From Myxococcota bacterium (GTDB lineage Bacteria; Myxococcota_A; Polyangia; Polyangiales; Houyiibacteriaceae), in assembly GCA_028284955.1 (NCBI GenBank), contig JANQQS010000032.1, forward strand, positions 1 to 53,540: DNA of 53,540 bases, written 5' to 3'. The stretch's first letter is position 1. Every line of letters starts with the position of its first letter. The position numbers and the translations under genes are program-made. Below, piece after piece: positions 1 to 53,540 of this stretch. Below the pieces are notes generated by a model. The model did no database searches. It worked only from the letters and a program-made list of their open reading frames with translations, and had not been told where the DNA came from.

Positions 1-111
1 TCGTAATCTCGAGAGAAAAGCTAAGGTGTTCGGGTTCAAACTCTTACCCATCCCACAAACCGAATCGGGGGTTAGTTAGGAGACCCTCAGGCAAACTGAC
101 CGCTGCTCTAG
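1..111 (-). repeat. Decayed edge of the dispersed hairpin repeat
   Basis: Positions 81-111, read on the minus strand, match the outer edge of the intergenic element found at 7315-7558 and 46222-46422: CTAGAGCA, then a GGTCAGTTT-like block, then the start of an AGGGTCT arm. Beyond that the first hairpin is not present. A CCCGATTC stretch at about 61-71 may be a remnant of the conserved linker. It therefore looks like a degenerate or truncated copy. The rest of 1-228 holds no gene that I can support. Confidence 0.5.
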
Positions 112-228
112 CCTGTAGTTGCGGTCGAAGTAGCTTCGGCTATCCCTCCGTCTCCCGTGATGCCGCTTGCGCCCGGTCCGGCGCGAGCTTTGCTCAACAC
201 TTTTCGGACGCAACACTAGGCCACCTTC

Positions 229-3200
229 GTGCGATTACGAGTTGCTGCTTTCTTCGCCTTTTTCGTTTCCGGCGCCTCGAGCTTGGTGTTCCAGTCGATT
301 TGGTCGCGCATGCTCCACCATGTGTTTGGAGCCACGGGGGTTGCGCTCAGTACCGTGGTGACCGCGTTCATGGCGGGTCTGGGGCTTGGCGCCTATGTCG
401 CCGGACGCTGGGCCGACCGAGTGAAAAACCCGCTGGTGGCCTACGCGTGGGTGGAGTTTCTCGTCGGCCTATGGGCGCTGCTGGTCCCGTGGCTGGTATC
501 GCCCGAAGGCTGGTTAGCCGACGTCAATCGGTATCTGCGGGACGAGCTCGGCGCAGAGTCGATGAGTTTCATGGTCGTCCGATTTTTCTGTGTGGTACCG
601 ATTCTCATCATTCCGACGACGCTCATGGGTTCGAGCTTGCCGCTCTTGGCCCGTCAATTCGTCCGTCGTGGGCAATCGTCGGAGGGCACCGGGGCATCGG
701 TCGGTTCGCTCTATTCCGTCAACACGCTGGGCGCGGTCGCTGGCGTGCTGCTCGCCGGCTTTGTACTGATGCCTCGCGTCGGCGTGTTCGCGACCAATGT
801 GGTCGCGGTATGCATGAATCTAGCCCTGGGAACGGTCCTAATCGCGTTCCGCAAACCGCTGTTGAGCGGTCTCGTCGATTCCGGCGAAACCGTTTCGTGG
901 CTCCCCCAGCTCGATCCAAAAACACCACCCGACGAGCCGAGCGCCACGAAAGATAGCGGGTCTGGTCAGCCGGTCTCTCCCCACGCGCGCTGGATGGCGC
1001 TGGTGGTGTTTTCGATCTCTGGAGCCGCGGCGCTTTGTTACGAGGTGGTCTGGTCGCGCGCCCTGGCCATGACGATCGGCTCGTCCGTATACTCGTTTTC
1101 GCTGATTCTATCGACGTTCTTGGTGGGAATCGCGGGTGGAAGCGCGCTCGCGGCGACCGCTCTCGACCGCATCCACCGCTTGACTTGGGGGGTAGGATTC
1201 GCTGCCGTAGCCCTCGTCGGGCTCGGGCTCGCGCCCTGGGCGGCAAGCCGCGACCTTTGGACGGCGGCAGGCGTCGGCGCGCTATGTTGTGTTCCCATTG
1301 TCGTCGTGCTCGGCGCGTCGCGGCTCCCTCAGCGCCTGTTCACTCGCCAGTCTTTCCGCAATTCCGAAACGACACTGCTTGTGATGCTCGTCGGCCCTCT
1401 CGCGGCGGCCGGATTGAGCTACGGCACCCAGGGTGGCCGCGTGGCCCCGATCGTGGGGTTGGTGGTCGTTTCCATCTGCGTGTTGACCGCGGTGCTCGTG
1501 GTCTTCCGCCGCTACGTCATTTTGCAAATCAGTTTGGTGCAGCTGTTTATCGCTGCCTCGACGTTTCTCAATTATCTGTACCAGGACGAAATCCCGTGCG
1601 CGTTTGCGTCGATGGTGGTGGGCGTCGACGACCTGCCGCAGCGCGTTGGTCTGGTTCAATTCTTGATGTTTGCGTGTTCGTCGTTGTGCACGCTGCCCGC
1701 GACAATGGCGATGGGCGCGATGTTTCCCTTGACGCTTCGCGTATGGACCCGCGGAGGTTCCGCGGTTGGGCGAGATGTGGGTACGGTGTATTCCGGCAAT
1801 ACGCTCGGCTCGATCGTTGGCGCGTGGCTCCCCGGTTTTGTGTTGATGCCGTGGATCGGTATGGAGCGCACGCTCCACGTGGGCATCGTGATCAACCTGG
1901 TGTTGAGCCTCGCCATGCTGCTGACCACGTCTTCGCGGACCCAGGCTACCTCGCACGAGGAAACCACATCGCGCTCTGACTCGGATTCACGCCGCGAAAC
2001 GAAGGCGGCTCCCGTTTGGTACACGGCGTTGGTGTATTTGCTCGCACCGATTATTCCTGCCTTGGTCGCTGCGCTCCATTTGAGTACCCGGTCGCCTTCG
2101 TCTTCGCTGCGTTGGAATCAGACGCAAATGACGCTGGGGGTGTTTCGCGTATCGCTTGCTGACGACGCCTGTGGTGATTCTTGGGGGGAGCCCGAAATTC
2201 TTTTTTACCATGACGGCCTTTCCACGACCGTCACCGTAGAGCGTTGGGGCGACCATCTTGCGCTCAAAAACAACGGCAAGGTGGACGCATCCAACGGCGA
2301 CGATATGCCCACTCAGGTGATGGTCGCTGGCTTTCCGCTGCTGTTTCACCCAAAACCGGCGGAGGAACTCGACGTCGCCGTGGTTGGATTCGGTTCGGGG
2401 GTGACGATCGGCAGTGCCCTCGCCTTTGCGCCGAAATCGGTCGACGTTGTCGAGTTAGAACGTTCGATTCCGCGCGCAGCGCGCCTCTTTGCGAGCGTTA
2501 ACCAGCTCCAGTTTCGAAGCCGTGATTTTCCATACGTCGAAATGCCTGGGCTACGCCTCATCAATGACGACGGGCGCAACTACCTCGCGTCGACCCGCAA
2601 GCGCTACGACGTCGTTATCAGCGAGCCGTCGAACCCTTGGATTACGGGCGTCTCCGATTTGTTTACGACCGATCATTTTCGCATCACAAAACGCCGTTTA
2701 CGGGCTGGAGGCATCTATTGTCAGTGGGTTCAGCTATACGAACTGAGCCCTGAGCATATCAAGACGATCTATCGGACGTTCGCAGCTCACTTTCGCTATG
2801 TCCGCGTGTTCGCGGCGGAGACATTTTCGAGCGACACGGTGTTGCTGGGTTCGGATCATCCGTTGCCCCTCGATCGCGCGCGCCTTGCAAAGAACATGAA
2901 ACCGGCAGCGGTTCGCGAAGAGCTCGCGCGCGCCGAAGTGTACGACCCGTACGATGTGTTCGCGCGCTCGCTGTTTCACTCGCGCAATGAAGTCGACCAG
3001 TATGTGCAGATCGAGTCCAGATTTGAAGAGGGTCGCTGGGTGCCTCGCCCGGAGTCTCCGAACGGGCCCCACATTTCGTGCACGCGTGCGTGCCGCCGTT
3101 CGCCGGCCCCCCTCAATACCGACGACAACGCGCTGATCGAATTTGCCGCGCCCAAAGACCTGATCGGCTACGAGCGATACGAAGGCTATACCGAGACCCT

Positions 3201-3825
3201 CTACGCGCCGGACTGGCCCTACGGGCGCGTACGACGGGTCAAACACATGGGCAGTGGAAAAGACGCCGCCGAAAATTATGCACGGCTGGCGCAAGCGCTC
3301 ATTGCACACGGCCGGAAACAAGAAGCCGCCGAAGCGATTGCCCAATCGCGACGCTTCGGCGTGGTTCGTCTCAACCGAATGATGCTCGAAGTGCTGACCT
3401 TGCTCACCAGCGGGGCCGGAGAGCCGACCGTGACGTTCGAAGAACCGGCTCCCGGACCAGACCTCGCGACCAGCGACGCGCAAAAACTACAACGCGGTTT
3501 CCACGCTGCGCGGGTCAGCGTTGACGCGGGCGCGTACGAAAGCGCGCTCGTGGCGCTCGACGAAATACCCGCTCCGGTGAGGCATCACAGCGGCCCCGCG
3601 ATTCAGTTTCTTCACGCGTATTTGCTGAGCAAAACGGCCCAGACTGCACCTTCGCGACACCAGGAGGTGATCGATGAGCTCGAGGATTTAGTCGCGGAGT
3701 ATCCCGAGTATGTGGAGGCCCATCCCGAGGTCCACTACTACCTCGCGCGGTCCCTCGATACCCAGCAGGAATACGTCGACGCGCTGCATTCGATGAAGCG
3801 TTTTGTCCTCCCGAAACTCCCGTAG
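229..3825 (+). CDS. Fused membrane / spermidine synthase-like protein with TPR-like C-terminus
   Basis: A 1198-residue protein. Residues 1 to about 210 and about 250 to 620 are two hydrophobic multi-helix regions that look like a duplication: each opens with an SG-A-SL/ALxxxxxWSR-type motif and each ends with a YSxNTLGxxxGxxxxGFVLMP-type motif. Residues about 690 to 1010 resemble a spermidine synthase fold, with a glycine-rich SAM-binding-like motif VVGFGSG near 713-720, VDVVELE, and the YDVVISEPSNPW segment near 793-804. About 1010-1198 is helical and TPR-like. Bacterial proteins of this layout are usually called fused MFS/spermidine synthase; real polyamine synthesis is rarely shown, and the substrate is unknown. 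It stands alone, 70 bases before gap. The start is GTG at 229, and there is no better start nearby. Confidence 0.8.
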   Translation: MRLRVAAFFAFFVSGASSLVFQSIWSRMLHHVFGATGVALSTVVTAFMAGLGLGAYVAGRWADRVKNPLVAYAWVEFLVGLWALLVPWLVSPEGWLADVNRYLRDELGAESMSFMVVRFFCVVPILIIPTTLMGSSLPLLARQFVRRGQSSEGTGASVGSLYSVNTLGAVAGVLLAGFVLMPRVGVFATNVVAVCMNLALGTVLIAFRKPLLSGLVDSGETVSWLPQLDPKTPPDEPSATKDSGSGQPVSPHARWMALVVFSISGAAALCYEVVWSRALAMTIGSSVYSFSLILSTFLVGIAGGSALAATALDRIHRLTWGVGFAAVALVGLGLAPWAASRDLWTAAGVGALCCVPIVVVLGASRLPQRLFTRQSFRNSETTLLVMLVGPLAAAGLSYGTQGGRVAPIVGLVVVSICVLTAVLVVFRRYVILQISLVQLFIAASTFLNYLYQDEIPCAFASMVVGVDDLPQRVGLVQFLMFACSSLCTLPATMAMGAMFPLTLRVWTRGGSAVGRDVGTVYSGNTLGSIVGAWLPGFVLMPWIGMERTLHVGIVINLVLSLAMLLTTSSRTQATSHEETTSRSDSDSRRETKAAPVWYTALVYLLAPIIPALVAALHLSTRSPSSSLRWNQTQMTLGVFRVSLADDACGDSWGEPEILFYHDGLSTTVTVERWGDHLALKNNGKVDASNGDDMPTQVMVAGFPLLFHPKPAEELDVAVVGFGSGVTIGSALAFAPKSVDVVELERSIPRAARLFASVNQLQFRSRDFPYVEMPGLRLINDDGRNYLASTRKRYDVVISEPSNPWITGVSDLFTTDHFRITKRRLRAGGIYCQWVQLYELSPEHIKTIYRTFAAHFRYVRVFAAETFSSDTVLLGSDHPLPLDRARLAKNMKPAAVREELARAEVYDPYDVFARSLFHSRNEVDQYVQIESRFEEGRWVPRPESPNGPHISCTRACRRSPAPLNTDDNALIEFAAPKDLIGYERYEGYTETLYAPDWPYGRVRRVKHMGSGKDAAENYARLAQALIAHGRKQEAAEAIAQSRRFGVVRLNRMMLEVLTLLTSGAGEPTVTFEEPAPGPDLATSDAQKLQRGFHAARVSVDAGAYESALVALDEIPAPVRHHSGPAIQFLHAYLLSKTAQTAPSRHQEVIDELEDLVAEYPEYVEAHPEVHYYLARSLDTQQEYVDALHSMKRFVLPKLP

Positions 3826-3832
3826 GCGGACC

Positions 3833-3861
3833 TTGACCGGGGGTTCGCCGAACGCTACGTT
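3833..3861 (+). promoter_or_regulatory. Possible sigma70-type promoter of the gap-pgk-tpiA-secG operon
   Basis: TTGACC at 3833-3838, then a 17-base spacer, then TACGTT at 3856-3861, ending 34 bases before the gap start. The -35 is close to consensus and the -10 is weak. Prediction by eye only. Confidence 0.3.
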
Positions 3862-3895
3862 CCGCCCTCCTTTTACGGGGTATGGAGAACCAACG

Positions 3896-4906
3896 ATGGG
3901 TACACGAATTGCAATCAATGGGTTCGGACGAATCGGGCGTTGCATCGCTCGCGCTCTTCTCGGCTCGGAACAGTCCGACGTCGAAATCGTGGGAATCAAC
4001 GACCTGACTGATGCGAGCACGCTTGCGCACTTGCTCCAGTACGACTCGGTGCACGGCAAGCTGAGCAAGCCCGTGGAGGCGCAAGACGGAGCTTTGGTGG
4101 TTGGCGGGGCCAAGATTCCCGTGACCGCAGAGCGCGACCCATCGAAGCTTCCCTGGAAAGAACGGGAAGTCGAAATCGTCCTGGAATGCACGGGTTTGTT
4201 TCGAGACAAGGCCAAGGCTTCGATGCACCTCAGCGCGGGGGCAGAACGGGTGATCATCAGCGCACCCGGCGGCTCGGACATCGACGGAACGTTTTGCGTA
4301 GGCATCAATACGGATTCTTTCGACCCGCAGAAACATCGCATCATCAGCAACGCGTCGTGCACCACCAACTGCTTGGCGCCTATTGCTAAGGTCGTTCACG
4401 AGACCTTCACCATGGTGAAGGGTCATATGGTAACCGTTCACTCGTACACGAACGACCAGCGCATCCTCGACTTGCCGCACAAAGATTTGAGACGCGCTCG
4501 AGCGGCTGCGATGTCGATGATTCCCACCACCACGGGAGCGGCCAAAGCGATCGGCTTGGTTCTACCGGAGCTCAAAGGCAAGCTTGATGGAGGGGCGATT
4601 CGCGTGCCCACGCCCAATGTGTCGATGGTTTGCCTGACCGCTCAGGTCGGCCGCCAGACCAGCGCAGAGGACGTCAATGCCGCGCTCAAAGCCGCTGCCG
4701 ACGGGCCGCTCAAGGGCGTCTTGGCGGTCGAACCTCGTCCGCTTGTATCCACCGACTACATCGGCAACCCGCATTCATCCACCGTCGACGCGGCGTGCAC
4801 GCAAGTCGTGGGCGGAGACCTCGTCGAAGTACAGAGCTGGTACGACAATGAGTGGGGCTTCTCCCAGCGCATGGTCGATCTTACCCGTCGCGTAGCGCGA
4901 AAGTAG
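3896..4906 (+). CDS. gap: Glyceraldehyde-3-phosphate dehydrogenase
   Basis: Converts glyceraldehyde 3-phosphate to 1,3-bisphosphoglycerate with NAD(P) in the cytoplasmic lower glycolytic pathway. The 336-residue product has the usual family length. INGFGRIGR near the N-terminus is the dinucleotide-binding motif, and SCTTNC near residue 152 holds the catalytic cysteine. The C-terminal WYDNEWGFS motif is intact. The reading frame stays open further upstream, but ATG 3896 is chosen because GGAGA lies 7 bases before it and the protein then begins where the family begins. First gene of gap-pgk-tpiA-secG; pgk follows after 8 bases. Confidence 0.97.
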   Translation: MGTRIAINGFGRIGRCIARALLGSEQSDVEIVGINDLTDASTLAHLLQYDSVHGKLSKPVEAQDGALVVGGAKIPVTAERDPSKLPWKEREVEIVLECTGLFRDKAKASMHLSAGAERVIISAPGGSDIDGTFCVGINTDSFDPQKHRIISNASCTTNCLAPIAKVVHETFTMVKGHMVTVHSYTNDQRILDLPHKDLRRARAAAMSMIPTTTGAAKAIGLVLPELKGKLDGGAIRVPTPNVSMVCLTAQVGRQTSAEDVNAALKAAADGPLKGVLAVEPRPLVSTDYIGNPHSSTVDAACTQVVGGDLVEVQSWYDNEWGFSQRMVDLTRRVARK

Positions 4907-4914
4907 GCGACACC

Positions 4915-6099
4915 GTGGCGGCAGAGATTCGATCAGTCGCAGACCTACCCGTCGAAGGGCGCCGGGTGTTTGTGCGGGTAGATTTCAACGTGCCGCTCGA
5001 TGGCGGGACGATCACCGACGACACCCGCATTCGCGCGGCGTTGCCAACGCTTCGAAAGCTCGTTGAGGCAGGTGGGCGTTTGGTGGTGGCCTCCCACTTG
5101 GGTCGACCCAAGGGCTCGGTAAAACCCGAGCTGTCGCTTGAGCCCGCGGGAACCCGGCTCGCCGAACTTCTGGATACCGAAGTCGTGCTGGCCGATGACT
5201 GTGTTGGAGACGGGCCGCGAAAAGTGGTCGGCGACCTTCGGGACGGTCAGGTTGCGTTGCTCGAAAACCTGCGATTTCACGCCGAGGAAGAAAAGAACGA
5301 CGAAACGTTCGCCAAGGAGCTTGCCAAGCTTTGCGACGTGTACGTGAGCGATGCGTTTGGAGCGGCGCATCGTGCCCACGCGTCGGTCAGCGCGCTACCG
5401 AAGTTGATCGCTGAGCGGGCGGCAGGTTCGCTGCTGCTCGGTGAGCTGAAGGCCTTAGATCGCATTCGCGAGCAACCCCCCAAGCCTTATTTTGCGGTAC
5501 TCGGGGGCGCGAAGGTGAGCGACAAAATCAACATTTTGGAAACGCTGCTGAGCCAGGTCGACGCGCTTTTTATCGGAGGCGCAATGGCCAATACGTTTCT
5601 TGCCGCGCAAGGTTTGTCGCTGGGAAAAAGCCGGGTGGAGAGCGACAAGCTTCCCCTCGCCCGCAGCGTGCTCGACAAAGCGAAACAAGCTGGCGTAGAT
5701 GTTCTACTGCCCGTGGACGTACGTGTCGGGGCAGGACTCGAAGCGTCAGACGCCCAGACCGTCGCGGTCTCCGAGGTGCCAGGCGACGCGATGGCTTTGG
5801 ACATAGGCCCGGAAACGGTGGCGCGCTTTGCAGAGCGTCTGAAGAGCGGCGCTGCGGTATTTTGGAACGGTCCGATGGGCTTGTTCGAAAACGAAACCTT
5901 CGCTGGGGGAACCCTGGGCGTAGCCGAAGCGATTGCAGCGTGCTCTGGCTTCTCGGTGGTGGGAGGCGGAGACAGCGTGGCGGCGGTTCAGCAAGCGGGG
6001 CTCGGGGCGCGGTTTGACCACGTCTCGACCGGCGGCGGAGCGTCTCTCGAGTATCTTGAAGGAAGAAAACTGCCCGGCGTGGAGGCGCTTCGGTCATGA
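4915..6099 (+). CDS. pgk: Phosphoglycerate kinase
   Basis: Transfers phosphate from 1,3-bisphosphoglycerate to ADP. The protein is 394 residues, a normal length, with the N-terminal RVDFNVP motif, the SHLGRPKG substrate loop, GGAKVSDK, and the C-terminal GGGDSVAA nucleotide-binding loop. GTG 4915 is preferred over an in-frame ATG at 4852, which lies inside gap: the GTG sits 8 bases after the gap stop and gives the normal N-terminus. The stop overlaps the tpiA start by 4 bases (ATGA), so the two are probably translationally coupled. Confidence 0.96.
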   Translation: MAAEIRSVADLPVEGRRVFVRVDFNVPLDGGTITDDTRIRAALPTLRKLVEAGGRLVVASHLGRPKGSVKPELSLEPAGTRLAELLDTEVVLADDCVGDGPRKVVGDLRDGQVALLENLRFHAEEEKNDETFAKELAKLCDVYVSDAFGAAHRAHASVSALPKLIAERAAGSLLLGELKALDRIREQPPKPYFAVLGGAKVSDKINILETLLSQVDALFIGGAMANTFLAAQGLSLGKSRVESDKLPLARSVLDKAKQAGVDVLLPVDVRVGAGLEASDAQTVAVSEVPGDAMALDIGPETVARFAERLKSGAAVFWNGPMGLFENETFAGGTLGVAEAIAACSGFSVVGGGDSVAAVQQAGLGARFDHVSTGGGASLEYLEGRKLPGVEALRS

Positions 6100-6857
6100 C
6101 AACAAGAGTGCCTATGGTCGCCGGCAACTGGAAACTGAACCACACGCTGGCGGACGCCAAGCAACTGGTTTCGACGCTGGCCGCAGAAGCGCCAGACCGA
6201 TCTCAATGCGAAGTTGTTGTGGCTCCACCCGCAACCGCGCTCAAGACGGTGGTAGACACGGCCTTAGGATCGGCCGTCGCGGTGGCGGCACAGAACGTGT
6301 ACCACGAAAAATCGGGGGCGTTTACGGGAGAAAATAGCCCCGCATTGATTCGCGACGTGGGGTGTTCCCACTGTATCGTGGGCCACTCGGAGCGCCGGCA
6401 ACTCTTTTCAGAGACCGACGCGGCGGTGCATCAGAAGGTTGTTTCGCTGCTTGAGCATCAACTGATTCCGATTGTGTGCGTTGGCGAAACGCTTGCCCAG
6501 CGCGACGAGGGCACGACCGTTTCGGTTGTGCTCGGACAGACCGAGGCTGCGCTCAAAGGGCTATCGGATGACCAGCTCGCGGACGTAGTCATCGCCTACG
6601 AACCCGTGTGGGCCATCGGCACCGGACGAACAGCCAGTCCTCAGGACGCGCAAGACGTGCACGCGGCCATTCGAGGCTTCTTGAGCAAAGACTTCGGCGC
6701 ATCGGTGGCCGAATCGACCCGCATTCTTTACGGCGGAAGCGTGAAGCCCAACAACGCCAAGGAGCTACTCGCAGAGCCCGACATCGACGGCGCGCTGGTC
6801 GGTGGGGCCAGTTTGAAAAGCGAGTCGTTTTTGCCTATCGTCCAGGCAGCGTTCTAG
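6096..6857 (+). CDS. tpiA: Triose-phosphate isomerase
   Basis: Interconverts dihydroxyacetone phosphate and glyceraldehyde 3-phosphate. The 253-residue product is a full-length TIM barrel. The substrate lysine lies in GNWKLN (Lys13), the catalytic histidine in VGHSERR, the catalytic glutamate in AYEPVWAIGTG, and the phosphate-binding YGGSV motif is present near the C-terminus. It overlaps pgk by 4 bases and is followed after 22 bases by secG. Confidence 0.97.
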   Translation: MTTRVPMVAGNWKLNHTLADAKQLVSTLAAEAPDRSQCEVVVAPPATALKTVVDTALGSAVAVAAQNVYHEKSGAFTGENSPALIRDVGCSHCIVGHSERRQLFSETDAAVHQKVVSLLEHQLIPIVCVGETLAQRDEGTTVSVVLGQTEAALKGLSDDQLADVVIAYEPVWAIGTGRTASPQDAQDVHAAIRGFLSKDFGASVAESTRILYGGSVKPNNAKELLAEPDIDGALVGGASLKSESFLPIVQAAF

Positions 6858-6879
6858 TGTTCTGATTCCAGAGGACCTC

Positions 6880-7314
6880 ATGGCCACTTTTCTCACTGTC
6901 GTGTACGTACTCGTCTGCCTCTTTTTGATCATGGTCGTTCTCCTGCAGTCCGGCAAAGGAGGAGGTATGGGCGCGGCGTTTGGCGGCATGGGCGGCGCCG
7001 GCCAGCAGGTCTTCGGCGGCGCCGGCGCGGGCAACCTGCTCACCCGGATGACCGCTATCTCAGCCGCGCTGTTCATGATCATATCCGCCGCGCTCGCGTA
7101 CCTTTCGTCAGGAAGCGAAAACGCGCTCGAGCGCGCCGCGAAAGAACAAAAAGCGGCCAAAACGATCGTCGCAGACAAAAAAGAAGGCGCTTCGACGGAG
7201 AAGAAAAAGCAAGAGGCGACTCCCGCAGCTGCGACATCAAGCGAGCCATCGACCACCCCGGCCAAAGAAGAATCCTCGGAGGAAGAGTCCCTAAGCTCAA
7301 CGCCTTCTGAGTGA
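6880..7314 (+). CDS. secG: SecG, preprotein translocase subunit
   Basis: Small inner-membrane subunit of the SecYEG channel. It has a first transmembrane helix at about residues 3-23, then the glycine-rich LLQSGKGGGMGAAFGG loop typical of SecG, and a second helix at about 53-72. The product is 144 residues, longer than the roughly 75-110 usual for the family, because of a charged Lys/Glu/Ala/Ser tail after residue 75. An AGAGGA ribosome site precedes ATG 6880. It closes the glycolytic operon, a linkage (tpiA-secG) common in bacteria. Confidence 0.94.
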   Translation: MATFLTVVYVLVCLFLIMVVLLQSGKGGGMGAAFGGMGGAGQQVFGGAGAGNLLTRMTAISAALFMIISAALAYLSSGSENALERAAKEQKAAKTIVADKKEGASTEKKKQEATPAAATSSEPSTTPAKEESSEEESLSSTPSE

Positions 7315-7558
7315 TTCTGTGTTTCTCGGAGGGTTTGATGCAAACCCTCCCCCCCGCGGGTACAACCCGCGCGGGACCCCCTCCCGACTCCGGCCGCTTC
7401 GCTGCCGCCCCACCGCGAAGCGGCGGGGCCCCAGCAGTTCAACCTCACGAAACCAGGTCACGTGCCTCCTGGCGGGGAGCTGGGGTGAATCGGCGGGGCC
7501 GTACCCCGACGACAGGGTCTGGGTGCCAGACCCTCCGGTAAACTGACCATTGCTCTAG
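7315..7558 (-). repeat. Dispersed hairpin-chain intergenic element, copy A
   Basis: Fills the gap between the convergent secG and kinase genes. On the minus strand it starts at CTAG (7555-7558, which includes the kinase stop codon) and runs through several short-loop hairpins. They include 9-bp arms 7514-7522 / 7526-7534 with a 3-base loop, 7-bp arms 7355-7361 / 7365-7371 with a 3-base loop, and 10-bp arms 7328-7337 / 7341-7350 with a 3-base loop. The linker between the hairpins matches 46222-46422 and 53330-53540. It has no coding potential that I trust. As a string of GC-rich hairpins between convergent genes it may also stop transcription. Confidence 0.85.
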
Positions 7559-10500
7559 TGCGGGAGTGGGACCGGTTTGCCGGCGGCGACTGCGGCGAGG
7601 GCTTCTTCGGCGGCTTGTTCGTAGTAGCGGTGACCGTATTCGGTGGCTAAGCGAAGCACTTCGCGCAGCAGGTCTTCGCCGCTATCAGTATTTCCCGTAC
7701 GATGGTCGGCGACCGCCAGCATGTATTTGCATTGGATAACGTCCCAAAGGTACCCGTGTTCGGTCGCGTATTCGAGCGCTTCGAGCATTCGATCGCGTCC
7801 TTCGGAGGAGCCAAACTTGATCGCGTCGATGAATCCAAGCACCCGCATGTTGGTATACTGAAGCCGGACCAGTCCTTGGTCGCGGGCGATCTCGTAGCTG
7901 TAGCGCGAAAGCGCAAACGCACGTTTGTAATCGCTCGACCGGAGATAACACTCGCCCATGTTGTGCGCGTTTACTGCTGCTTCGAACGGAAAACCGTATT
8001 CTTTGGCGAACTCCATGGCGCGGCCTGCCGTCTCAATCGCGCGCTGTTGGTCGCCAACATAGGCGTTGACCAAACTTTCTGCTTTTAGCAGCTCGCATTC
8101 GGTGTACCGATCATCGGTCGAGAGCTGGCGCGCGTCGGCGATGGCTTGAATGGCCCCTTCCCGATCCCCCGTCCCGGCGTAGGCAAGGGAGAGCGGAATC
8201 AGACAGCGGACTTGGGCCAATCGATCGGATGCTTCTTTCGCGATATTGAGCGCTTCCTGAAGCAGGCCGATGGCATGAGAATAGTGCCCATTCCGAGTGC
8301 TCGCGTCAGCCGTAGCAACGGTCACGTCAAGGAGCAGCTGCGGGTCGCCGAGCTTGCGCGCGATGTCTCGAGCCCGGTCAAACCATTGTCGTGCCTCTTC
8401 CGCAAAACGATTGGAATGGTAAAGCAGACGGCCGCGCAGCATTGAGAATCGCGAAACGCAGTCTTCTCGTCCCAAACTTTCGGCCAGCGCCAAACCCGCT
8501 TCCATGCGCTCGATTCCTTTTTTGGGCGCGCCGCTGCGAAAGCTCAGATCACCGAGCCGGCGATAGAGCGAGAGGATTCGGTCGTGGTCTGGGTTTGGGG
8601 TTTGGCCGAGCATGTCGATGGCCTCACCAAGGCTCGCCGCCGCGCTCGTCAACGCATACTCGCTCTCCAGCCGATCCGCAGAACGAATCAAATAGTCGAT
8701 TGCCTTTGACCGATTCCCCGCACGACGGTGATGGTCGACCAAGCGTTCCGCCATTTCGTGTACGTGCTCGGGGTAAAGCTGCTCCAAGGCGCCGGCGACC
8801 GCGCCATGAAGCTCTCGTTGCGCGTCGATGGTGAGGCCTTCTCGGAGCACGTCGCCAATCAGTTCGTGAGAAAAGGCGTATTCCTCGTGTCCGGCCCGTA
8901 CTACGATTCCTCGCTGCTCGAGCACGGTGAGCGATTGCTCGACCGTCTCGACTGGCTCCGCCGCCACCGCCGCAAGCAAGTTGGTGGGAAAGCGAGCGCT
9001 GGTGATGGCTGCGATCTGCAGAAGATGGCGCTCGGTGGGACCAATTCGTGCAAGGCGGGCGGCGACGATACCGCGGAGTGTCTTGGGCACTTCCACGGCG
9101 ACTTCGGGTTTGAATATCAACCGTCGGTCGGATTCGACAACAACGGCCTCAGCGTCGCGCAGAGCTTTGAGATACTCCTCCACATAGAGAGGATTGCCGC
9201 CGCTCTTCACCGACACCTCCCTCAAAAGGTCAGCCGGCACTTCGTTGGCTCTCAATCTCGCGGAGATCAAGAACGTGATTTCGTCTTCCGACAACGGCTG
9301 CAGACGGATCTCGTGGTAATCGGGAAGGTTGCTCCAAGCGTGGACCATCCCGGGACGAAAAGAGAGCATCAGCACAACGCGCGCGGACCGGTCGTCGCGA
9401 AGCAGGCTGTAAAGCAAGGCCAAACTCTCGTCGTCGATCGATTCCACGCCGTCTAGAGCGAATACCGTAAGGCGGTCTTCCGCCAGTTTACTCGCGATAC
9501 GCGCCAGCGCGGAAAGCAACGGTTGCGCGACCGTGGTTTCGGGCAACCGGTCCTGGGCGACGCCGAGAGTCACCCGAACGGCCTGTATCTCTACTCCGGG
9601 CAAACCAAGTTCTCGAAGGCGACCGATCTTTTCTCGAACGTCTGCTTCCGCTTCGAACTCATCAATGCCGAGCACCACCCGGAGCATCTCCTGACACGCC
9701 GCGAGCGGAACGTTACGGCTCCGCTTCGAGATGCGCGCGACGTACATGCCTACGTCGTGTCCCCCGAGCCGCAAGCGCCGCGTGGTTTCGAGAAGCAGTC
9801 GCGTTTTGCCTGCGCCAGCATCGCCGACGATCCCCACTATTCGGCGGTGCCCCTGGTTGGCCTGCGCCAGCGATTCACCGATGCGACGAAGTTCGTCTCG
9901 CCGGCCGATAAACTTCCCCTGATGCTCGGTTAGATTGCGTTCGGCGACGATGCGAAACCGTCCCGCGGTCACCTGGTGTTCTTCGCCTTCAGGGGCCAGT
10001 TCGAATATTGAGCGCACCGTCGCTTCCACGACTGGCGTGGCGAGCGGTTTTCCGTACGGCGCGGTCGTCGCTACGGCATGTGTATCCTGAGTAAGCTGAC
10101 GATAGCGATCATCGCGCAGGAGCTCCCCCGAAATATCGACCAGTAGCCGTCCCGAATGCACAGCGATTTGTAAGGTGTTGAAACCGCTTTGCTCTGCACG
10201 CAGCCGCGACGCCCGCGCGAGGGCAAGCGCGCATCGGACGGCAGACTCCGTCTCCCGTCCATCCGGGTCGAGCACGCCAAACACGGCCGTCCAGTGACGC
10301 CCTTCGGGCTCGGACGAGTACTCGGTGATCAATGCGCCGGCGCGCTGCAAATGAGCCTCAAGTTTGGTCTGCGGAAATGGGCTTCTCGCATCGAGGTGGA
10401 TGGCAAGCGTGGCCACATCTCGTTGCTCAGCCTGAGGTCGCGCCACGTTGGTGACGACGCGCTCGCGCTGGCTCCGAGGCGTTGCGTCGTCCGGCGAGAC

Positions 10501-11616
10501 CACCGCGGTGCGCTCCCGGCGAATCCGCGCCACTGGTGTCGGCGCCGGCGAGTCGTAGGAGCGAGGGTCCAAATCGAACGCGGCGCGCAAGTCGGTTGCA
10601 TCATCCGCCGGTGGCTGGCTCTCGATCGACTCCTTGAGCCCTTCGAGGTAGTCCGCAAGATCGCGCGCGCCCACGCGCCGACCGCTCGAGTAGAGAAACT
10701 GAATCAATGCCTCGTACAAGCGCCCTGCGTCTGGATGACGCTCGCCGGGGTCGCGACTCATCGCTGTGGTGACGATGTTGCAGAGCTCTTCCGGAACGTG
10801 CGACGCGAGCTCGCGAAGCGGAACGATATCGACCTCGCGAACTCGCGACAACGTGTCGTACACGGACCGCTCGAGAAAAGGATTGCGACCGGAGAGCGCT
10901 TCGTAGAGCACGGTGCCGAGAGAAAAGAGGTCGGTTCGGGCATCGACCTCATCTCCGTTGGCTTGCTCGGGAGCCATGTACGCGTGTTTGCCCTTGAGAA
11001 TGCCGGCCTCGGTCCGTTCGTCGACAGTGGTTCGCGCCTTTGCGATTCCAAAGTCGGTGAGCTTGACCTCCCCTTCGAAGCTCAAGAGCACGTTCTGGGG
11101 TGAGACGTCGCGGTGCACAATGTGCAACGGTTTGGATGAAGCATCGCGGCGCCGATGGGCATAATCAAGCCCTTTGGCGACTTCACTCACGATGAACACG
11201 GCGAGCTCCGGAGGGAGCGTCGCGTCGGTGTCGCGAACCGTTTTGAGAATCGTGGCGAGATCGAAACCGGCCACGTATTCCATTGCAATGAAGAAGCTAC
11301 CGTTCGCCCGGCCTAAATCGAATACTTGAACAATGTTTGCGTGCGACAGAGTGACGGCGATTTTCGCTTCGTTGATAAACATGTCAACGAATCGCGGGTT
11401 TTCTCCAAGCTCATCGAGGATTCGCTTGATCACGAGAATTTTTTCGAAACCCTCGACTCCGTGCGACTTGGCTTTGAAGACTTCCGCCATGCCGCCACGA
11501 GCGAGCCGTTCGAGAAGCTGATACTTGCCATAGACGCGGGGACGATGGGTTCCCACATTCACACTCGCACTCGCGCGTGGGCTGCGAACGCCCGGAATTG
11601 TTGTCGTTTTCGCCAC
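7555..11616 (-). CDS. Ser/Thr protein kinase with cyclase-like, AAA ATPase and TPR regions
   Basis: A 1353-residue cytoplasmic signalling protein. The kinase domain spans about 29-300: glycine loop LARGGMAEVF, Lys64, catalytic HRDVSPQN at 168-175, DFG at 188-190 and an APEQ motif. About 397-560 resembles a degenerate adenylate/guanylate cyclase-type domain without an obvious metal site. About 567-900 is an AAA_16-like ATPase with Walker A GDAGAGKT at 598-605 and a Walker B-like FALDG. The remaining about 450 residues are helical repeats, TPR-like. Such PknK-like fusions are common in Myxococcota; input signal and target are unknown. GTG 11616 has a GAGGG ribosome site about 10 bases upstream. 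The TAG stop lies in the edge of repeat copy A. Confidence 0.9.
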   Translation of the reverse strand: MAKTTTIPGVRSPRASASVNVGTHRPRVYGKYQLLERLARGGMAEVFKAKSHGVEGFEKILVIKRILDELGENPRFVDMFINEAKIAVTLSHANIVQVFDLGRANGSFFIAMEYVAGFDLATILKTVRDTDATLPPELAVFIVSEVAKGLDYAHRRRDASSKPLHIVHRDVSPQNVLLSFEGEVKLTDFGIAKARTTVDERTEAGILKGKHAYMAPEQANGDEVDARTDLFSLGTVLYEALSGRNPFLERSVYDTLSRVREVDIVPLRELASHVPEELCNIVTTAMSRDPGERHPDAGRLYEALIQFLYSSGRRVGARDLADYLEGLKESIESQPPADDATDLRAAFDLDPRSYDSPAPTPVARIRRERTAVVSPDDATPRSQRERVVTNVARPQAEQRDVATLAIHLDARSPFPQTKLEAHLQRAGALITEYSSEPEGRHWTAVFGVLDPDGRETESAVRCALALARASRLRAEQSGFNTLQIAVHSGRLLVDISGELLRDDRYRQLTQDTHAVATTAPYGKPLATPVVEATVRSIFELAPEGEEHQVTAGRFRIVAERNLTEHQGKFIGRRDELRRIGESLAQANQGHRRIVGIVGDAGAGKTRLLLETTRRLRLGGHDVGMYVARISKRSRNVPLAACQEMLRVVLGIDEFEAEADVREKIGRLRELGLPGVEIQAVRVTLGVAQDRLPETTVAQPLLSALARIASKLAEDRLTVFALDGVESIDDESLALLYSLLRDDRSARVVLMLSFRPGMVHAWSNLPDYHEIRLQPLSEDEITFLISARLRANEVPADLLREVSVKSGGNPLYVEEYLKALRDAEAVVVESDRRLIFKPEVAVEVPKTLRGIVAARLARIGPTERHLLQIAAITSARFPTNLLAAVAAEPVETVEQSLTVLEQRGIVVRAGHEEYAFSHELIGDVLREGLTIDAQRELHGAVAGALEQLYPEHVHEMAERLVDHHRRAGNRSKAIDYLIRSADRLESEYALTSAAASLGEAIDMLGQTPNPDHDRILSLYRRLGDLSFRSGAPKKGIERMEAGLALAESLGREDCVSRFSMLRGRLLYHSNRFAEEARQWFDRARDIARKLGDPQLLLDVTVATADASTRNGHYSHAIGLLQEALNIAKEASDRLAQVRCLIPLSLAYAGTGDREGAIQAIADARQLSTDDRYTECELLKAESLVNAYVGDQQRAIETAGRAMEFAKEYGFPFEAAVNAHNMGECYLRSSDYKRAFALSRYSYEIARDQGLVRLQYTNMRVLGFIDAIKFGSSEGRDRMLEALEYATEHGYLWDVIQCKYMLAVADHRTGNTDSGEDLLREVLRLATEYGHRYYEQAAEEALAAVAAGKPVPLPH

Positions 11617-11774
11617 GTCGGGTTCGCCCTCGGCACGGATCTCCGGCGAGTTTGGACTACCACTTCACGTGCTTTGGCGCCAGTGCCCGCGGGAACACCG
11701 ATGCTTGTATAAGTCTTTTTGTCTAAATTCTAGAAAAAATCATGAAATATTTGAAAAAATCGCGCTCACCGTCA
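11617..11774 (-). promoter_or_regulatory. AT-rich intergenic segment upstream of the multidomain kinase
   Basis: Between the exporter operon end and the kinase start. Positions about 11707-11761 are strikingly A/T-rich compared with everything around them, and on the minus strand contain two GATTTTTTC direct repeats. A TTTCAA / 18 bases / TAGAAT pair on the minus strand could be a weak promoter for the kinase. No ORF or RNA gene is seen. Confidence 0.3.
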
Positions 11775-13601
11775 TCACTCGTGCGCGTGTGCATTCTGAA
11801 GCTTCGCGTACACGCCGTCTTGAGCGAGCAACTCATGGTGCGTCCCCTGCTCGACGATTTGCCCATGATGAAACACCAGGATCCGGTCGGCGCGTTCGAT
11901 CGTCGCGAGACGATGGGCGATAACGAGCGATGTCTTGCCATGCAGGAGCGTTTCCACCGCCGCCTGAAGCTTGGATTCCGTTTCGCTGTCCACGTTCGCC
12001 GTGGCTTCGTCGAGAATCACAACCTCCGCTTTGCGGTATAGCGCGCGGGCAAACGCGAATAGTTGGCGCTCCCCCGCGCTGAAGTTCTGACCGCGCTCAG
12101 CGACTTCGGCGCGCAGCCCTCCGCGAGGTTCGATCGCCGGCCAGATGCCCACCTGCTCGAGCGCCTGGCGAACACGCGGCCGATCGATCTCATCGTCGCC
12201 GAGCGCAATGTTGCTTTCGATCGTCCCCGAAAAAAGAAAGACGTCTTGTGGAACGACGGCAAATCGACGCCTCAGCGATGTTCGATCGAGCGTTCGAATA
12301 TCGTCGCCGTTGACCAGTACGTGGCCCTCATCGAATTCGTACAAACGAAGAAGCAACGATGTGATCGTCGTCTTTCCCGATCCCGTCGCCCCGACAATCG
12401 CGACTCGCTCGCCCCGACGAAGGTCGAACGTCACATCGCGGATCACGGGGTGACCCGGTCGATACGCAAACGTGACGTCGCGAAACGCAACCGCAGCTTC
12501 GTGTGGCACCTGGGGAGCAGCCGAAACCGACCTCGCCGGAGCGTCCGTCTCGTCGATGTCGAGTAGATCGAAGATACGCTCAGCAGCCGCCAGCGACGAC
12601 TGCACGATGGTGTATTTGGTCGCTAGGTCTCGAACCGGGGCGAAGAACCGTTCGATATAGTCGTAGAACGCGACCACCGTACCGACGTAGGCAGCCGATG
12701 ATTGGTCACCCGAAACGACCCCTGCATGCACCCCCGCGTACCACAGCACCAGCGCGACCGATGCCACGGAAATCGATTGGACGACAGAATACAGGAGCGC
12801 GTCGTAACGGATCGCGCGATGGTTGGCGTCGCGATAGGCAGCGTTGATGCCGGAGTACTCTCGCGCACATTCGGGTTCTCTTCCAAACGCTTGGACGACC
12901 GCGATGCCGGAAACCTGTTCTGCCAGGTACGTATTGAGCTGGGAGACCCGAAAGCGAATCGCCCGGAACGCTTCGCGAGCTCGTCGCCGCAGCACGTTCA
13001 CCACCAGCGCGAGGAATGGTAAGGCAACAAACGTAACCAAACTCAATTCAACGTCCAGGTAGAGCATGAAGCCCACGATGCCGACGAGGGTAATCAGGTC
13101 GGCAATCGCAGTGACCGCACCCGAGGAGAAGAGCTCAGTCAGCGCATCAATGTCATTGGTGACGCGGGTGACTACGCGGCCGACCGGTGTTCGGTCAAAA
13201 TAGCGAACCGGCAGCGTCTGGGTGTGCGCAAAGACGTCTCGTCTCAAATCGGCGGTGACTCGCTGGCCTGCGAGCTGCATCAGGTATGTTTGCAAGAATC
13301 GAGCGACAAACTCGGCTGCGATCGCGGCGACGAAGAGCCAGACGACGGTCATCAAGGCGGATGCGCTCTTCGCAATCAAGACCGAGTCGATGGCTTTCTT
13401 GATGAGCAATGGCTGAAATAGCGCGGCCCCGGACGCGGCGGGCATCAAGAGCAATGCGCCTCCTAAAGGTATCAAGTGCGGCTTCAGATACGGCGCCAGA
13501 CGACGAAGCAGCGCGGTGTCGTACCGAATCACGCGAGCCTCGTCCTGGTCGGAGCTCAGCAGAAACTCGGTGTTCGAAGACGATGATGTGCTTGCACTCA
13601 T
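11775..13601 (-). CDS. Heterodimeric ABC exporter, catalytic-Walker-B subunit
   Basis: A 608-residue half-transporter: six-helix type I ABC exporter membrane domain (about 25-330) followed by an ATPase domain. Walker A is GATGSGKTT, and Walker B is VVILDEATANVD with the catalytic glutamate present. The signature is FSAGERQ rather than LSGGQ. The H-loop is IAHRLAT. With its partner at 13598-15376 this is the arrangement known for asymmetric heterodimers (BmrCD, TM287/288): this subunit would bring Walker A/B to the active site and a poor signature to the inactive one. Last gene of a four-gene coupled operon, starting inside the partner's stop (ATGA). The substrate cannot be told; multidrug or lipid export is a guess from the family. 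Confidence 0.92.
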   Translation of the reverse strand: MSASTSSSSNTEFLLSSDQDEARVIRYDTALLRRLAPYLKPHLIPLGGALLLMPAASGAALFQPLLIKKAIDSVLIAKSASALMTVVWLFVAAIAAEFVARFLQTYLMQLAGQRVTADLRRDVFAHTQTLPVRYFDRTPVGRVVTRVTNDIDALTELFSSGAVTAIADLITLVGIVGFMLYLDVELSLVTFVALPFLALVVNVLRRRAREAFRAIRFRVSQLNTYLAEQVSGIAVVQAFGREPECAREYSGINAAYRDANHRAIRYDALLYSVVQSISVASVALVLWYAGVHAGVVSGDQSSAAYVGTVVAFYDYIERFFAPVRDLATKYTIVQSSLAAAERIFDLLDIDETDAPARSVSAAPQVPHEAAVAFRDVTFAYRPGHPVIRDVTFDLRRGERVAIVGATGSGKTTITSLLLRLYEFDEGHVLVNGDDIRTLDRTSLRRRFAVVPQDVFLFSGTIESNIALGDDEIDRPRVRQALEQVGIWPAIEPRGGLRAEVAERGQNFSAGERQLFAFARALYRKAEVVILDEATANVDSETESKLQAAVETLLHGKTSLVIAHRLATIERADRILVFHHGQIVEQGTHHELLAQDGVYAKLQNAHAHE

Positions 13602-15376
13602 GACGCCTTGAGCTCCGCTTCGATGCTCTGTTGCGCGGCAAGTCGAGCGTAGAGCCCATCTTGCGTGATCAGCTCCCCGTGCGTGCCCTCTGCCGTCACT
13701 CGACCGTGTTCCACCACCACGATTCGATCCGCGCGCGAAGCCGCGGCAATCCGGTGGGTGATGAGGATGAGCGTACGCCCTTGGCTCACGCGATCGAGCG
13801 CGTCCAGAATGAGTCGTTCCGTTTCGACGTCCACCGCGCTGAGAGGATCGTCAAGCACCAGCACTTGAGGGTTTCGAAGAAGCGCGCGGGCAAGCGCAAT
13901 GCGTTGCTTCTGCCCCCCAGAAAGCTGAACTCCGCGCTCTCCGACGAGCGTATTGAATCCATCGGGAAGCTGCTCGATTTCCGACAAGACGCTCGCTTGT
14001 TCACACACGCGCCGAATCGAAGGCCCCGCGTCTTCATTCAGACCGGCCCCAAGCGCTCCGCGCAGGCCGAACGCTATGTTCCGTTCAATGGTGGTCGAAA
14101 AGAGAAAAGGTTCTTGAGGCGCCAAACCCACGGCATTGCGAAGTTCCGCCAAATCGATTCGAGTGATGTCCACGTTGTCCAAAAATACGCGACCATCCTC
14201 GGTCGGCAGAAGACGGGGAAGGAGCGCCGCGAGCGTGCTCTTTCCCGAACCGATAGGCCCCACCACCGCCAAAAACTGTCCCGCCGCGGCATCGAACGAA
14301 ACATCGCGCAGAACAGGACGGGTTCCGTAATCGAAGCATAAATGCTCGACCCGAACCTCGCCTGGTCCCTGCGGCACGACGGGATGTTCGGGTGGCTTGA
14401 CGTCGGGCTCTGCATCCAAGATCTCAGCCACCCGCTCAAACGAAGCGCGACCGCGTTGAACGACGGTCAATAAGTAGCCAAGCGCGAGGGTTGGCCACAC
14501 GAGTTGTGCGAGGTAGGCGTGGAACGCAGCGAACTGGCCGACCGAAAGCTCTCCCGCAAGCACCATCTGTCCGCCCTGCCAGACAACAATCAGCGTTCCG
14601 ACGGAACCCAAGAACATGAGCACGGGCCACATGAGACCTCTCAGCACGACGAGCCGCATATTGCTCCGTATCGCGTTCTGGTTGGCGGCTTCGAATCGTT
14701 CTTTTTGCGATTGCTCTACCGCAAAACTCCTCACAACACGGACGCCCACGAGGCTTTCTTGGCTTCGCTCTGCGAGCAATGAAAGCGCCGCTTGCGCATC
14801 CCGGCTACGTCGGTAGAGGGATTTCCCGAACGCCTGCGCGATCAAAATCAACGCCGGATAGGGCGTCAGGGCGATCAGCGTAAGCTTCCACGAAATCAGG
14901 CTCATCAGCGAAATCGCGCCCACGTAGGCGAAGGCGGAATTGACGACATTGAGCGCGCCGAACCCGACAAGGAGACGAACTTGGCCGAGGTCGTTGGTTG
15001 CCCGGCTCATAATCTCTCCCGTGGCCATGTGCTGAAAAAATGCCGACCCGAGTCTATGAATTCGTTTGAGCAGCTCGTTGCGGAGATCAAACTCGATATC
15101 GCGGCCCACGTTGAATACCTGAATACGAGACCACGTGCGCACGCCCCACATCATCGCCGCAATCACCATCACCGCGATCGCATAGGTGCGCACTTCGTGA
15201 AATCGCGAGGTCCGTAGCGAATCGACGGCGTGCAAGAGCAACCACGGAATCGATTTGTCGAGCGCGTTTGTCGCGAGCAGGAGAACGACGCCAAACGCAA
15301 GCCGCCCGCGGTATGGTCGCACAAAGCTGCCCAGTCGCGACCGGGGAGATGATGAGGTTTGGTCCAAGCCCTTCAC
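13598..15376 (-). CDS. Heterodimeric ABC exporter, degenerate-Walker-B subunit
   Basis: A 592-residue half-transporter with an N-terminal six-helix export domain and a C-terminal ATPase. Walker A is GPIGSGKSTL, the signature is a perfect LSGGQ, but Walker B reads VLVLDDPLSAVD: an aspartate stands where the catalytic glutamate should be. This is the hallmark of the degenerate-site partner in heterodimeric exporters. The frame is open upstream to 15640, but that part overlaps the transporter gene and reads as non-membrane filler. GTG 15376 overlaps the upstream stop as GTGA and gives a normal exporter N-terminus. It overlaps the second subunit by 4 bases. Confidence 0.9.
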   Translation of the reverse strand: MKGLDQTSSSPRSRLGSFVRPYRGRLAFGVVLLLATNALDKSIPWLLLHAVDSLRTSRFHEVRTYAIAVMVIAAMMWGVRTWSRIQVFNVGRDIEFDLRNELLKRIHRLGSAFFQHMATGEIMSRATNDLGQVRLLVGFGALNVVNSAFAYVGAISLMSLISWKLTLIALTPYPALILIAQAFGKSLYRRSRDAQAALSLLAERSQESLVGVRVVRSFAVEQSQKERFEAANQNAIRSNMRLVVLRGLMWPVLMFLGSVGTLIVVWQGGQMVLAGELSVGQFAAFHAYLAQLVWPTLALGYLLTVVQRGRASFERVAEILDAEPDVKPPEHPVVPQGPGEVRVEHLCFDYGTRPVLRDVSFDAAAGQFLAVVGPIGSGKSTLAALLPRLLPTEDGRVFLDNVDITRIDLAELRNAVGLAPQEPFLFSTTIERNIAFGLRGALGAGLNEDAGPSIRRVCEQASVLSEIEQLPDGFNTLVGERGVQLSGGQKQRIALARALLRNPQVLVLDDPLSAVDVETERLILDALDRVSQGRTLILITHRIAAASRADRIVVVEHGRVTAEGTHGELITQDGLYARLAAQQSIEAELKAS

Positions 15377-16176
15377 GCAACCCGCAGGTATCGACGGAGG
15401 TGCTTGACGCCGTAGTAGAACGGCACGGTATCGACCAACGCGGCAGTCAACTTGAATACGTATCCGGAGCCGATGAATGTCATCAACTGAGGCCACAGCG
15501 GCTCGGTTTCGACAATGGGCAGGCCATGGGCGTAGAAATGGGTGATCAAAATTACCGCGACCATATCGATGAATTGGCTTACGAGGGTCGACCCGTTGTT
15601 GCGCAACCAGAGATGGCGCCCGTTCGTCATTTTTTTCCACCAGTGAAAAAGGTGTACGTCGACAAACTGAGCCAGTAGGTACGCGACCATCGATGCTGAA
15701 ACTGCCCCGAACGCAAGTCGGCGAATTTCAAAGAATGCTCCCGTACCATCGTCTCCGTACCCCGGGAGACTGCCTCCCAGCCATAGAATCAGCACCACCC
15801 AGAGATTGATGGTGAGCCCCATCCATACCACCCGGTTCGCTCGTTCTTTGCCGTAGAGCTCGGAAATGAAGTCCGTGCACAAGAACGTCACGGGATACGG
15901 CAAGACACCTACTGCAAGCGGCATCGGAATGGTCAGACCGCCTACCGAAAAGCTCAGATCAAGGAATCGGCTCACCCCCAAAATATTGAGCATTGCAAGC
16001 GAACCGAGAAACAATCCGGACAGTGCCAAAAACACACTCTCGCGTCGCTGGTGAAGCGTGTGCGCATCCAGCGGGGCGTACCCGTCGTACGCGTGTTGTT
16101 CGCTGGGCAGAACGTTGTCCGACCGGGCTACGGACAACTCGGTCGTAGTGGATTGAGTCATGGAAGGTGGACTCAT
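15373..16176 (-). CDS. YhhQ/VUT-family transporter, probable queuosine precursor transporter
   Basis: A 267-residue inner-membrane protein. After a variable hydrophilic N-terminus of about 40 residues there are about six hydrophobic segments. The family-typical stretch with PYPVTFLCTDFISELYGK, the QFVDVHLFHWWKK segment and the later NNGSTLVSQFIDM segment are clear. Members of this family (PF02592, YhhQ/QPTR) import 7-deazaguanine precursors for queuosine tRNA modification. ATG 16176 is chosen because it forms an ATGA overlap with the preceding gene; an ATG at 16161 is also possible. Its place ahead of an ABC exporter pair is unexplained, as no queuosine synthesis gene is nearby. Confidence 0.85.
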   Translation of the reverse strand: MSPPSMTQSTTTELSVARSDNVLPSEQHAYDGYAPLDAHTLHQRRESVFLALSGLFLGSLAMLNILGVSRFLDLSFSVGGLTIPMPLAVGVLPYPVTFLCTDFISELYGKERANRVVWMGLTINLWVVLILWLGGSLPGYGDDGTGAFFEIRRLAFGAVSASMVAYLLAQFVDVHLFHWWKKMTNGRHLWLRNNGSTLVSQFIDMVAVILITHFYAHGLPIVETEPLWPQLMTFIGSGYVFKLTAALVDTVPFYYGVKHLRRYLRVA

Positions 16177-17525
16177 GTGCGCTGCGGCGGACGGCCCACG
16201 GGGGGCGGTGTCGCTGCGGGCAGCCATCGGCGTTCGAGCGCGCGCCATGCTTGATGCTCCTGTCCGGCTCGGCGAGAATCACCGAGCAGTTCGTATAGTC
16301 GGGGAACCGCGATGGGGATGGTTTTGCACTGTTCAACGTGCGTGCGCACCGCGGCAAGATCCACGCGCTCCGGCGCGATCAACTTTGCCCGCACGAGTCG
16401 CCCCTCGCTCGGCGCCGGCGGAGTGGAATCTGATGGCCGTGACGTTGCGAAAAACACCTGGACGTTGTGAGGAAACACGTGTTCGAGATCGGATGTGGAA
16501 TGTCCCGGAGGCAGATAGCTGAGCATGTGCATCCGTCGCTCAGTGCCTTTCCGAAGAACTCCCAGACATGGAAAGCACGGTGCATGCGAACCCTGCTCTG
16601 CACGCACCGGCGTGCCATCCCAAAGCACCAGGTCGCCATAGTCGACCGGAGCATCTCGGAACGACGGCGTTTGCACCACGCCATGACATGGACTGACAGG
16701 AGCCACCCACAGCAGCTCGAAGGTCACGGCCCGGTCTAGGTCCGCTCCTTCGCAATACGCGTCGACGGCGTGTCCCGTTCCTCGCGTGGGTATCCTCGTG
16801 CGAATCGGAGGCATGCCATTCATACCGGGCAGCCCGCTTTCGCTCGGCGAAACATCAAAGCCAAGCGTTTTCCAGGCACTCAGGGCTTCCTCTCCGTCTC
16901 CCGCGCCCGTGGCGCAAATCCCGACATTCCAGAGTACCCGGCGCGTGGGCCCCTCATGGCGCAAAGCCTCTCGCGTGCATTTGAGCGCCTCCGCAAAACG
17001 AAGTCGGCGTTTGTGGAAGAGGCCGTAGTCGAACCACCAATCCCCCCGACTGCGGTCGCACTGCATCGCGCGATCAAACGCCGCACGACTCGGTGCGTCG
17101 TGATCGGGGCCGCAAAGAGATAACGCGTTCGCGCGCTGCATCCACAGCAGACCGCCGATGTCGGGGTTTCGAGCTTGCGCTGAAGACAATTCATCGAGAG
17201 CAGCTGCTGCGCGATCGGCCGCTGCGCGAGCGGCAATCGGTTCGCGAAGGTAGGGCATGTCGATGGGAGATCCCGCCAAAGCGATCAGCGCGGAGCACCC
17301 AACAATCGACAACTCCCAATCAGCCGGCCATGCCGACCAAACTTCTTGAACCACCTCGTACACCGTGCTGCCGCCCGTGCGGCGGGCGAGCTCGAGCCAT
17401 TGGCGCGCCGCCTGCCGATCGGTCTTGGGGTCGAGATTCGCTCGATTCCATGCCGTCCATGCTTGACTGAGGTCGCCTGCCGCGAGCATTCGATCGATGG
17501 CGCGATACCCATTCTGCGCGGTCAC
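16173..17525 (-). CDS. TPR-like hypothetical protein heading the exporter operon
   Basis: A 450-residue soluble protein without a signal peptide. The N-terminal half (about 1-215) is helical with alanine- and tryptophan-rich repeats of TPR type, with pairs such as WWFDYGLFHKRRLRFAEALK and VLWNVGICATGAGDGEEALS. The C-terminal half (about 225-420) is a mixed region with several cysteines, prolines and histidines that I do not recognise. It starts at GTG 17525, divergent from the PP2C gene across 156 bases, so the two may share a regulatory region. Its stop overlaps the transporter start (ATGA). A role with the downstream transport genes is inferred only from this coupling. Confidence 0.75.
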   Translation of the reverse strand: MTAQNGYRAIDRMLAAGDLSQAWTAWNRANLDPKTDRQAARQWLELARRTGGSTVYEVVQEVWSAWPADWELSIVGCSALIALAGSPIDMPYLREPIAARAAADRAAAALDELSSAQARNPDIGGLLWMQRANALSLCGPDHDAPSRAAFDRAMQCDRSRGDWWFDYGLFHKRRLRFAEALKCTREALRHEGPTRRVLWNVGICATGAGDGEEALSAWKTLGFDVSPSESGLPGMNGMPPIRTRIPTRGTGHAVDAYCEGADLDRAVTFELLWVAPVSPCHGVVQTPSFRDAPVDYGDLVLWDGTPVRAEQGSHAPCFPCLGVLRKGTERRMHMLSYLPPGHSTSDLEHVFPHNVQVFFATSRPSDSTPPAPSEGRLVRAKLIAPERVDLAAVRTHVEQCKTIPIAVPRLYELLGDSRRAGQEHQAWRALERRWLPAATPPPVGRPPQRT

Positions 17526-17681
17526 CGCGGAACCATAGGCGAAGCGAGACGATGGATCATGCCAAATGGGAGGAAAACCCGCGTCTTTGCGAGTTCGATT
17601 CGTTTCGCGCCTGGATACTTGAAGTCATACTGCGTTCACGCGTACCCTGTAAGACGCAACAGCAGTGCTGGTGGAAGACAC

Positions 17682-18440
17682 GTGAACACCTCCGGATCCG
17701 GCTACACAGATGTAGGACGAAGGCGCACCGCCAACGAGGACGCGTTCTACTTGGACAACGATCTGGGTTTGTACGTGGTGGCCGATGGTATGGGTGGCCA
17801 CGCCGCGGGCGAAGTCGCGAGCCAAGAAGCCGTGGACACCGTGCATGGAATGGTACGTCGCGGACAAGACGTGCTGCGCAAGGTCGCGGCGGGCGACCCC
17901 GACGCAAGTTCGCTGCGGGCCGCGATCCGCTTGCTCGAAAGCGCGGTGCAGGCGGCCACGTACATGGTGTACAGCATCGCTGAGCATGAGCCGGACCAAA
18001 AGGGCATGGGCACGACACTGTCGGCACTCGCGATCTGCGGCGAGTATGGAATCACCGCGCAAGTCGGCGATTCACGCGTGTACATGGTTCGCGACGGGCA
18101 AGCGGCCGCGCTCACGGAAGATCACACGCTCGTCGCGTGGCAAGTGAAGCAAGGCATCATCACCGAAGAAGAAGCGCTGATCTCTCCGCATCGAAACGTG
18201 ATCACCCGAGCGGTGGGGAGTCGAGAGTATGTGCAGGTGGACACTCGGTATTTCGAAGTCCGGCCGGGAGATCGCTTCCTGGTGTGTTCCGACGGGCTGC
18301 ACGGCTATCTCACCGACAACGAGATTCCGCCAGTGGCCGAACTGGGCCCCGAACTCGCCGTGCGCCGATTCGTAGAAATCGCCAACGATCGCGGAGGCCG
18401 CGACAATATCACGGCAGTGGTTGTGGAGCTGCTGCCGTAG
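17682..18440 (+). CDS. PP2C-family Ser/Thr protein phosphatase
   Basis: A 252-residue stand-alone PPM phosphatase, the expected size for one domain. It shows the metal-binding and structural motifs in order: R-TANEDA near the N-terminus, VADGMGGH, GDSRVY, SDGLHGYLT and GGRDNITAVV. Such enzymes remove phosphate from proteins modified by Hanks-type kinases, and two of these kinases are encoded in this window, so it could serve either. The frame is open upstream to 17346 but that part overlaps the divergent gene. GTG 17682 has GGAAG just before it. The last 32 bases overlap the end of the convergent permease gene. Confidence 0.92.
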   Translation: MNTSGSGYTDVGRRRTANEDAFYLDNDLGLYVVADGMGGHAAGEVASQEAVDTVHGMVRRGQDVLRKVAAGDPDASSLRAAIRLLESAVQAATYMVYSIAEHEPDQKGMGTTLSALAICGEYGITAQVGDSRVYMVRDGQAAALTEDHTLVAWQVKQGIITEEEALISPHRNVITRAVGSREYVQVDTRYFEVRPGDRFLVCSDGLHGYLTDNEIPPVAELGPELAVRRFVEIANDRGGRDNITAVVVELLP

Positions 18441-19728
18441 CAGGAACGCCGAGCGCGTACTCGCGGTAGTGGAGAAAAAGGCTCTGGGTGATGCTGAGCA
18501 CGGGCACTGCGAGTAGCGCGCCCGCAATCCCGAACAGATGTTCGCCCGCAAGGAGGGCAAAAACCACCAACACCGGGTGCACTTTGGCCGCATCCCCCAT
18601 GATTTTGGGGTTGAGCAGGTTTCCTTCGATTTGGTGGATGACGAGGATCCACACCAACACCAGGGCGGCCGTTCCGAAACCATCTTGTAGGCCAATGAGC
18701 ACAGCAGGAATCGAGCTCAAAATGGAACCAAAAATGGGAATGATGCTGAGCACTCCGGCGATCAGGGTGAGAATTGGCCAGTATCGCAATTCAAGAATGT
18801 AAAAGCCGATACCGCTGAGTAACCCGTTCACGAGACAGATGAGCAACTGTCCTCGCACCACGCCGGACAAACCTTGGTCGATGCGCACGAGCAACTGGTC
18901 GAAACTCTCTCGGCGCTGCGAGGCAACCAGAGAGCGCAAAAACGCAAGGATTCGATCCTTTGTGATCAAAAGATACGCCGAAAGCATCAGCATGATGAAC
19001 AGCATGAAGACGCCACGAATCACCGTTTCAATGATCGAGCGCGCGGTTTTGAGCACCGTGACCGCATGCTCTTGAGTATTTTCTGTCATGCGGCGCAATG
19101 TCTCGGAGATCGATGTGCTCAGATCCGAGCCGGTGCGGTCCCGCGAAGCCTCGAGCGAAACGCGATAGGTCGAGCCGCGCCGCTGCACGAGCAAGCCGCG
19201 TTGCGGAAGGGTGATTTCATATTCGGCGCCGTGATCGGAGGAAACCGTACGCACTCGGATCGCCCGTGGTTGCATCGCCGCTCGATGTACGTCTTTTTCG
19301 GTGTCCGCCGGAATCGACGACGCTCGCGAGTAAGGAGCCATCGCCGCGCGAAATCGTTTTTCTAACGACGGCAACCAATCATCCCGAACGCGTTTGACGA
19401 AATGGGGGGCTTCACGAGCCAGCGCCTCAGTTTCTGCGGCAAGACGAGGCACGCTCACGATCGCGAAACCGCTCATCGTCCCCAGCAGCGCGACATACAG
19501 AATCAACACCGCGGCCCAGCGAGGCAAAAAGCGTTGGCGAAATCGGGCGCGCTCAAGCTTCTGGACCAGCGGATCCAGCACGTACGCGACCACCACTGCC
19601 AAGAAGAAAGGCAGCAGAACGTCTCGGAAGAGTAGGACGATGCCGACAAGGACGACGCCCCAGACCACGAAGAACACGGTGCGTCTTCGCCGCGAGCTAT
19701 CCTTTTGCTCTAAGCCAGACGAATCCAC
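18409..19728 (-). CDS. AI-2E/PerM-family membrane permease
   Basis: A 439-residue inner-membrane protein with two hydrophobic segments near the N-terminus (about 18-50 and 68-92), a large hydrophilic insertion (about 95-215) and a C-terminal cluster of transmembrane segments. The second cluster has the family-typical GLLSGIGFYILELRYWPILT-like segment and the P-IFGSILSSIPAV region. Family members include PerM, TqsA (AI-2 export) and a Na+/H+ antiporter, so the substrate is open. It starts at GTG 19728, nine bases after the rpsA stop, and is probably co-transcribed with it. It ends inside the convergent PP2C gene. Confidence 0.88.
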   Translation of the reverse strand: MDSSGLEQKDSSRRRRTVFFVVWGVVLVGIVLLFRDVLLPFFLAVVVAYVLDPLVQKLERARFRQRFLPRWAAVLILYVALLGTMSGFAIVSVPRLAAETEALAREAPHFVKRVRDDWLPSLEKRFRAAMAPYSRASSIPADTEKDVHRAAMQPRAIRVRTVSSDHGAEYEITLPQRGLLVQRRGSTYRVSLEASRDRTGSDLSTSISETLRRMTENTQEHAVTVLKTARSIIETVIRGVFMLFIMLMLSAYLLITKDRILAFLRSLVASQRRESFDQLLVRIDQGLSGVVRGQLLICLVNGLLSGIGFYILELRYWPILTLIAGVLSIIPIFGSILSSIPAVLIGLQDGFGTAALVLVWILVIHQIEGNLLNPKIMGDAAKVHPVLVVFALLAGEHLFGIAGALLAVPVLSITQSLFLHYREYALGVPATAAAPQPLP

Positions 19729-19737
19729 ATTGGTGGG

Positions 19738-21570
19738 CTACGAATCCTCGGAATCTGATGGAGACTCGGTTTCCGCAGCGGAGTCTTTCCCGGAGATATC
19801 TCCCAGCTTGTCTTTGAGCAGATCCCCGAGTGTGGCTTTGGACCGGCTCGGGGTCGCGGGCCCGGACGCTCCTGGCGTGCGGGGCGACTGGTCCGCGACG
19901 TACCGCATTTTCTCGTCCAGCTCCTGATTGTCCGCTTCTTTGAGCGATAGCGTGATCTTGCGGTCCTCCACGTCGAGACGCACGACCTGCGCCTTGAGAA
20001 TGTCGCCCTCGGACACCACCGATTTGGGTTCTACGTCGAGATCGTGGCTGATTTCGGCGCGCGGAATGGTGCCTTCGACGCCACGTTCCAGCTCCACCTG
20101 CGCGTCGTAGTCGGTCACCTGGATCACGCGAACTTCGAGCACCGTCCCCTCGGGGTAGCGCTCAGGAATGAATGACCACGGGTCTTCGTAGAGTTGTTTG
20201 ACGCCGAGGCTAACCTTCTTTTCGTCGTGATTGACCGAAAGGATGATGGCTTCGACTTCGTCGCCTTTACGGTAGAGCTCCGCAGGATTCAAAATGCGCT
20301 GCGTCCAGCTGAGGTCCGATTTGTGGACCATGCCGTCCACACCTTCCTCAATGCCTACGAATACGCCGTAGTCGGTGATGGACCGCACCTTGCCGCGGAT
20401 GATGTCGCCAGGGCTGTAGCTTTGCGTGAACACTGACCAGGGGTCCGGCTCCAGCTGCTTGAGTCCCAGCGAGATGCGTTTGTTTTGCGCGTCAATGTCG
20501 AGAACGACGCACTCCACATCCTGGCCCATTTCGAGAACTTTCGCCGGGTGCTTCGGCTTGGTCCATGTCATTTCGCTGACGTGAATGAGCCCCTCTACGC
20601 CTTGTTCAAGCTCGACAAATGCGCCGTAGTCGGTCAGCGAAACCACTTTGCCGCTGACTCGTTTGCCGCTCTTGTACGCCTCCGAAGCGGTGTTCCACGG
20701 GTCTTCCATCGTCTGTTTGATGCCGAGGGAGACGCGTTCGGTATCGGAGTTGTACTTCAGGACCTTGACGGTCACCTTGTCGCCTACGTTGAAGATTTCC
20801 GAGGGATGATTCACTCGGCCCCAACTCATATCGGTGATGTGCAAGAGCCCGTCGATGCCGCCGAGGTCGACGAACGCTCCGTATTCAGTGATGTTCTTGA
20901 TGGTACCGGTGACCACCTGGCCTTCTTCGAGATTCTGCAGCGTGGCCTGCTTGAGTTGATCTCGTTCCCGCTCAAGCAGCACGCGACGCGATAGAACGAT
21001 ATTGCCGCGCTTCTTATTGAACTTGATGACCTTGAAGTTGAAGGTCTGCCCGAGCAGCTTGTCCAGATTGCGCACGGGCCGGAGGTCCACTTGCGAGCCC
21101 GGCAGAAATGCTTTGACCCCGCCGCGAACGGTAACCGACAGCCCGCCCTTGACTCGTTGCGTGATGGTTCCTTCGATCAGCTCGTCTCGTTCGCACGCCG
21201 CGCTGATTTCGTCCCATACTTTGAGCTTGTCGGCCTTCTCCTTCGAAAGGAGAACCAAACCGTATTCGTTTTCTTTTGCTTCGACGAGAACATCGACTCG
21301 GTCGCCCGGGTTGACCGACACAGAGCCGGTAGCGTCGATGAACTCGGAGATCGAGATCACCCCTTCGGATTTGTATCCGATGTCCACGACCACGGAGTCT
21401 TTACCAACTTTGATGACCGAGCCGGAGACGATGTCTCCTTCCCTTAGTTGGTCCGCGCGGGTCGCCGACGCTTCGAAGAGGGCTGCGAAGGTCTCTTCCG
21501 CGGCGGGTGGAGGTTCTGCGGCACCAGTGGACTTCGGTTGTTCAGTAGGCTCAGTTTGGGTATCGGTCAT
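19738..21570 (-). CDS. rpsA: 30S ribosomal protein S1
   Basis: A 610-residue ribosomal protein that binds mRNA and helps load it on the 30S subunit. Six S1 RNA-binding repeats are visible at about 45-110, 131-196, 217-285, 302-371, 387-457 and 474-543. Repeats 3-5 carry the classic YGAFV/YGVFV and GL(L/I)H/GMVH motifs; repeats 1 and 2 are more diverged, as is normal because they bind the ribosome. The N- and C-terminal extensions are acidic and low-complexity. ATG 21570 has no clear Shine-Dalgarno sequence, which is also true of E. coli rpsA, where S1 regulates its own translation. It follows cmk in the conserved cmk-rpsA order. Confidence 0.97.
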   Translation of the reverse strand: MTDTQTEPTEQPKSTGAAEPPPAAEETFAALFEASATRADQLREGDIVSGSVIKVGKDSVVVDIGYKSEGVISISEFIDATGSVSVNPGDRVDVLVEAKENEYGLVLLSKEKADKLKVWDEISAACERDELIEGTITQRVKGGLSVTVRGGVKAFLPGSQVDLRPVRNLDKLLGQTFNFKVIKFNKKRGNIVLSRRVLLERERDQLKQATLQNLEEGQVVTGTIKNITEYGAFVDLGGIDGLLHITDMSWGRVNHPSEIFNVGDKVTVKVLKYNSDTERVSLGIKQTMEDPWNTASEAYKSGKRVSGKVVSLTDYGAFVELEQGVEGLIHVSEMTWTKPKHPAKVLEMGQDVECVVLDIDAQNKRISLGLKQLEPDPWSVFTQSYSPGDIIRGKVRSITDYGVFVGIEEGVDGMVHKSDLSWTQRILNPAELYRKGDEVEAIILSVNHDEKKVSLGVKQLYEDPWSFIPERYPEGTVLEVRVIQVTDYDAQVELERGVEGTIPRAEISHDLDVEPKSVVSEGDILKAQVVRLDVEDRKITLSLKEADNQELDEKMRYVADQSPRTPGASGPATPSRSKATLGDLLKDKLGDISGKDSAAETESPSDSEDS

Positions 21571-21700
21571 TGAAAGGACAATGTAGCGGCTCAGGGGGCT
21601 GCCCCAAAACGCCTGGGGGTGGAAGGGTGGAAGGTTGAAATTGCTTCGCAGGCGATGAACCTGCGCGTTTTGCGGAACACAATACGCTTTCCGCCGTCGG
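21571..21700 (-). promoter_or_regulatory. Predicted rpsA 5' leader with several hairpins
   Basis: If the promoter at 21708-21736 is used, rpsA mRNA has a leader of roughly 130 bases. It holds perfect inverted repeats: 6-bp arms 21672-21677 / 21689-21694, 6-bp arms 21647-21652 / 21660-21665, and 5-bp arms 21602-21606 / 21614-21618. No purine-rich ribosome site precedes the start. A structured leader without a Shine-Dalgarno sequence fits S1 autoregulation as known in E. coli, but this is inference. Confidence 0.4.
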
Positions 21701-21707
21701 GCGCGGC

Positions 21708-21736
21708 ACCCTAGCAGGCTGCTTAATGCCTGTCAA
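21708..21736 (-). promoter_or_regulatory. Predicted sigma70-type promoter of rpsA
   Basis: On the minus strand there is a perfect TTGACA (21731-21736), a 17-base spacer, and TAGGGT (21708-21713). It lies in the 187-base gap between cmk and rpsA and would give rpsA its own transcript in addition to read-through from pheA-hisC-aroA-cmk. A 5-bp inverted repeat AGCAG/CTGCT sits in the spacer. Confidence 0.45.
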
Positions 21737-21757
21737 ACGCCCCAAACTCATCGAAAA

Positions 21758-22450
21758 TCAAGGTGAAATACGGTTCGCAAGACACGTTCGAACCATTTCC
21801 GCGAGACGGGCCACCACGTCTCGCAACTCCATCGAAGTCGTGTCCACAACTGCCGCGTCGGGCGCAGCGCGAAGTGGCGCCTCAGGCCGCTGCGTGTCTT
21901 GACGATCACGACGCTGGATTTGGTCGAGGGTCGTTTCGAAACTGGCGTCCTTTCCCCTGGATTTTAGCTCTTCCACCCGCCGCCGGGCGCGCACTTCCGG
22001 GCTCGCAGTGAGGAATATTTTGATATCTGCGTTCGGAAATACCACTGTGCCAATGTCACGGCCTTCCATGACCACAGATCCTTGGGCGCCCAGCTGTCGC
22101 TGCATCTCGAGCAGAGCCTTGCGAACCGGAGCGTGTCGGCTGACCAGGCTCGCTCCTTCGGAGATTTCCGGCTCGCGAATCTCCGCACTTCTGTCTTTCC
22201 CGTCAATATGAAGATGAGCTGGACCTTCGCCCGCGACAAACGTCAGATTTAGCTCCTTTGTGAACGCTCCCAGGCGCGCGCTGGCGTCCCAACCGATACC
22301 CGCGCGCCGCGCGCTCCACGCCACCGCACGGTAAAGAGCGCCCGTATCAATCCTGATGTAGCCGAGCTCTTTGGCTAGCAACTCCGCAACGGTGCTTTTG
22401 CCCGCTCCCGCGGGGCCATCGATCGCGACGATCGGCCCGCGCGCGACCAT
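21758..22450 (-). CDS. cmk: Cytidylate kinase
   Basis: Phosphorylates CMP and dCMP with ATP. The 230-residue product has the P-loop GPAGAGKST at 14-22, the YIRIDTGALYRAVAW segment, the MEGRDIGTVVFP motif and the basic lid RRDRQDTQR. Length and motifs are typical. ATG 22450 overlaps the aroA stop by one base (TGATG), so coupling is likely. Downstream is a 187-base gap with a separate promoter before rpsA. Confidence 0.96.
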   Translation of the reverse strand: MVARGPIVAIDGPAGAGKSTVAELLAKELGYIRIDTGALYRAVAWSARRAGIGWDASARLGAFTKELNLTFVAGEGPAHLHIDGKDRSAEIREPEISEGASLVSRHAPVRKALLEMQRQLGAQGSVVMEGRDIGTVVFPNADIKIFLTASPEVRARRRVEELKSRGKDASFETTLDQIQRRDRQDTQRPEAPLRAAPDAAVVDTTSMELRDVVARLAEMVRTCLANRISP

Positions 22451-23796
22451 CAGCTGCTTTCTTCAATATGTGCACCCAGAGTCCGCAGTGTTCGCGCGAA
22501 CCCAGGAAAGCTTGTCTCTACACATTCGACATCGCGAATCACTGATGATTCGTCTGCGGCCAGAGCCAGGATCGCCGCCGACATGGCGATGCGGTGATCC
22601 CCCAAACTATGCACGTCCGCTCCGCGGAGGTTTGCGCCACCCTGAATGCGCAAGCCATCGGGCAGCTCTTCGTGTGGGACGCCAAACGCGGCGAGCACCT
22701 TCCCCATCGCGGCGATACGGTCGCTCTCCTTTACCCGCAACTCTTCGGCGTCCCGAATCTCGGTGGTGCCCTGAGATACCGCCGCCACGGCGCAGAGAAT
22801 GGGCACCTCATCGATCATGCGTACGAGCATCTCCCCGCCAACGCAGGTGCCTCGAACAGGGCCGTGGCGCGTCTCCACGCGAGCCATGGGTTCGTCGCCC
22901 GCGCCGCTCCCGGAGGGCGCGACCTCGACGTTGGCGCCCATCAGGCGAAGCGCGTCGAAAAAACCTGTGCGTGTCGGATTGATACCCACGCGGTCGACCG
23001 TAATCTCGCTGTCTGGCGCGACAAGCGCCGCTGCAATCAAGAATGCGGCGCTCGACGGGTCTCCCGGCACGCTCCAATCAAAACCGTTCCAACGCCGCGC
23101 CCAGCCGTCGCGCTGAGGGTCGAGCGCCACCATCGACCCGACGGTTTCAATCGGAATGCCGAGCGAAACCATCATGCGCTCGGTATGATCACGCGATACC
23201 ACGGGTTCTTTGAGCACCGTGGGGCCGGAAGCGTAGAGGCCACTCAACAGCAAGCAGCTCTTGATTTGAGCGCTGGCCACGCTCATCTCGTACTCGAGGC
23301 CCGCAAGCCGCTCCCCTTCGACGAGCGGCGCCACTGAGAGGGGGGGATACAGCTTGTCCGAACCTTCTCTCGAAACGCCGCCGATATGCGCACCTCGAGC
23401 GCGAAGCGGATCGATAATCCGGCTCATCGGGCGGCCGCTGAGCGATGCGTCGCCAACCAGGCGACAGCCAAATTGCTGCGCGGCAAGTACACCCGCGATG
23501 AGCCGCATGCCAGTGCCCGAATTGCCGCAATCGATGTCGCCTGGCGGCATACGCAGCCCGTGCAGCCCTACCCCATCGATCATCGCGCGAGAGCCCGCGA
23601 CCTCGATAGGCACGCCCATGGCCCGGAACGCGTTCACGGTGGCTACGTTGTCCAAACCGCGGGACAAACCGGTCACGCGGGATTGGCCTTCTGCGAGCGC
23701 CGCGAAGATGATGCTGCGGTGACTGATCGACTTGTCGCCCGGAACTTCGAGTTCGCCGCGAAGCGACCGACTGGGCTTTATACGATAACTTTTCAT
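22450..23796 (-). CDS. aroA: 3-Phosphoshikimate 1-carboxyvinyltransferase (EPSP synthase)
   Basis: Joins PEP and shikimate 3-phosphate in the sixth step of the shikimate pathway. The protein is 448 residues. PGDKSISHRSIIFAAL near the N-terminus and GNSGTGMRL around residue 93 are the substrate-binding signatures; SGRPMSRI and the C-terminal KESDRI and GDHRIAMS motifs are present. The reading frame runs open to 24045 but that part is non-homologous and overlaps the preceding gene. ATG 23796 gives the family N-terminus. It lies 40 bases after the lipoprotein gene. Confidence 0.96.
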   Translation of the reverse strand: MKSYRIKPSRSLRGELEVPGDKSISHRSIIFAALAEGQSRVTGLSRGLDNVATVNAFRAMGVPIEVAGSRAMIDGVGLHGLRMPPGDIDCGNSGTGMRLIAGVLAAQQFGCRLVGDASLSGRPMSRIIDPLRARGAHIGGVSREGSDKLYPPLSVAPLVEGERLAGLEYEMSVASAQIKSCLLLSGLYASGPTVLKEPVVSRDHTERMMVSLGIPIETVGSMVALDPQRDGWARRWNGFDWSVPGDPSSAAFLIAAALVAPDSEITVDRVGINPTRTGFFDALRLMGANVEVAPSGSGAGDEPMARVETRHGPVRGTCVGGEMLVRMIDEVPILCAVAAVSQGTTEIRDAEELRVKESDRIAAMGKVLAAFGVPHEELPDGLRIQGGANLRGADVHSLGDHRIAMSAAILALAADESSVIRDVECVETSFPGFARTLRTLGAHIEESS

Positions 23797-23836
23797 GCGG
23801 CGTGGTCTCGACCTGACTGACTGTCCACCGCAGCGA

Positions 23837-24841
23837 CTAAGTGCTGCTGCGGAGCGATAGCAGCAGCAGCGGTTTGAGGCGAGCCAATAGCGAATCGACT
23901 TTCTGCGCGTCGACACGAACGCGAACCTCGACGCCAGCTTCGCGGGCCTCAGCGCGTATCGTATCGCCGAGCGACGATAGTCCCGCGATCCGCGCGGCCA
24001 TGGAGCGCGAGGCTTCTCGGACCCGGCTGCTGATATGGTCGGCAATGCGCGTTGCGGCGGCGGAGTCGCTTGTGCGGAGCATCACAAAAAGGTCGACGCC
24101 TTGTGCCAAATCGAGCCGCGCGGCCCCCCAAACGATATCGCTAGTCGCATCCGGCAAGATGCCAGCCCGACGCAGGATTTGCTGCGTCGCCGGTGCACCT
24201 TTCGCAAGGACAACCACCGCGCCATCCGAGTTGTGATTGCCCACGTTGAGTTGTTCTCGCGCCGCCCCGACCGCCTCGGAGTTCCAGAAGGCCATACCCT
24301 GCTTTGGGTCGAAGAGGGTGTCGACCGGCGCGTCGCGAGCCACGACGCGTGTTTCAGCGGCGACTTCGCTGAGCTGATACTCCCCGATCAATCGAAGAGG
24401 GTTGCCTCTCGCGGTAGCACCATCTCGAATGTCTGCCGTAGCGACCCCTGCGGACTGCGCCACCGTCGCTTCCACCGCGGCCGTGTCGAGGTCGCCGAGT
24501 AACGACGCGTGGCCGAACCGAAGTCCGTCGCCTTCGCTTTCCACCATCGATGCTGTGACGGTGGTGAAACGGGAGAGCGCCCCGACCGCATCTCCCGTTT
24601 CATCGCCCAGAAGCTTCGACGCGGTCAGTAGTTCTTGGATGAGGTCAAAGTATCGCGAGGTTCGAAGCTCGTCGCCATTCAGTCGAACTAGCGCAACTGC
24701 GTTCGGAGGCGCGACCCGATCCGCTGGGGGAAGAGCGAGTGGAGACTGTGGAGACTTGACGCGTTCGGCATGATTCGCAGGTCCGCCGCAAGCGACGATG
24801 CATAGGAACCCGAACGCCAAAACGATCCGCGTTTGTTTCAT
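23837..24841 (-). CDS. Predicted lipoprotein inside the aromatic supraoperon
   Basis: A 334-residue protein that I do not recognise. It starts with a short signal peptide and a lipobox ending at Cys18 (IVAC-GG), so it should be lipid-anchored outside the inner membrane. The body has about 90 residues resembling ALVRLNGDELRTSRYF followed by alternating helices and strands, ending in a leucine-rich tail. ATG 24841 overlaps the hisC stop (ATGA), tying its translation to an amino-acid biosynthesis operon. This is unexpected for an envelope protein; the position is usually held by tyrA in related operons. No catalytic motif is seen. Confidence 0.8.
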   Translation of the reverse strand: MKQTRIVLAFGFLCIVACGGPANHAERVKSPQSPLALPPADRVAPPNAVALVRLNGDELRTSRYFDLIQELLTASKLLGDETGDAVGALSRFTTVTASMVESEGDGLRFGHASLLGDLDTAAVEATVAQSAGVATADIRDGATARGNPLRLIGEYQLSEVAAETRVVARDAPVDTLFDPKQGMAFWNSEAVGAAREQLNVGNHNSDGAVVVLAKGAPATQQILRRAGILPDATSDIVWGAARLDLAQGVDLFVMLRTSDSAAATRIADHISSRVREASRSMAARIAGLSSLGDTIRAEAREAGVEVRVRVDAQKVDSLLARLKPLLLLSLRSST

Positions 24842-25938
24842 CGTTCACCTTCTTGTTGGAGCATTTCCACTGCGCGCAAAAAGCGGCTGTTTTCTTCTGG
24901 CAAACCCACGCTCACCCGAAGCCAATCGTCGATGGGCGGGGGCATCTGTCGAGTGATCACGCCCTGGCTCAGCAATCGTTGGTACGCTTCAGGTCCGCGT
25001 TGGTCGAGACGGACCAACAAGAAGTTGGCTTGGCTTGGCGCGATGCGGGCTCCGAGCGCTGTCAAGGCGTCGCGAAGCCGGGCGCGTTCGACACAATTCA
25101 TCGCCACGTATTCTTGTACGTGCTCCTGGTCCGTGAGCGCCGCGCGCGCCGCGACCTGCGCGAGCGTGTTGACATTAAACGGAGCGCGCGTTCGATCGAG
25201 AAAAGCAATGATCGACGACGGCCCGACAGCGTATCCGACGCGAAGCCCGGCAAGCCCATAGGCTTTCGAGAAGGTGCGCAAGACGATCAACCGTTCGCGG
25301 AGATCGCGCAGCGTCAAAGCACTCGCATAATCTTCGGCGGAGGGAAACTCAACGTACGCTTCGTCGACCACGATCATCACGTGCGACGGGGTCTCGCGAA
25401 GCATGGTCTCGAGGTCGGCTCGCGCCACATACGCACCGGTGGGATTGTTCGGATTGGCCACAAACAACAACTTCGTTTGCGGAGTGACCGCCGCCATGAG
25501 CGCGCCAACGTCCCACGACAGAAAATCACGCAACGGCACGGCCGTAAACGGAAGGTTGCTCGATCGGCACGAAAGCTCGTAACAAAGGAACGATGGCGTG
25601 CCGAATACGACGTGATCCTCGTCGGGCGCACAGAACGTACGACACAGCAAATCGATAAGTTCGTTTGAGCCGTTGCCCACGGCGATCTCTGTCGGCTGAA
25701 TTTCGTGGTGCTTCGCGAGGTCTTGACGCAAGAGATATGTCGACCCGTCCGGGTATCGATTGAGCTGCGCGGCTTCGGAACGGATCGCTTCGATAACTTT
25801 GGGAGAGGGGCCACGCGGGCTTTCGTTGGAAGCGAGCTTGATGGCGTGCTTTATGTTCGATTGTCGTTCGAACTCGCTGACCGGCATTCCAGGGCGATAC
25901 GGAACAAGCCGTGCGATGTGCGGCGGGACCAGTGTCAT
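24838..25938 (-). CDS. hisC: Histidinol-phosphate / aromatic aminotransferase
   Basis: A 366-residue fold-type I PLP aminotransferase of the HisC subfamily. Key parts: LASNESPRGPSP at the N-terminus, ANPNNPTGAYV (substrate/PLP contact), VDEAYVEF (PLP aspartate and tyrosine), and TFSKAYGLAGLRVGY with the Schiff-base lysine. HisC-type enzymes act on histidinol phosphate and often also on prephenate or aromatic keto acids. Lying directly behind pheA and before aroA with no other his gene nearby, the aromatic role is at least as likely. Overlaps of 4 bases on both sides. Confidence 0.93.
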   Translation of the reverse strand: MTLVPPHIARLVPYRPGMPVSEFERQSNIKHAIKLASNESPRGPSPKVIEAIRSEAAQLNRYPDGSTYLLRQDLAKHHEIQPTEIAVGNGSNELIDLLCRTFCAPDEDHVVFGTPSFLCYELSCRSSNLPFTAVPLRDFLSWDVGALMAAVTPQTKLLFVANPNNPTGAYVARADLETMLRETPSHVMIVVDEAYVEFPSAEDYASALTLRDLRERLIVLRTFSKAYGLAGLRVGYAVGPSSIIAFLDRTRAPFNVNTLAQVAARAALTDQEHVQEYVAMNCVERARLRDALTALGARIAPSQANFLLVRLDQRGPEAYQRLLSQGVITRQMPPPIDDWLRVSVGLPEENSRFLRAVEMLQQEGER

Positions 25939-27014
25939 GGAGTTGCGGGGCGAGGATAGCTTCCTAGAACCTTCACGTAGCGGCTAAGGGCGCGCAGCTC
26001 TTCGAGCGCCGTGAGGAGCGGTCGGTCGGTCATATGTCCTTCCATTTCCATGAAGAAGAGATAGCGCCACGCCGCGCCGTGGGCTGGTCTCGACTCGAGG
26101 CGGGTTAGATTGACATCCCGTTTCGCGAGTGGTTGCAAGGCATCGTAGAGCGCGCCCGGCTTGTCGTGCACAGCGACGGCAAGCACGGTGCGGTCCTGTC
26201 CGGTACGGGAAGGCAGCTCATTGCCTACAATGGCGAACCGTGTTTCGACATCGACCACGTCTTCGATTCGCTCTTTGACCACCCTTAGCTCACGGTCGTG
26301 CTTGAGCAGGTCGGTGCCCACCGCAGCGGCGCCATGATCGCCACGAGCAAACTCCGCCGCTACATCGTCGTTCGGGACGTCGAGTACCGTCGCCTTGGGA
26401 AATCGGCTCCGGAGAAACTGTTCGCACGCCGCAATCGCGGCTGGTGTCCCATAGATTTTTTCCACATCGGTCGCGTTTCCCGTGGAGCTGATCAAGTGGT
26501 AGTTGTTGTTGACGGAAATTTCGGCGCAAATCTTGGGGTCAGCGCGCACCAGCTGGTGCAACGTCTCCGTGATCGCGCCGTCAGTCGTGGTTTCGAGCGG
26601 CACTACGCCGTAACATGCCCGGCCCCGCGCTACTTCGTCGAGCGTTTGCTCCACGGATTCTGCCGACTGCAGGGTCGACGCGCTTCCGAAGTGTCGACGC
26701 GCTGCGAGATGTGCGAAGCTGCCCGGTGCGCCGACGTAGGACACGGTTCGGGGTGCGATCATTCGCTCGCAAGCGGACAACAGCTCGCGAAATACAGGCT
26801 CAACCGAGGCTTCGGGAAAGACTTTTGTCTGCTCTCGGGCGCGCCCGATCACGAACTCGTCGCGCGGAAGCCGGTAGAACGAATCCGGGTGACGCGCGCG
26901 CAGCTGAGCCAATTGCTGCACTGCTTTCGCTCGAGCATCCAGCGCCTCGGTCAGAGACGTATCTGCTGCCTCAAGCGCTTGCTGGATCCGTGCAAACTCT
27001 TCGCTGGCCTGCAT
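25935..27014 (-). CDS. pheA: Bifunctional chorismate mutase / prephenate dehydratase
   Basis: Catalyses two steps from chorismate to phenylpyruvate in phenylalanine synthesis. The 359-residue protein has an N-terminal AroQ-type chorismate mutase helix bundle (about 5-90), a prephenate dehydratase domain (about 90-265) with GAPGSFAHLAA and the essential TRF motif in VETRFAIVG, and a C-terminal ACT domain (about 275-350) with the ESRP motif that binds phenylalanine for feedback control. Starts at 27059, 27020 and 27014 share the frame. ATG 27014 is chosen because AAGGTGG lies 6 bases before it. The stop overlaps hisC (ATGA). Confidence 0.94.
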   Translation of the reverse strand: MQASEEFARIQQALEAADTSLTEALDARAKAVQQLAQLRARHPDSFYRLPRDEFVIGRAREQTKVFPEASVEPVFRELLSACERMIAPRTVSYVGAPGSFAHLAARRHFGSASTLQSAESVEQTLDEVARGRACYGVVPLETTTDGAITETLHQLVRADPKICAEISVNNNYHLISSTGNATDVEKIYGTPAAIAACEQFLRSRFPKATVLDVPNDDVAAEFARGDHGAAAVGTDLLKHDRELRVVKERIEDVVDVETRFAIVGNELPSRTGQDRTVLAVAVHDKPGALYDALQPLAKRDVNLTRLESRPAHGAAWRYLFFMEMEGHMTDRPLLTALEELRALSRYVKVLGSYPRPATP

Positions 27015-27106
27015 ATTCATCCACCTTTTGTGCCGTGACCCCCGGGGCGCGTGCTGCAAGCCTAACAGCCAATCGCCACCGATTCACGGACAAGTCGACC
27101 CCTGGT

Positions 27107-27142
27107 GGTTCTGAAGCAAATCCGGGTTCTGAAGCAAATCCG
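27107..27142. repeat. Perfect 18-bp tandem duplication between mutS and pheA
   Basis: The unit GGTTCTGAAGCAAATCCG occurs twice head to tail at 27107-27124 and 27125-27142, immediately next to the mutS stop codon (27147-27149) in the short mutS-pheA spacer. No hairpin is evident. Confidence 0.9.
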
Positions 27143-27146
27143 CAGA

Positions 27147-29795
27147 TTACTCGGGCTCGCCATCAACCAACGCTCGGATTCGCGCCAGCTCGACAAGCGC
27201 ATCCAGCGGAGTCAGACGATCGGCGTCGAGATCTCGCAGTGCTCGGATGGCCTCACGCTCCCCTTTCGGCGGGGATTCCGAGGGGGCCGATTCGTTGTGG
27301 AGTGCCCCCGCCGGACGGGCGGCAAACAGATCGAGCTGTTGCGTGTCGCTTTTTTCTCGTTCCAGCTCCGCAAGAATCGTTCGAGCGCGTTCTACGACCG
27401 GGTCGGGAACACCCGCCAGGCGCGCGACGTGCACGCCGTAGCTACGGTTGGCAGGGCCTTTAAGAATTTGATGCATGAAGAGTATGCGCCCCTCATGCTC
27501 CCGCGCAGCTACGTTGACGTTCCGAATTCCAGATCGCTGCCCCGCGAGAGCACAAAGCTCGTGATAGTGGGTCGCAAACAACGACCGGCAACGAACTTCG
27601 TCGTGTAGATACTCAGCCACCGCCCAGGCGATCGCAAGGCCATCGTAGGTGCTCGTTCCGCGACCGATTTCGTCTAGAATCACCAGCGAGCGATCGGTAG
27701 CTTGAGAGAGCATGGTGGCGGTCTCGCGCATCTCCACCATGAACGTGCTCTGCCCTTGTCCTAAGTTATCACTGGCTCCCACGCGGGTGTGGATGCGATC
27801 CACGAGGCCGATGCTCGCTCTCGATGCGGGCACAAAGCTACCCGCTTGAGCCATCACCACGCAAAGCGCGGTTTGTCGCATCACTGTGGATTTGCCGGCC
27901 ATGTTCGGCCCGGTGATCAACACCAGGCGATCGCTCTGCGCATCTATCAATATATCGTTTGGGACGAAACCACCCGGCGGGATCATCGCTTCTACGACCG
28001 GGTGGCGCGCGTTCTGCAACTCGAGGCGTGTGCTCGAATCGATATCCGGTCGGACGTAGGCCCGGCGGTGCGCGACGTCAGCGAGCGCCGCGTGCACATC
28101 CACATCCGCGACCCACGAAGACAATCGCTGAAGCGCGGTAGCTCGCTCCGCGACGAGGCGGCGCAGTTCGACAAAAAGATCTGTCTCCAGCGCGCGCGCG
28201 CGGTCGTCGGCGTGTGTAATTTTTTCTTGTGTTTCCACGAGTTCGTCGGTCACGAAACGTTCGCCGTTCGCAATGGTTTGTTTGCGGCGATAGTCGCCCG
28301 GCACAGACTTTAAGTGGGTACGCGTCACTTCAATGTAGTAACCGAACACCCGATTGAACTTGACCTTTAGCGAACCGATGCCCGTGCGCTCTCGCTCGCG
28401 CCGCTCGATGGCCAGTATCGTCTCCTTGCTGTGGGTGGAAAGCGTGCGGAGTTGGTCGAGTTCGGGTTCCACATCATCTCGAATAATTCCCCCTTGGTGG
28501 GGCACGGCAGGCGGCGCTTCCGTCAAACGCTCTCGAAGCTGCGTCTCTACCATTGCGCACAAATCTTCTGGCGGTGTCAGCGGACCCTCTCGGGGAACGT
28601 CCAGTTCCCACGATACCGATCGCTCGGCCAATAGTTCTGCCAACGCGCCACAGGCTCCCAGGGCATCGCGGACCACGCCGAGGTCCTTAGGGGTCGCCAC
28701 GCCGAGCGCCGCACGAGTCACCGCCCGTTCAAAATCCCCAACATGGCCAAGCTGCTTCCGGATGTCTTCGCGACATTCTGCGTCGGCGACGAGCGCTTCC
28801 ACCGCATCGTGCCGACGGCGAATATCGCCAATGTCGGTGAGCGGAGAAAGCAATCGTTGTCGCAAAAGCCGGGCTCCCATAGATGTACGAGTCCCATCGA
28901 GAATGTGCAGCAGCGAGCCTTTGCGTTGTCCATCAAGGGTTCGGACAATCTCGAGATTGCGCACCGCCACATCATCCAGCAGCAGATGGCTGCCCGGGTC
29001 ATATCGAACAAAGTGATGAACCGCCTGCGTTACGTCTGGTTGATGTTTCTCGGCATAGCGAAGCGATTCAGCCGCTGCGATGCGCGCAATCTCGGGGAGC
29101 GCAGATCCAAAACGGCTTTGCCAAGCATCTCCGAATACCGAACGGAGCTTGTCGGTAGGCGAAACATCTCCCGGTGACCTTTCTCGCCGCCGCAACGCAG
29201 TCGTCGGTAGTATCGCCGAAACGCTTTTCGACAAGTCTTCCGCATCCGGCGGAAGAAGCAGTTCGCGAGGCTCTAGGCGCACCAGTTGAGCGATCACCGC
29301 CGTCAGGTCAGGCAAGCCACATGCTGCAAGATGGCCAGCGGAAAGTTCGAGGGCCGCGAGGCCAAAGCCTCCGTTTTGGTCTGGACCCCAAACCGAAGCG
29401 AGATAGTTATTTGCGCGCTCGTCCAATGCGTTCGGTTCAATGCAGAGCCCGGGCGTAACCACGCGAACCACCTCGCGCGGAACCACGCCCTTCACGGTCG
29501 ACGGGTCGGCCATTTGCTCGCATACCGCGACCATCTGCCCCTCTTCGATCAATCGTGTGAGATAGCCAGCTGCAGCGTGGTGCGGGACGCCGGCCATCGG
29601 AATATCTTCTCCGTCGGGGCCCTTGCCGCGCGACGTCAGCGTGATGTCGAGCAGCTCTGCCGCCCGAACCGCGTCTTCAAAAAACATCTCATAAAAATCC
29701 CCGAGCCGAAAAAACACGATCGCGTCGGGGTGCTGACCTTTCGCGCGCAAGTATTGCTGCATGACCGGCGTGTGCGTTTTGCTCTTCCGTGCCAT
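27147..29795 (-). CDS. mutS: DNA mismatch repair protein MutS
   Basis: Recognises base mismatches and recruits MutL. The 882-residue protein is full length. The mismatch-binding motif FFRLGDFYEMF lies near residues 27-37, followed by connector, core and clamp domains. The ABC-type ATPase has Walker A GPNMAGKST near residue 630, then QAGSFVPA, LVILDEIGRGTSTYDG and ATHYHEL. The C-terminus ends in a MutL/tetramer-type tail. A TTG at 29798 is in frame, but ATG 29795 has GGAAGG seven bases upstream and is preferred. Confidence 0.97.
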   Translation of the reverse strand: MARKSKTHTPVMQQYLRAKGQHPDAIVFFRLGDFYEMFFEDAVRAAELLDITLTSRGKGPDGEDIPMAGVPHHAAAGYLTRLIEEGQMVAVCEQMADPSTVKGVVPREVVRVVTPGLCIEPNALDERANNYLASVWGPDQNGGFGLAALELSAGHLAACGLPDLTAVIAQLVRLEPRELLLPPDAEDLSKSVSAILPTTALRRRERSPGDVSPTDKLRSVFGDAWQSRFGSALPEIARIAAAESLRYAEKHQPDVTQAVHHFVRYDPGSHLLLDDVAVRNLEIVRTLDGQRKGSLLHILDGTRTSMGARLLRQRLLSPLTDIGDIRRRHDAVEALVADAECREDIRKQLGHVGDFERAVTRAALGVATPKDLGVVRDALGACGALAELLAERSVSWELDVPREGPLTPPEDLCAMVETQLRERLTEAPPAVPHQGGIIRDDVEPELDQLRTLSTHSKETILAIERRERERTGIGSLKVKFNRVFGYYIEVTRTHLKSVPGDYRRKQTIANGERFVTDELVETQEKITHADDRARALETDLFVELRRLVAERATALQRLSSWVADVDVHAALADVAHRRAYVRPDIDSSTRLELQNARHPVVEAMIPPGGFVPNDILIDAQSDRLVLITGPNMAGKSTVMRQTALCVVMAQAGSFVPASRASIGLVDRIHTRVGASDNLGQGQSTFMVEMRETATMLSQATDRSLVILDEIGRGTSTYDGLAIAWAVAEYLHDEVRCRSLFATHYHELCALAGQRSGIRNVNVAAREHEGRILFMHQILKGPANRSYGVHVARLAGVPDPVVERARTILAELEREKSDTQQLDLFAARPAGALHNESAPSESPPKGEREAIRALRDLDADRLTPLDALVELARIRALVDGEPE

Positions 29796-29834
29796 CAACG
29801 TCCTTCCGCTGCGAAATGTGTCCGCTGATATGGG

Positions 29835-32321
29835 TTATTGGAAGGTCACCGCCACATCAAGCGGATCGCTATCGATGATGCGCAGTCCGGATCGCAAGGC
29901 GTCGACGACGTAGAGTTGCTCATCTGCGGGACTGAATTCTATCCGGTCCGGTAGAATACCTCCTCCGATAGCGAGCTGAGTCGGGACGCCACCAATCGAG
30001 AAACTCAACTGAGAGCTCGTTCCTGATGGAATCTCGCAACCGGTGGATTCGATGACGAAAGAAACCTCTGGATTGCGGTACGCGCATACCGGCGACGGGC
30101 GTTCCTCCGTCGTATCCAGAGTGCCATCATCGTTTCGCGGAGGGCCCAATACCGCACGCCCTATTTGGTTCGGATTCGTTTCGAGATCGACCGCGCAGCG
30201 GCCATCGGCATCGGCGATGACCCGGTGGTAAAACCCCGAATTCGATCCCACCACGGTGTACGCATTTCGTGTGCGCAAGCGATATTCGATGAGCTCCGGG
30301 AAGCACTCCCGAATCGTCGCATCATCTTCCAACACCAGTGCATCGGTTCGAGCATCCACCACGTTGAGCTCGATACGGGTACGCGTCGAGCCGTCTTCGG
30401 GCTCGAGAAACTGCGCGCACGCGTCGTTTTCGCGCGTCGACAGTGGCAAATCTCCGACGATTTCGACCCGGTCCCCCAGATAATCTCCTTCGCGTGCCAC
30501 TTCGCCAAGTTCTTCTACGTTTGAAGAGCCGAGCGCACCACGCCCGCAAAACGCCGCCCCTGCATCGCGCAGAATCAATGTCTCCTCTGAAAACTCCAGT
30601 CGTCCGCGTGCCGACCCGGTGTTGGGAATAGGTCCTTCCCAGATGGCGTCCCATTGTTGCGACGAGGTCGCCCAAGGGTCTGCGACCGCGCAAAGGATTC
30701 CGCGCTCGGTCGCGCCGTCGGGAAACACCGCCCGTTGCCCAGCGCCGCACGTCGTGGACACGAGGCCCGGTCCATCGCTTGCCGTAGGCGCTCCGTCGTT
30801 TGACAGCGTGCCGGGCGCGCCTTGGAACGAAAGTGATGGCTGCCCCACCACTTCGAATTCCTGCTGCACGAAGTCCCCGTTTTGTGGCCCTCCCACCCGA
30901 GGCCGATGCCGCCGAATGTAGACGATCTGGTCTCCTGCGTTGGCCGGGTTGGCGCAACCCTCACCCCCTCGACACGGTGCATCGAGATCGTGCACATCGA
31001 TGAAACGGACGCTTCCGTCGTCGACGCCAATCGCCAACACAACCCCGCGCATCCTTGCAGGAATGGCGTCCGCCGCGGTGGTGGCGTCGCGGACGTCACA
31101 AAGCGCTCCTGCGCCATCTCGAAACCCCGGCGTCATCACGGCGAGGGAGCGTGCCCGACCGAAAAACGGAATCCGGTCTGGATCGTGTTCTCCCGTGGAA
31201 ACCGGAAGCACTGCTCCAAACGTCGACGAGCTCGGCTCGTAGTCGACGACCATCACCGAGCGATCGAGCGCGTCGATGGCGTACAAAAAGCGGGCCGGGT
31301 CGTCGGCCGCTGCGGCCGCGATGTCGATTCGCGGAACCTGTGGAGTCACCGCAATATCCAGGGTAGGAACGCCCACGTTGATGGAGTTGATGGGCGCGGC
31401 GCCCGTCGGAAGAAGGAAAAATCGGTGCACGACGGGCAGCGCCTCGTCGGCGACGAGGAGAGTCTCGCCGTCCACGCGCAAACGCACCGGTCGAGGATCA
31501 GCGTTCAGAGTCCCTGCAGCGGCTCGCGGTGTGGCGGGATCGGGCGCGCGGGTCGAACCGTTGCAGACTCGCTCGTATTCCGGAATCGGATCGCCCGCGT
31601 CATCGCGCACCGCAGGTGGCGAAACGGGCTCCGGCACCGCGGTAGATAAGGGCAAGAGACGTGGTTCGCCGAGCGATCCATCCTCGAGAATCGGCATTTC
31701 CGCCAGCTGTCCCGATGCCGGCAACGCAGCGTAAAGAAACTGACCATCCGGCGATTCGATGAGGTCCGTCGGACCACTCGGCAACGGCACCATCCCATTC
31801 GGCACACCCTGCGGCGCAGCGTCGGGATGGAAGGTATCCGTGCCGAACCATTGAACCACGTTCGACGCAAAACTCGCGATGTAGGTAATGGTCGGATTGT
31901 CCGCGGGAACCACCAAAGCCATCGGCACTTGCCCGACCCGTACGAACGTAAACCCGGGTACGCGCAAATCCGTGTCGAGCACGCCCACGTCCTCGTTGCC
32001 CGCCTCGCGAGGGTTTCTCAGATCAACCGCAGCGATTTCGCCGCGCGCCGATTGCGTGAGCAATGCGGTGAGCACAAGGTTGCTATTGGCGTCCCGGTCG
32101 AATCCGTCGCAGCGCCCGAGGGGCACAAACACGCGCGCCGCGCGGTCATAACAAGTAAACGCGATATCCGTGGGCAACTCGAAGCTCGCGGGAGAGACAA
32201 GCACGGCATCGCTTCCGCACGCCGCCAGCCCGGCCGCCACGAGGAAAGCGAAGAGCGCAACGGTCCGCGAGCGGTTCTTTCTCGTTCGACGGCAGCTTCT
32301 AGAAGTCCGGCAACCGCGCAT
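29835..32321 (-). CDS. Large lipoprotein with propeller-like repeats
   Basis: An 828-residue predicted lipoprotein. A basic N-terminus and a hydrophobic helix end in the lipobox LAAC-GS at Cys35. The mature part has several YVTN/NHL-like blade motifs, for example SPDGQFLYAALPASGQLAEM, ARFLYAIDALDRSVMVVD and the closing SPADEQLYVVDALRSGLRIID. This suggests a beta-propeller on the cell surface or in the periplasm. Cysteines are scattered and could form disulfides. ATG 32321 is chosen over 32381 because it overlaps the upstream stop by one base (TAATG), implying coupling with the sister gene. Function unknown. Confidence 0.8.
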   Translation of the reverse strand: MRGCRTSRSCRRTRKNRSRTVALFAFLVAAGLAACGSDAVLVSPASFELPTDIAFTCYDRAARVFVPLGRCDGFDRDANSNLVLTALLTQSARGEIAAVDLRNPREAGNEDVGVLDTDLRVPGFTFVRVGQVPMALVVPADNPTITYIASFASNVVQWFGTDTFHPDAAPQGVPNGMVPLPSGPTDLIESPDGQFLYAALPASGQLAEMPILEDGSLGEPRLLPLSTAVPEPVSPPAVRDDAGDPIPEYERVCNGSTRAPDPATPRAAAGTLNADPRPVRLRVDGETLLVADEALPVVHRFFLLPTGAAPINSINVGVPTLDIAVTPQVPRIDIAAAAADDPARFLYAIDALDRSVMVVDYEPSSSTFGAVLPVSTGEHDPDRIPFFGRARSLAVMTPGFRDGAGALCDVRDATTAADAIPARMRGVVLAIGVDDGSVRFIDVHDLDAPCRGGEGCANPANAGDQIVYIRRHRPRVGGPQNGDFVQQEFEVVGQPSLSFQGAPGTLSNDGAPTASDGPGLVSTTCGAGQRAVFPDGATERGILCAVADPWATSSQQWDAIWEGPIPNTGSARGRLEFSEETLILRDAGAAFCGRGALGSSNVEELGEVAREGDYLGDRVEIVGDLPLSTRENDACAQFLEPEDGSTRTRIELNVVDARTDALVLEDDATIRECFPELIEYRLRTRNAYTVVGSNSGFYHRVIADADGRCAVDLETNPNQIGRAVLGPPRNDDGTLDTTEERPSPVCAYRNPEVSFVIESTGCEIPSGTSSQLSFSIGGVPTQLAIGGGILPDRIEFSPADEQLYVVDALRSGLRIIDSDPLDVAVTFQ

Positions 32322-33775
32322 TACCGCAACTCCACCACTGCTTCGGGACGACCCATCAGGCCCAAAAGACCTGGCGAACATTCTTCGAGGGTGTCGGTGA
32401 TCGACGAAGGGTCGGCGGCCAAGCAGTCCAACGTTGGTTGCAAATCGAGAGATCGGACTACCGACGAACGAAAATCCCCCACGTAAAGACGGTTTCGGCT
32501 GGAATCGACCACAAACTCGAATGGGCCGCTTAGACCTCTTGCGATCGCAATGGTCCTTCGTTGGTCCACGTCCACCACATAGAGATCTCGGCTATCGAAG
32601 CAGCTCACAAACGCGAGCACAAACTCTCTGCCGTCTTGGACAAGCGTTTCAACTCGAACCCTCGATGGGCCAAACCCCACCGGCACGACATCCGCCACCG
32701 AGAGATCGACATCGAGCGACGCTGTGTTCACGAACAGCAACGCACCTCGGGTGGTCAGGGCGGAGCGATCAATACGGCGCCATAGCGCATACGCGCGGCG
32801 ACTGTCCGCTCTCGGATCAAAAACGACTTCTCGAAGGTCTTCATTTTGGCCTGAGTTGAGCCCTTGCACGACAAGCGGCGAACTTCGGAACAGTCTCGCA
32901 TCGAGCGCAGAGGTTGTCACATTGTCGATGGCCACCTGAACCCTCTCCAAGGTAGGCGCGCGCGCGCTGACAACCCATGCAGTCTGGTCGGGCGCTTGCG
33001 TCACCGTCACGAGCTCGTTCGGCAACCCATCTATGGTGTCGATGAGCTGCGGCTGGGGGGATCCCTCGGTCGTGTCCACGATAAGACTCGCGTCACCCGG
33101 CCGGTGGACCATCACCACGTAGTTTCCCTGGAGGTTGCCATTGCCAAAATCGGACTCCAGGTCACCAACGTATAGGTCGACTGGATCCGCGGGAAATTCG
33201 ATGCGTTCGACCTGAACCTGCTCCACGCGGGCTTCTCGAAACGAATCGACGCAGCGATGGCGCGACCCGAAATCTCCCCCGCATGCGAGAGTCCCGTCGG
33301 GCCCGACTTCGATGGCGGTGAGATTGTCGTCGCTGCGGACCGGAAGGTACAGACGCGTCCCATCAGGGGAGACCGCGACCCCGTCCGCGAAAGATCCGAC
33401 AAGCACTTCGTTTCGGAGCACCTCCGGCGCGGGAATGCCTTCGCCCTCCCCGCTGGGGTCCAAAAAGCAGTCCTCCGGATCGCTTGCGCAGTTCTGGGCG
33501 AGAGCTTCCGAAAGTGCGTCCAAATCGTACGATTGGACGGTGCCCGAGTTGAAGCGAAGGTCAAAATTCGCGTTGACGACGAATAGAGAGCTCGGGGGAT
33601 CGTCAGCGGAGAGCGCCAGGGCGATGGGAAAATTGAGTTGGCGCTCGGTCGGTTCCGCTCCCTCGTTGGAACATCCAACTGCGAGGGCAATCGCGAGCAC
33701 GCAACGGAGATGACGAACTGGACGCGCCGGGTAGTCGCCGTATTCCCGGCCAGTTGCTGCCTGGCAGACGCGCAT
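32321..33775 (-). CDS. Lipoprotein with propeller-like repeats, sister of the downstream gene
   Basis: A 484-residue predicted lipoprotein with lipobox LAVGC (Cys35 from the chosen start). Repeated blades of YVTN type are visible: SPDGTRLYLPVRSDDNLTAI, FVSCFDSRDLYVVDVDQRRT and DSSRNRLYVGDFRSSVVRSLD. It ends with a short Leu/Arg tail. The start is uncertain: ATG 33775 is used, although no Shine-Dalgarno sequence is seen and the signal peptide then has a long N-region; the frame is open to 33871. It shares theme and coupling with the lipoprotein gene behind it, so the two probably act together at the cell surface. Function unknown. Confidence 0.75.
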   Translation of the reverse strand: MRVCQAATGREYGDYPARPVRHLRCVLAIALAVGCSNEGAEPTERQLNFPIALALSADDPPSSLFVVNANFDLRFNSGTVQSYDLDALSEALAQNCASDPEDCFLDPSGEGEGIPAPEVLRNEVLVGSFADGVAVSPDGTRLYLPVRSDDNLTAIEVGPDGTLACGGDFGSRHRCVDSFREARVEQVQVERIEFPADPVDLYVGDLESDFGNGNLQGNYVVMVHRPGDASLIVDTTEGSPQPQLIDTIDGLPNELVTVTQAPDQTAWVVSARAPTLERVQVAIDNVTTSALDARLFRSSPLVVQGLNSGQNEDLREVVFDPRADSRRAYALWRRIDRSALTTRGALLFVNTASLDVDLSVADVVPVGFGPSRVRVETLVQDGREFVLAFVSCFDSRDLYVVDVDQRRTIAIARGLSGPFEFVVDSSRNRLYVGDFRSSVVRSLDLQPTLDCLAADPSSITDTLEECSPGLLGLMGRPEAVVELR

Positions 33776-33912
33776 GGAGGCGGAAGGTAGCGACAACCCA
33801 CTACCCGAGCAACTGAACGGCGAACTGTCTCCCGAGGCCGGCGGTACGCGCTTCCGCGAGACCCGGGTCAAACTCGACTAGGGAAAGCTCAGATGAGCGT
33901 CGTCGCCGACCG

Positions 33913-35433
33913 TCACTCGGCCCACGGATCGAGCACCTCCGATTGAGGAACTCGTCGCATCGGCGCCGGAGGAGTGGCCTGCTGCGGCTTCTCAGGCTTC
34001 TTCTCTGAGCTACGGGTCCGTCGCGAACGTCGACTTGAACTGCGTGAACTGCGCTCGGCTTTCAACGTGAAATTGAGCTCCCGGGCTTGGGTGAGCGAGG
34101 ACACCGCAAAGGCCCGAGTATCGAAGCCGTCGCGACGTAGCTCGAGTTGCAGACGCGAGCCCGTGTCGGGCTTGGGAATGTCCACCGGCGTCTTGCCGAT
34201 ATATTCGTCACCCCTCCAGACCTCCGCGCCGGCTGGCTCGGAAACGATGCGAATGGTGGCGCGCGGCGACTTGGCGGGTTCCGGTTCTTTTTTCGTGGCG
34301 ACAGGCTCAGGAGGCGTTTCCGCGACCGGAGGCGCGGGAGTCTTCTCAATGTTTTCAGGCGGCGGCTCCGCGGCTTTGTTGCCCATCATCGAGTATGCGG
34401 CAGCGCCGCCGCCGAGCACCAACACCGCCGCCAGGACCCCAACGAGCAGTCCTTTTTTGGATTGTTTGGGCGTCGCTCCGGAGTGGTCGAGCGCAAGCCG
34501 GGTCGACGTGGGCTCTCGTCCTAGCGGGGTCATGCCCTGCTCGATGCGCTCGAGATCGACTTGGAGCTCTGCCATGGTTTGATAGCGCTCGTCGGCGGTT
34601 TTCGCCATGCACTTGAGGATGACGGTCTCGAGCTCGCGGGGAAGATCGCTCACTGTGTCGCGCGGTGAGGCCGGCGCTTCGTAGAGATGCTTGCTCAGGA
34701 TGCCCATGAGATTGTCGGCATCGAACGGCACGTCGCCGGTCACCATCTCATAGAGAATGACCCCGAGCGCGTAGACGTCGGTTCGATGGTCGACCCCGTT
34801 GCCGGCGCATTGTTCGGGCGACATGTAGTGCGGCGTTCCAAACACTTGACCCGCCCGCGTAAGCTTGCTGGAGCTACCGCCCACTTTCGCGATTCCGAAA
34901 TCCAACACCTTGACGAAGTCATCGTCGCTTCCGCGCCGAATCAGATATACGTTGTCTGGTTTGAGATCGCGGTGAACGATTCCGCTTCCGTGCGCTGCGC
35001 CCAGCGCCTGACACAACTGCTTGGCGATGTGCACTGTCCGTTCAGGTGAAACGCGTCGTTCTTCGATGGCCGCGGTGAGGTCTCGTCCCTCGAGGTGCTC
35101 CATCACGAAGTATGTGGCGCCGTCCGGCAGCGTTCCGAAATCGCTGATGTCGATGATGTGTTGATTTCCGATCGACGATGCGCTCTGCGCTTCTTGCCGA
35201 AACCGAGCGATGATCTGAGTGTCTCGAGACACATCACCGCGCAAAACCTTTACCGCCAAGGACTTGCCGAGCACGATGTGCTTGGCCCGGTACACGATGC
35301 CCATGCCGCCTTCGCCGAGTACGGCTTCGACTTCATAGCGACCGTCGATGGTCGTACCCACAAGAGGGTCTTGATCCCCCTCGTCTATCGGTGCCCCGTC
35401 AATCACCCTCAAATGCTCCGCTGAGCTGTTCAT
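33913..35433 (-). CDS. Membrane Ser/Thr protein kinase with PEGA domain
   Basis: A 506-residue Hanks-type kinase. Kinase domain at about 33-295: glycine loop [10 protein letters not shown], Lys62, HRDLKPDN at 154-161, DFG at 178-180, [10 protein letters not shown]. One transmembrane helix at about 328-348 is followed by a proline/glutamate-rich spacer and a PEGA-type domain at about 391-457 ([20 protein letters not shown]), which would lie outside the membrane. The C-terminus is a basic Arg/Ser-rich tail. ATG 35433 has GGTGAG upstream. The layout suits a receptor kinase sensing envelope state; the two lipoprotein genes that follow are possible partners by position only. Confidence 0.93.
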
Positions 35434-35636
35434 ATCTCACCCCAACCCAACCCCAATAAGCACGTGCCAAACTGTTCTCTACAGTGACAAAAGCCGTATG
35501 CCGCATCCGTGTCATCCCCCTCGGGCCGTGATCGTCCCTGGACGCCCACAAATCCTACCAGAGCACACCACGTGCTGCCACACTGAAATGTTACCAAATG
35601 ACGGTTTCGTACGCCACTCTAACCGAGTGTTCTAGA

Positions 35637-38399
35637 TTACGATTTTTCACTCGACCTTCGCAGCGCCGCCTGAGCCGCCGCGAGGCGAGCGATGGGCAAC
35701 CGCGGAGGAGAACACGAGACGTAGTCGAGACCTAGCTCCTCGCACAGCTGCACCGACGACGGATCTCCGCCGTGCTCGCCGCATACCCCCAAGCTTAGGT
35801 CCGACCGGGCCGACCGACCACGTTCTGCAGCGATCTGCATGAGCGCTCCCGGACCACCTCGGTCGAGCCGAACAAAGGGATTGACATCCATGATTCCGAG
35901 CTCATCGAGGTAGCGGGGAAGAAAATGCGCGGCGTCGTCACGGCTGATCCCAAACGTGGTTTGCGTTAAGTCATTGGTGCCAAACGAGAAGAAATCCGCG
36001 TATTGAGCAAGCTCGTCGGCGACCAGACACGCCCGCGGCAATTCGATCATCGTGCCCACGCGGTACGGAAGCTTCGCCTCGCAACGCTCGAGCTCTGCAC
36101 GCATCGTCGTATCGACGAGCGAACGTACCGCGGAGAGTTCGCCAGCGAGCGACACCATGGGAACCATAATCTCTGGCTCAACCTCGGCGCCGTCTTGTGC
36201 ACACCGTACGGCCGCGCGCGCGATCGCCCGAACCTGCATCGAATACAGCTGCGGCATCGTGAGCCCTACGCGAACCCCTCGGAACCCGAGCATCGGGTTG
36301 ATTTCCTTCATCGCATGGGCCGATTGACGCACCTGTTTGACCGCGATGCCCAGCGCCTCGGCGACTGATTCAAAATCGGCGTTCTCGACCGGCAAAAACT
36401 CATGCAAGGGCCAATCCAGCAGCCTTATCGTAATCGGCAGCCCTTGCATGATTCGAAACATGCCTTCGAAGTCCTCTCGCTGCGCAGCCTCTAGGCGTTC
36501 GAGCCATTGTTCGCGCGTCGCGTCGTCCGTCGCGAGCACCGCGCAACGAACCGCAAGCAATCGATCAGGAGCAAAAAACATATGCTCGGTTCGACACAGG
36601 CCGATTCCCTGCGCGCCGAAGCTTCGCGCCGTACGCGCACCCTGCGGCGTATCTACATTGGCGCGCACGCGCATTCTTCGTCTCTTATCAGCCCAGCCCA
36701 TCAATACGTCAAACTCGGGAACCGTCGCGGCAGCTTCGACATCCAGTACGCCGAGGTATACGCGTCCGTGCGATCCGTCCACGCTGATTTCGTCGCCGCG
36801 ACTCAGCACGATCGGTTCGGAAACGTGTTCCGACTTCGGAATACGTATCGTGCCGGTGGCGTAGTCCACCTGCAGCGCGCCGCATCCGGTCACGCAACAC
36901 TTTCCCAAGCCCCGGGCAACTACCGCGGCATGCGAAGTCATCCCTCCTGAAGCAGTCAAGATCCCTCGCGCAGCCTTCATGCCGTGAATGTCTTCGGGAC
37001 TGGTTTCACGGCGTACGAGCACCACGTCTTGTCCTTGAGCGGCTCGCTCGACGGCTTCGTCGGCATCAAACACGATCGCTCCAGACGCCGCGCCGGGGCT
37101 CGCAGGGAGCCCTCGTGCGATCGGATGAACACCGTTCTCGGCCAATGCGGTGGGCGGAGGAAGCTTCGCATGGAGTAGCTGTTGGAGCGACGAAGCGTCC
37201 ACGCTGAGCACCGCCTGATCTTGATTGATCACGCCCTCGCGCTCCATGTCCACCGCAATGCGCACAGCGGCCCGCGCCGTCCGCTTCCCGGCCCTAGTTT
37301 GCAGGATGAAGGGTTTGCCTGCTTCAACGGTGAACTCCACGTCTTGCATATCGCCGAAATGCGTTTCGAGGGCGCGACAGTGTTCCACCACGCTTTCGAA
37401 TGCCTTGGGAAGGAGCGCTTCGAAGCTATTTGCCTCGCTGCCCGGCACGGCCGAAGATGCGGTCAGAGGAAGCGGCGTACGCAACCCGGCAACCAGATCT
37501 TCGCCTTGCGCATGGGGCAAGAACTCGCCAAAAATTGTCGCCTCGCCGGTCGACGGGTTGCGCGAAAACGCGACCCCGGTTCCGCTGTCGTCACCAAGAT
37601 TGCCAAACACCATCGCTTGCACCGTGCAGGCGGTCCCTATCGACGCATCGATTCCTTGCATCTTGCGGTAACGGACCGCGCGCGCGTTGTTCCACGAACG
37701 AAACACCGCGGTGATGGTGGTCCACAGCTGTTCGCGTACGTCGGTTGGGAACGACGCCCCAGACTGATCTTCAATCAATGCTTTGTAGCGCTTGATGAGA
37801 TCGCGAAGCGACGATTCGGTAAGCTCTGTGTCGCGCAACTGCGCATTGCCCTGCGCGGCTTTCACGCGACCGAGGGTCGCTTCGAAATGGTGGTGTCCGA
37901 TGTCGAGCACCACGTTTCCGTACATTTGAATAAACCGACGATAGGTATCTGAAGCGAACCGCGCATCGCCGGTTTCCTCAGCCAGCGCGGCTGCCGTCTC
38001 GTCGTTGAGACCGAGATTGAGCACGGTGTCCATCATGCCCGGCATCGACACCATCGCGCCGGAACGTACCGACACGAGCAAGGGCCGGGAAGACCCTCCA
38101 AACCGTCGGTCGAGTTGCTGCTCCACGTCGCTCAGCGCGTGCTCGACCTCGTCGCGAAGGTCTGCATCAAAGCCAAGCTTGGAGTCATTGCGCGCTTCGG
38201 ACGCTGCGTCCCGGCTCTCTCTCGGCAAAAATCGCGAGCAAAGTTCGGAGGAAAGCGTAAACCCGGGGGGCACCGGAACCCCGAGACGAGTCATTTCTGC
38301 GAGCCCGGCGCCTTTCCCTCCGAGCAGCGCGCGCGCTCTGCCCGCGCCAGCCGCGCCATCCTCCAATGGTTCTCCGAATCGGTATACGTATCGCGCCAT
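35637..38399 (-). CDS. ppdK: Pyruvate, phosphate dikinase
   Basis: Interconverts pyruvate + ATP + Pi and PEP + AMP + PPi. The 920-residue enzyme has the N-terminal ATP-grasp domain (GGKGAGLAEMTRLGVPVPPGF, RSGAMVSMPGMMDTVLNLG), the swivelling phosphohistidine domain with GGMTSHAAVVARG near residue 487, and the C-terminal PEP/pyruvate TIM barrel with the catalytic cysteine in GVCGEHGGDP near residue 868. The RSGA/PGMMDT residues and length separate it from PEP synthase. It is last in the scpA-scpB-glyQ-fructokinase-glyS-ppdK string, 29 bases after glyS, and may work with the glycolytic genes at 3896-6857. Confidence 0.96.
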   Translation of the reverse strand: MARYVYRFGEPLEDGAAGAGRARALLGGKGAGLAEMTRLGVPVPPGFTLSSELCSRFLPRESRDAASEARNDSKLGFDADLRDEVEHALSDVEQQLDRRFGGSSRPLLVSVRSGAMVSMPGMMDTVLNLGLNDETAAALAEETGDARFASDTYRRFIQMYGNVVLDIGHHHFEATLGRVKAAQGNAQLRDTELTESSLRDLIKRYKALIEDQSGASFPTDVREQLWTTITAVFRSWNNARAVRYRKMQGIDASIGTACTVQAMVFGNLGDDSGTGVAFSRNPSTGEATIFGEFLPHAQGEDLVAGLRTPLPLTASSAVPGSEANSFEALLPKAFESVVEHCRALETHFGDMQDVEFTVEAGKPFILQTRAGKRTARAAVRIAVDMEREGVINQDQAVLSVDASSLQQLLHAKLPPPTALAENGVHPIARGLPASPGAASGAIVFDADEAVERAAQGQDVVLVRRETSPEDIHGMKAARGILTASGGMTSHAAVVARGLGKCCVTGCGALQVDYATGTIRIPKSEHVSEPIVLSRGDEISVDGSHGRVYLGVLDVEAAATVPEFDVLMGWADKRRRMRVRANVDTPQGARTARSFGAQGIGLCRTEHMFFAPDRLLAVRCAVLATDDATREQWLERLEAAQREDFEGMFRIMQGLPITIRLLDWPLHEFLPVENADFESVAEALGIAVKQVRQSAHAMKEINPMLGFRGVRVGLTMPQLYSMQVRAIARAAVRCAQDGAEVEPEIMVPMVSLAGELSAVRSLVDTTMRAELERCEAKLPYRVGTMIELPRACLVADELAQYADFFSFGTNDLTQTTFGISRDDAAHFLPRYLDELGIMDVNPFVRLDRGGPGALMQIAAERGRSARSDLSLGVCGEHGGDPSSVQLCEELGLDYVSCSPPRLPIARLAAAQAALRRSSEKS

Positions 38400-38428
38400 C
38401 GATTCGAACCGTAACCCAGTTCAAGGGG

Positions 38429-40528
38429 CTACGTGGTCAGTTTATGAACATGGGCGATTTGGTGCACCGTTTCGAGAATCTGGACCAGCATGCTCAGACG
38501 GTTTTCGCGGATCGCCTCGTCCTCCGCGTGGACCATCACGGCCTCGAAAAACGCGTCAACCGACGGACCGAGTTCCGTGAGGCGGTCAAGCGCAGGGCGA
38601 TACTGAGCACGCGCGCACAACCGGTCCACTTCCGGCCGCAACGTCTCAAACGCGGCCCACAGCGATTTCTCTGCGTCGCACTCAAACAGACGAGAATCGA
38701 CATCGCCCCGCGAAGCGTCTTTGGTGATGTTGCGTACACGTTTGACCCACGCCACGAGCGAATCGCGGGGGTAATCGCTCAGCGCACGGATCCGGGCGTG
38801 AACGTCCCGCAGCGACCCGCCGGCCCAAGTCTCGAGCGCGGCGTCGACGACCGACGCGGCAAACCGTTCTTTGTAATGCACCCGGAGGCGAGTTCGAAAA
38901 AACTCCGACATCGACGCCACGACGTCGTCAGCGGACCGTTTCAGCGTCGCGTGGCCAACATATGCCTGACGAACCCACTCGCTAAACGGGATATCGGGAT
39001 CCAGCGCCGCGTCAGTTTCCGCGCCGTCGTGGCCCGCGGAAATACGGATGATGCTGATGGCTGCGCGACGCAGAGCAAGAGGGTCGGCGGACCCGGTGGG
39101 CACCAGCCCGATGCCGAAACACCCGACCAGCGTATCAAATCGGTCGGCCTGGCCCACCAAGCGGGATAGCGAGCTCGAAGGCAGCGTATCTTCTGCGCTG
39201 ATCGGCTTGTAGTGCTCCTCCACTGCCTCGGCAATTTCCGCATCGAGACCCCATGCACGCTCCGCATAGAAGCGCCCCATCGCGCCCTGAAGTTCGGGAA
39301 ACTCGAACACCACCAACGTCTCCAGGTCGAGCTTGGCGTGTTCCACCGCCGCCTGAACCTTTGTACGCAAGCTCTGGTCGAACTTCACGCGTTCTTCATG
39401 CGAGCGGCTCACCGCCCAGTCGGCCAGGCGTTTGATGCGCTCGACTTTCTCTCCGATGGTGCCGAGCTTGGACTGAAACACGACCGAATCCAGTTTCGCG
39501 CGCAGCTTCTTCGGGTCGGTCTTCAAATCCTCCTGAACGAAGAACTGTGCGTCTGCGAGCCGAGCCCGAAGCACGCGGTCGTTCCCCTTGGCAATTTCGG
39601 CGGGGTTCTCAGCGGTGTTGACGACGTTCAAGTATCTTGGAAGCAGAGCGCCTGTTTGCGCATCGCGTACCGCAAAGTAGCGTTGATGATCCCGCATCAC
39701 CGATACCACCACGGCGTCGGGCAACTCGAGAAACGCCGAATCGAAGCTCCCCGGGACCACGAACGGATGCTCTACCAGGGATGCGCATTCCTCCATGAGG
39801 AACTCATCCTCGACCAGGCGGCCGCCCAGCGTCTGCGCAGCTTCGGTCAACGCGTGGCTCATATGTGCGCGCCGCGTCGATGGCGACACCATCACGTGAC
39901 GATCGGCAAGCGATGACTCGTAACGGTCCACGTCGGGCAGCTCGAAAGCCGACGGCGAAAGAAAACGATGACCAAACGTGGTGCGCCCGCTCGCAACGCC
40001 TACAAACTCCATCGGAACCACGGAATCGTCGAGAAGCGCCACCACCCAGTGCACTGGCCGGCCGAATGCGAAATCACCTGCGCCCCATCGCATGGTTTTG
40101 GGAAACTGAATGGCTAGACAAATCTTCGGAAGCAGTTCCGCGAGCACATCGCGCGTGGTTCGGCCTGCTTCGTGAATCTGAGCGCTTACATAAGATCCGC
40201 GGGGCGTATCCTTCTTGCGAAGCACCTCCAGCGCCACGCCGTGTCGTCGCGCAAAGCCTTCTGCGGCGCGCGTTGGTTCACCGTTCTTGAATGCGACATC
40301 CCATGGTGGTCCCACGACTTCTTCGTCGCGATTGGGCTGTCCAGCGGGAAGGTCGCGCACGCGAAGTGCAATGCGTCGCGGCGTACCGAGCGCCTCGAGC
40401 GCACCTGACGGCGGAACGCGCGCGTCGACAAGAAGCGTATTCGCGGCGTTGTGTAAGGAACGAAGCGCGCGGTGGAGAAACGATACGGGAAGCTCTTCGG
40501 TACCGATTTCGAGCAGCAGGTCAGGCAT
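38429..40528 (-). CDS. glyS: Glycyl-tRNA synthetase beta subunit
   Basis: The tRNA-recognition and editing-like subunit of bacterial alpha2beta2 glycyl-tRNA synthetase. 699 residues, typical length. It starts with LLLEIGTEELP and has the ATMRWG-equivalent FPKTMRWGAGDFAFGRPVHW, the HRF motif (GHRFL), the HD-like ERVKRIK region, and a C-terminal DALR-type anticodon-binding part (about 600-690). ATG 40528 overlaps the fructokinase end by 8 bases. The alpha subunit glyQ is encoded just upstream, with the kinase gene between them. Confidence 0.96.
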   Translation of the reverse strand: MPDLLLEIGTEELPVSFLHRALRSLHNAANTLLVDARVPPSGALEALGTPRRIALRVRDLPAGQPNRDEEVVGPPWDVAFKNGEPTRAAEGFARRHGVALEVLRKKDTPRGSYVSAQIHEAGRTTRDVLAELLPKICLAIQFPKTMRWGAGDFAFGRPVHWVVALLDDSVVPMEFVGVASGRTTFGHRFLSPSAFELPDVDRYESSLADRHVMVSPSTRRAHMSHALTEAAQTLGGRLVEDEFLMEECASLVEHPFVVPGSFDSAFLELPDAVVVSVMRDHQRYFAVRDAQTGALLPRYLNVVNTAENPAEIAKGNDRVLRARLADAQFFVQEDLKTDPKKLRAKLDSVVFQSKLGTIGEKVERIKRLADWAVSRSHEERVKFDQSLRTKVQAAVEHAKLDLETLVVFEFPELQGAMGRFYAERAWGLDAEIAEAVEEHYKPISAEDTLPSSSLSRLVGQADRFDTLVGCFGIGLVPTGSADPLALRRAAISIIRISAGHDGAETDAALDPDIPFSEWVRQAYVGHATLKRSADDVVASMSEFFRTRLRVHYKERFAASVVDAALETWAGGSLRDVHARIRALSDYPRDSLVAWVKRVRNITKDASRGDVDSRLFECDAEKSLWAAFETLRPEVDRLCARAQYRPALDRLTELGPSVDAFFEAVMVHAEDEAIRENRLSMLVQILETVHQIAHVHKLTT

Positions 40529-41486
40529 GGGCCGGCTCCGATGAAGCGTCGCGCAAGGCGCGCTTGGCGAGCAAAAAGGCTCCTTCGAGCCCTGCGTGGG
40601 CGTGATTTCGAGGCACTACGTACTGTTCCAAACCGTCGTCGAGCTCCGCGCGCGGCACGTACCCGTTGAGCCTCGCGCGCAGCGATGCGCGTACTTTAGG
40701 AAAAAGTGTGGCTCGCTCCATCACTCCTCCCCCCATCACGATGCGCTGTGGCGAGAGCGCAAGCACCACCGCCACCAAGAGGTCGCCCAGGTATGCCGCG
40801 ATCGCATCCCAAGCGGGGTCGTCGTCGCGCACCGAAGCGGGGTCTCGACCAAAGCGCGACCACAGTGCGGTGCCCGACACCAAGCCTTCGACGCAACGCC
40901 CATGAAAGGGGCATGTGCCCTCGAACGTGTCAGGGTTGCCGTGCGCGTCGCGCCACCGAGGGACGGGCAAATGACCGAGTTCAGGATGCAGCAGTCCGTG
41001 AAGCGTGCCTCCGCGAATGAACACGCCTACGCCCACGCCTGTGCCGACCGTAATGTAGACTGTGGGATCGCAACCCACCGCGGCTCCTGACACATGTTCC
41101 GCGAGCGCCGCGGCGTTGACGTCGGTGTCGATCGCGGCGGGAACCTGGAGCCCATCGCGCAGCATCGTAAGCACCGGCACCCCACTCCATCCTGGTTTGG
41201 GCGTTCGCAACAGCGACCCGAAGTTCGAGCTTTGTGGCGAAAGCTCTAGCGGCCCAAACATCGCGATGCCGAGGCTTTCGATGGAGTAGCCGCGGAAGAA
41301 CTCAAGAATCCGCGCGCAGGTTTCATCTGGTGTGGTCGTTGGAATGATCACGGGGCTTGCGGGGAGATCGCGTTCCAGGCTGTTTGAACTTGGCTTGTCG
41401 CGCGAACCGACACTGCGTGACACCCCACAAACGAACTGCGTGCCACCTCCCTCCACCGCGCCGAGGAGTCCGGCGTCAGGCGGCAT
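40521..41486 (-). CDS. ROK-family sugar kinase, probable fructokinase
   Basis: A 321-residue ROK kinase. The phosphate-binding motif [10 protein letters not shown] is at the N-terminus, the catalytic aspartate in [11 protein letters not shown] (Asp122 or close), and the ATP-binding TVGTGVGVG follows. The zinc motif HPELGH ... GTCPFHGRC (His167, Cys192, His195, Cys198) and the [19 protein letters not shown]-type spacing match bacterial fructokinases of the GmuE/ScrK type. ATG 41486 overlaps glyQ by 11 bases and the stop overlaps glyS by 8, so it is locked between the two glycyl-tRNA synthetase genes. No sugar transporter lies nearby. Confidence 0.9.
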
Positions 41487-42468
41487 TGTCGCTGGCTTTC
41501 AGCAGAGGAAACCCGAGTTGTTCTCTTTGCTCGTACCAGGCCTGTGCGCACGCCCGCGCAATACGCCGCACGCGGCCAATGTAGCGCTGTCGTTCAGTCA
41601 CACTAATGGCGCCGCGGGCATCGAGCACGTTGAAATAATGGCTGCACTTGATGACCGCGTCGTATGCGGGAAGCACGAGACGCGAACAAGCATCGGCATC
41701 GTGAAATGAAACCGTACCACCCTTCGCGGGTTTGTCGCTGCGCACGCCGAGCAACGTGTTGCAAAGCGCTTCGTAGTGATCAAAAAGCTCTTTCTGACCT
41801 CCGTGACCGCGCGCCTCCGAGCGACCACCGGGTTCGGATAGCTCACGTTCCACAGGAGCCCGCTCGAAGTTGTACGTGCTCCATTCCCATTCCGCACGTT
41901 GGTACACGTCGCCGTAGCGAACCCCATCGGTCCAGTGCAGATCATAGACATTGTCGATGTCCTGCAAGTACATCGCGATGCGCTCCAAACCGTAGGTGAG
42001 CTCTCCGCTAATTGGTTTGCAGTCGTACCCGCCGCACTGCTGAAAATACGTGAACTGGCTGATCTCAAGCCCATCCAGCCACACTTGCCACCCGAGGCCC
42101 CACGCGCCCAGCGTGGGGGACTCCCAGTCATCCTCGATAAAACGAATATCGTGTTCGCGCGGGTTGGTTCCGATGGCTTCAAGCGACTCCAGATACAGGT
42201 CTTGAATCTCGAGTGGTGACGGTTTGAGGACTACCTGAAACTGGTGAAAGTGCTGTAGACGGTTCGGGTTTTCCCCATAGCGGCCATCGGTAGGGCGGCG
42301 GGACGGCTCCACGTACGCGGCGTTCCACGGTTCCGGACCAATCGCTCGAAGAAACGTATGTGGGTTGAACGTTCCAGCGCCCACTTCGGACCCATACGGC
42401 TGCGCCAGCAAGCAGCCTTTTTGAGCCCAAAACTCCTGAAGCTTGAGGATGAGCGCTTGAAAATTCAT
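41476..42468 (-). CDS. glyQ: Glycyl-tRNA synthetase alpha subunit
   Basis: Class II catalytic subunit that activates glycine. The 330-residue protein begins with the typical [19 protein letters not shown], then [20 protein letters not shown], the motif-2-type [21 protein letters not shown], and [33 protein letters not shown]. Family members are close to 300 residues; this one has a short extension in the [12 protein letters not shown] region and C-terminus. ATG 42468 overlaps the scpB stop (ATGA). Confidence 0.96.
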
Positions 42469-43454
42469 TCGTCCTCATCGTCGTCGTCGTCGTCCTCGTC
42501 CTCATCGTCGTCGTCCTCGTCGTCTGCGGACTCGTCGTCGTCCTCATCGTCTGCGGACTCGTCGTCGTCCTCATCGTCTGCGGACTCGTCGTCGTCGTCC
42601 TCCTCATAGTCTGCGTCGGCCGCTCCTGCGCTTTCGTCTGCTTCGGCGCGGGGGCCCGACTCTTCTTCGTCAGATTCCGATTCTTCCTCTGCTTCGAACT
42701 CTTCGCTTTGCGCTTCCGCTTCGGCGGCTTCGGCTTCTTGTTGTGCTTTGTGCAGATCGAGCGGCTCCCCCGTCGTTCGCTCGAACAACGCGCGATTCTC
42801 CTCAGACAGCTCAGTGAATTCTTTGAGCGTGGGCAGGTCTTCAAGGCTGTTCAGCCCAAAAAACTCCAGAAAATCTTCCGTGGTGCCGTAGAGTAACGGG
42901 CGGCCAGGTTCGTCTTTTCGACCCAGCACCCGAACCAGCCCACGCTCAGCAAGCATTTTCAGGGCAGCGCCGGAATCCACGCCGCGAATCTCGTCCACTT
43001 CCGGCCGTGTGACCGGTTGTCGGTACGCCACGATCGAAAGTGCCTCAAGCTGCGCGCGACTCATGCGTACGGGCTTTTTCGCAACAAACGCCCGAACAAA
43101 TGGCGCGTTCGCGGCCGCCGAACGGAACTGATAGCCCCCTGCGACTTCCACCAGAGCTACGCCACGCCCCCGCCATTCTTCCACCATCTCGGGAAGCAGA
43201 GATTGCACTTCGGCCAGCTTGGCGCGCGCAACGCGTGCGAGTTGGCGTTCCGTAATCGGTCTGTCCGAGACGAAAATCAAGCTTTCGAGAATTCGGCGGA
43301 GATGGTCGCGAGAGATCGATACGGGTGGTGCCTTGTGCGGCCCCGGCCGATCCCCAACGGAACTCTCGTCCTCTTCGGGTGGCTCGCTCTCCGCGGGCGG
43401 CGGCGCCGGCAGGGCGGCGTCAGAGGTCTCCACGCTCTCAATCTGCGTCGTCAT
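42465..43454 (-). CDS. scpB: Segregation and condensation protein ScpB with acidic repeat tail
   Basis: Winged-helix subunit of the SMC-ScpAB condensin. Residues about 45-215 hold the two winged-helix domains ([66 protein letters not shown]). After about residue 245 the protein becomes a Glu/Asp tail with three ESADDE-type repeats. In DNA this includes two identical 27-bp units at 42529-42555 and 42556-42582 with degenerate neighbours. Normal ScpB is near 200 residues, so the tail is an unusual addition. The scpA end overlaps its start by 17 bases, and it overlaps glyQ by 4 bases. Confidence 0.92.
42478..42606. repeat. Tandem repeat coding for the ScpB acidic tail
   Basis: Low-complexity DNA of TCG/TCC-type triplets. 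Two perfect 27-bp units lie at 42529-42555 and 42556-42582, with shorter imperfect copies on both sides. It stays in frame and encodes Asp/Glu/Ser/Ala. Slippage could change the tail length between strains. Confidence 0.85.
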
Positions 43455-44289
43455 GGGCGGACTCCTCGCGATCTTCGGAACTAGGTGAATCGGTGGTCAA
43501 AACTGCAGCGTCTGCATCCACGTCTTCAGCTGTCGCATCGAGCAGGCGCAGCTCGAGATGCAGCGGTGCGTCGGGCGCCGACTGGTACAACGCAATCATC
43601 TGGCTCTTGGCCATCTCAAGCAGCGCCAGAAACGTCACCACAATGTCGTAGTTCGCGGTAACCCCCGCAAACAGCTCATCGAACCTCGACCGGCGGCGAC
43701 TCCGAAGTCGATCCGTGATCTCGGTGATGCGTTGTTGAATGGTGATCCGCTCTGCGCTCACCTCCAAAGAAATCTTGGCCTCGCTGCGAGCAACGATTTT
43801 TTGGAACGCATCGATCAACTTGAACACGCCGAACGCGGCCAACGGCGCTGGCCCTGCGGCCTGGGGCGCGGGGGAGCCCCGTGGGAAAACGTCGCGCCCC
43901 GCCATTTCACCGCCCGCGAGTTGTTCTGCGGCGCGGCGATACTTCTGGTACTCGAGCAACCGTCGAATCAGTTCGGCGCGCGGATCGACTTCCTCCACCA
44001 GCTCATCGTCTTGGTCGGCGGGGGGGCGCGGGAGCAGTGTCTTGCTCTTGATATGGGCCAACGTGGCGGCCATCAAAAGGTACTCGCTCGCCACATCGAG
44101 ATCGAGCTGCCGCATGACTTCGAGATATTCAACGTAGCGCTCTGTGACGAACGCGATCGGCAGGTCAAGAATGTCCAGTTCGTGCTGGCGAATTAGATGC
44201 AGCAACAGATCGAGCGGACCTTCGAATGAAACGTCTGGCAACGAGACATGAAACGCGTCCTCTCTTGCCGTTTGGGTGAAGGTCGTCAT
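43438..44289 (-). CDS. scpA: Segregation and condensation protein ScpA
   Basis: The kleisin subunit that bridges SMC heads in bacterial condensin. A 283-residue protein with the N-terminal FEGPLDLLLHLIRQHELDI motif, the YLLMAATLAHIKSKTLLP helix, the ELIRRLLEYQKYR segment, and the C-terminal winged-helix (about 195-255, FDELFAGVTANYDIVVTFLALLEM). Length and motifs are normal; the Asp/Glu-rich C-terminal extension is short. First gene of the minus-strand string through ppdK, with scpB overlapping its end. Confidence 0.95.
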   Translation of the reverse strand: MTTFTQTAREDAFHVSLPDVSFEGPLDLLLHLIRQHELDILDLPIAFVTERYVEYLEVMRQLDLDVASEYLLMAATLAHIKSKTLLPRPPADQDDELVEEVDPRAELIRRLLEYQKYRRAAEQLAGGEMAGRDVFPRGSPAPQAAGPAPLAAFGVFKLIDAFQKIVARSEAKISLEVSAERITIQQRITEITDRLRSRRRSRFDELFAGVTANYDIVVTFLALLEMAKSQMIALYQSAPDAPLHLELRLLDATAEDVDADAAVLTTDSPSSEDREESAHDDAD

Positions 44290-44380
44290 CAGAGTCTGCC
44301 TTGGAAATCGACTGCTACCGGAACCTCGCTGATGCCGCGAAGCGAATCAAGCGCGACGAATCCGGCCCGCGGCGTCCGCC

Positions 44381-44409
44381 GCACTACCAACTGCGCCAAG
44401 ACGTGTCAA
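44381..44409 (-). promoter_or_regulatory. Possible sigma70-type promoter of the scpA operon
   Basis: On the minus strand: perfect TTGACA (44404-44409), a 17-base spacer, and TAGTGC (44381-44386). It would start transcription some 85 bases before scpA. The -10 match is poor. This lies in the 294-base gap 44290-44583, which otherwise holds only the repeated motif listed below. Confidence 0.35.
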
Positions 44410-44482
44410 CGTATCCCTCACACCAGCCGAAATCGAGCCGTCGGGAACAAAGCACCGCAGAGTTGTGTACGCAATATGCGCA

Positions 44483-44604
44483 TGCAGAAAACTTTGCATA
44501 CCCGCACATGCTCCCTTTTTGGGGACTTGACCGCAAGATGTCTAAGTTTTTGAGCCAACCTCATGCTCTCGTGAGATGGCACATTGATTGCAGAAAACTT
44601 GCAT
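44483..44604. repeat. Pair of near-identical TGCAGAAAACTT(T)GCAT motifs
   Basis: TGCAGAAAACTTTGCAT at 44483-44499 and TGCAGAAAACTTGCAT at 44589-44604, 106 bases apart, differing by one T. Each is an imperfect palindrome (TGCA ... TGCA) and both sit in the region upstream of the plus-strand gene at 44584. They could be a repressor-binding pair, or chance. Confidence 0.4.
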
Positions 44605-45219
44605 GTGATCAGCTATCCTGAGGTCGTAGGCGCCGCGCGTGAAGCCCGGTTGCCCCGCTTTGACCCTGACCTTCCGCTTGCGGTCGAAGACGACCGAACA
44701 TGTTTCGCAATGACGGGAGGGCCTCCAGGATGCGGCCGCGTGCTTCTCGCAGCCGGTGGGGTTCAACTCGTACACGTCGTTTCCGGAAGAGTTGTCCGAA
44801 GTACCCTCAAGCAGCTTGATGTGGTCGAAGACGATGCACGTATTCAGATCAAACACATCCTCCCTCGCCGAGTAGATTTGTCTCCGCTCGTAGACCAGCA
44901 CATCATGGTTCGAGTGGAACACCTGTTTCGAGGCGAAGAAGCCGCGGTAGACGGTCGAATCCGAAGCGCCGCTGGCGAACTGCTCGTCTGGGGTCGAGAC
45001 GGCGCTTTTCCGAAACCCGCCACCGCAGTCGATGGGCTTCATCTCCATCTCGTATACCGGCGAGGCCGGTCCGCCCTCGCGTGCACTACGGGCTCAGGCG
45101 TCGTCGAAGTAGATGTGGGAAGCGTGCGGCCCGTGCGGCACGCGGGCGTGACATACTCTCTCGCATGTCTGCGGGCAGCACGCTTCGATGCGTCATTCGT
45201 GCTCATCCAAGCCGGCTGA
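44584..45219 (+). CDS. Hypothetical protein of unknown function
   Basis: A 211-residue soluble protein that I do not recognise. It is strand-rich, with alternating short hydrophobic strands (GRVLLAAGGVQLVHVVSGRVV, AGELLVWGRDGAF, VDGLHLHLVYRRGR) as in a beta-sandwich or FHA-like fold, though no family motif is certain. The start is uncertain: TTG 44584, or GTG 44605 in the same frame. A 168-residue ORF lies opposite, but codon usage and protein character favour the plus strand. It is convergent with the J-domain gene 37 bases away. Confidence 0.5.
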   Translation: MIAENLHVISYPEVVGAAREARLPRFDPDLPLAVEDDRTCFAMTGGPPGCGRVLLAAGGVQLVHVVSGRVVRSTLKQLDVVEDDARIQIKHILPRRVDLSPLVDQHIMVRVEHLFRGEEAAVDGRIRSAAGELLVWGRDGAFPKPATAVDGLHLHLVYRRGRSALACTTGSGVVEVDVGSVRPVRHAGVTYSLACLRAARFDASFVLIQAG

Positions 45220-45256
45220 GTCGTGCCAAACCCTCAAACAACACAGCGCCAAACCC

Positions 45257-46102
45257 TCAGAAAACAGCTGCCGCTTGGACCAGTGCACGCAGGACGTCGT
45301 TTGATGCTTCGCGAAGCGCTGAGGGCACACCGGCCGCTGCCATACGATCGGGATGAATGTCTCGGGCCAGCCTTCTGAGTGCACGTCGTGCGTCTCCTGC
45401 GCTTGCATGCGAAGGAAGCTCAAGAAGTTGATGGGGTGTTGCACGACGATGCAACTCTTGTCGCTTTCGTACGAGCAGAGCGCAGACGTGTCTGGGAGGG
45501 CTCGGTGGAGAGATCCCTCGGAGCCATCGAAGCGCCAAGAGTGAGCGATACGCGTTTGGGTGCCCACCCGCAGCGACGACTAAAGACTCCACGCTCGCGC
45601 CCGCGTCAAGCAATGGACGCATCCTTTGTTCTTCCCACGAAAGCTCTGCGCGCGACAAGATTCGATCCCCTCTCGAAGTAATTCGAAATGACGCTCGCCC
45701 CAATGTAGAAACAACAGTTTGAATCGGTATCTCGCGAATCAGCGAATGCACAGCCCGCCACACCACGCGCTCGGCGAGGTTCGTGTATTCCGGCCCGGCG
45801 TCAGCGCCGGCACCCCATTTTTGCAAATGAGACTCAAACCGACACGTTCCACCGTCCCACCGGGCAACCTGGGAAAGAACGTGCGCGCAGGTCACATCAG
45901 TCAACGGCGCTCCTTGCTCATTCGTTTCCTCGCCGGAATGGCGCACGACGATGTTCGTCAGCGCACCCTGCACCATCCAAATTTTCGCCCGGTCCACGCC
46001 ACGAAGCGACCCCGACCGAACCTCGAGCATCCCTGTCGCGCCGCTGTGCGACAGCGTAATCAGCGAATGAAATAACGACGACGCAAACGGAAACGACCCC
46101 AC
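45257..46102 (-). CDS. DUF4388-like and J-domain protein
   Basis: A 281-residue protein in two parts. Residues about 8-60 resemble the N-terminal DUF4388/PatA-type domain (FHSLITLSHSGATGMLEVRSG, VQGALTNI). Residues about 215-281 form a J domain with the diagnostic HPD in RRLARDIHPDRM, the motif by which DnaJ-type proteins stimulate Hsp70. The middle is helical. This pairing is seen in Myxococcota and suggests a specialised co-chaperone. GTG 46102 has no clear ribosome site and directly follows a minus-strand stop at 46103-46105, so the true start is uncertain. No dnaK lies nearby. Confidence 0.75.
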   Translation of the reverse strand: MGSFPFASSLFHSLITLSHSGATGMLEVRSGSLRGVDRAKIWMVQGALTNIVVRHSGEETNEQGAPLTDVTCAHVLSQVARWDGGTCRFESHLQKWGAGADAGPEYTNLAERVVWRAVHSLIREIPIQTVVSTLGRASFRITSRGDRILSRAELSWEEQRMRPLLDAGASVESLVVAAGGHPNAYRSLLALRWLRGISPPSPPRHVCALLVRKRQELHRRATPHQLLELPSHASAGDARRALRRLARDIHPDRMAAAGVPSALREASNDVLRALVQAAAVF

Positions 46103-46221
46103 TCACGCCGAATACAACAAGTTTCGCGCCGAGCTCAAGTTTCCGGAGGGCCCGACCATTACCGTTCCGCCCTTTAGACCAATGATCGAAAGTTGGTGGA
46201 TTGCAGCGTGAGTCGCATCCC
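46103..46221. other. Intergenic spacer beside repeat copy B
   Basis: The stretch from here to the next gene at 46419 is over 300 bases without a clear gene. This first part has only a short minus-strand open frame (C-terminus LLYSA) reaching to 46103, which I do not trust as a gene; it could be a remnant of a 5' end of the J-domain gene. The second part is repeat copy B. Confidence 0.4.
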
Positions 46222-46422
46222 GTAGAGCAGTGATCAGTTTACCTGAGGGTCTGGCACCCAGACCCTCTCGTCGGGGTACGTACGACCCCGCCGATTCACC
46301 CAAACTCCCCCTCCAGGAGGCACGTAACCTGGTTTCCGGGTAGTTCGCGGAATACCCCTCCCGATCCCGATCCTCACCCCGTTCCCACTGCGAGTGATCA
46401 ACGCAAGCAGGCTTTGCTCTAG
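46222..46422 (+). repeat. Dispersed hairpin-chain intergenic element, copy B
   Basis: The left edge reads TAGAGCA (46223-46229), the right edge TGCTCTA (46415-46421): a 7-base inverted end. The first hairpin has 9-bp arms 46246-46254 / 46258-46266 with a CAC loop, followed by a CGGGGT ... ACCCCG hairpin and the conserved linker. The distal hairpins of copies A and C are missing or changed. The right edge contains the stop codon of the TPR/HTH gene (46419-46421). Confidence 0.85.
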
Positions 46423-47396
46423 CGGTATCGTTCGTCGAAGGTTTCCAGGTCGAGCGCTCTTCGTATCCGAAGGTAGCGATTGCACAGTGTGCCCCGCGCG
46501 ACGCCGTACTTCTTCGCGATTTCGGCTTGGGTCACATCGTCTCGAGCATGGACAACACAAATCGCGTACTCAACCGCCGCGGCATAAACCTCCGGCTTCA
46601 ACACGCGCACCGGCGCGGCTGACAAAAAATCGTTCCACAGCGTGCGGGCGCGTTCTCGTTCCGATCCGGTAAACCCGGAACGCCGCATGCCCTGCTCGGC
46701 AACCTTCCAAACAGTTTCAGTCGCCGGGTTGTGTTGAATGACATCGTCGTCGTTGCGAAACAATCTATCGCCGCGAGAAGCTGCGGAAGGTTCGTCCTTC
46801 AGCGCATGCAACTCGTCGATCCAAGCTTTGAGCTTCTGATGCCCCGGGTTGCGCGGGGCTTGTTCTATCGCCCCATCGGCGAGGCCCGCGGCTTCATCGA
46901 GATGTCCGAGCTGAGCGAGACAGTGGGCGAGCGAAGCTGAGATTTCGTCATGCTCCGGCTCGAGCTCGTGGGCCTGCCGGAGGTGTTTCTCCGCCGTGCT
47001 TGAATCACCAAGCGCGACGTCCAGAAGGTGGCCAAGGTTGTGGTGGTACCAGGGGATATCGGGTGCGGTGCGTAGAGCTCGTCGATATGAGTTTACAGCC
47101 GCGCGATAGTTGCCGAGCAGCGCCTGACACAGGCCCATCATCGCGTGCAACACATCATCGTTCGGTCGCGCCTCAAGCACTTGTTTGAGATGGAGCGCAG
47201 CGCGCCAAGGGTTGTTCCGAAGCCGAAGCTCCGCCATATGGCGATGCGCATAAAGCGCGTGAGGGCTTCCTGGGGCGGCAAGGCCGATCATCCGATCGAG
47301 GAGCAGTTCAAGCTCAGTCACCTTCGACGACCGATCGAGCGCCATCTCGATTTTGTGCCGCAGCCTCGTGAGCGCGGAGTCGGTAGACTCAGTCAT
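46419..47396 (-). CDS. TPR protein with C-terminal cyclin/HTH-like domain
   Basis: A 325-residue cytoplasmic protein. About 50-190 holds TPR repeats (AALHLKQVLEARPNDDVLHAMMGLCQAL, AAVNSYRRALRTAPDIPWYHHNLGHLL, AEKHLRQAHELEPEHDEISASLAHCLAQLGHLDEA). About 245-325 has an all-helical region with a TFIIB-cyclin or DUF6398-like HTH pattern: PEVYAAAVEYAICVV followed by TQAEIAKKYGVARGTLCNRY. It may bind DNA or RNA polymerase, but this is by resemblance only. ATG 47396 is the likely start, and the stop falls in the repeat-B edge. Confidence 0.75.
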   Translation of the reverse strand: MTESTDSALTRLRHKIEMALDRSSKVTELELLLDRMIGLAAPGSPHALYAHRHMAELRLRNNPWRAALHLKQVLEARPNDDVLHAMMGLCQALLGNYRAAVNSYRRALRTAPDIPWYHHNLGHLLDVALGDSSTAEKHLRQAHELEPEHDEISASLAHCLAQLGHLDEAAGLADGAIEQAPRNPGHQKLKAWIDELHALKDEPSAASRGDRLFRNDDDVIQHNPATETVWKVAEQGMRRSGFTGSERERARTLWNDFLSAAPVRVLKPEVYAAAVEYAICVVHARDDVTQAEIAKKYGVARGTLCNRYLRIRRALDLETFDERYR

Positions 47397-47452
47397 CGTG
47401 TGTTCGTATAGCGCGCATCGACTCCGAAGTCATCCCAACGATCTGATCGAAA

Positions 47453-48205
47453 CTAGCGCTCGTCCGATCGCTTTCGTAATAGAAACACCAAAAATCCACC
47501 AAAGCATTTGAGCGGGGAATCGGCGGCTTTGTGTTCCAGCCTACGGAGCGCTTCCGATACCCAAGGAATGTTGTGCGCGGACGCAAACGGAGTCAGCACC
47601 CGCACACCGCGGCAGGACACGATATCGAGCGAGCGAGGAAAAAGCTTTCGCGCTTGTCGAGGCGAATCCCAGCGCGTGAACAAGTCGCGCTCGTTATGCT
47701 GGCGCCCCACGGACCCAGGCCCAGCGGCTTTTTTTGCTAGATACCGCAGACTCCACGGATTGTAGAAGTCGACTACGAGATGGCCTCCCGGTCGCAATAC
47801 ACGCGTCGCCTCCGCGAGCGCACGTTCAATTTCAGGAACGTGCGCGAGAACTTTGAAACTGCACACGACATCGAAGGTGTCGTCGGCGAACGGAAGCTGC
47901 GTCGCTGTAGCCAGCGCGACTTGATGACCGCGCGCAGCGGCACGGTGAATCATCTGGGGGGACACATCAATTCCCATCGCGTGGTCGGTGACGTCAGCGA
48001 GGCGGCCGAGGATCAGCCCTGTACCACAGCCCACTTCGAGCACCGTCGCGTCGCGGGCAAAGGGCCGGACCCATTCAAACTGTAGCTCGTCGATCAATGC
48101 GTGGTACCCATCGCCGCGATGCCGTTCGTAGGTCTCCGCGAAATCGTCGTAGTAAGAGCGCGCCCGCTCGAGCGCCCCGAGTTTGTGGTCGGATGAAATC
48201 GTCAT
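47453..48205 (-). CDS. SAM-dependent methyltransferase, class I
   Basis: A 250-residue protein of the Methyltransf_11/25 type. Motif I VLEVGCGTGLILG, motif post-I MGIDVSPQMI, LPFADDTFDVVCSFKVLAHVPEIERALAEATRVLRPGGHLVV are all present. The substrate is not predictable; it lies 10 bases after a glycosyltransferase gene on the same strand, so a cell-surface or small-molecule target is possible. ATG 48205 is preferred over the open frame to 48244, which overlaps the neighbour. Confidence 0.9.
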   Translation of the reverse strand: MTISSDHKLGALERARSYYDDFAETYERHRGDGYHALIDELQFEWVRPFARDATVLEVGCGTGLILGRLADVTDHAMGIDVSPQMIHRAAARGHQVALATATQLPFADDTFDVVCSFKVLAHVPEIERALAEATRVLRPGGHLVVDFYNPWSLRYLAKKAAGPGSVGRQHNERDLFTRWDSPRQARKLFPRSLDIVSCRGVRVLTPFASAHNIPWVSEALRRLEHKAADSPLKCFGGFLVFLLRKRSDER

Positions 48206-48215
48206 CGACTCGTGT

Positions 48216-49352
48216 CTAGTACAGCGCGTTGTACGCTGCGACATATCGCTCCGCCATGGTCGTCAACGAAAACTCCTCTGCGGCTATCGCGCGCGCTCTC
48301 TGTCCTTGGCGCGCTCGGCGATCGTCATCGTCCAGCAACCGCGAAATCGTGTCGGCGATGGCCTGCGCCGAAGTCTCGGTGCGAACGGCTCCGCCCAGCG
48401 CCGCGAGCTCCTCTGCAGCGGTGTGTGCGCCAACCACCACGGCTCGCTCCAGTGACATGGCTTCGAGTAACACGAGCGGATAATCCATCTTCGCATACGT
48501 CGTGGTCGCGGGAAGCGCCACGACGTCGGCCGCGCCGAGCAGTGAGTGAATTGCTGCTGTTTCCCCGACCCAAGAGACTCGTTGCGCAACTGAAAGCTCT
48601 TGCGTTCGCGCTCGCAGTCGTCGCTCTACGTCGCTCGCTCGCGGAGTTTTCTTTCGGCAAGCCATGACCAGCTGTACGCCAGGCGTCGTTATGTGGGGCA
48701 ACGCTTCGATCATCCGTGTTGCCGCGTCACCGAATTCCAGATCTCCCGGAAATACGACAACGGGCGCCGACGAATCCAAACGAAACGCTGCCGCGGCGCT
48801 GCGACGAGTCGCCTCCTCGGGGGACGGCAGCAGAGTCACTGCGGGAGGAATTCGAATCAAGCGCGACTCAGACACGCCGCTCTCCGCAAGGTGATCGAAG
48901 GTTCGTTGCGAGAGCACGACCGTGAGGTCCGCGAAGACAAGGCGCCTCAAGGCGCGCGCAGTGCGAGCCGGCCTTGGAACACTGCACACGGTATGCACGG
49001 TGGGCATGCGCCGCGTTCGGGCCAGCGACAGCGCCACGACCGACGAGCGAGGATTCGGCGCGAAGAAAAAATGCCACAGGTCCGTGCGGCGCTCCATCAG
49101 CAGCGCACGCGCCACGCTCGCCTGTTCTCGAATCGCCAGCGCGAACGCGCCGCCCGGCGCATTCTTGGATCCGGACCGATAGACCGCCCGACTGGTCCCG
49201 TGATAGAGCGGGGTCGATCCTGCGCGAATCATCACCACGGGCCGGTAGGCGCCCTGGTTGAGCAAAGATGAGGATAGATCACGAACCAGATTCTTGCTGC
49301 TGTCGTTCCACGGCGGCTCGACGGGTTTGCTGACCATAAGGACTTCGCGCAC
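48216..49352 (-). CDS. Glycosyltransferase family 4-type protein
   Basis: A 378-residue GT-B glycosyltransferase. It starts with the typical VLMVSKPVEPPWNDSSKN, has the acceptor-side domain (about 1-175), and the nucleotide-sugar side with VVFPGDLEFGDAA, the GETAAIHSLLGAADVVALP segment, and the EAMSLERAVVV region where the sugar-binding glutamate lies. The frame is open to 50087, but that part is antisense to another gene. GTG 49352 (AAGG just upstream) gives the family start VREVLMVSKP; ATG 49391 and 49337 are alternatives. It is probably an operon with the methyltransferase. Confidence 0.85.
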   Translation of the reverse strand: MREVLMVSKPVEPPWNDSSKNLVRDLSSSLLNQGAYRPVVMIRAGSTPLYHGTSRAVYRSGSKNAPGGAFALAIREQASVARALLMERRTDLWHFFFAPNPRSSVVALSLARTRRMPTVHTVCSVPRPARTARALRRLVFADLTVVLSQRTFDHLAESGVSESRLIRIPPAVTLLPSPEEATRRSAAAAFRLDSSAPVVVFPGDLEFGDAATRMIEALPHITTPGVQLVMACRKKTPRASDVERRLRARTQELSVAQRVSWVGETAAIHSLLGAADVVALPATTTYAKMDYPLVLLEAMSLERAVVVGAHTAAEELAALGGAVRTETSAQAIADTISRLLDDDDRRARQGQRARAIAAEEFSLTTMAERYVAAYNALY

Positions 49353-49439
49353 GGCCTTCGTGTACGGTGACCACTCCCCGCAGGCAACCATACCGCTGGT
49401 TGATATTGACCTCGACGCCGAGGAGCGATACCCAAACGC

Positions 49440-50009
49440 ATGGACGAAGGCATGGAACCTCCCACGCGCGACGACGACGCCGAGGAACGATCGGAACGGC
49501 TGCGCAGCCTGGAAGGGTTCATTCGCGACACGCTTCGGCGTGCAATCGAAAAAGGCGTACAGAAAGGCGCCGGCACCATCAGCCGGGCCGACAGCGCGAT
49601 TCGCGGAGTGGTCGACGAAGTGAAACTGCCTCGAGAAATCGTCGGCTATCTGTTTTCGCAGGTAGACGATACAAAAAACGCGTTGGTACGAGGCGTCGCC
49701 CACGAAATTCGCGACTTTTTGGATGCCACCGATCTCGCCACCGAGCTCCGGCGTGCGCTTACTAGTTTGTCCTTCGAAATCAAAACGGAGATTCGCTTCA
49801 CCCCCAATGACGCTGGCGTGCCCAAACCTAGCGTTCGCTCGCGGGTTCGACCGCGTCGTCAAAAGCGAACCAGCGAGCCTCCCCGCAGCGAGAGCGAGCC
49901 CGCCCGTAGCCCGAGCGAATCTCCCGCTCGCCCAAGAAGCGATGCATCTTCGTCTCGGCACGACAGCGAGCGGGTTGAACACCATCACCGAACCGGCGAA
50001 CCCGAATGA
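49440..50009 (+). CDS. Helical hypothetical protein with basic tail
   Basis: A 189-residue protein that I do not recognise. About 15-115 is predicted by eye as several amphipathic helices (GFIRDTLRRAIEKGVQKGAG, LPREIVGYLFSQVDDTKNALV, FLDATDLATELRRALTSL). The last 70 residues are Arg/Ser/Pro-rich with charged patches and histidines. No signal or membrane segment. ATG 49440 has GAGGAG some 15 bases upstream. It is divergent from the glycosyltransferase and 63 bases before the SDR gene on the same strand. Confidence 0.7.
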   Translation: MDEGMEPPTRDDDAEERSERLRSLEGFIRDTLRRAIEKGVQKGAGTISRADSAIRGVVDEVKLPREIVGYLFSQVDDTKNALVRGVAHEIRDFLDATDLATELRRALTSLSFEIKTEIRFTPNDAGVPKPSVRSRVRPRRQKRTSEPPRSESEPARSPSESPARPRSDASSSRHDSERVEHHHRTGEPE

Positions 50010-50072
50010 CGGCCAACCAAATAAGTTTGACGAGGGCTTGCGCTGCGCCCACGTGCGACAACGAGAGAGGCT

Positions 50073-50795
50073 ATGCAGACGCTGCATGAACGCCGCGTGG
50101 TGATCACGGGAGCGACCGGAGGGCTCGGAACCAAGACGGTGGAAGCGTTCTTGGCGGTCGGGGCGCGGGTGGTGGCCGTGGCGCGCCGCCGCACTCGCTT
50201 GGCCGACTTATTGGCCGAACACAACCACCACCCGCGGCTCGAGATCGCCGAGAGCGACGTTTCCGACGCGGCTGGCGTTTCCGCGCTATTCGAGTCGCTC
50301 GGCCGTGCGGGCCCGGTACATTCGGTGGTGCACACGGTGGGCGGATTCGCTGGCGGAGCACACAAGGACCTCTCTGCTGACCGCCTCGCATCGCTGATCG
50401 AGCAAAACCTGACGTCGACGGCACTTGTCATGCGTTCCGCCCTGGAGCTCATGAGCCGAAGCGGAAGCACGAACGTGCGCGGAACGGGAAGCCTCGTGGC
50501 GGTTTCGTCCGAAGCCGCCGGGTGCCCCGCACCAGGCTTGGCCCTCTACGGCGCCACCAAAGCATCGGTGGAACATCTTGCCCAAGCCTGCGCCACCGAA
50601 GCGGCACCGCTCGGTCTACGCGTCAACACGCTCGCCCCGGGGACCATCGACACGCCCGCCAACCGCGATGCGATGCCCGATGCCGACCACGCCGCGTGGA
50701 CGTCGCCCACCGACATCGCTAAAGCAGCGATTTGGCTCGCCAGCGACGAATCCCGCCCGGTCAGCGGAAGCTGCCTGCGCTTCGCAAATCCGTAG
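50073..50795 (+). CDS. Short-chain dehydrogenase/reductase
   Basis: A 240-residue classical SDR oxidoreductase. It has the Rossmann motif TGATGGLG near the N-terminus (NAD(P) binding), a VHTVGGF motif in place of the usual NNAG, the catalytic serine in AVSSEAAG, and the catalytic YGATK pair, followed by VNTLAPGTIDTP. A basic ARRRTRL stretch after the first half of the Rossmann fold suggests NADP(H) preference. The substrate is unknown. It is followed by a strong hairpin terminator at 50831-50865. Confidence 0.92.
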   Translation: MQTLHERRVVITGATGGLGTKTVEAFLAVGARVVAVARRRTRLADLLAEHNHHPRLEIAESDVSDAAGVSALFESLGRAGPVHSVVHTVGGFAGGAHKDLSADRLASLIEQNLTSTALVMRSALELMSRSGSTNVRGTGSLVAVSSEAAGCPAPGLALYGATKASVEHLAQACATEAAPLGLRVNTLAPGTIDTPANRDAMPDADHAAWTSPTDIAKAAIWLASDESRPVSGSCLRFANP

Positions 50796-50830
50796 TCCGG
50801 CTCCATCACCTGCGTTCGTTCAGAAAGAAA

Positions 50831-50865
50831 AAACCCGGCAGGGACATCCCCGCCGGGTTTTCTTG
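50831..50865. terminator. Bidirectional rho-independent terminator
   Basis: 9-bp arms 50831-50839 and 50852-50860 (AAACCCGGC / GCCGGGTTT) with a 12-base loop, an A-run before and T-run (TTTTCTTG) after. It sits between the convergent SDR (+) and Cys-rich lipoprotein (-) genes and could stop both transcripts. Confidence 0.85.
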
Positions 50866-50892
50866 TTTACGCAGAATGGTCTACGGCGAACG

Positions 50893-52065
50893 CTAGTTCG
50901 TGCTTCCCATCGCGCTGCCGCTCACGCTTACGCTCGCGCTGGCGGACACGCTGACCGATCCAACCGCGCTACCCGCAGCCTCCGCGCTGGCCGCGAATGA
51001 GGCGCTAATCGCCGCGCCGCAGGCCACTCCCGCACTCGCAATGTCGGCCGTCACCGTGCCGAACGATGTGACCACTTCACCGGTGGCGTCTGCAATCAGC
51101 CTGGCGCGCGTGCCTACGTTCAAGACAGCGGGGAAGTTTGCCTCCAACGTGGCCACCAAATCAGCGTTTCCGTCTGCCGATACAGTAACCATCGGCGGTG
51201 TACAAGTTGCCATGGCCGAGGCCTGTGCGTCGCAGCCCGCCTGACAGTCCGCTTCGATGTCGCACGACGGCGGCATGACTTCGCCCTCGCAGCGAGGCGC
51301 GCTTACCGTTCCGTCGCAACCGCCCTTGCAGCGTGCTTCCGCACCGCACATCACCGAGGCGTTGGCTTCCAAAACGCAATCGCCGGTGCAGGTGCCCGTA
51401 CAGGTGCCTTCGCAGGTGCCTTCACACATGCCATTCGCACCTTCCGCGCTGCAGGTCCCGTCGCACGTGCCGTTGCAGGTGCCGCCGCACGACCCCTGAC
51501 ACATCGCTGCAACTTCGGCAGTACCCTGACATGTGGCTCCGGCCATACATTCGCCCTCGCAGGTCACGCTGAGTTCGCCGGGATCGCAGCGCACTTCGAC
51601 CGAACCGGGGTCACACTCACCCATGACCGAGCATTCTGCTTCGCACGAAAACTGGGCGTCGACTGCGACTTCACAAGAACCGCCTTCGATGGCGATGGTC
51701 ACCGCTCCATCGGCTTCGATCGAAGCGTTGATCGCTGCAGTGGCCATGTCGCATGCCATGGTCACGTTTTCGTCGCTCGGCGAGTCTCCGATTTCGGGAG
51801 GGGTGCCTCCCAAGTCCGTTACGATTTGGGCGCACGCGGTGCCTATTTCCGCTTTGAGCTCGCCGGCTGCTGCCACGAGCGCATCGGTAGACCCCGTGAG
51901 CGCGCTCACGGACGCGTTGATATCGGCAGAGCAGTTCGAGTTGCCCCCGGTCCCCGGAAGCGCGTCGTCACCGCATCCGACAAGACCCACGGCCATCAGC
52001 GAGGCGACCGCCGCCAGGCCCTTGGCCGATGTGTGTTCTAAGAATAAAGATTTCCGATCGGTCAT
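50893..52065 (-). CDS. Cysteine-repeat lipoprotein
   Basis: A 390-residue predicted lipoprotein. Signal peptide with lipobox VGLVGC (Cys31). Residues about 128-278 contain 26 cysteines by my count, many in CxGxC and CxGTC units such as CEGTCEGTCTGTCTGDC, resembling disulfide-rich or metal-binding repeats. The C-terminus ends in a low-complexity SVSVSASASVSVSGSA segment. ATG 52065 is chosen because AAGGAG lies upstream at normal spacing; the frame is open to 52161. It is divergent from the phosphatase gene across about 200 bases with no other feature seen. Function unknown. Confidence 0.88.
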   Translation of the reverse strand: MTDRKSLFLEHTSAKGLAAVASLMAVGLVGCGDDALPGTGGNSNCSADINASVSALTGSTDALVAAAGELKAEIGTACAQIVTDLGGTPPEIGDSPSDENVTMACDMATAAINASIEADGAVTIAIEGGSCEVAVDAQFSCEAECSVMGECDPGSVEVRCDPGELSVTCEGECMAGATCQGTAEVAAMCQGSCGGTCNGTCDGTCSAEGANGMCEGTCEGTCTGTCTGDCVLEANASVMCGAEARCKGGCDGTVSAPRCEGEVMPPSCDIEADCQAGCDAQASAMATCTPPMVTVSADGNADLVATLEANFPAVLNVGTRARLIADATGEVVTSFGTVTADIASAGVACGAAISASFAASAEAAGSAVGSVSVSASASVSVSGSAMGSTN

Positions 52066-52269
52066 TAAGTGCTCCTTTTCGAACGCGAGCCGCATGGTCG
52101 ACGGCGTCGCTGGCCGGACTGTAAACTGATTTCCGACATCTGGCAGCAACGAAATCGACACGCCAGCCTGCCTCCGCAGAGCCCATCGAAGGTTGATTCA
52201 AAGAGCCTCGGTCGCTAGATTTCTCAGTAATGTCGCGGAACACGACCGTTCTTCGAAACACCGGGGGCC
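52066..52269. other. Divergent intergenic region
   Basis: About 200 bases between the Cys-rich lipoprotein and the phosphatase. Apart from the lipoprotein ribosome site, I see no hairpin, repeat or convincing promoter box. Confidence 0.4.
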
Positions 52270-52950
52270 ATGGCTGAATCGCGCACGTGGGTAATCGGAG
52301 ACGTGCATGGCTGCGCGAACGAACTCGCGGATTTGTTGCGCGCATGCGGGGTGGACGATCGCGACCGGGTTGTATTCGTCGGCGATCTGGTCGGCAAAGG
52401 CCCCTTTTCAGACAAAGTGGTGCAAATCGCACGCGATCTCGGTGCCGACGCAGTAATGGGCAATCACGACGTGCGATGCGTCCAGTGGTGGCGGAATCAG
52501 CAGCGAGGCATCAAGGCGGAGCCCGAACCGGCTCACGCCCACGCCTGCCACTCACTCACCGACGAAGACTGGCAGTGGCTCAGCCGCCGACCCTTCGTGC
52601 TCCCGCTTCCCCGGGAACACGCGATCGTGGTGCACGCAGGGCTCGTCCCCGGAATACCCCTCGACGAGCAAGACCCGAAGCACATGTCGACCATGCGCAG
52701 CCTTCGCGACGACGGGTCTCCGTCCAAACGAATCGAAGACGGCATTCCATGGGCCAGCGCATGGCCCGGGCCTGAGCTCGTGATCTTTGGCCACGACGCT
52801 GTCCGTGGCCTCCAGCAATACCCTCACGCTCTCGGTCTCGATACCGGCTGCGTCTATGGTGGCGCGCTCACCGCGTGTGCGCTTCCATCACGCCGTCTGA
52901 TTTCGGTGCCTGCGCAGCGCGATTGGTGTCCCGTTCGAGAATCTGCATGA
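52270..52950 (+). CDS. Calcineurin-like (PPP/ApaH-type) metallophosphoesterase
   Basis: A 226-residue cytoplasmic phosphatase with all PPP metal-site motifs: GDVHGC near residue 10, GDLVGKGP near 38-45, GNHD near 64, VVHAGLVP and FGHDA. Such enzymes are either ApaH-type diadenosine tetraphosphatases or protein serine/threonine phosphatases; size fits both. ATG 52270 follows GGGGG. Its stop overlaps the Rieske gene start by 4 bases (ATGA). Confidence 0.92.
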   Translation: MAESRTWVIGDVHGCANELADLLRACGVDDRDRVVFVGDLVGKGPFSDKVVQIARDLGADAVMGNHDVRCVQWWRNQQRGIKAEPEPAHAHACHSLTDEDWQWLSRRPFVLPLPREHAIVVHAGLVPGIPLDEQDPKHMSTMRSLRDDGSPSKRIEDGIPWASAWPGPELVIFGHDAVRGLQQYPHALGLDTGCVYGGALTACALPSRRLISVPAQRDWCPVRESA

Positions 52951-53291
52951 CCCGTATTCACGTCTGCCGCGCCAGCGAACTCGCTCCCTTGCAAACCAGG
53001 GTGGTCTCGATGACTCCGGACCCAGAAGGGCGCCCAAGAGAGGCGCTCATCCTTCGAGACGGAGAAGGCGTAGTGCGCGCGTACGTCAACCGCTGCAAAC
53101 ATCTGCCGATTCCCCTCGACAGCGGTTCACGCGAATTCTTCGACGCAAACCGACAGCACCTGCTCTGCCGAACCCACGGTGCAGTGTACCGAACCGACAC
53201 TGGTCGCTGCATCGACGGCCCCTGCAAAGGCACATTCCTCGATCCCCTCACTTGCATCGAGAAAAACGAAGACATCTTTGTAGAGTACTGA
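52947..53291 (+). CDS. Rieske [2Fe-2S] ferredoxin-type protein
   Basis: A 114-residue protein carrying one Rieske cluster site: Cys50-x-His52 (RCKHLPI) and Cys74-x-x-His77 (LLCRTHGAVY). GRCIDGPC after the second motif is also typical. It has no signal or membrane segment, so it is a soluble electron-transfer protein, perhaps for an oxygenase or dehydrogenase encoded elsewhere. ATG 52947 overlaps the phosphatase stop and is preferred over the open frame from 52875. The coupling with a phosphatase has no obvious biochemical reason. Confidence 0.93.
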   Translation: MTRIHVCRASELAPLQTRVVSMTPDPEGRPREALILRDGEGVVRAYVNRCKHLPIPLDSGSREFFDANRQHLLCRTHGAVYRTDTGRCIDGPCKGTFLDPLTCIEKNEDIFVEY

Positions 53292-53329
53292 GAAGCCCAA
53301 CGAAACCAGGGCCCCATCGCTGTTTTCTT

Positions 53330-53540
53330 AGGGTTTGGCACCCAAACCCTCTCGCCCGGGATACGATCCCGGACGATTCACCCAAACTCCCCCGCCAGGA
53401 GACACGTGACTTGGTTGCGTGGGGTTGAACTGCCGGGGCCCCGTCGCGTAGCCATGGGGCGGCCGCGAAGCGGCCGGCGGCGGGGGGGGGCCCCCGCGGA
53501 ATCGTATTCCGTGGGGGGAGGGGCTGCGGCCAGCCCCTCC
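53330..53540 (+). repeat. Dispersed hairpin-chain intergenic element, copy C
   Basis: Begins about 40 bases after the Rieske stop and runs to the window end. Hairpins: 9-bp arms 53330-53338 / 53342-53350; 7-bp arms 53356-53362 / 53366-53372; 6-bp arms 53461-53466 / 53470-53475; a 12-bp stem with one G-T pair 53491-53502 / 53506-53517; and 10-bp arms 53517-53526 / 53531-53540. The linker matches copies A and B. It may continue past the window. Confidence 0.8.

Follow-up and report, generated by a model that had tools for sequence, protein, structure and literature searches.

What is the chain of short hairpins that lies between secG and a kinase gene in this Myxococcota genome, and how did it come to lie at the ends of genes? 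The window, that is, the whole stretch of 53,540 nucleotides that was analysed, contains three copies of it (A, B and C), which a sequence-only reading had picked out as an element made of short-loop hairpins. All three are real and lie about where that reading had placed them. Copies A and C both carry the whole series of further GC-rich hairpins, C being cut by the contig end. Copy B, given as 46222-46422, does have the first two hairpins but only part of the linker, after which unrelated sequence follows. With the hairpins numbered h1 to h6, the features in the window are the following.

7317-7543, minus strand: copy A, a complete single unit (nhmmer profile match and alignment A1)
7537-7556, minus strand: left end of copy A, CTAGAGCAATGGTCAGTTTACC; the kinase gene (7555-11616, minus strand) has its stop codon in the TAG of this end
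7514-7534, minus strand: h1 of copy A, AGGGTCTGG-CAC-CCAGACCCT (alignment, fold and covariation)
7490-7512, minus strand: h2 of copy A, TCGTCGGGGTACGGCCCCGCCGA, the strongest covarying stem
7431-7489, minus strand: linker of copy A, TTCACCC..CTCCCC..CCAGG..CACGTGACCTGG..GTTGAACTGC, conserved and predicted, together with GGAGTCGGGAGG, to close a multibranch helix
7407-7429, minus strand: h3 of copy A, GCCCCGCCGC-TTC-GCGGTGGGGC (fold and covariation analysis)
7390-7406, minus strand: h4 of copy A, GGCAGCGAAGCGGCC, a short stem (fold)
7351-7375, minus strand: h5 of copy A, CCCGCGCGGGTTGTACCCGCGGGGG, covarying
7328-7350, minus strand: h6 of copy A, GGAGGGTTTG-CAT-CAAACCCTCC (fold)
7317-7327, minus strand: A-rich right end of copy A, GAGAAACACAG; the TGA stop of secG is 2 nt away
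6880-7314, plus strand: secG (SecG domain)
46237-46345, plus strand: copy B, the head alone, i.e., h1, h2 and part of the linker (nhmmer and sequence)
46346-46422, plus strand: sequence fused to copy B; the CTA in its final TGCTCTAG provides the TAG stop of the gene at 46419-47396 (minus strand)
53321-53537, plus strand: copy C, from the T-rich end CTGTTTTCTT through h6 (nhmmer), cut by the contig end at 53540
81-111, minus strand: a fourth, fragmentary copy with the left end and the start of h1 (BLAST)

The end CTAGAGCA, as found at the left of copy A, also precedes other copies; scanned alone it occurs 31 times against 22 expected, slightly above chance, and several of the matches form a second dispersed repeat. 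This second repeat ends in CTAGAGCAGTGGCCTTTTGGCCTGATCGCGGCT, and its CTAG often holds a TAG stop codon. It is present in the window at 7537-7556, 46222-46245, 46400-46422 and 104, and elsewhere at L031, L044, L108, L110, L113 and L130. At several loci, copies A and B among them, it is joined to the hairpin element at the latter's left end.

The copies in the window belong to a large dispersed family and are not three chance matches. Indeed, in the genome from which the window derives (G000, a 6.07-Mb draft of 223 contigs, 96.6% complete), the 244-nt DNA query made from copy A gave at least 87 matches with 40 of 274 candidate places scored, and each of the 150 candidates scored with a covariance model of h1, h2 and the linker was a match, so that at least 150 copies are present. 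A sample of about 678 kb, mostly picked independently of the repeat, holds 23 loci, which extrapolates to about 200 loci per genome. The earlier view that this is no known repeat is borne out by Rfam, which gave no match for the window at the gathering threshold or for copy A at E<=1, and literature searches on myxobacterial intergenic repeats or MITEs returned no description. Many contigs of the draft start or stop inside the repeat (C2, C12, C58, C60, C64, C86, C97, C107, C109, C150, C153, C183, C215, C221 and others); thus, the repeat probably caused much of the fragmentation of the draft.

Beyond the earlier description, the element can be defined past h2 as a unit of about 230 nt with its own ends, consisting of a T-rich end, h1, h2, the conserved linker, h3, h4, h5, h6 and an A-rich end (AACAACACAG). 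In the alignment of 30 copies (A1, mean identity 85%), the consensus of the left part is T-rich CTGTnTTnTTTG, h1 AGGGTCTGG-CAC-CCAGACCCT and h2 TCGTCGGGGTACGACCCCGCCGA; the linker reads TTCACCCAAACTCCCCCGCCAGG...CACGTGACCTGG...GTGAACTGC; and the right part comprises h3, h4, GGAGTCGGGAGGGGG, h5, h6 GGAGGGTTTG...CAAACCCTCC and the A-rich end GAACAACACAG. The unit ends are inverted repeats of each other, as CTGTGTTGTTTG plus h1 corresponds to the reverse complement of h6 plus AACAACACAG, and h1 and h6 are almost identical in inverse orientation. Integron attC sites were considered and dropped: h1 and h6 are each a local hairpin and do not together make up a single palindrome, and the copies lie dispersed through the genome. 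The hairpins themselves hold up well, since the fold of copy A beats 200 of 200 dinucleotide shuffles (z of -5.1 as DNA and -4.3 as RNA) and the stems covary. In the consensus fold of the 30 aligned copies, standard pairs occupy 98.3% of pair cells, and double-sided changes affect 11 pairs (39 cells), where shuffles give 4.9 pairs (8.3 cells), a signal that is lost when the partner columns are slid. Unit variants with extra internal sequence also occur; the longer ones have an additional 100-200 nt ending in AGAGCAAGGGGGCGTAGGGGCCCCCGCGCAGCGCGAAGCGGCG before h5 (L013 1940-2515, L021, L038 and L043).

Also new with respect to the earlier description is the tandem arrangement, most loci consisting of one head and one to four tandem units that together reach about 1.1 kb. 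The unit end ACACAG is recurrently joined to TCACCC, CTCCCC, GGGCCCC or TCGGGAGG; partial copies break off in the loop of h1, the linker, the loop of h3 or the loop of h5, whereupon a new intact left end begins. At L025, about 20 bp of the interrupted copy occur twice, once to either side of the copy inserted into it. By inspection, units of the same locus often carry common locus-specific variants (e.g., L018, L038 and L043), and part of the tandem arrangement is therefore due to local duplication. At L046 1-96 and at the right end of L017, the element breaks inside h5 at an identical foreign sequence (GGTATGAACC...) and the contigs end, which suggests an IS inserting into the h5 hairpin.

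The position of the copies relative to genes is far from random. The upstream gene is co-oriented with the element in 46 of 52 resolved cases and anti-oriented in 6, compared with 40% co-oriented under a null of random insertion into the intergenic space of the same genome; among the 38 loci with both neighbours known, 21 are convergent, 14 tandem and 3 divergent. Of 45 first heads, 19 have the stop codon no more than 12 nt from h1 and 27 have it no more than 32 nt away, some of these distances being uncertain as the gene calls come from a simple script. As at copy A, the left end coincides with the stop codon itself: at many loci the stop is formed by letters 2-4 of a terminal C-TGA, C-TAG or C-TAA, or is contained in the T-rich end (TTTGAGGG, GTTAATTTG), and such genes read a few codons into the element. 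The product of the argJ-like gene at L046 ends in NADYRT, presumably the usual end of ArgJ, and the native stop therefore seems to have been kept. The element is thus dispersed, as had been proposed, but the label 'intergenic' is too weak for it, because it abuts stop codons and, in a sister genus, also lies in frame in the 3' ends of genes. Targeting, selection or a combination of the two may account for the placement at stop codons.

Distant DNA matches were found in this sister genus, g8 (species genomes G007 and G014), and in another family, f3. At a threshold of 1e-5, the covariance model matched nine of 183 genomes of the order, namely the genome studied here, the two of g8 and six of g79, a genus in another family of the order; most of the six have many copies. 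The g8 version is shorter, with the T-rich end, h1, h2 and GATTCACCCGARCTCCCCCGCCC, and often ends soon after, and that of g79 reads GAGGGGGACGCCTCGCGTCCCCCTC TCGTCCGGGCAAAGCCCGGACGATTCACCC, with two further hairpins behind it. The g79 version has different stem sequences but retains CTCTCG and CGATTCACCC. Covariation over the three genera scores 0.350, compared with 0.114 for shuffles and 0.079 at most for slid columns. Repeats in another family of the order have only GGAGTCGGGAGGGG, h5 and h6 in common with the element (L060, L066 and L071 in G053; L056, L064 and L069 in G034; L054 and L063 in G058). These repeats bear A-rich tails up to AAAAAAAAA, several stand directly behind stop codons, and in G053 they adjoin long arrays of GAGCGAAGCGAAGTC hairpins.

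Comparison of the two g8 species shows that the element has moved recently in this genus, because of eight sites that were compared, seven hold the element in one species and are empty or different in the other, flanking direct repeats are present, and insertions are found in frame in gene 3' ends. In particular, at the pdhB/pdhC junction of G014 the element stands between two copies of ATGGCyAArATCGTAGGACTT, a 21-bp duplication, and in G007 the target is present once and the element is absent. A second site in G014 has a 28-bp duplication, AGAAGTACCGATGGCCAAGCGAGATCCC, and is empty in G007. At ilvB/ilvN, the element of G007 follows ilvB with a 23-bp duplication, and that of G014 lies instead in frame within the 3' end of ilvB. 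Three copies in all are in frame in g8 gene 3' ends (L218, L225 and L227), of which L218 and L225 are each near the gene end in one species only. The convergent site L243 differs between the species, and the rpsB-tsf site carries the element in both. Flanking direct repeats of variable length, 16-28 bp, were seen at 4 of about 22 g8 copies; at L225, about 27 bp of the gene are replaced and no duplication is visible, and the insertion chemistry is therefore not uniform. No target duplications were detectable in the genome of the window, where three apparent ones proved to be artefacts at contig starts. Recent movement is thus shown only for the shorter g8 version, and the insertions in the genome of the window are older or were made differently.

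Several readings of these data have to be weighed. Chance matches or an assembly artefact, to which the many contigs ending in the repeat might point, have practically no probability left: this reading is refuted by the number of copies, the covarying stems, the presence at single-copy gene ends and the recurrence of the head in independently assembled genomes. A 3'-UTR or terminator module that is fixed, kept by selection and homogenised by gene conversion would fit the precise placement at stop codons, the covariation and the site common to both g8 species; such an immobile module is nevertheless improbable, and for g8 it is contradicted by the sites that differ between the species, by the insertions inside coding 3' ends and by the flanking duplications. 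If the element is mobile, it could be a MITE of a DDE transposon, with CTGTGTTGTTTG..../....AACAACACAG as terminal inverted repeats recognised by the transposase. The inverted T-rich and A-rich ends and the near identity of h1 and h6 favour this, but no autonomous copy or transposase lies beside any inspected copy, duplications of constant short length are lacking, and no IS1202-type transposase (NF033594), the type associated with long target duplications, was found in G000 or G007, so that a MITE in this sense is a possibility on the unlikely side.

Unlikely too is mobilisation of the REP/REPIN type, in which single-stranded hairpin units are moved in trans by a RAYT (Y1 HUH) transposase. 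Hairpin ends, high copy number, gene 3' ends, convergent pairs and the lack of duplications in the genome of the window agree with it, and genome-wide searches for enzyme families (Y1_Tnp, RVT_1 and ISNCY_2) found one RAYT-like Y1_Tnp gene there (L268) and two RAYT-like genes in each g8 genome. However, the sequence-only reading, which had seen no transposase next to the copies, is supported here as well: no element lies beside the RAYT-like gene of L268, and the g8 RAYT genes (L264-L267) have no adjoining element, with a single weak match (E 0.036) in L267. The long g8 duplications are unlike HUH chemistry, the GTAG tag is missing, G053 and G058, which carry the distantly related repeats, have no Y1_Tnp match, and two examined g8 RAYT genes have inverted repeats of their own. 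The latter genes (L264 2994-3869 and L266 2882-3820) stand between 67- and 79-nt inverted repeats that begin GGGGACA and are unrelated to the hairpin element, a TIRtron arrangement comparable to that of TIRYT genes (PMC3733652). A retroposon-like route is quite unlikely: an RNA with an A-rich 3' tail, reverse-transcribed into nicked or broken target DNA, would leave A/T-rich ends that are fixed, copies truncated at hairpins, and target duplications that are long and vary in length. In its favour, the duplications of 16-28 bp vary in length, the ends resemble a hairpin plus A-rich tail, and partial copies often stop in loops or linkers. Against it, no RVT_1 reverse transcriptase candidate was found in the 96.6% complete genome, the right-end tail AACAACACAG is almost constant and therefore encoded rather than added, and the locus-specific variants common to tandem units mean that many junctions are local duplications. 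A similarly long shot is that the element, lacking its own transposase, spreads by an undescribed way of copying directed to the 3' ends of genes, e.g., RNA- or hairpin-templated at DNA breaks or nicks beside stop codons, which would leave long variable target duplications or small replacements and, across families, replaced stems with the unpaired CTCTCG and CGATTCACCC fixed.

Comparison with described repeat families places the element more closely. REP, BIME and REPIN sequences are GTAG-tagged palindromes with units of 20-40 bp (PMC3733652). They resemble the present family in high copy number, hairpins, location downstream of genes and between convergent genes (here 46 co-oriented versus 6 anti-oriented upstream genes, and 21 of 38 loci convergent), and composite arrays, but the unit here is about 230 nt with six hairpins, T-rich CTGTnTTnTTTG instead of a GTAG tetranucleotide precedes h1, no RAYT gene is flanked by the repeat (L268, L264-L267), and the g8 target duplications are long. 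In CGTC-tagged palindromic repeats, RPE-4 and RPE-6 among them, the stem of 8-9 bp begins with A-T pairs and the tail is CCA (PMC3733652); they too are hairpin repeats without a dedicated transposase, but CGTC stands here between h1 and h2, the h2 stem is GC-rich (GGGG/CCCC type), and the motif that follows as a tail is CGATTCACCC. Rickettsia palindromic elements (RPE), of about 100-150 bp, are in frame in coding genes, their mobiliser being unknown (PMC10969869). The g8 version is likewise in frame in three genes (L218, L225 and L227), whereas insertions of the present family are concentrated at extreme 3' ends and stop codons, and in sequence and architecture the two seem unrelated. MITEs such as RUP, BOX, ERIC and Coxiella QMITE1 (PMC10969869) are similarly short, non-autonomous and abundant, with the terminal inverted repeats also found here; in contrast, no parent IS was seen beside the copies or in the genome-wide searches for Y1_Tnp, RVT_1 and ISNCY_2, the element is a chain of local hairpins and not one long palindrome, and target duplications, rather than being constant in length, are absent in the genome of the window, 16-28 bp in g8 and absent at L225. 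On these comparisons, the family behaves in the manner of REP, RPE or MITE repeats but lacks the defining marks of REP and CGTC repeats that were looked for; it is classed here as a new family of mobile palindromic repeats in bacteria, with REP/REPIN, CGTC repeats and RPE as the closest in behaviour.

Collectively, these data make it very probable that copy A is a member of a family of non-autonomous mobile palindromic elements. In such a family, an enzyme encoded elsewhere would copy the element, using the hairpin and the T/A-rich ends as signals, and insertion would occur into or just behind the 3' ends of genes. Survivors would accumulate at stop codons because the end of the element supplies or leaves a stop codon, and also because the hairpins would make up the 3' untranslated end of a single gene or of a convergent pair; there, they probably stabilise the 3' ends of mRNAs or hinder transcription weakly. 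The tandem composites would arise afterwards through further insertions and through slippage, for the most part at the loops of hairpins.

Palindromic repeats are widespread in bacteria, but the movement of those without a dedicated transposase, as in CGTC repeats and RPE, is an old open question. In g8, occupied sites with duplicated targets can be set against empty ones, and diverged versions of the same architecture exist in three genera, which makes the insertion chemistry and the functional parts directly testable. For annotation, the repeats account for many contig breaks in the genome of the window and, in the sister genus, for odd C-terminal tails. Their tight placement at stop codons, in turn, represents a natural experiment on how hairpins immediately behind a stop bear on mRNA ends and convergent transcription.

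Follow-up and report, generated by a model that had tools for sequence, protein, structure and literature searches.

Paired changes keep the stems of a multi-hairpin repeat in a genome of the class Polyangia

Introduction

A contig of 53,540 nucleotides from a Myxococcota bacterium (GCA_028284955.1, JANQQS010000032.1), called the window here and analysed at its full length, stops inside a repeat built of hairpins, and two further copies of the same repeat lie elsewhere in it. The copies differ in their stems. An initial annotation read these differences as changes on both arms that keep the fold, as expected for selection on RNA or single-stranded DNA structure. The locus therefore raises the question of whether the fold is kept when many more copies are compared, and in which strand. 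Structure is usually proved by compensatory change, and such proof is hard to come by for mobile repeats, whose copies are young and recombine. The window is one whole contig of an assembly of 6.07 Mb in 223 contigs, estimated as 96.55% complete.

Results

Three copies of the element in the window

The element is ~ 207 nt long in its short form (a 207-column profile) and carries six hairpins in constant order, H1, H2, H4, H5, H6, and H7; H2 and H4 are separated by a central domain for which the predicted fold differs from copy to copy. Copy C occupies positions 53320–53540 on the forward strand and consists of the left terminus CTGTTTTCTT (53320–53329) followed by family-profile positions 1–211, which map exactly to 53330–53540, the interval first proposed for it. 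The contig stops inside this copy, which consequently has no 3′ tail. Copy A (7330–7534, reverse strand) covers profile positions 1–209 and starts 20 nt past the stop codon of a protein kinase/AAA/TPR gene at 7555–11616. Copy B (46246–46336, forward strand) is a 5′ part comprising H1, H2, and the beginning of the central domain, so that the distal pairs, in H6 and H7, can be compared between copies A and C alone.

Each of the four pair exchanges that had been described between these copies is present in the sequence. In H1 (53330–53350 in copy C; AGGGTTTGG-CAC-CCAAACCCT), copy C has GGGTTTGG/CCAAACCC where copies A and B have GGGTCTGG/CCAGACCC. In H2 (53353–53375; CGCCCGGGAT-ACG-ATCCCGGACG), the copy C stem CCGGGAT/ATCCCGG stands against GGGG-based stems in A and B, with a T.G at the loop-adjacent pair of copy A and a loop region 4 nt longer in copy B. 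The H6 hairpin (53492–53516; CCCCGCGGAAT-CGT-ATTCCGTGGGG) changes from CGCGGGT/ACCCGCG in copy A to CGGAAT/ATTCCG in copy C, and H7 (53517–53540; GGAGGGGCTG-CGGC-CAGCCCCTCC) has GGAGGGTTTG/CAAACCCTCC in copy A in place of GGAGGGGCTG/CAGCCCCTCC. The two remaining hairpins of copy C, also on the forward strand, are H4 (53438–53460), which contains a single C.C mismatch (53445/53453), and H5 (53461–53475), which reads GGCCGC-GAA-GCGGCC.

Copy C lies 38 nt downstream of the stop codon of a Rieske gene (53289–53291). The interval is filled by the left terminus and by a 28-nt forward-strand fragment of an older, differently built copy (53292–53319; GAAGCCCAACGAAACCAGGGCCCCATCG), which begins at the Rieske stop codon and ends at the H4 tip; this fragment was assigned by eye, against a copy on another contig (C137) of the same genome. 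Copies A and B have a common 5′ flank, TAGAGCARTGRTCAGTTTACC (7535–7557 on the reverse strand; 46223–46245), and copy B is followed by GTGATCAACGCAAGCAGGCTTTGCTCTAG (46385–46420), which together suggest another small repeat around the element. Two further observations were made in the window. A run of GTC/CTC-rich units at 42454–42648 would code for an acidic low-complexity stretch on the reverse strand. The five best listed relatives of an S1-like protein are 76–81% identical over nearly the full length and come from metagenome-assembled genomes labelled Myxococcota, Myxococcales, Polyangiaceae, or Deltaproteobacteria; metagenome-assembled genomes of SG8_38 and Sandaracinus follow closely.

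Size and forms of the family

A 19-nt core pattern with up to three mismatches was found at 142 + 118 = 260 places in the genome, compared with 6 + 4 = 10 for the reversed-pattern control, and a blastn search of the same genome with copy C gave at least 87 matches (the best 40 of 269 candidates were scored). The analysis below uses 224 distinct profile matches in 90 loci of this genome and the window; the 90 loci (30 from blastn and 60 further stretches) are the better-matching places and not a random sample of the 260. In a long form H5 and H6 are separated by an insert of ~ 135 nt, and a third form has an insert near column 102. Hairpin repeats coincide with assembly breaks, 41 of 87 arrays lying within 300 nt of a contig end. 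A scan of viral contigs with the core pattern showed no match among the matches listed. In the window, no Rfam 15 family matched at the gathering threshold, and in seven loci none matched at E values up to 1. The open-access papers listed for repeats of Myxococcota, myxobacteria, Sandaracinus, and Sorangium gave no description of the hairpin family.

Covariation of the stems within the genome

Pairs were counted per register from the loop, with shuffled arms as the control. Register 4 of H1 was Watson–Crick paired in 100 of 101 copies (C-G 73, T-A 27), against 80.4 after shuffling. All 119 copies were paired at register 9 of H2 (C-G 76, G-C 40, T-A 3; shuffled 63.8) and 118 of 119 at register 2 (shuffled 87.6), while register 7 was unpaired in more than half of the copies. 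The H4 stem was paired at register 4 in 125 of 131 copies, mostly as C-G (94) or T-A (30). For H6, the values were 118/118 at register 5 (shuffled 58.3) and 113/118 at register 6 (shuffled 54.8), and for H7, 85/87 at register 3. No covariation was detected in H5, where A-G and C-G were equally frequent at register 4 (60 each). Thus H1, H2, H4, H6, and H7 are kept by paired changes, and the proposal that changes on both arms preserve the fold holds in the 224 genome matches, with pairing far above that of the shuffles.

A null that keeps the tree and the number of changes per column was applied to the 38 copies having all six hairpins, and 11 of 53 pairs were significant at a family-wise level of 0.05, recombination between copies being a breach of the tree assumption. 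Changes on both sides were placed on six branches for H1 register 4 and on four for H7 register 3. Non-paired columns inside one hairpin were also strongly associated in this test, indicating that H6 of this genome descends from a few founder alleles and changed in blocks. The covariation would accordingly have been overstated had the three copies of the window alone been used.

The H6-H7 module in other genera

In copy C, H6 and H7 form the two halves of a module that extends across the class. For a covariance model of H6-H7, 19 sequences were taken from this genome and from two further genera, leaving out copies with TTTG/CAAA stems. Within the order, the model matched 28 of 183 genomes, which belong to 22 of 83 genera with the present genome counted; in a sample of the phylum it matched 15 of 377 genomes, all 15 in the same class, Polyangia. 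Per-genome counts are lower bounds, the best 30 or 14 candidates having been scored. The module is common to otherwise different repeats of many Polyangia genera.

The cross-genus alignment comprises 71 matches (59 distinct rows) in 44 loci, includes weak reverse-strand matches, and leans towards the model structure, to which it was fitted. In it, 94.5% of cells were standard-paired, compared with 75.3% after shuffling and 45.5–59.9% with the partner slid, and double changes, on both sides of the pair, occurred in 20 of 21 pairs. The raw module sequences show the same exchanges (for instance, CCCCATGCGG/CCGCATGGGG, CCCCGTCGGA/TCCGACGGGG, and GGAAGGGTC/GACCCTTCC), set in a constant frame, GGGWGGGGG-CCCC...GGGG-GGAGGG...CCCTCC, around the changing stems. 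The prediction that covariation would remain significant once more copies were aligned was therefore borne out within the genome and, more tellingly, across genera.

The fetched copies from two genomes of another genus (G007 and G014; L031, L032, L102–L104, L107, and L110) consist of a 5′ module alone, H1 plus GATTCACCCRARCTCCCCCGCC. Some of them stand directly after stop codons, and they show the same C-G/T-A alternatives in H1; G007 also has three H6-H7 matches elsewhere in its genome. The element of the present genome thus resembles two modules joined together that are found separately in other genomes. In a further genome (G025; L036, L118, and L119) the module sits inside a repeat with inverted ends of ~ 28 bp, TACTGGCGGCCCGAAATCCGTTCCG, unlike the ends found here. 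The 135-nt insert of the long form (L060, L051, L078, and L055) ends in GGGGGCGTAGGGGCCCCCGCGCAGCG, which resembles stretches preceding the module in three genomes (G005, G013, and G010); the shared 3′ domain may exceed H6-H7.

The constrained strand

Departures on one side of a pair distinguish the two strands. In H4-H7, 45 such departures were G.T and 17 were A.C (binomial p 0.0005), and the 45 leave out both a near-fixed G.T in H4 (120 of 131 copies) and two mixed H6 registers. Within the H4-H7 stems C>T (1.55%) exceeded G>A (0.84%), whereas the unpaired central columns showed the opposite (1.32% vs 2.76%), and the G.T excess therefore does not stem from strand-biased mutation. Across genera, the ratio of G.T to A.C was 16:3 (43 distinct rows). 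With G.T far above A.C, one strand, as RNA or single-stranded DNA, is the constrained form in at least the 3′ half, and so the 3′ half is constrained as the folded forward strand of the element. No G.T excess was seen in H1-H2 (G.T 3, A.C 10), where nothing pointed to strand-specific pairing. For the 5′ half, a folded single strand, a double-stranded palindrome, and a palindrome-restoring copying mechanism are all conceivable. The suggestion of selection on an RNA or single-stranded DNA fold is thus upheld for H4-H7, where G.T is tolerated and A.C is not, and lacks a strand-specific signal in H1-H2. Overall, it appears to be the fold of the single strand that has been preserved in evolution.

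Position relative to genes

Both neighbors were resolved, under a simple open reading frame rule, for 45 of 87 arrays, of which 21 were convergent, 22 co-directional, and 2 divergent (p 0.0003 against an expectation of 1:2:1). Of the resolved 5′ neighbors, 56 of 67 pointed at the element, compared with 40 of 65 of the 3′ neighbors (p 0.006). The constrained strand is hence mostly the 3′-UTR strand. The median distance from stop codon to element was 11 nt (n = 93). At 17 of 55 5′ junctions the stop codon lay exactly at the element edge (7 or 8 nt ahead of AGGG); these flush stops were preceded by C in 17 of 17 cases, compared with 11 of 34 window open reading frames (Fisher 1.9e-6). At 13 further 5′ junctions the stop codon fell within the first bases of the element. 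In the other genera, 24 of 36 modules had a convergent gene on the 3′ side, and 10 of 20 measured stop codons were at most 12 nt away.

Termini and arrays

In tandem copies the left end reads CTGTGTTnTTTGAGGG; after genes it reads C-T-R-R-TTTnTTTGAGGG. The right ends read CCCTCCRAACAACACAG, which in reversed form in tandem copies is CTGTGTTGTTYGGAGGG. The left end and the reversed right end, CTGTGTTnTTTGAGGG and CTGTGTTGTTYGGAGGG, constitute terminal inverted repeats of the kind found in MITEs. Flanks were C-T-R-R on the left and Y-Y-A-G or CAG on the right, with no consistent target-site duplication; 96 left ends were T-rich and 107 right ends were A-rich.

The arrays contain truncated copies, and solo end hairpins also occur. 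Upstream fragments end at profile positions 52–57, 67–68, 116–118, and ~ 168. Downstream fragments, read only where they follow a true right end because false matches to the minus strand of other hairpins also occur, begin at ~ 9, 47, 54–56, 105, 147, 157, and 191. Plain nested insertion was considered as the origin of the arrays and set aside: the 52–57 breakpoint is the only one on both sides and explains few arrays, that on contig C215 being one. The truncation points mostly differ between the two sides, which makes the arrays mosaics and not plain nests. A second repeat family was noticed at L010 (G000:C151, ~ 34160–34275) and upstream of C115:25562 and C141:12090. Its inverted ends, TAGAGCAGCGGAATTTTGGCCTGAGCGCG ... 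CGCGCTCAGGCCAAAAGGATGCTGCTTTA, are its own, and copies of the hairpin element have come to lie next to it more than once.

Search for a mobilizing enzyme

Five families were searched (Y1_Tnp, TnpB zinc ribbon, RVT_1, DDE_Tnp_1, and rve), and transposases can be missed in an assembly as fragmented as this one. The genome has one Y1_Tnp gene, which no copy of the element adjoins, and one short rve match (303 aa); it gave no match to DDE_Tnp_1, TnpB, or RVT_1. The TnpB zinc-ribbon family was found in 0 of 9 genomes. The element profile had no match in 29 Y1 loci of the family or in 28 other transposase/reverse transcriptase loci, and the H6-H7 model had none in 49 transposase/reverse transcriptase loci. 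Two genomes with many module copies (G010 and G015) gave no Y1 match.

A link to RAYT transposases by way of a motif, CTGGCACC, downstream of the Y1 gene was also entertained. The motif occurred four times in the 29 Y1 loci (86.7 kb) and once in 166.7 kb of S1-gene loci, and the link was dropped given the absence of element profile matches in those Y1 loci. Separately, one single-contig genome (G034) carries 14 reverse-transcriptase matches, eight of them with similar high scores, which probably reflect the recent spread of a group II intron or a comparable element.

Discussion

The element shares much with known repeats. Passages of PMC3733652 describe REP elements as high in copy number, located at gene ends, with GT pairs in their stems and with stop codons formed by the terminus, and passages of PMC3116915 describe compensatory changes in the spacer hairpin of REPINs. 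Like REPs, BIMEs, and REPINs, the element is high-copy, palindromic, and intergenic, mainly between convergent or co-directional genes; going by those passages, it also resembles REPs in the GT pairs of its stems, in a stop codon sometimes placed at its terminus, and in compensatory hairpin changes. Compensatory change in a mobile hairpin repeat is thus not new in itself, since REPINs, as described there, show the same. The element is set apart from REPs because it is several times longer (~ 207 nt and six hairpins, against a unit of 20–40 nt), carries a class-wide module, and departs from REPs in tag and RAYT: no unpaired GTAG/CGTC tag was seen at either end (96 left and 107 right ends), and unlike GTAG REPs it had no association with RAYT (Y1) genes in the loci tested. 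The element also sits in the class Polyangia. It resembles MITEs in being short, non-coding, high-copy, and clustered, with inverted-repeat-like termini, and differs from them in that no parent transposase was found among the five families searched, no target-site duplication of fixed length was seen, and the internal fold is under strand-specific constraint. With Rfam structured RNAs it has in common a covarying multi-helix fold with G.U pairs. We class the element as a variant of the REP/MITE kind of repeat and as a member of neither.

The account that we favor, with moderate confidence, is that of a non-autonomous, REP/MITE-like multi-hairpin repeat, probably transcribed in 3′ UTRs and mobilized in trans by a putative enzyme. 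The ends, which bear hairpins, would be acted on in trans by a process like transposition, through which copies spread, and insertion would prefer C-T-R-R sites, often stop codons. Mobility is hinted at by the inverted-repeat-like termini and the mosaic tandem arrays. Once in place, copies would form the 3′ UTR in the transcript of the upstream gene, and the folded strand may persist there as a stable 3′ end or weak terminator. Counted against this account are the want of a linked transposase in the five families searched, the lack of a consistent target-site duplication, truncation points that mostly differ between upstream and downstream neighbors, the missing G.T excess of H1-H2, the lack of covariation in H5, and the flush stop codon at only 17 of 55 junctions. 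A bolder version can be put forward tentatively, as a conjecture that we would sooner doubt than accept. Here H6-H7 would be a class-wide selfish module, its folded single strand (RNA or DNA) being read by a putative machinery that acts in trans and inserts at stop codons; the module would have been captured by different mini-elements in at least 22 genera of one order, and it would have spread to a few hundred copies in the present genome, though this is nearly free of the transposase families tested.

The same location at gene ends, on the strand of the upstream gene in 56 of 67 cases and away from divergent regions, together with the tolerance of G.T in H4-H7, is what would be seen of a cis-acting RNA selected by the host, a 3′-UTR terminator or stabilizer kept for the benefit of the genes, its mobility incidental or past. 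This is rather unlikely, however. The mosaic, tandem, and truncated arrays look like those of a multiplying element, the module is missing from most of the order (present in 28 of 183 genomes) and is surrounded by different repeats in each genus, and the tail after the last hairpin is A-rich and not T-rich, so that on the coding strand this hairpin does not have the form of a classical intrinsic terminator.

Less probable again is an absence of selection on folding, the complementarity of the arms being maintained by gene conversion between copies or by templated repair across quasi-palindromes. The block-wise change of H2 and H6, with its strong off-pair association, and the indifference of H1-H2 to G.T fit such a process. 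However, restoration of perfect palindromes would not be expected to leave a near-fixed G.T in H4 or the G.T excess of H4-H7, nor does it sit well with a conserved frame that persists, around freely changing stems, across bacterial families.

Mobilization as a REP/REPIN-type element by a RAYT (Y1) transposase is quite improbable: the likenesses recounted above from PMC3733652 and PMC3116915, in copy number, gene-end location, GT pairs, terminal stop codons, and compensatory changes, are set against ends free of the GTAG/CGTC tag, a sole Y1 gene with no adjoining copy, 0 of 29 Y1 loci matching the element, and the module-rich G010 and G015, in which Y1 was not matched. A scaffold of an RNA-guided nuclease of the TnpB type (IS200/IS605) or a retroelement RNA spread without its own gene, such as that of a group II intron or retron, would account for a long structured 3′ module common to different carriers, and can hardly be credited when TnpB is found in 0 of 9 genomes, a reverse transcriptase gene (RVT_1) is not matched in the present genome, the module matches 0 of 49 transposase/reverse transcriptase loci, and Rfam offers no match at E values up to 1 in seven loci.

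For the family as a whole, the occurrence of one module in many genera, with stems that change freely inside a fixed frame, means that the folded form can be precisely defined. The non-autonomous repeat favored here provides a tangible example in which to study how hairpin repeats can multiply when no transposase is apparent, and it raises the further questions of why these repeats end flush with stop codons and what effect they may have on the transcripts of the genes that they abut.
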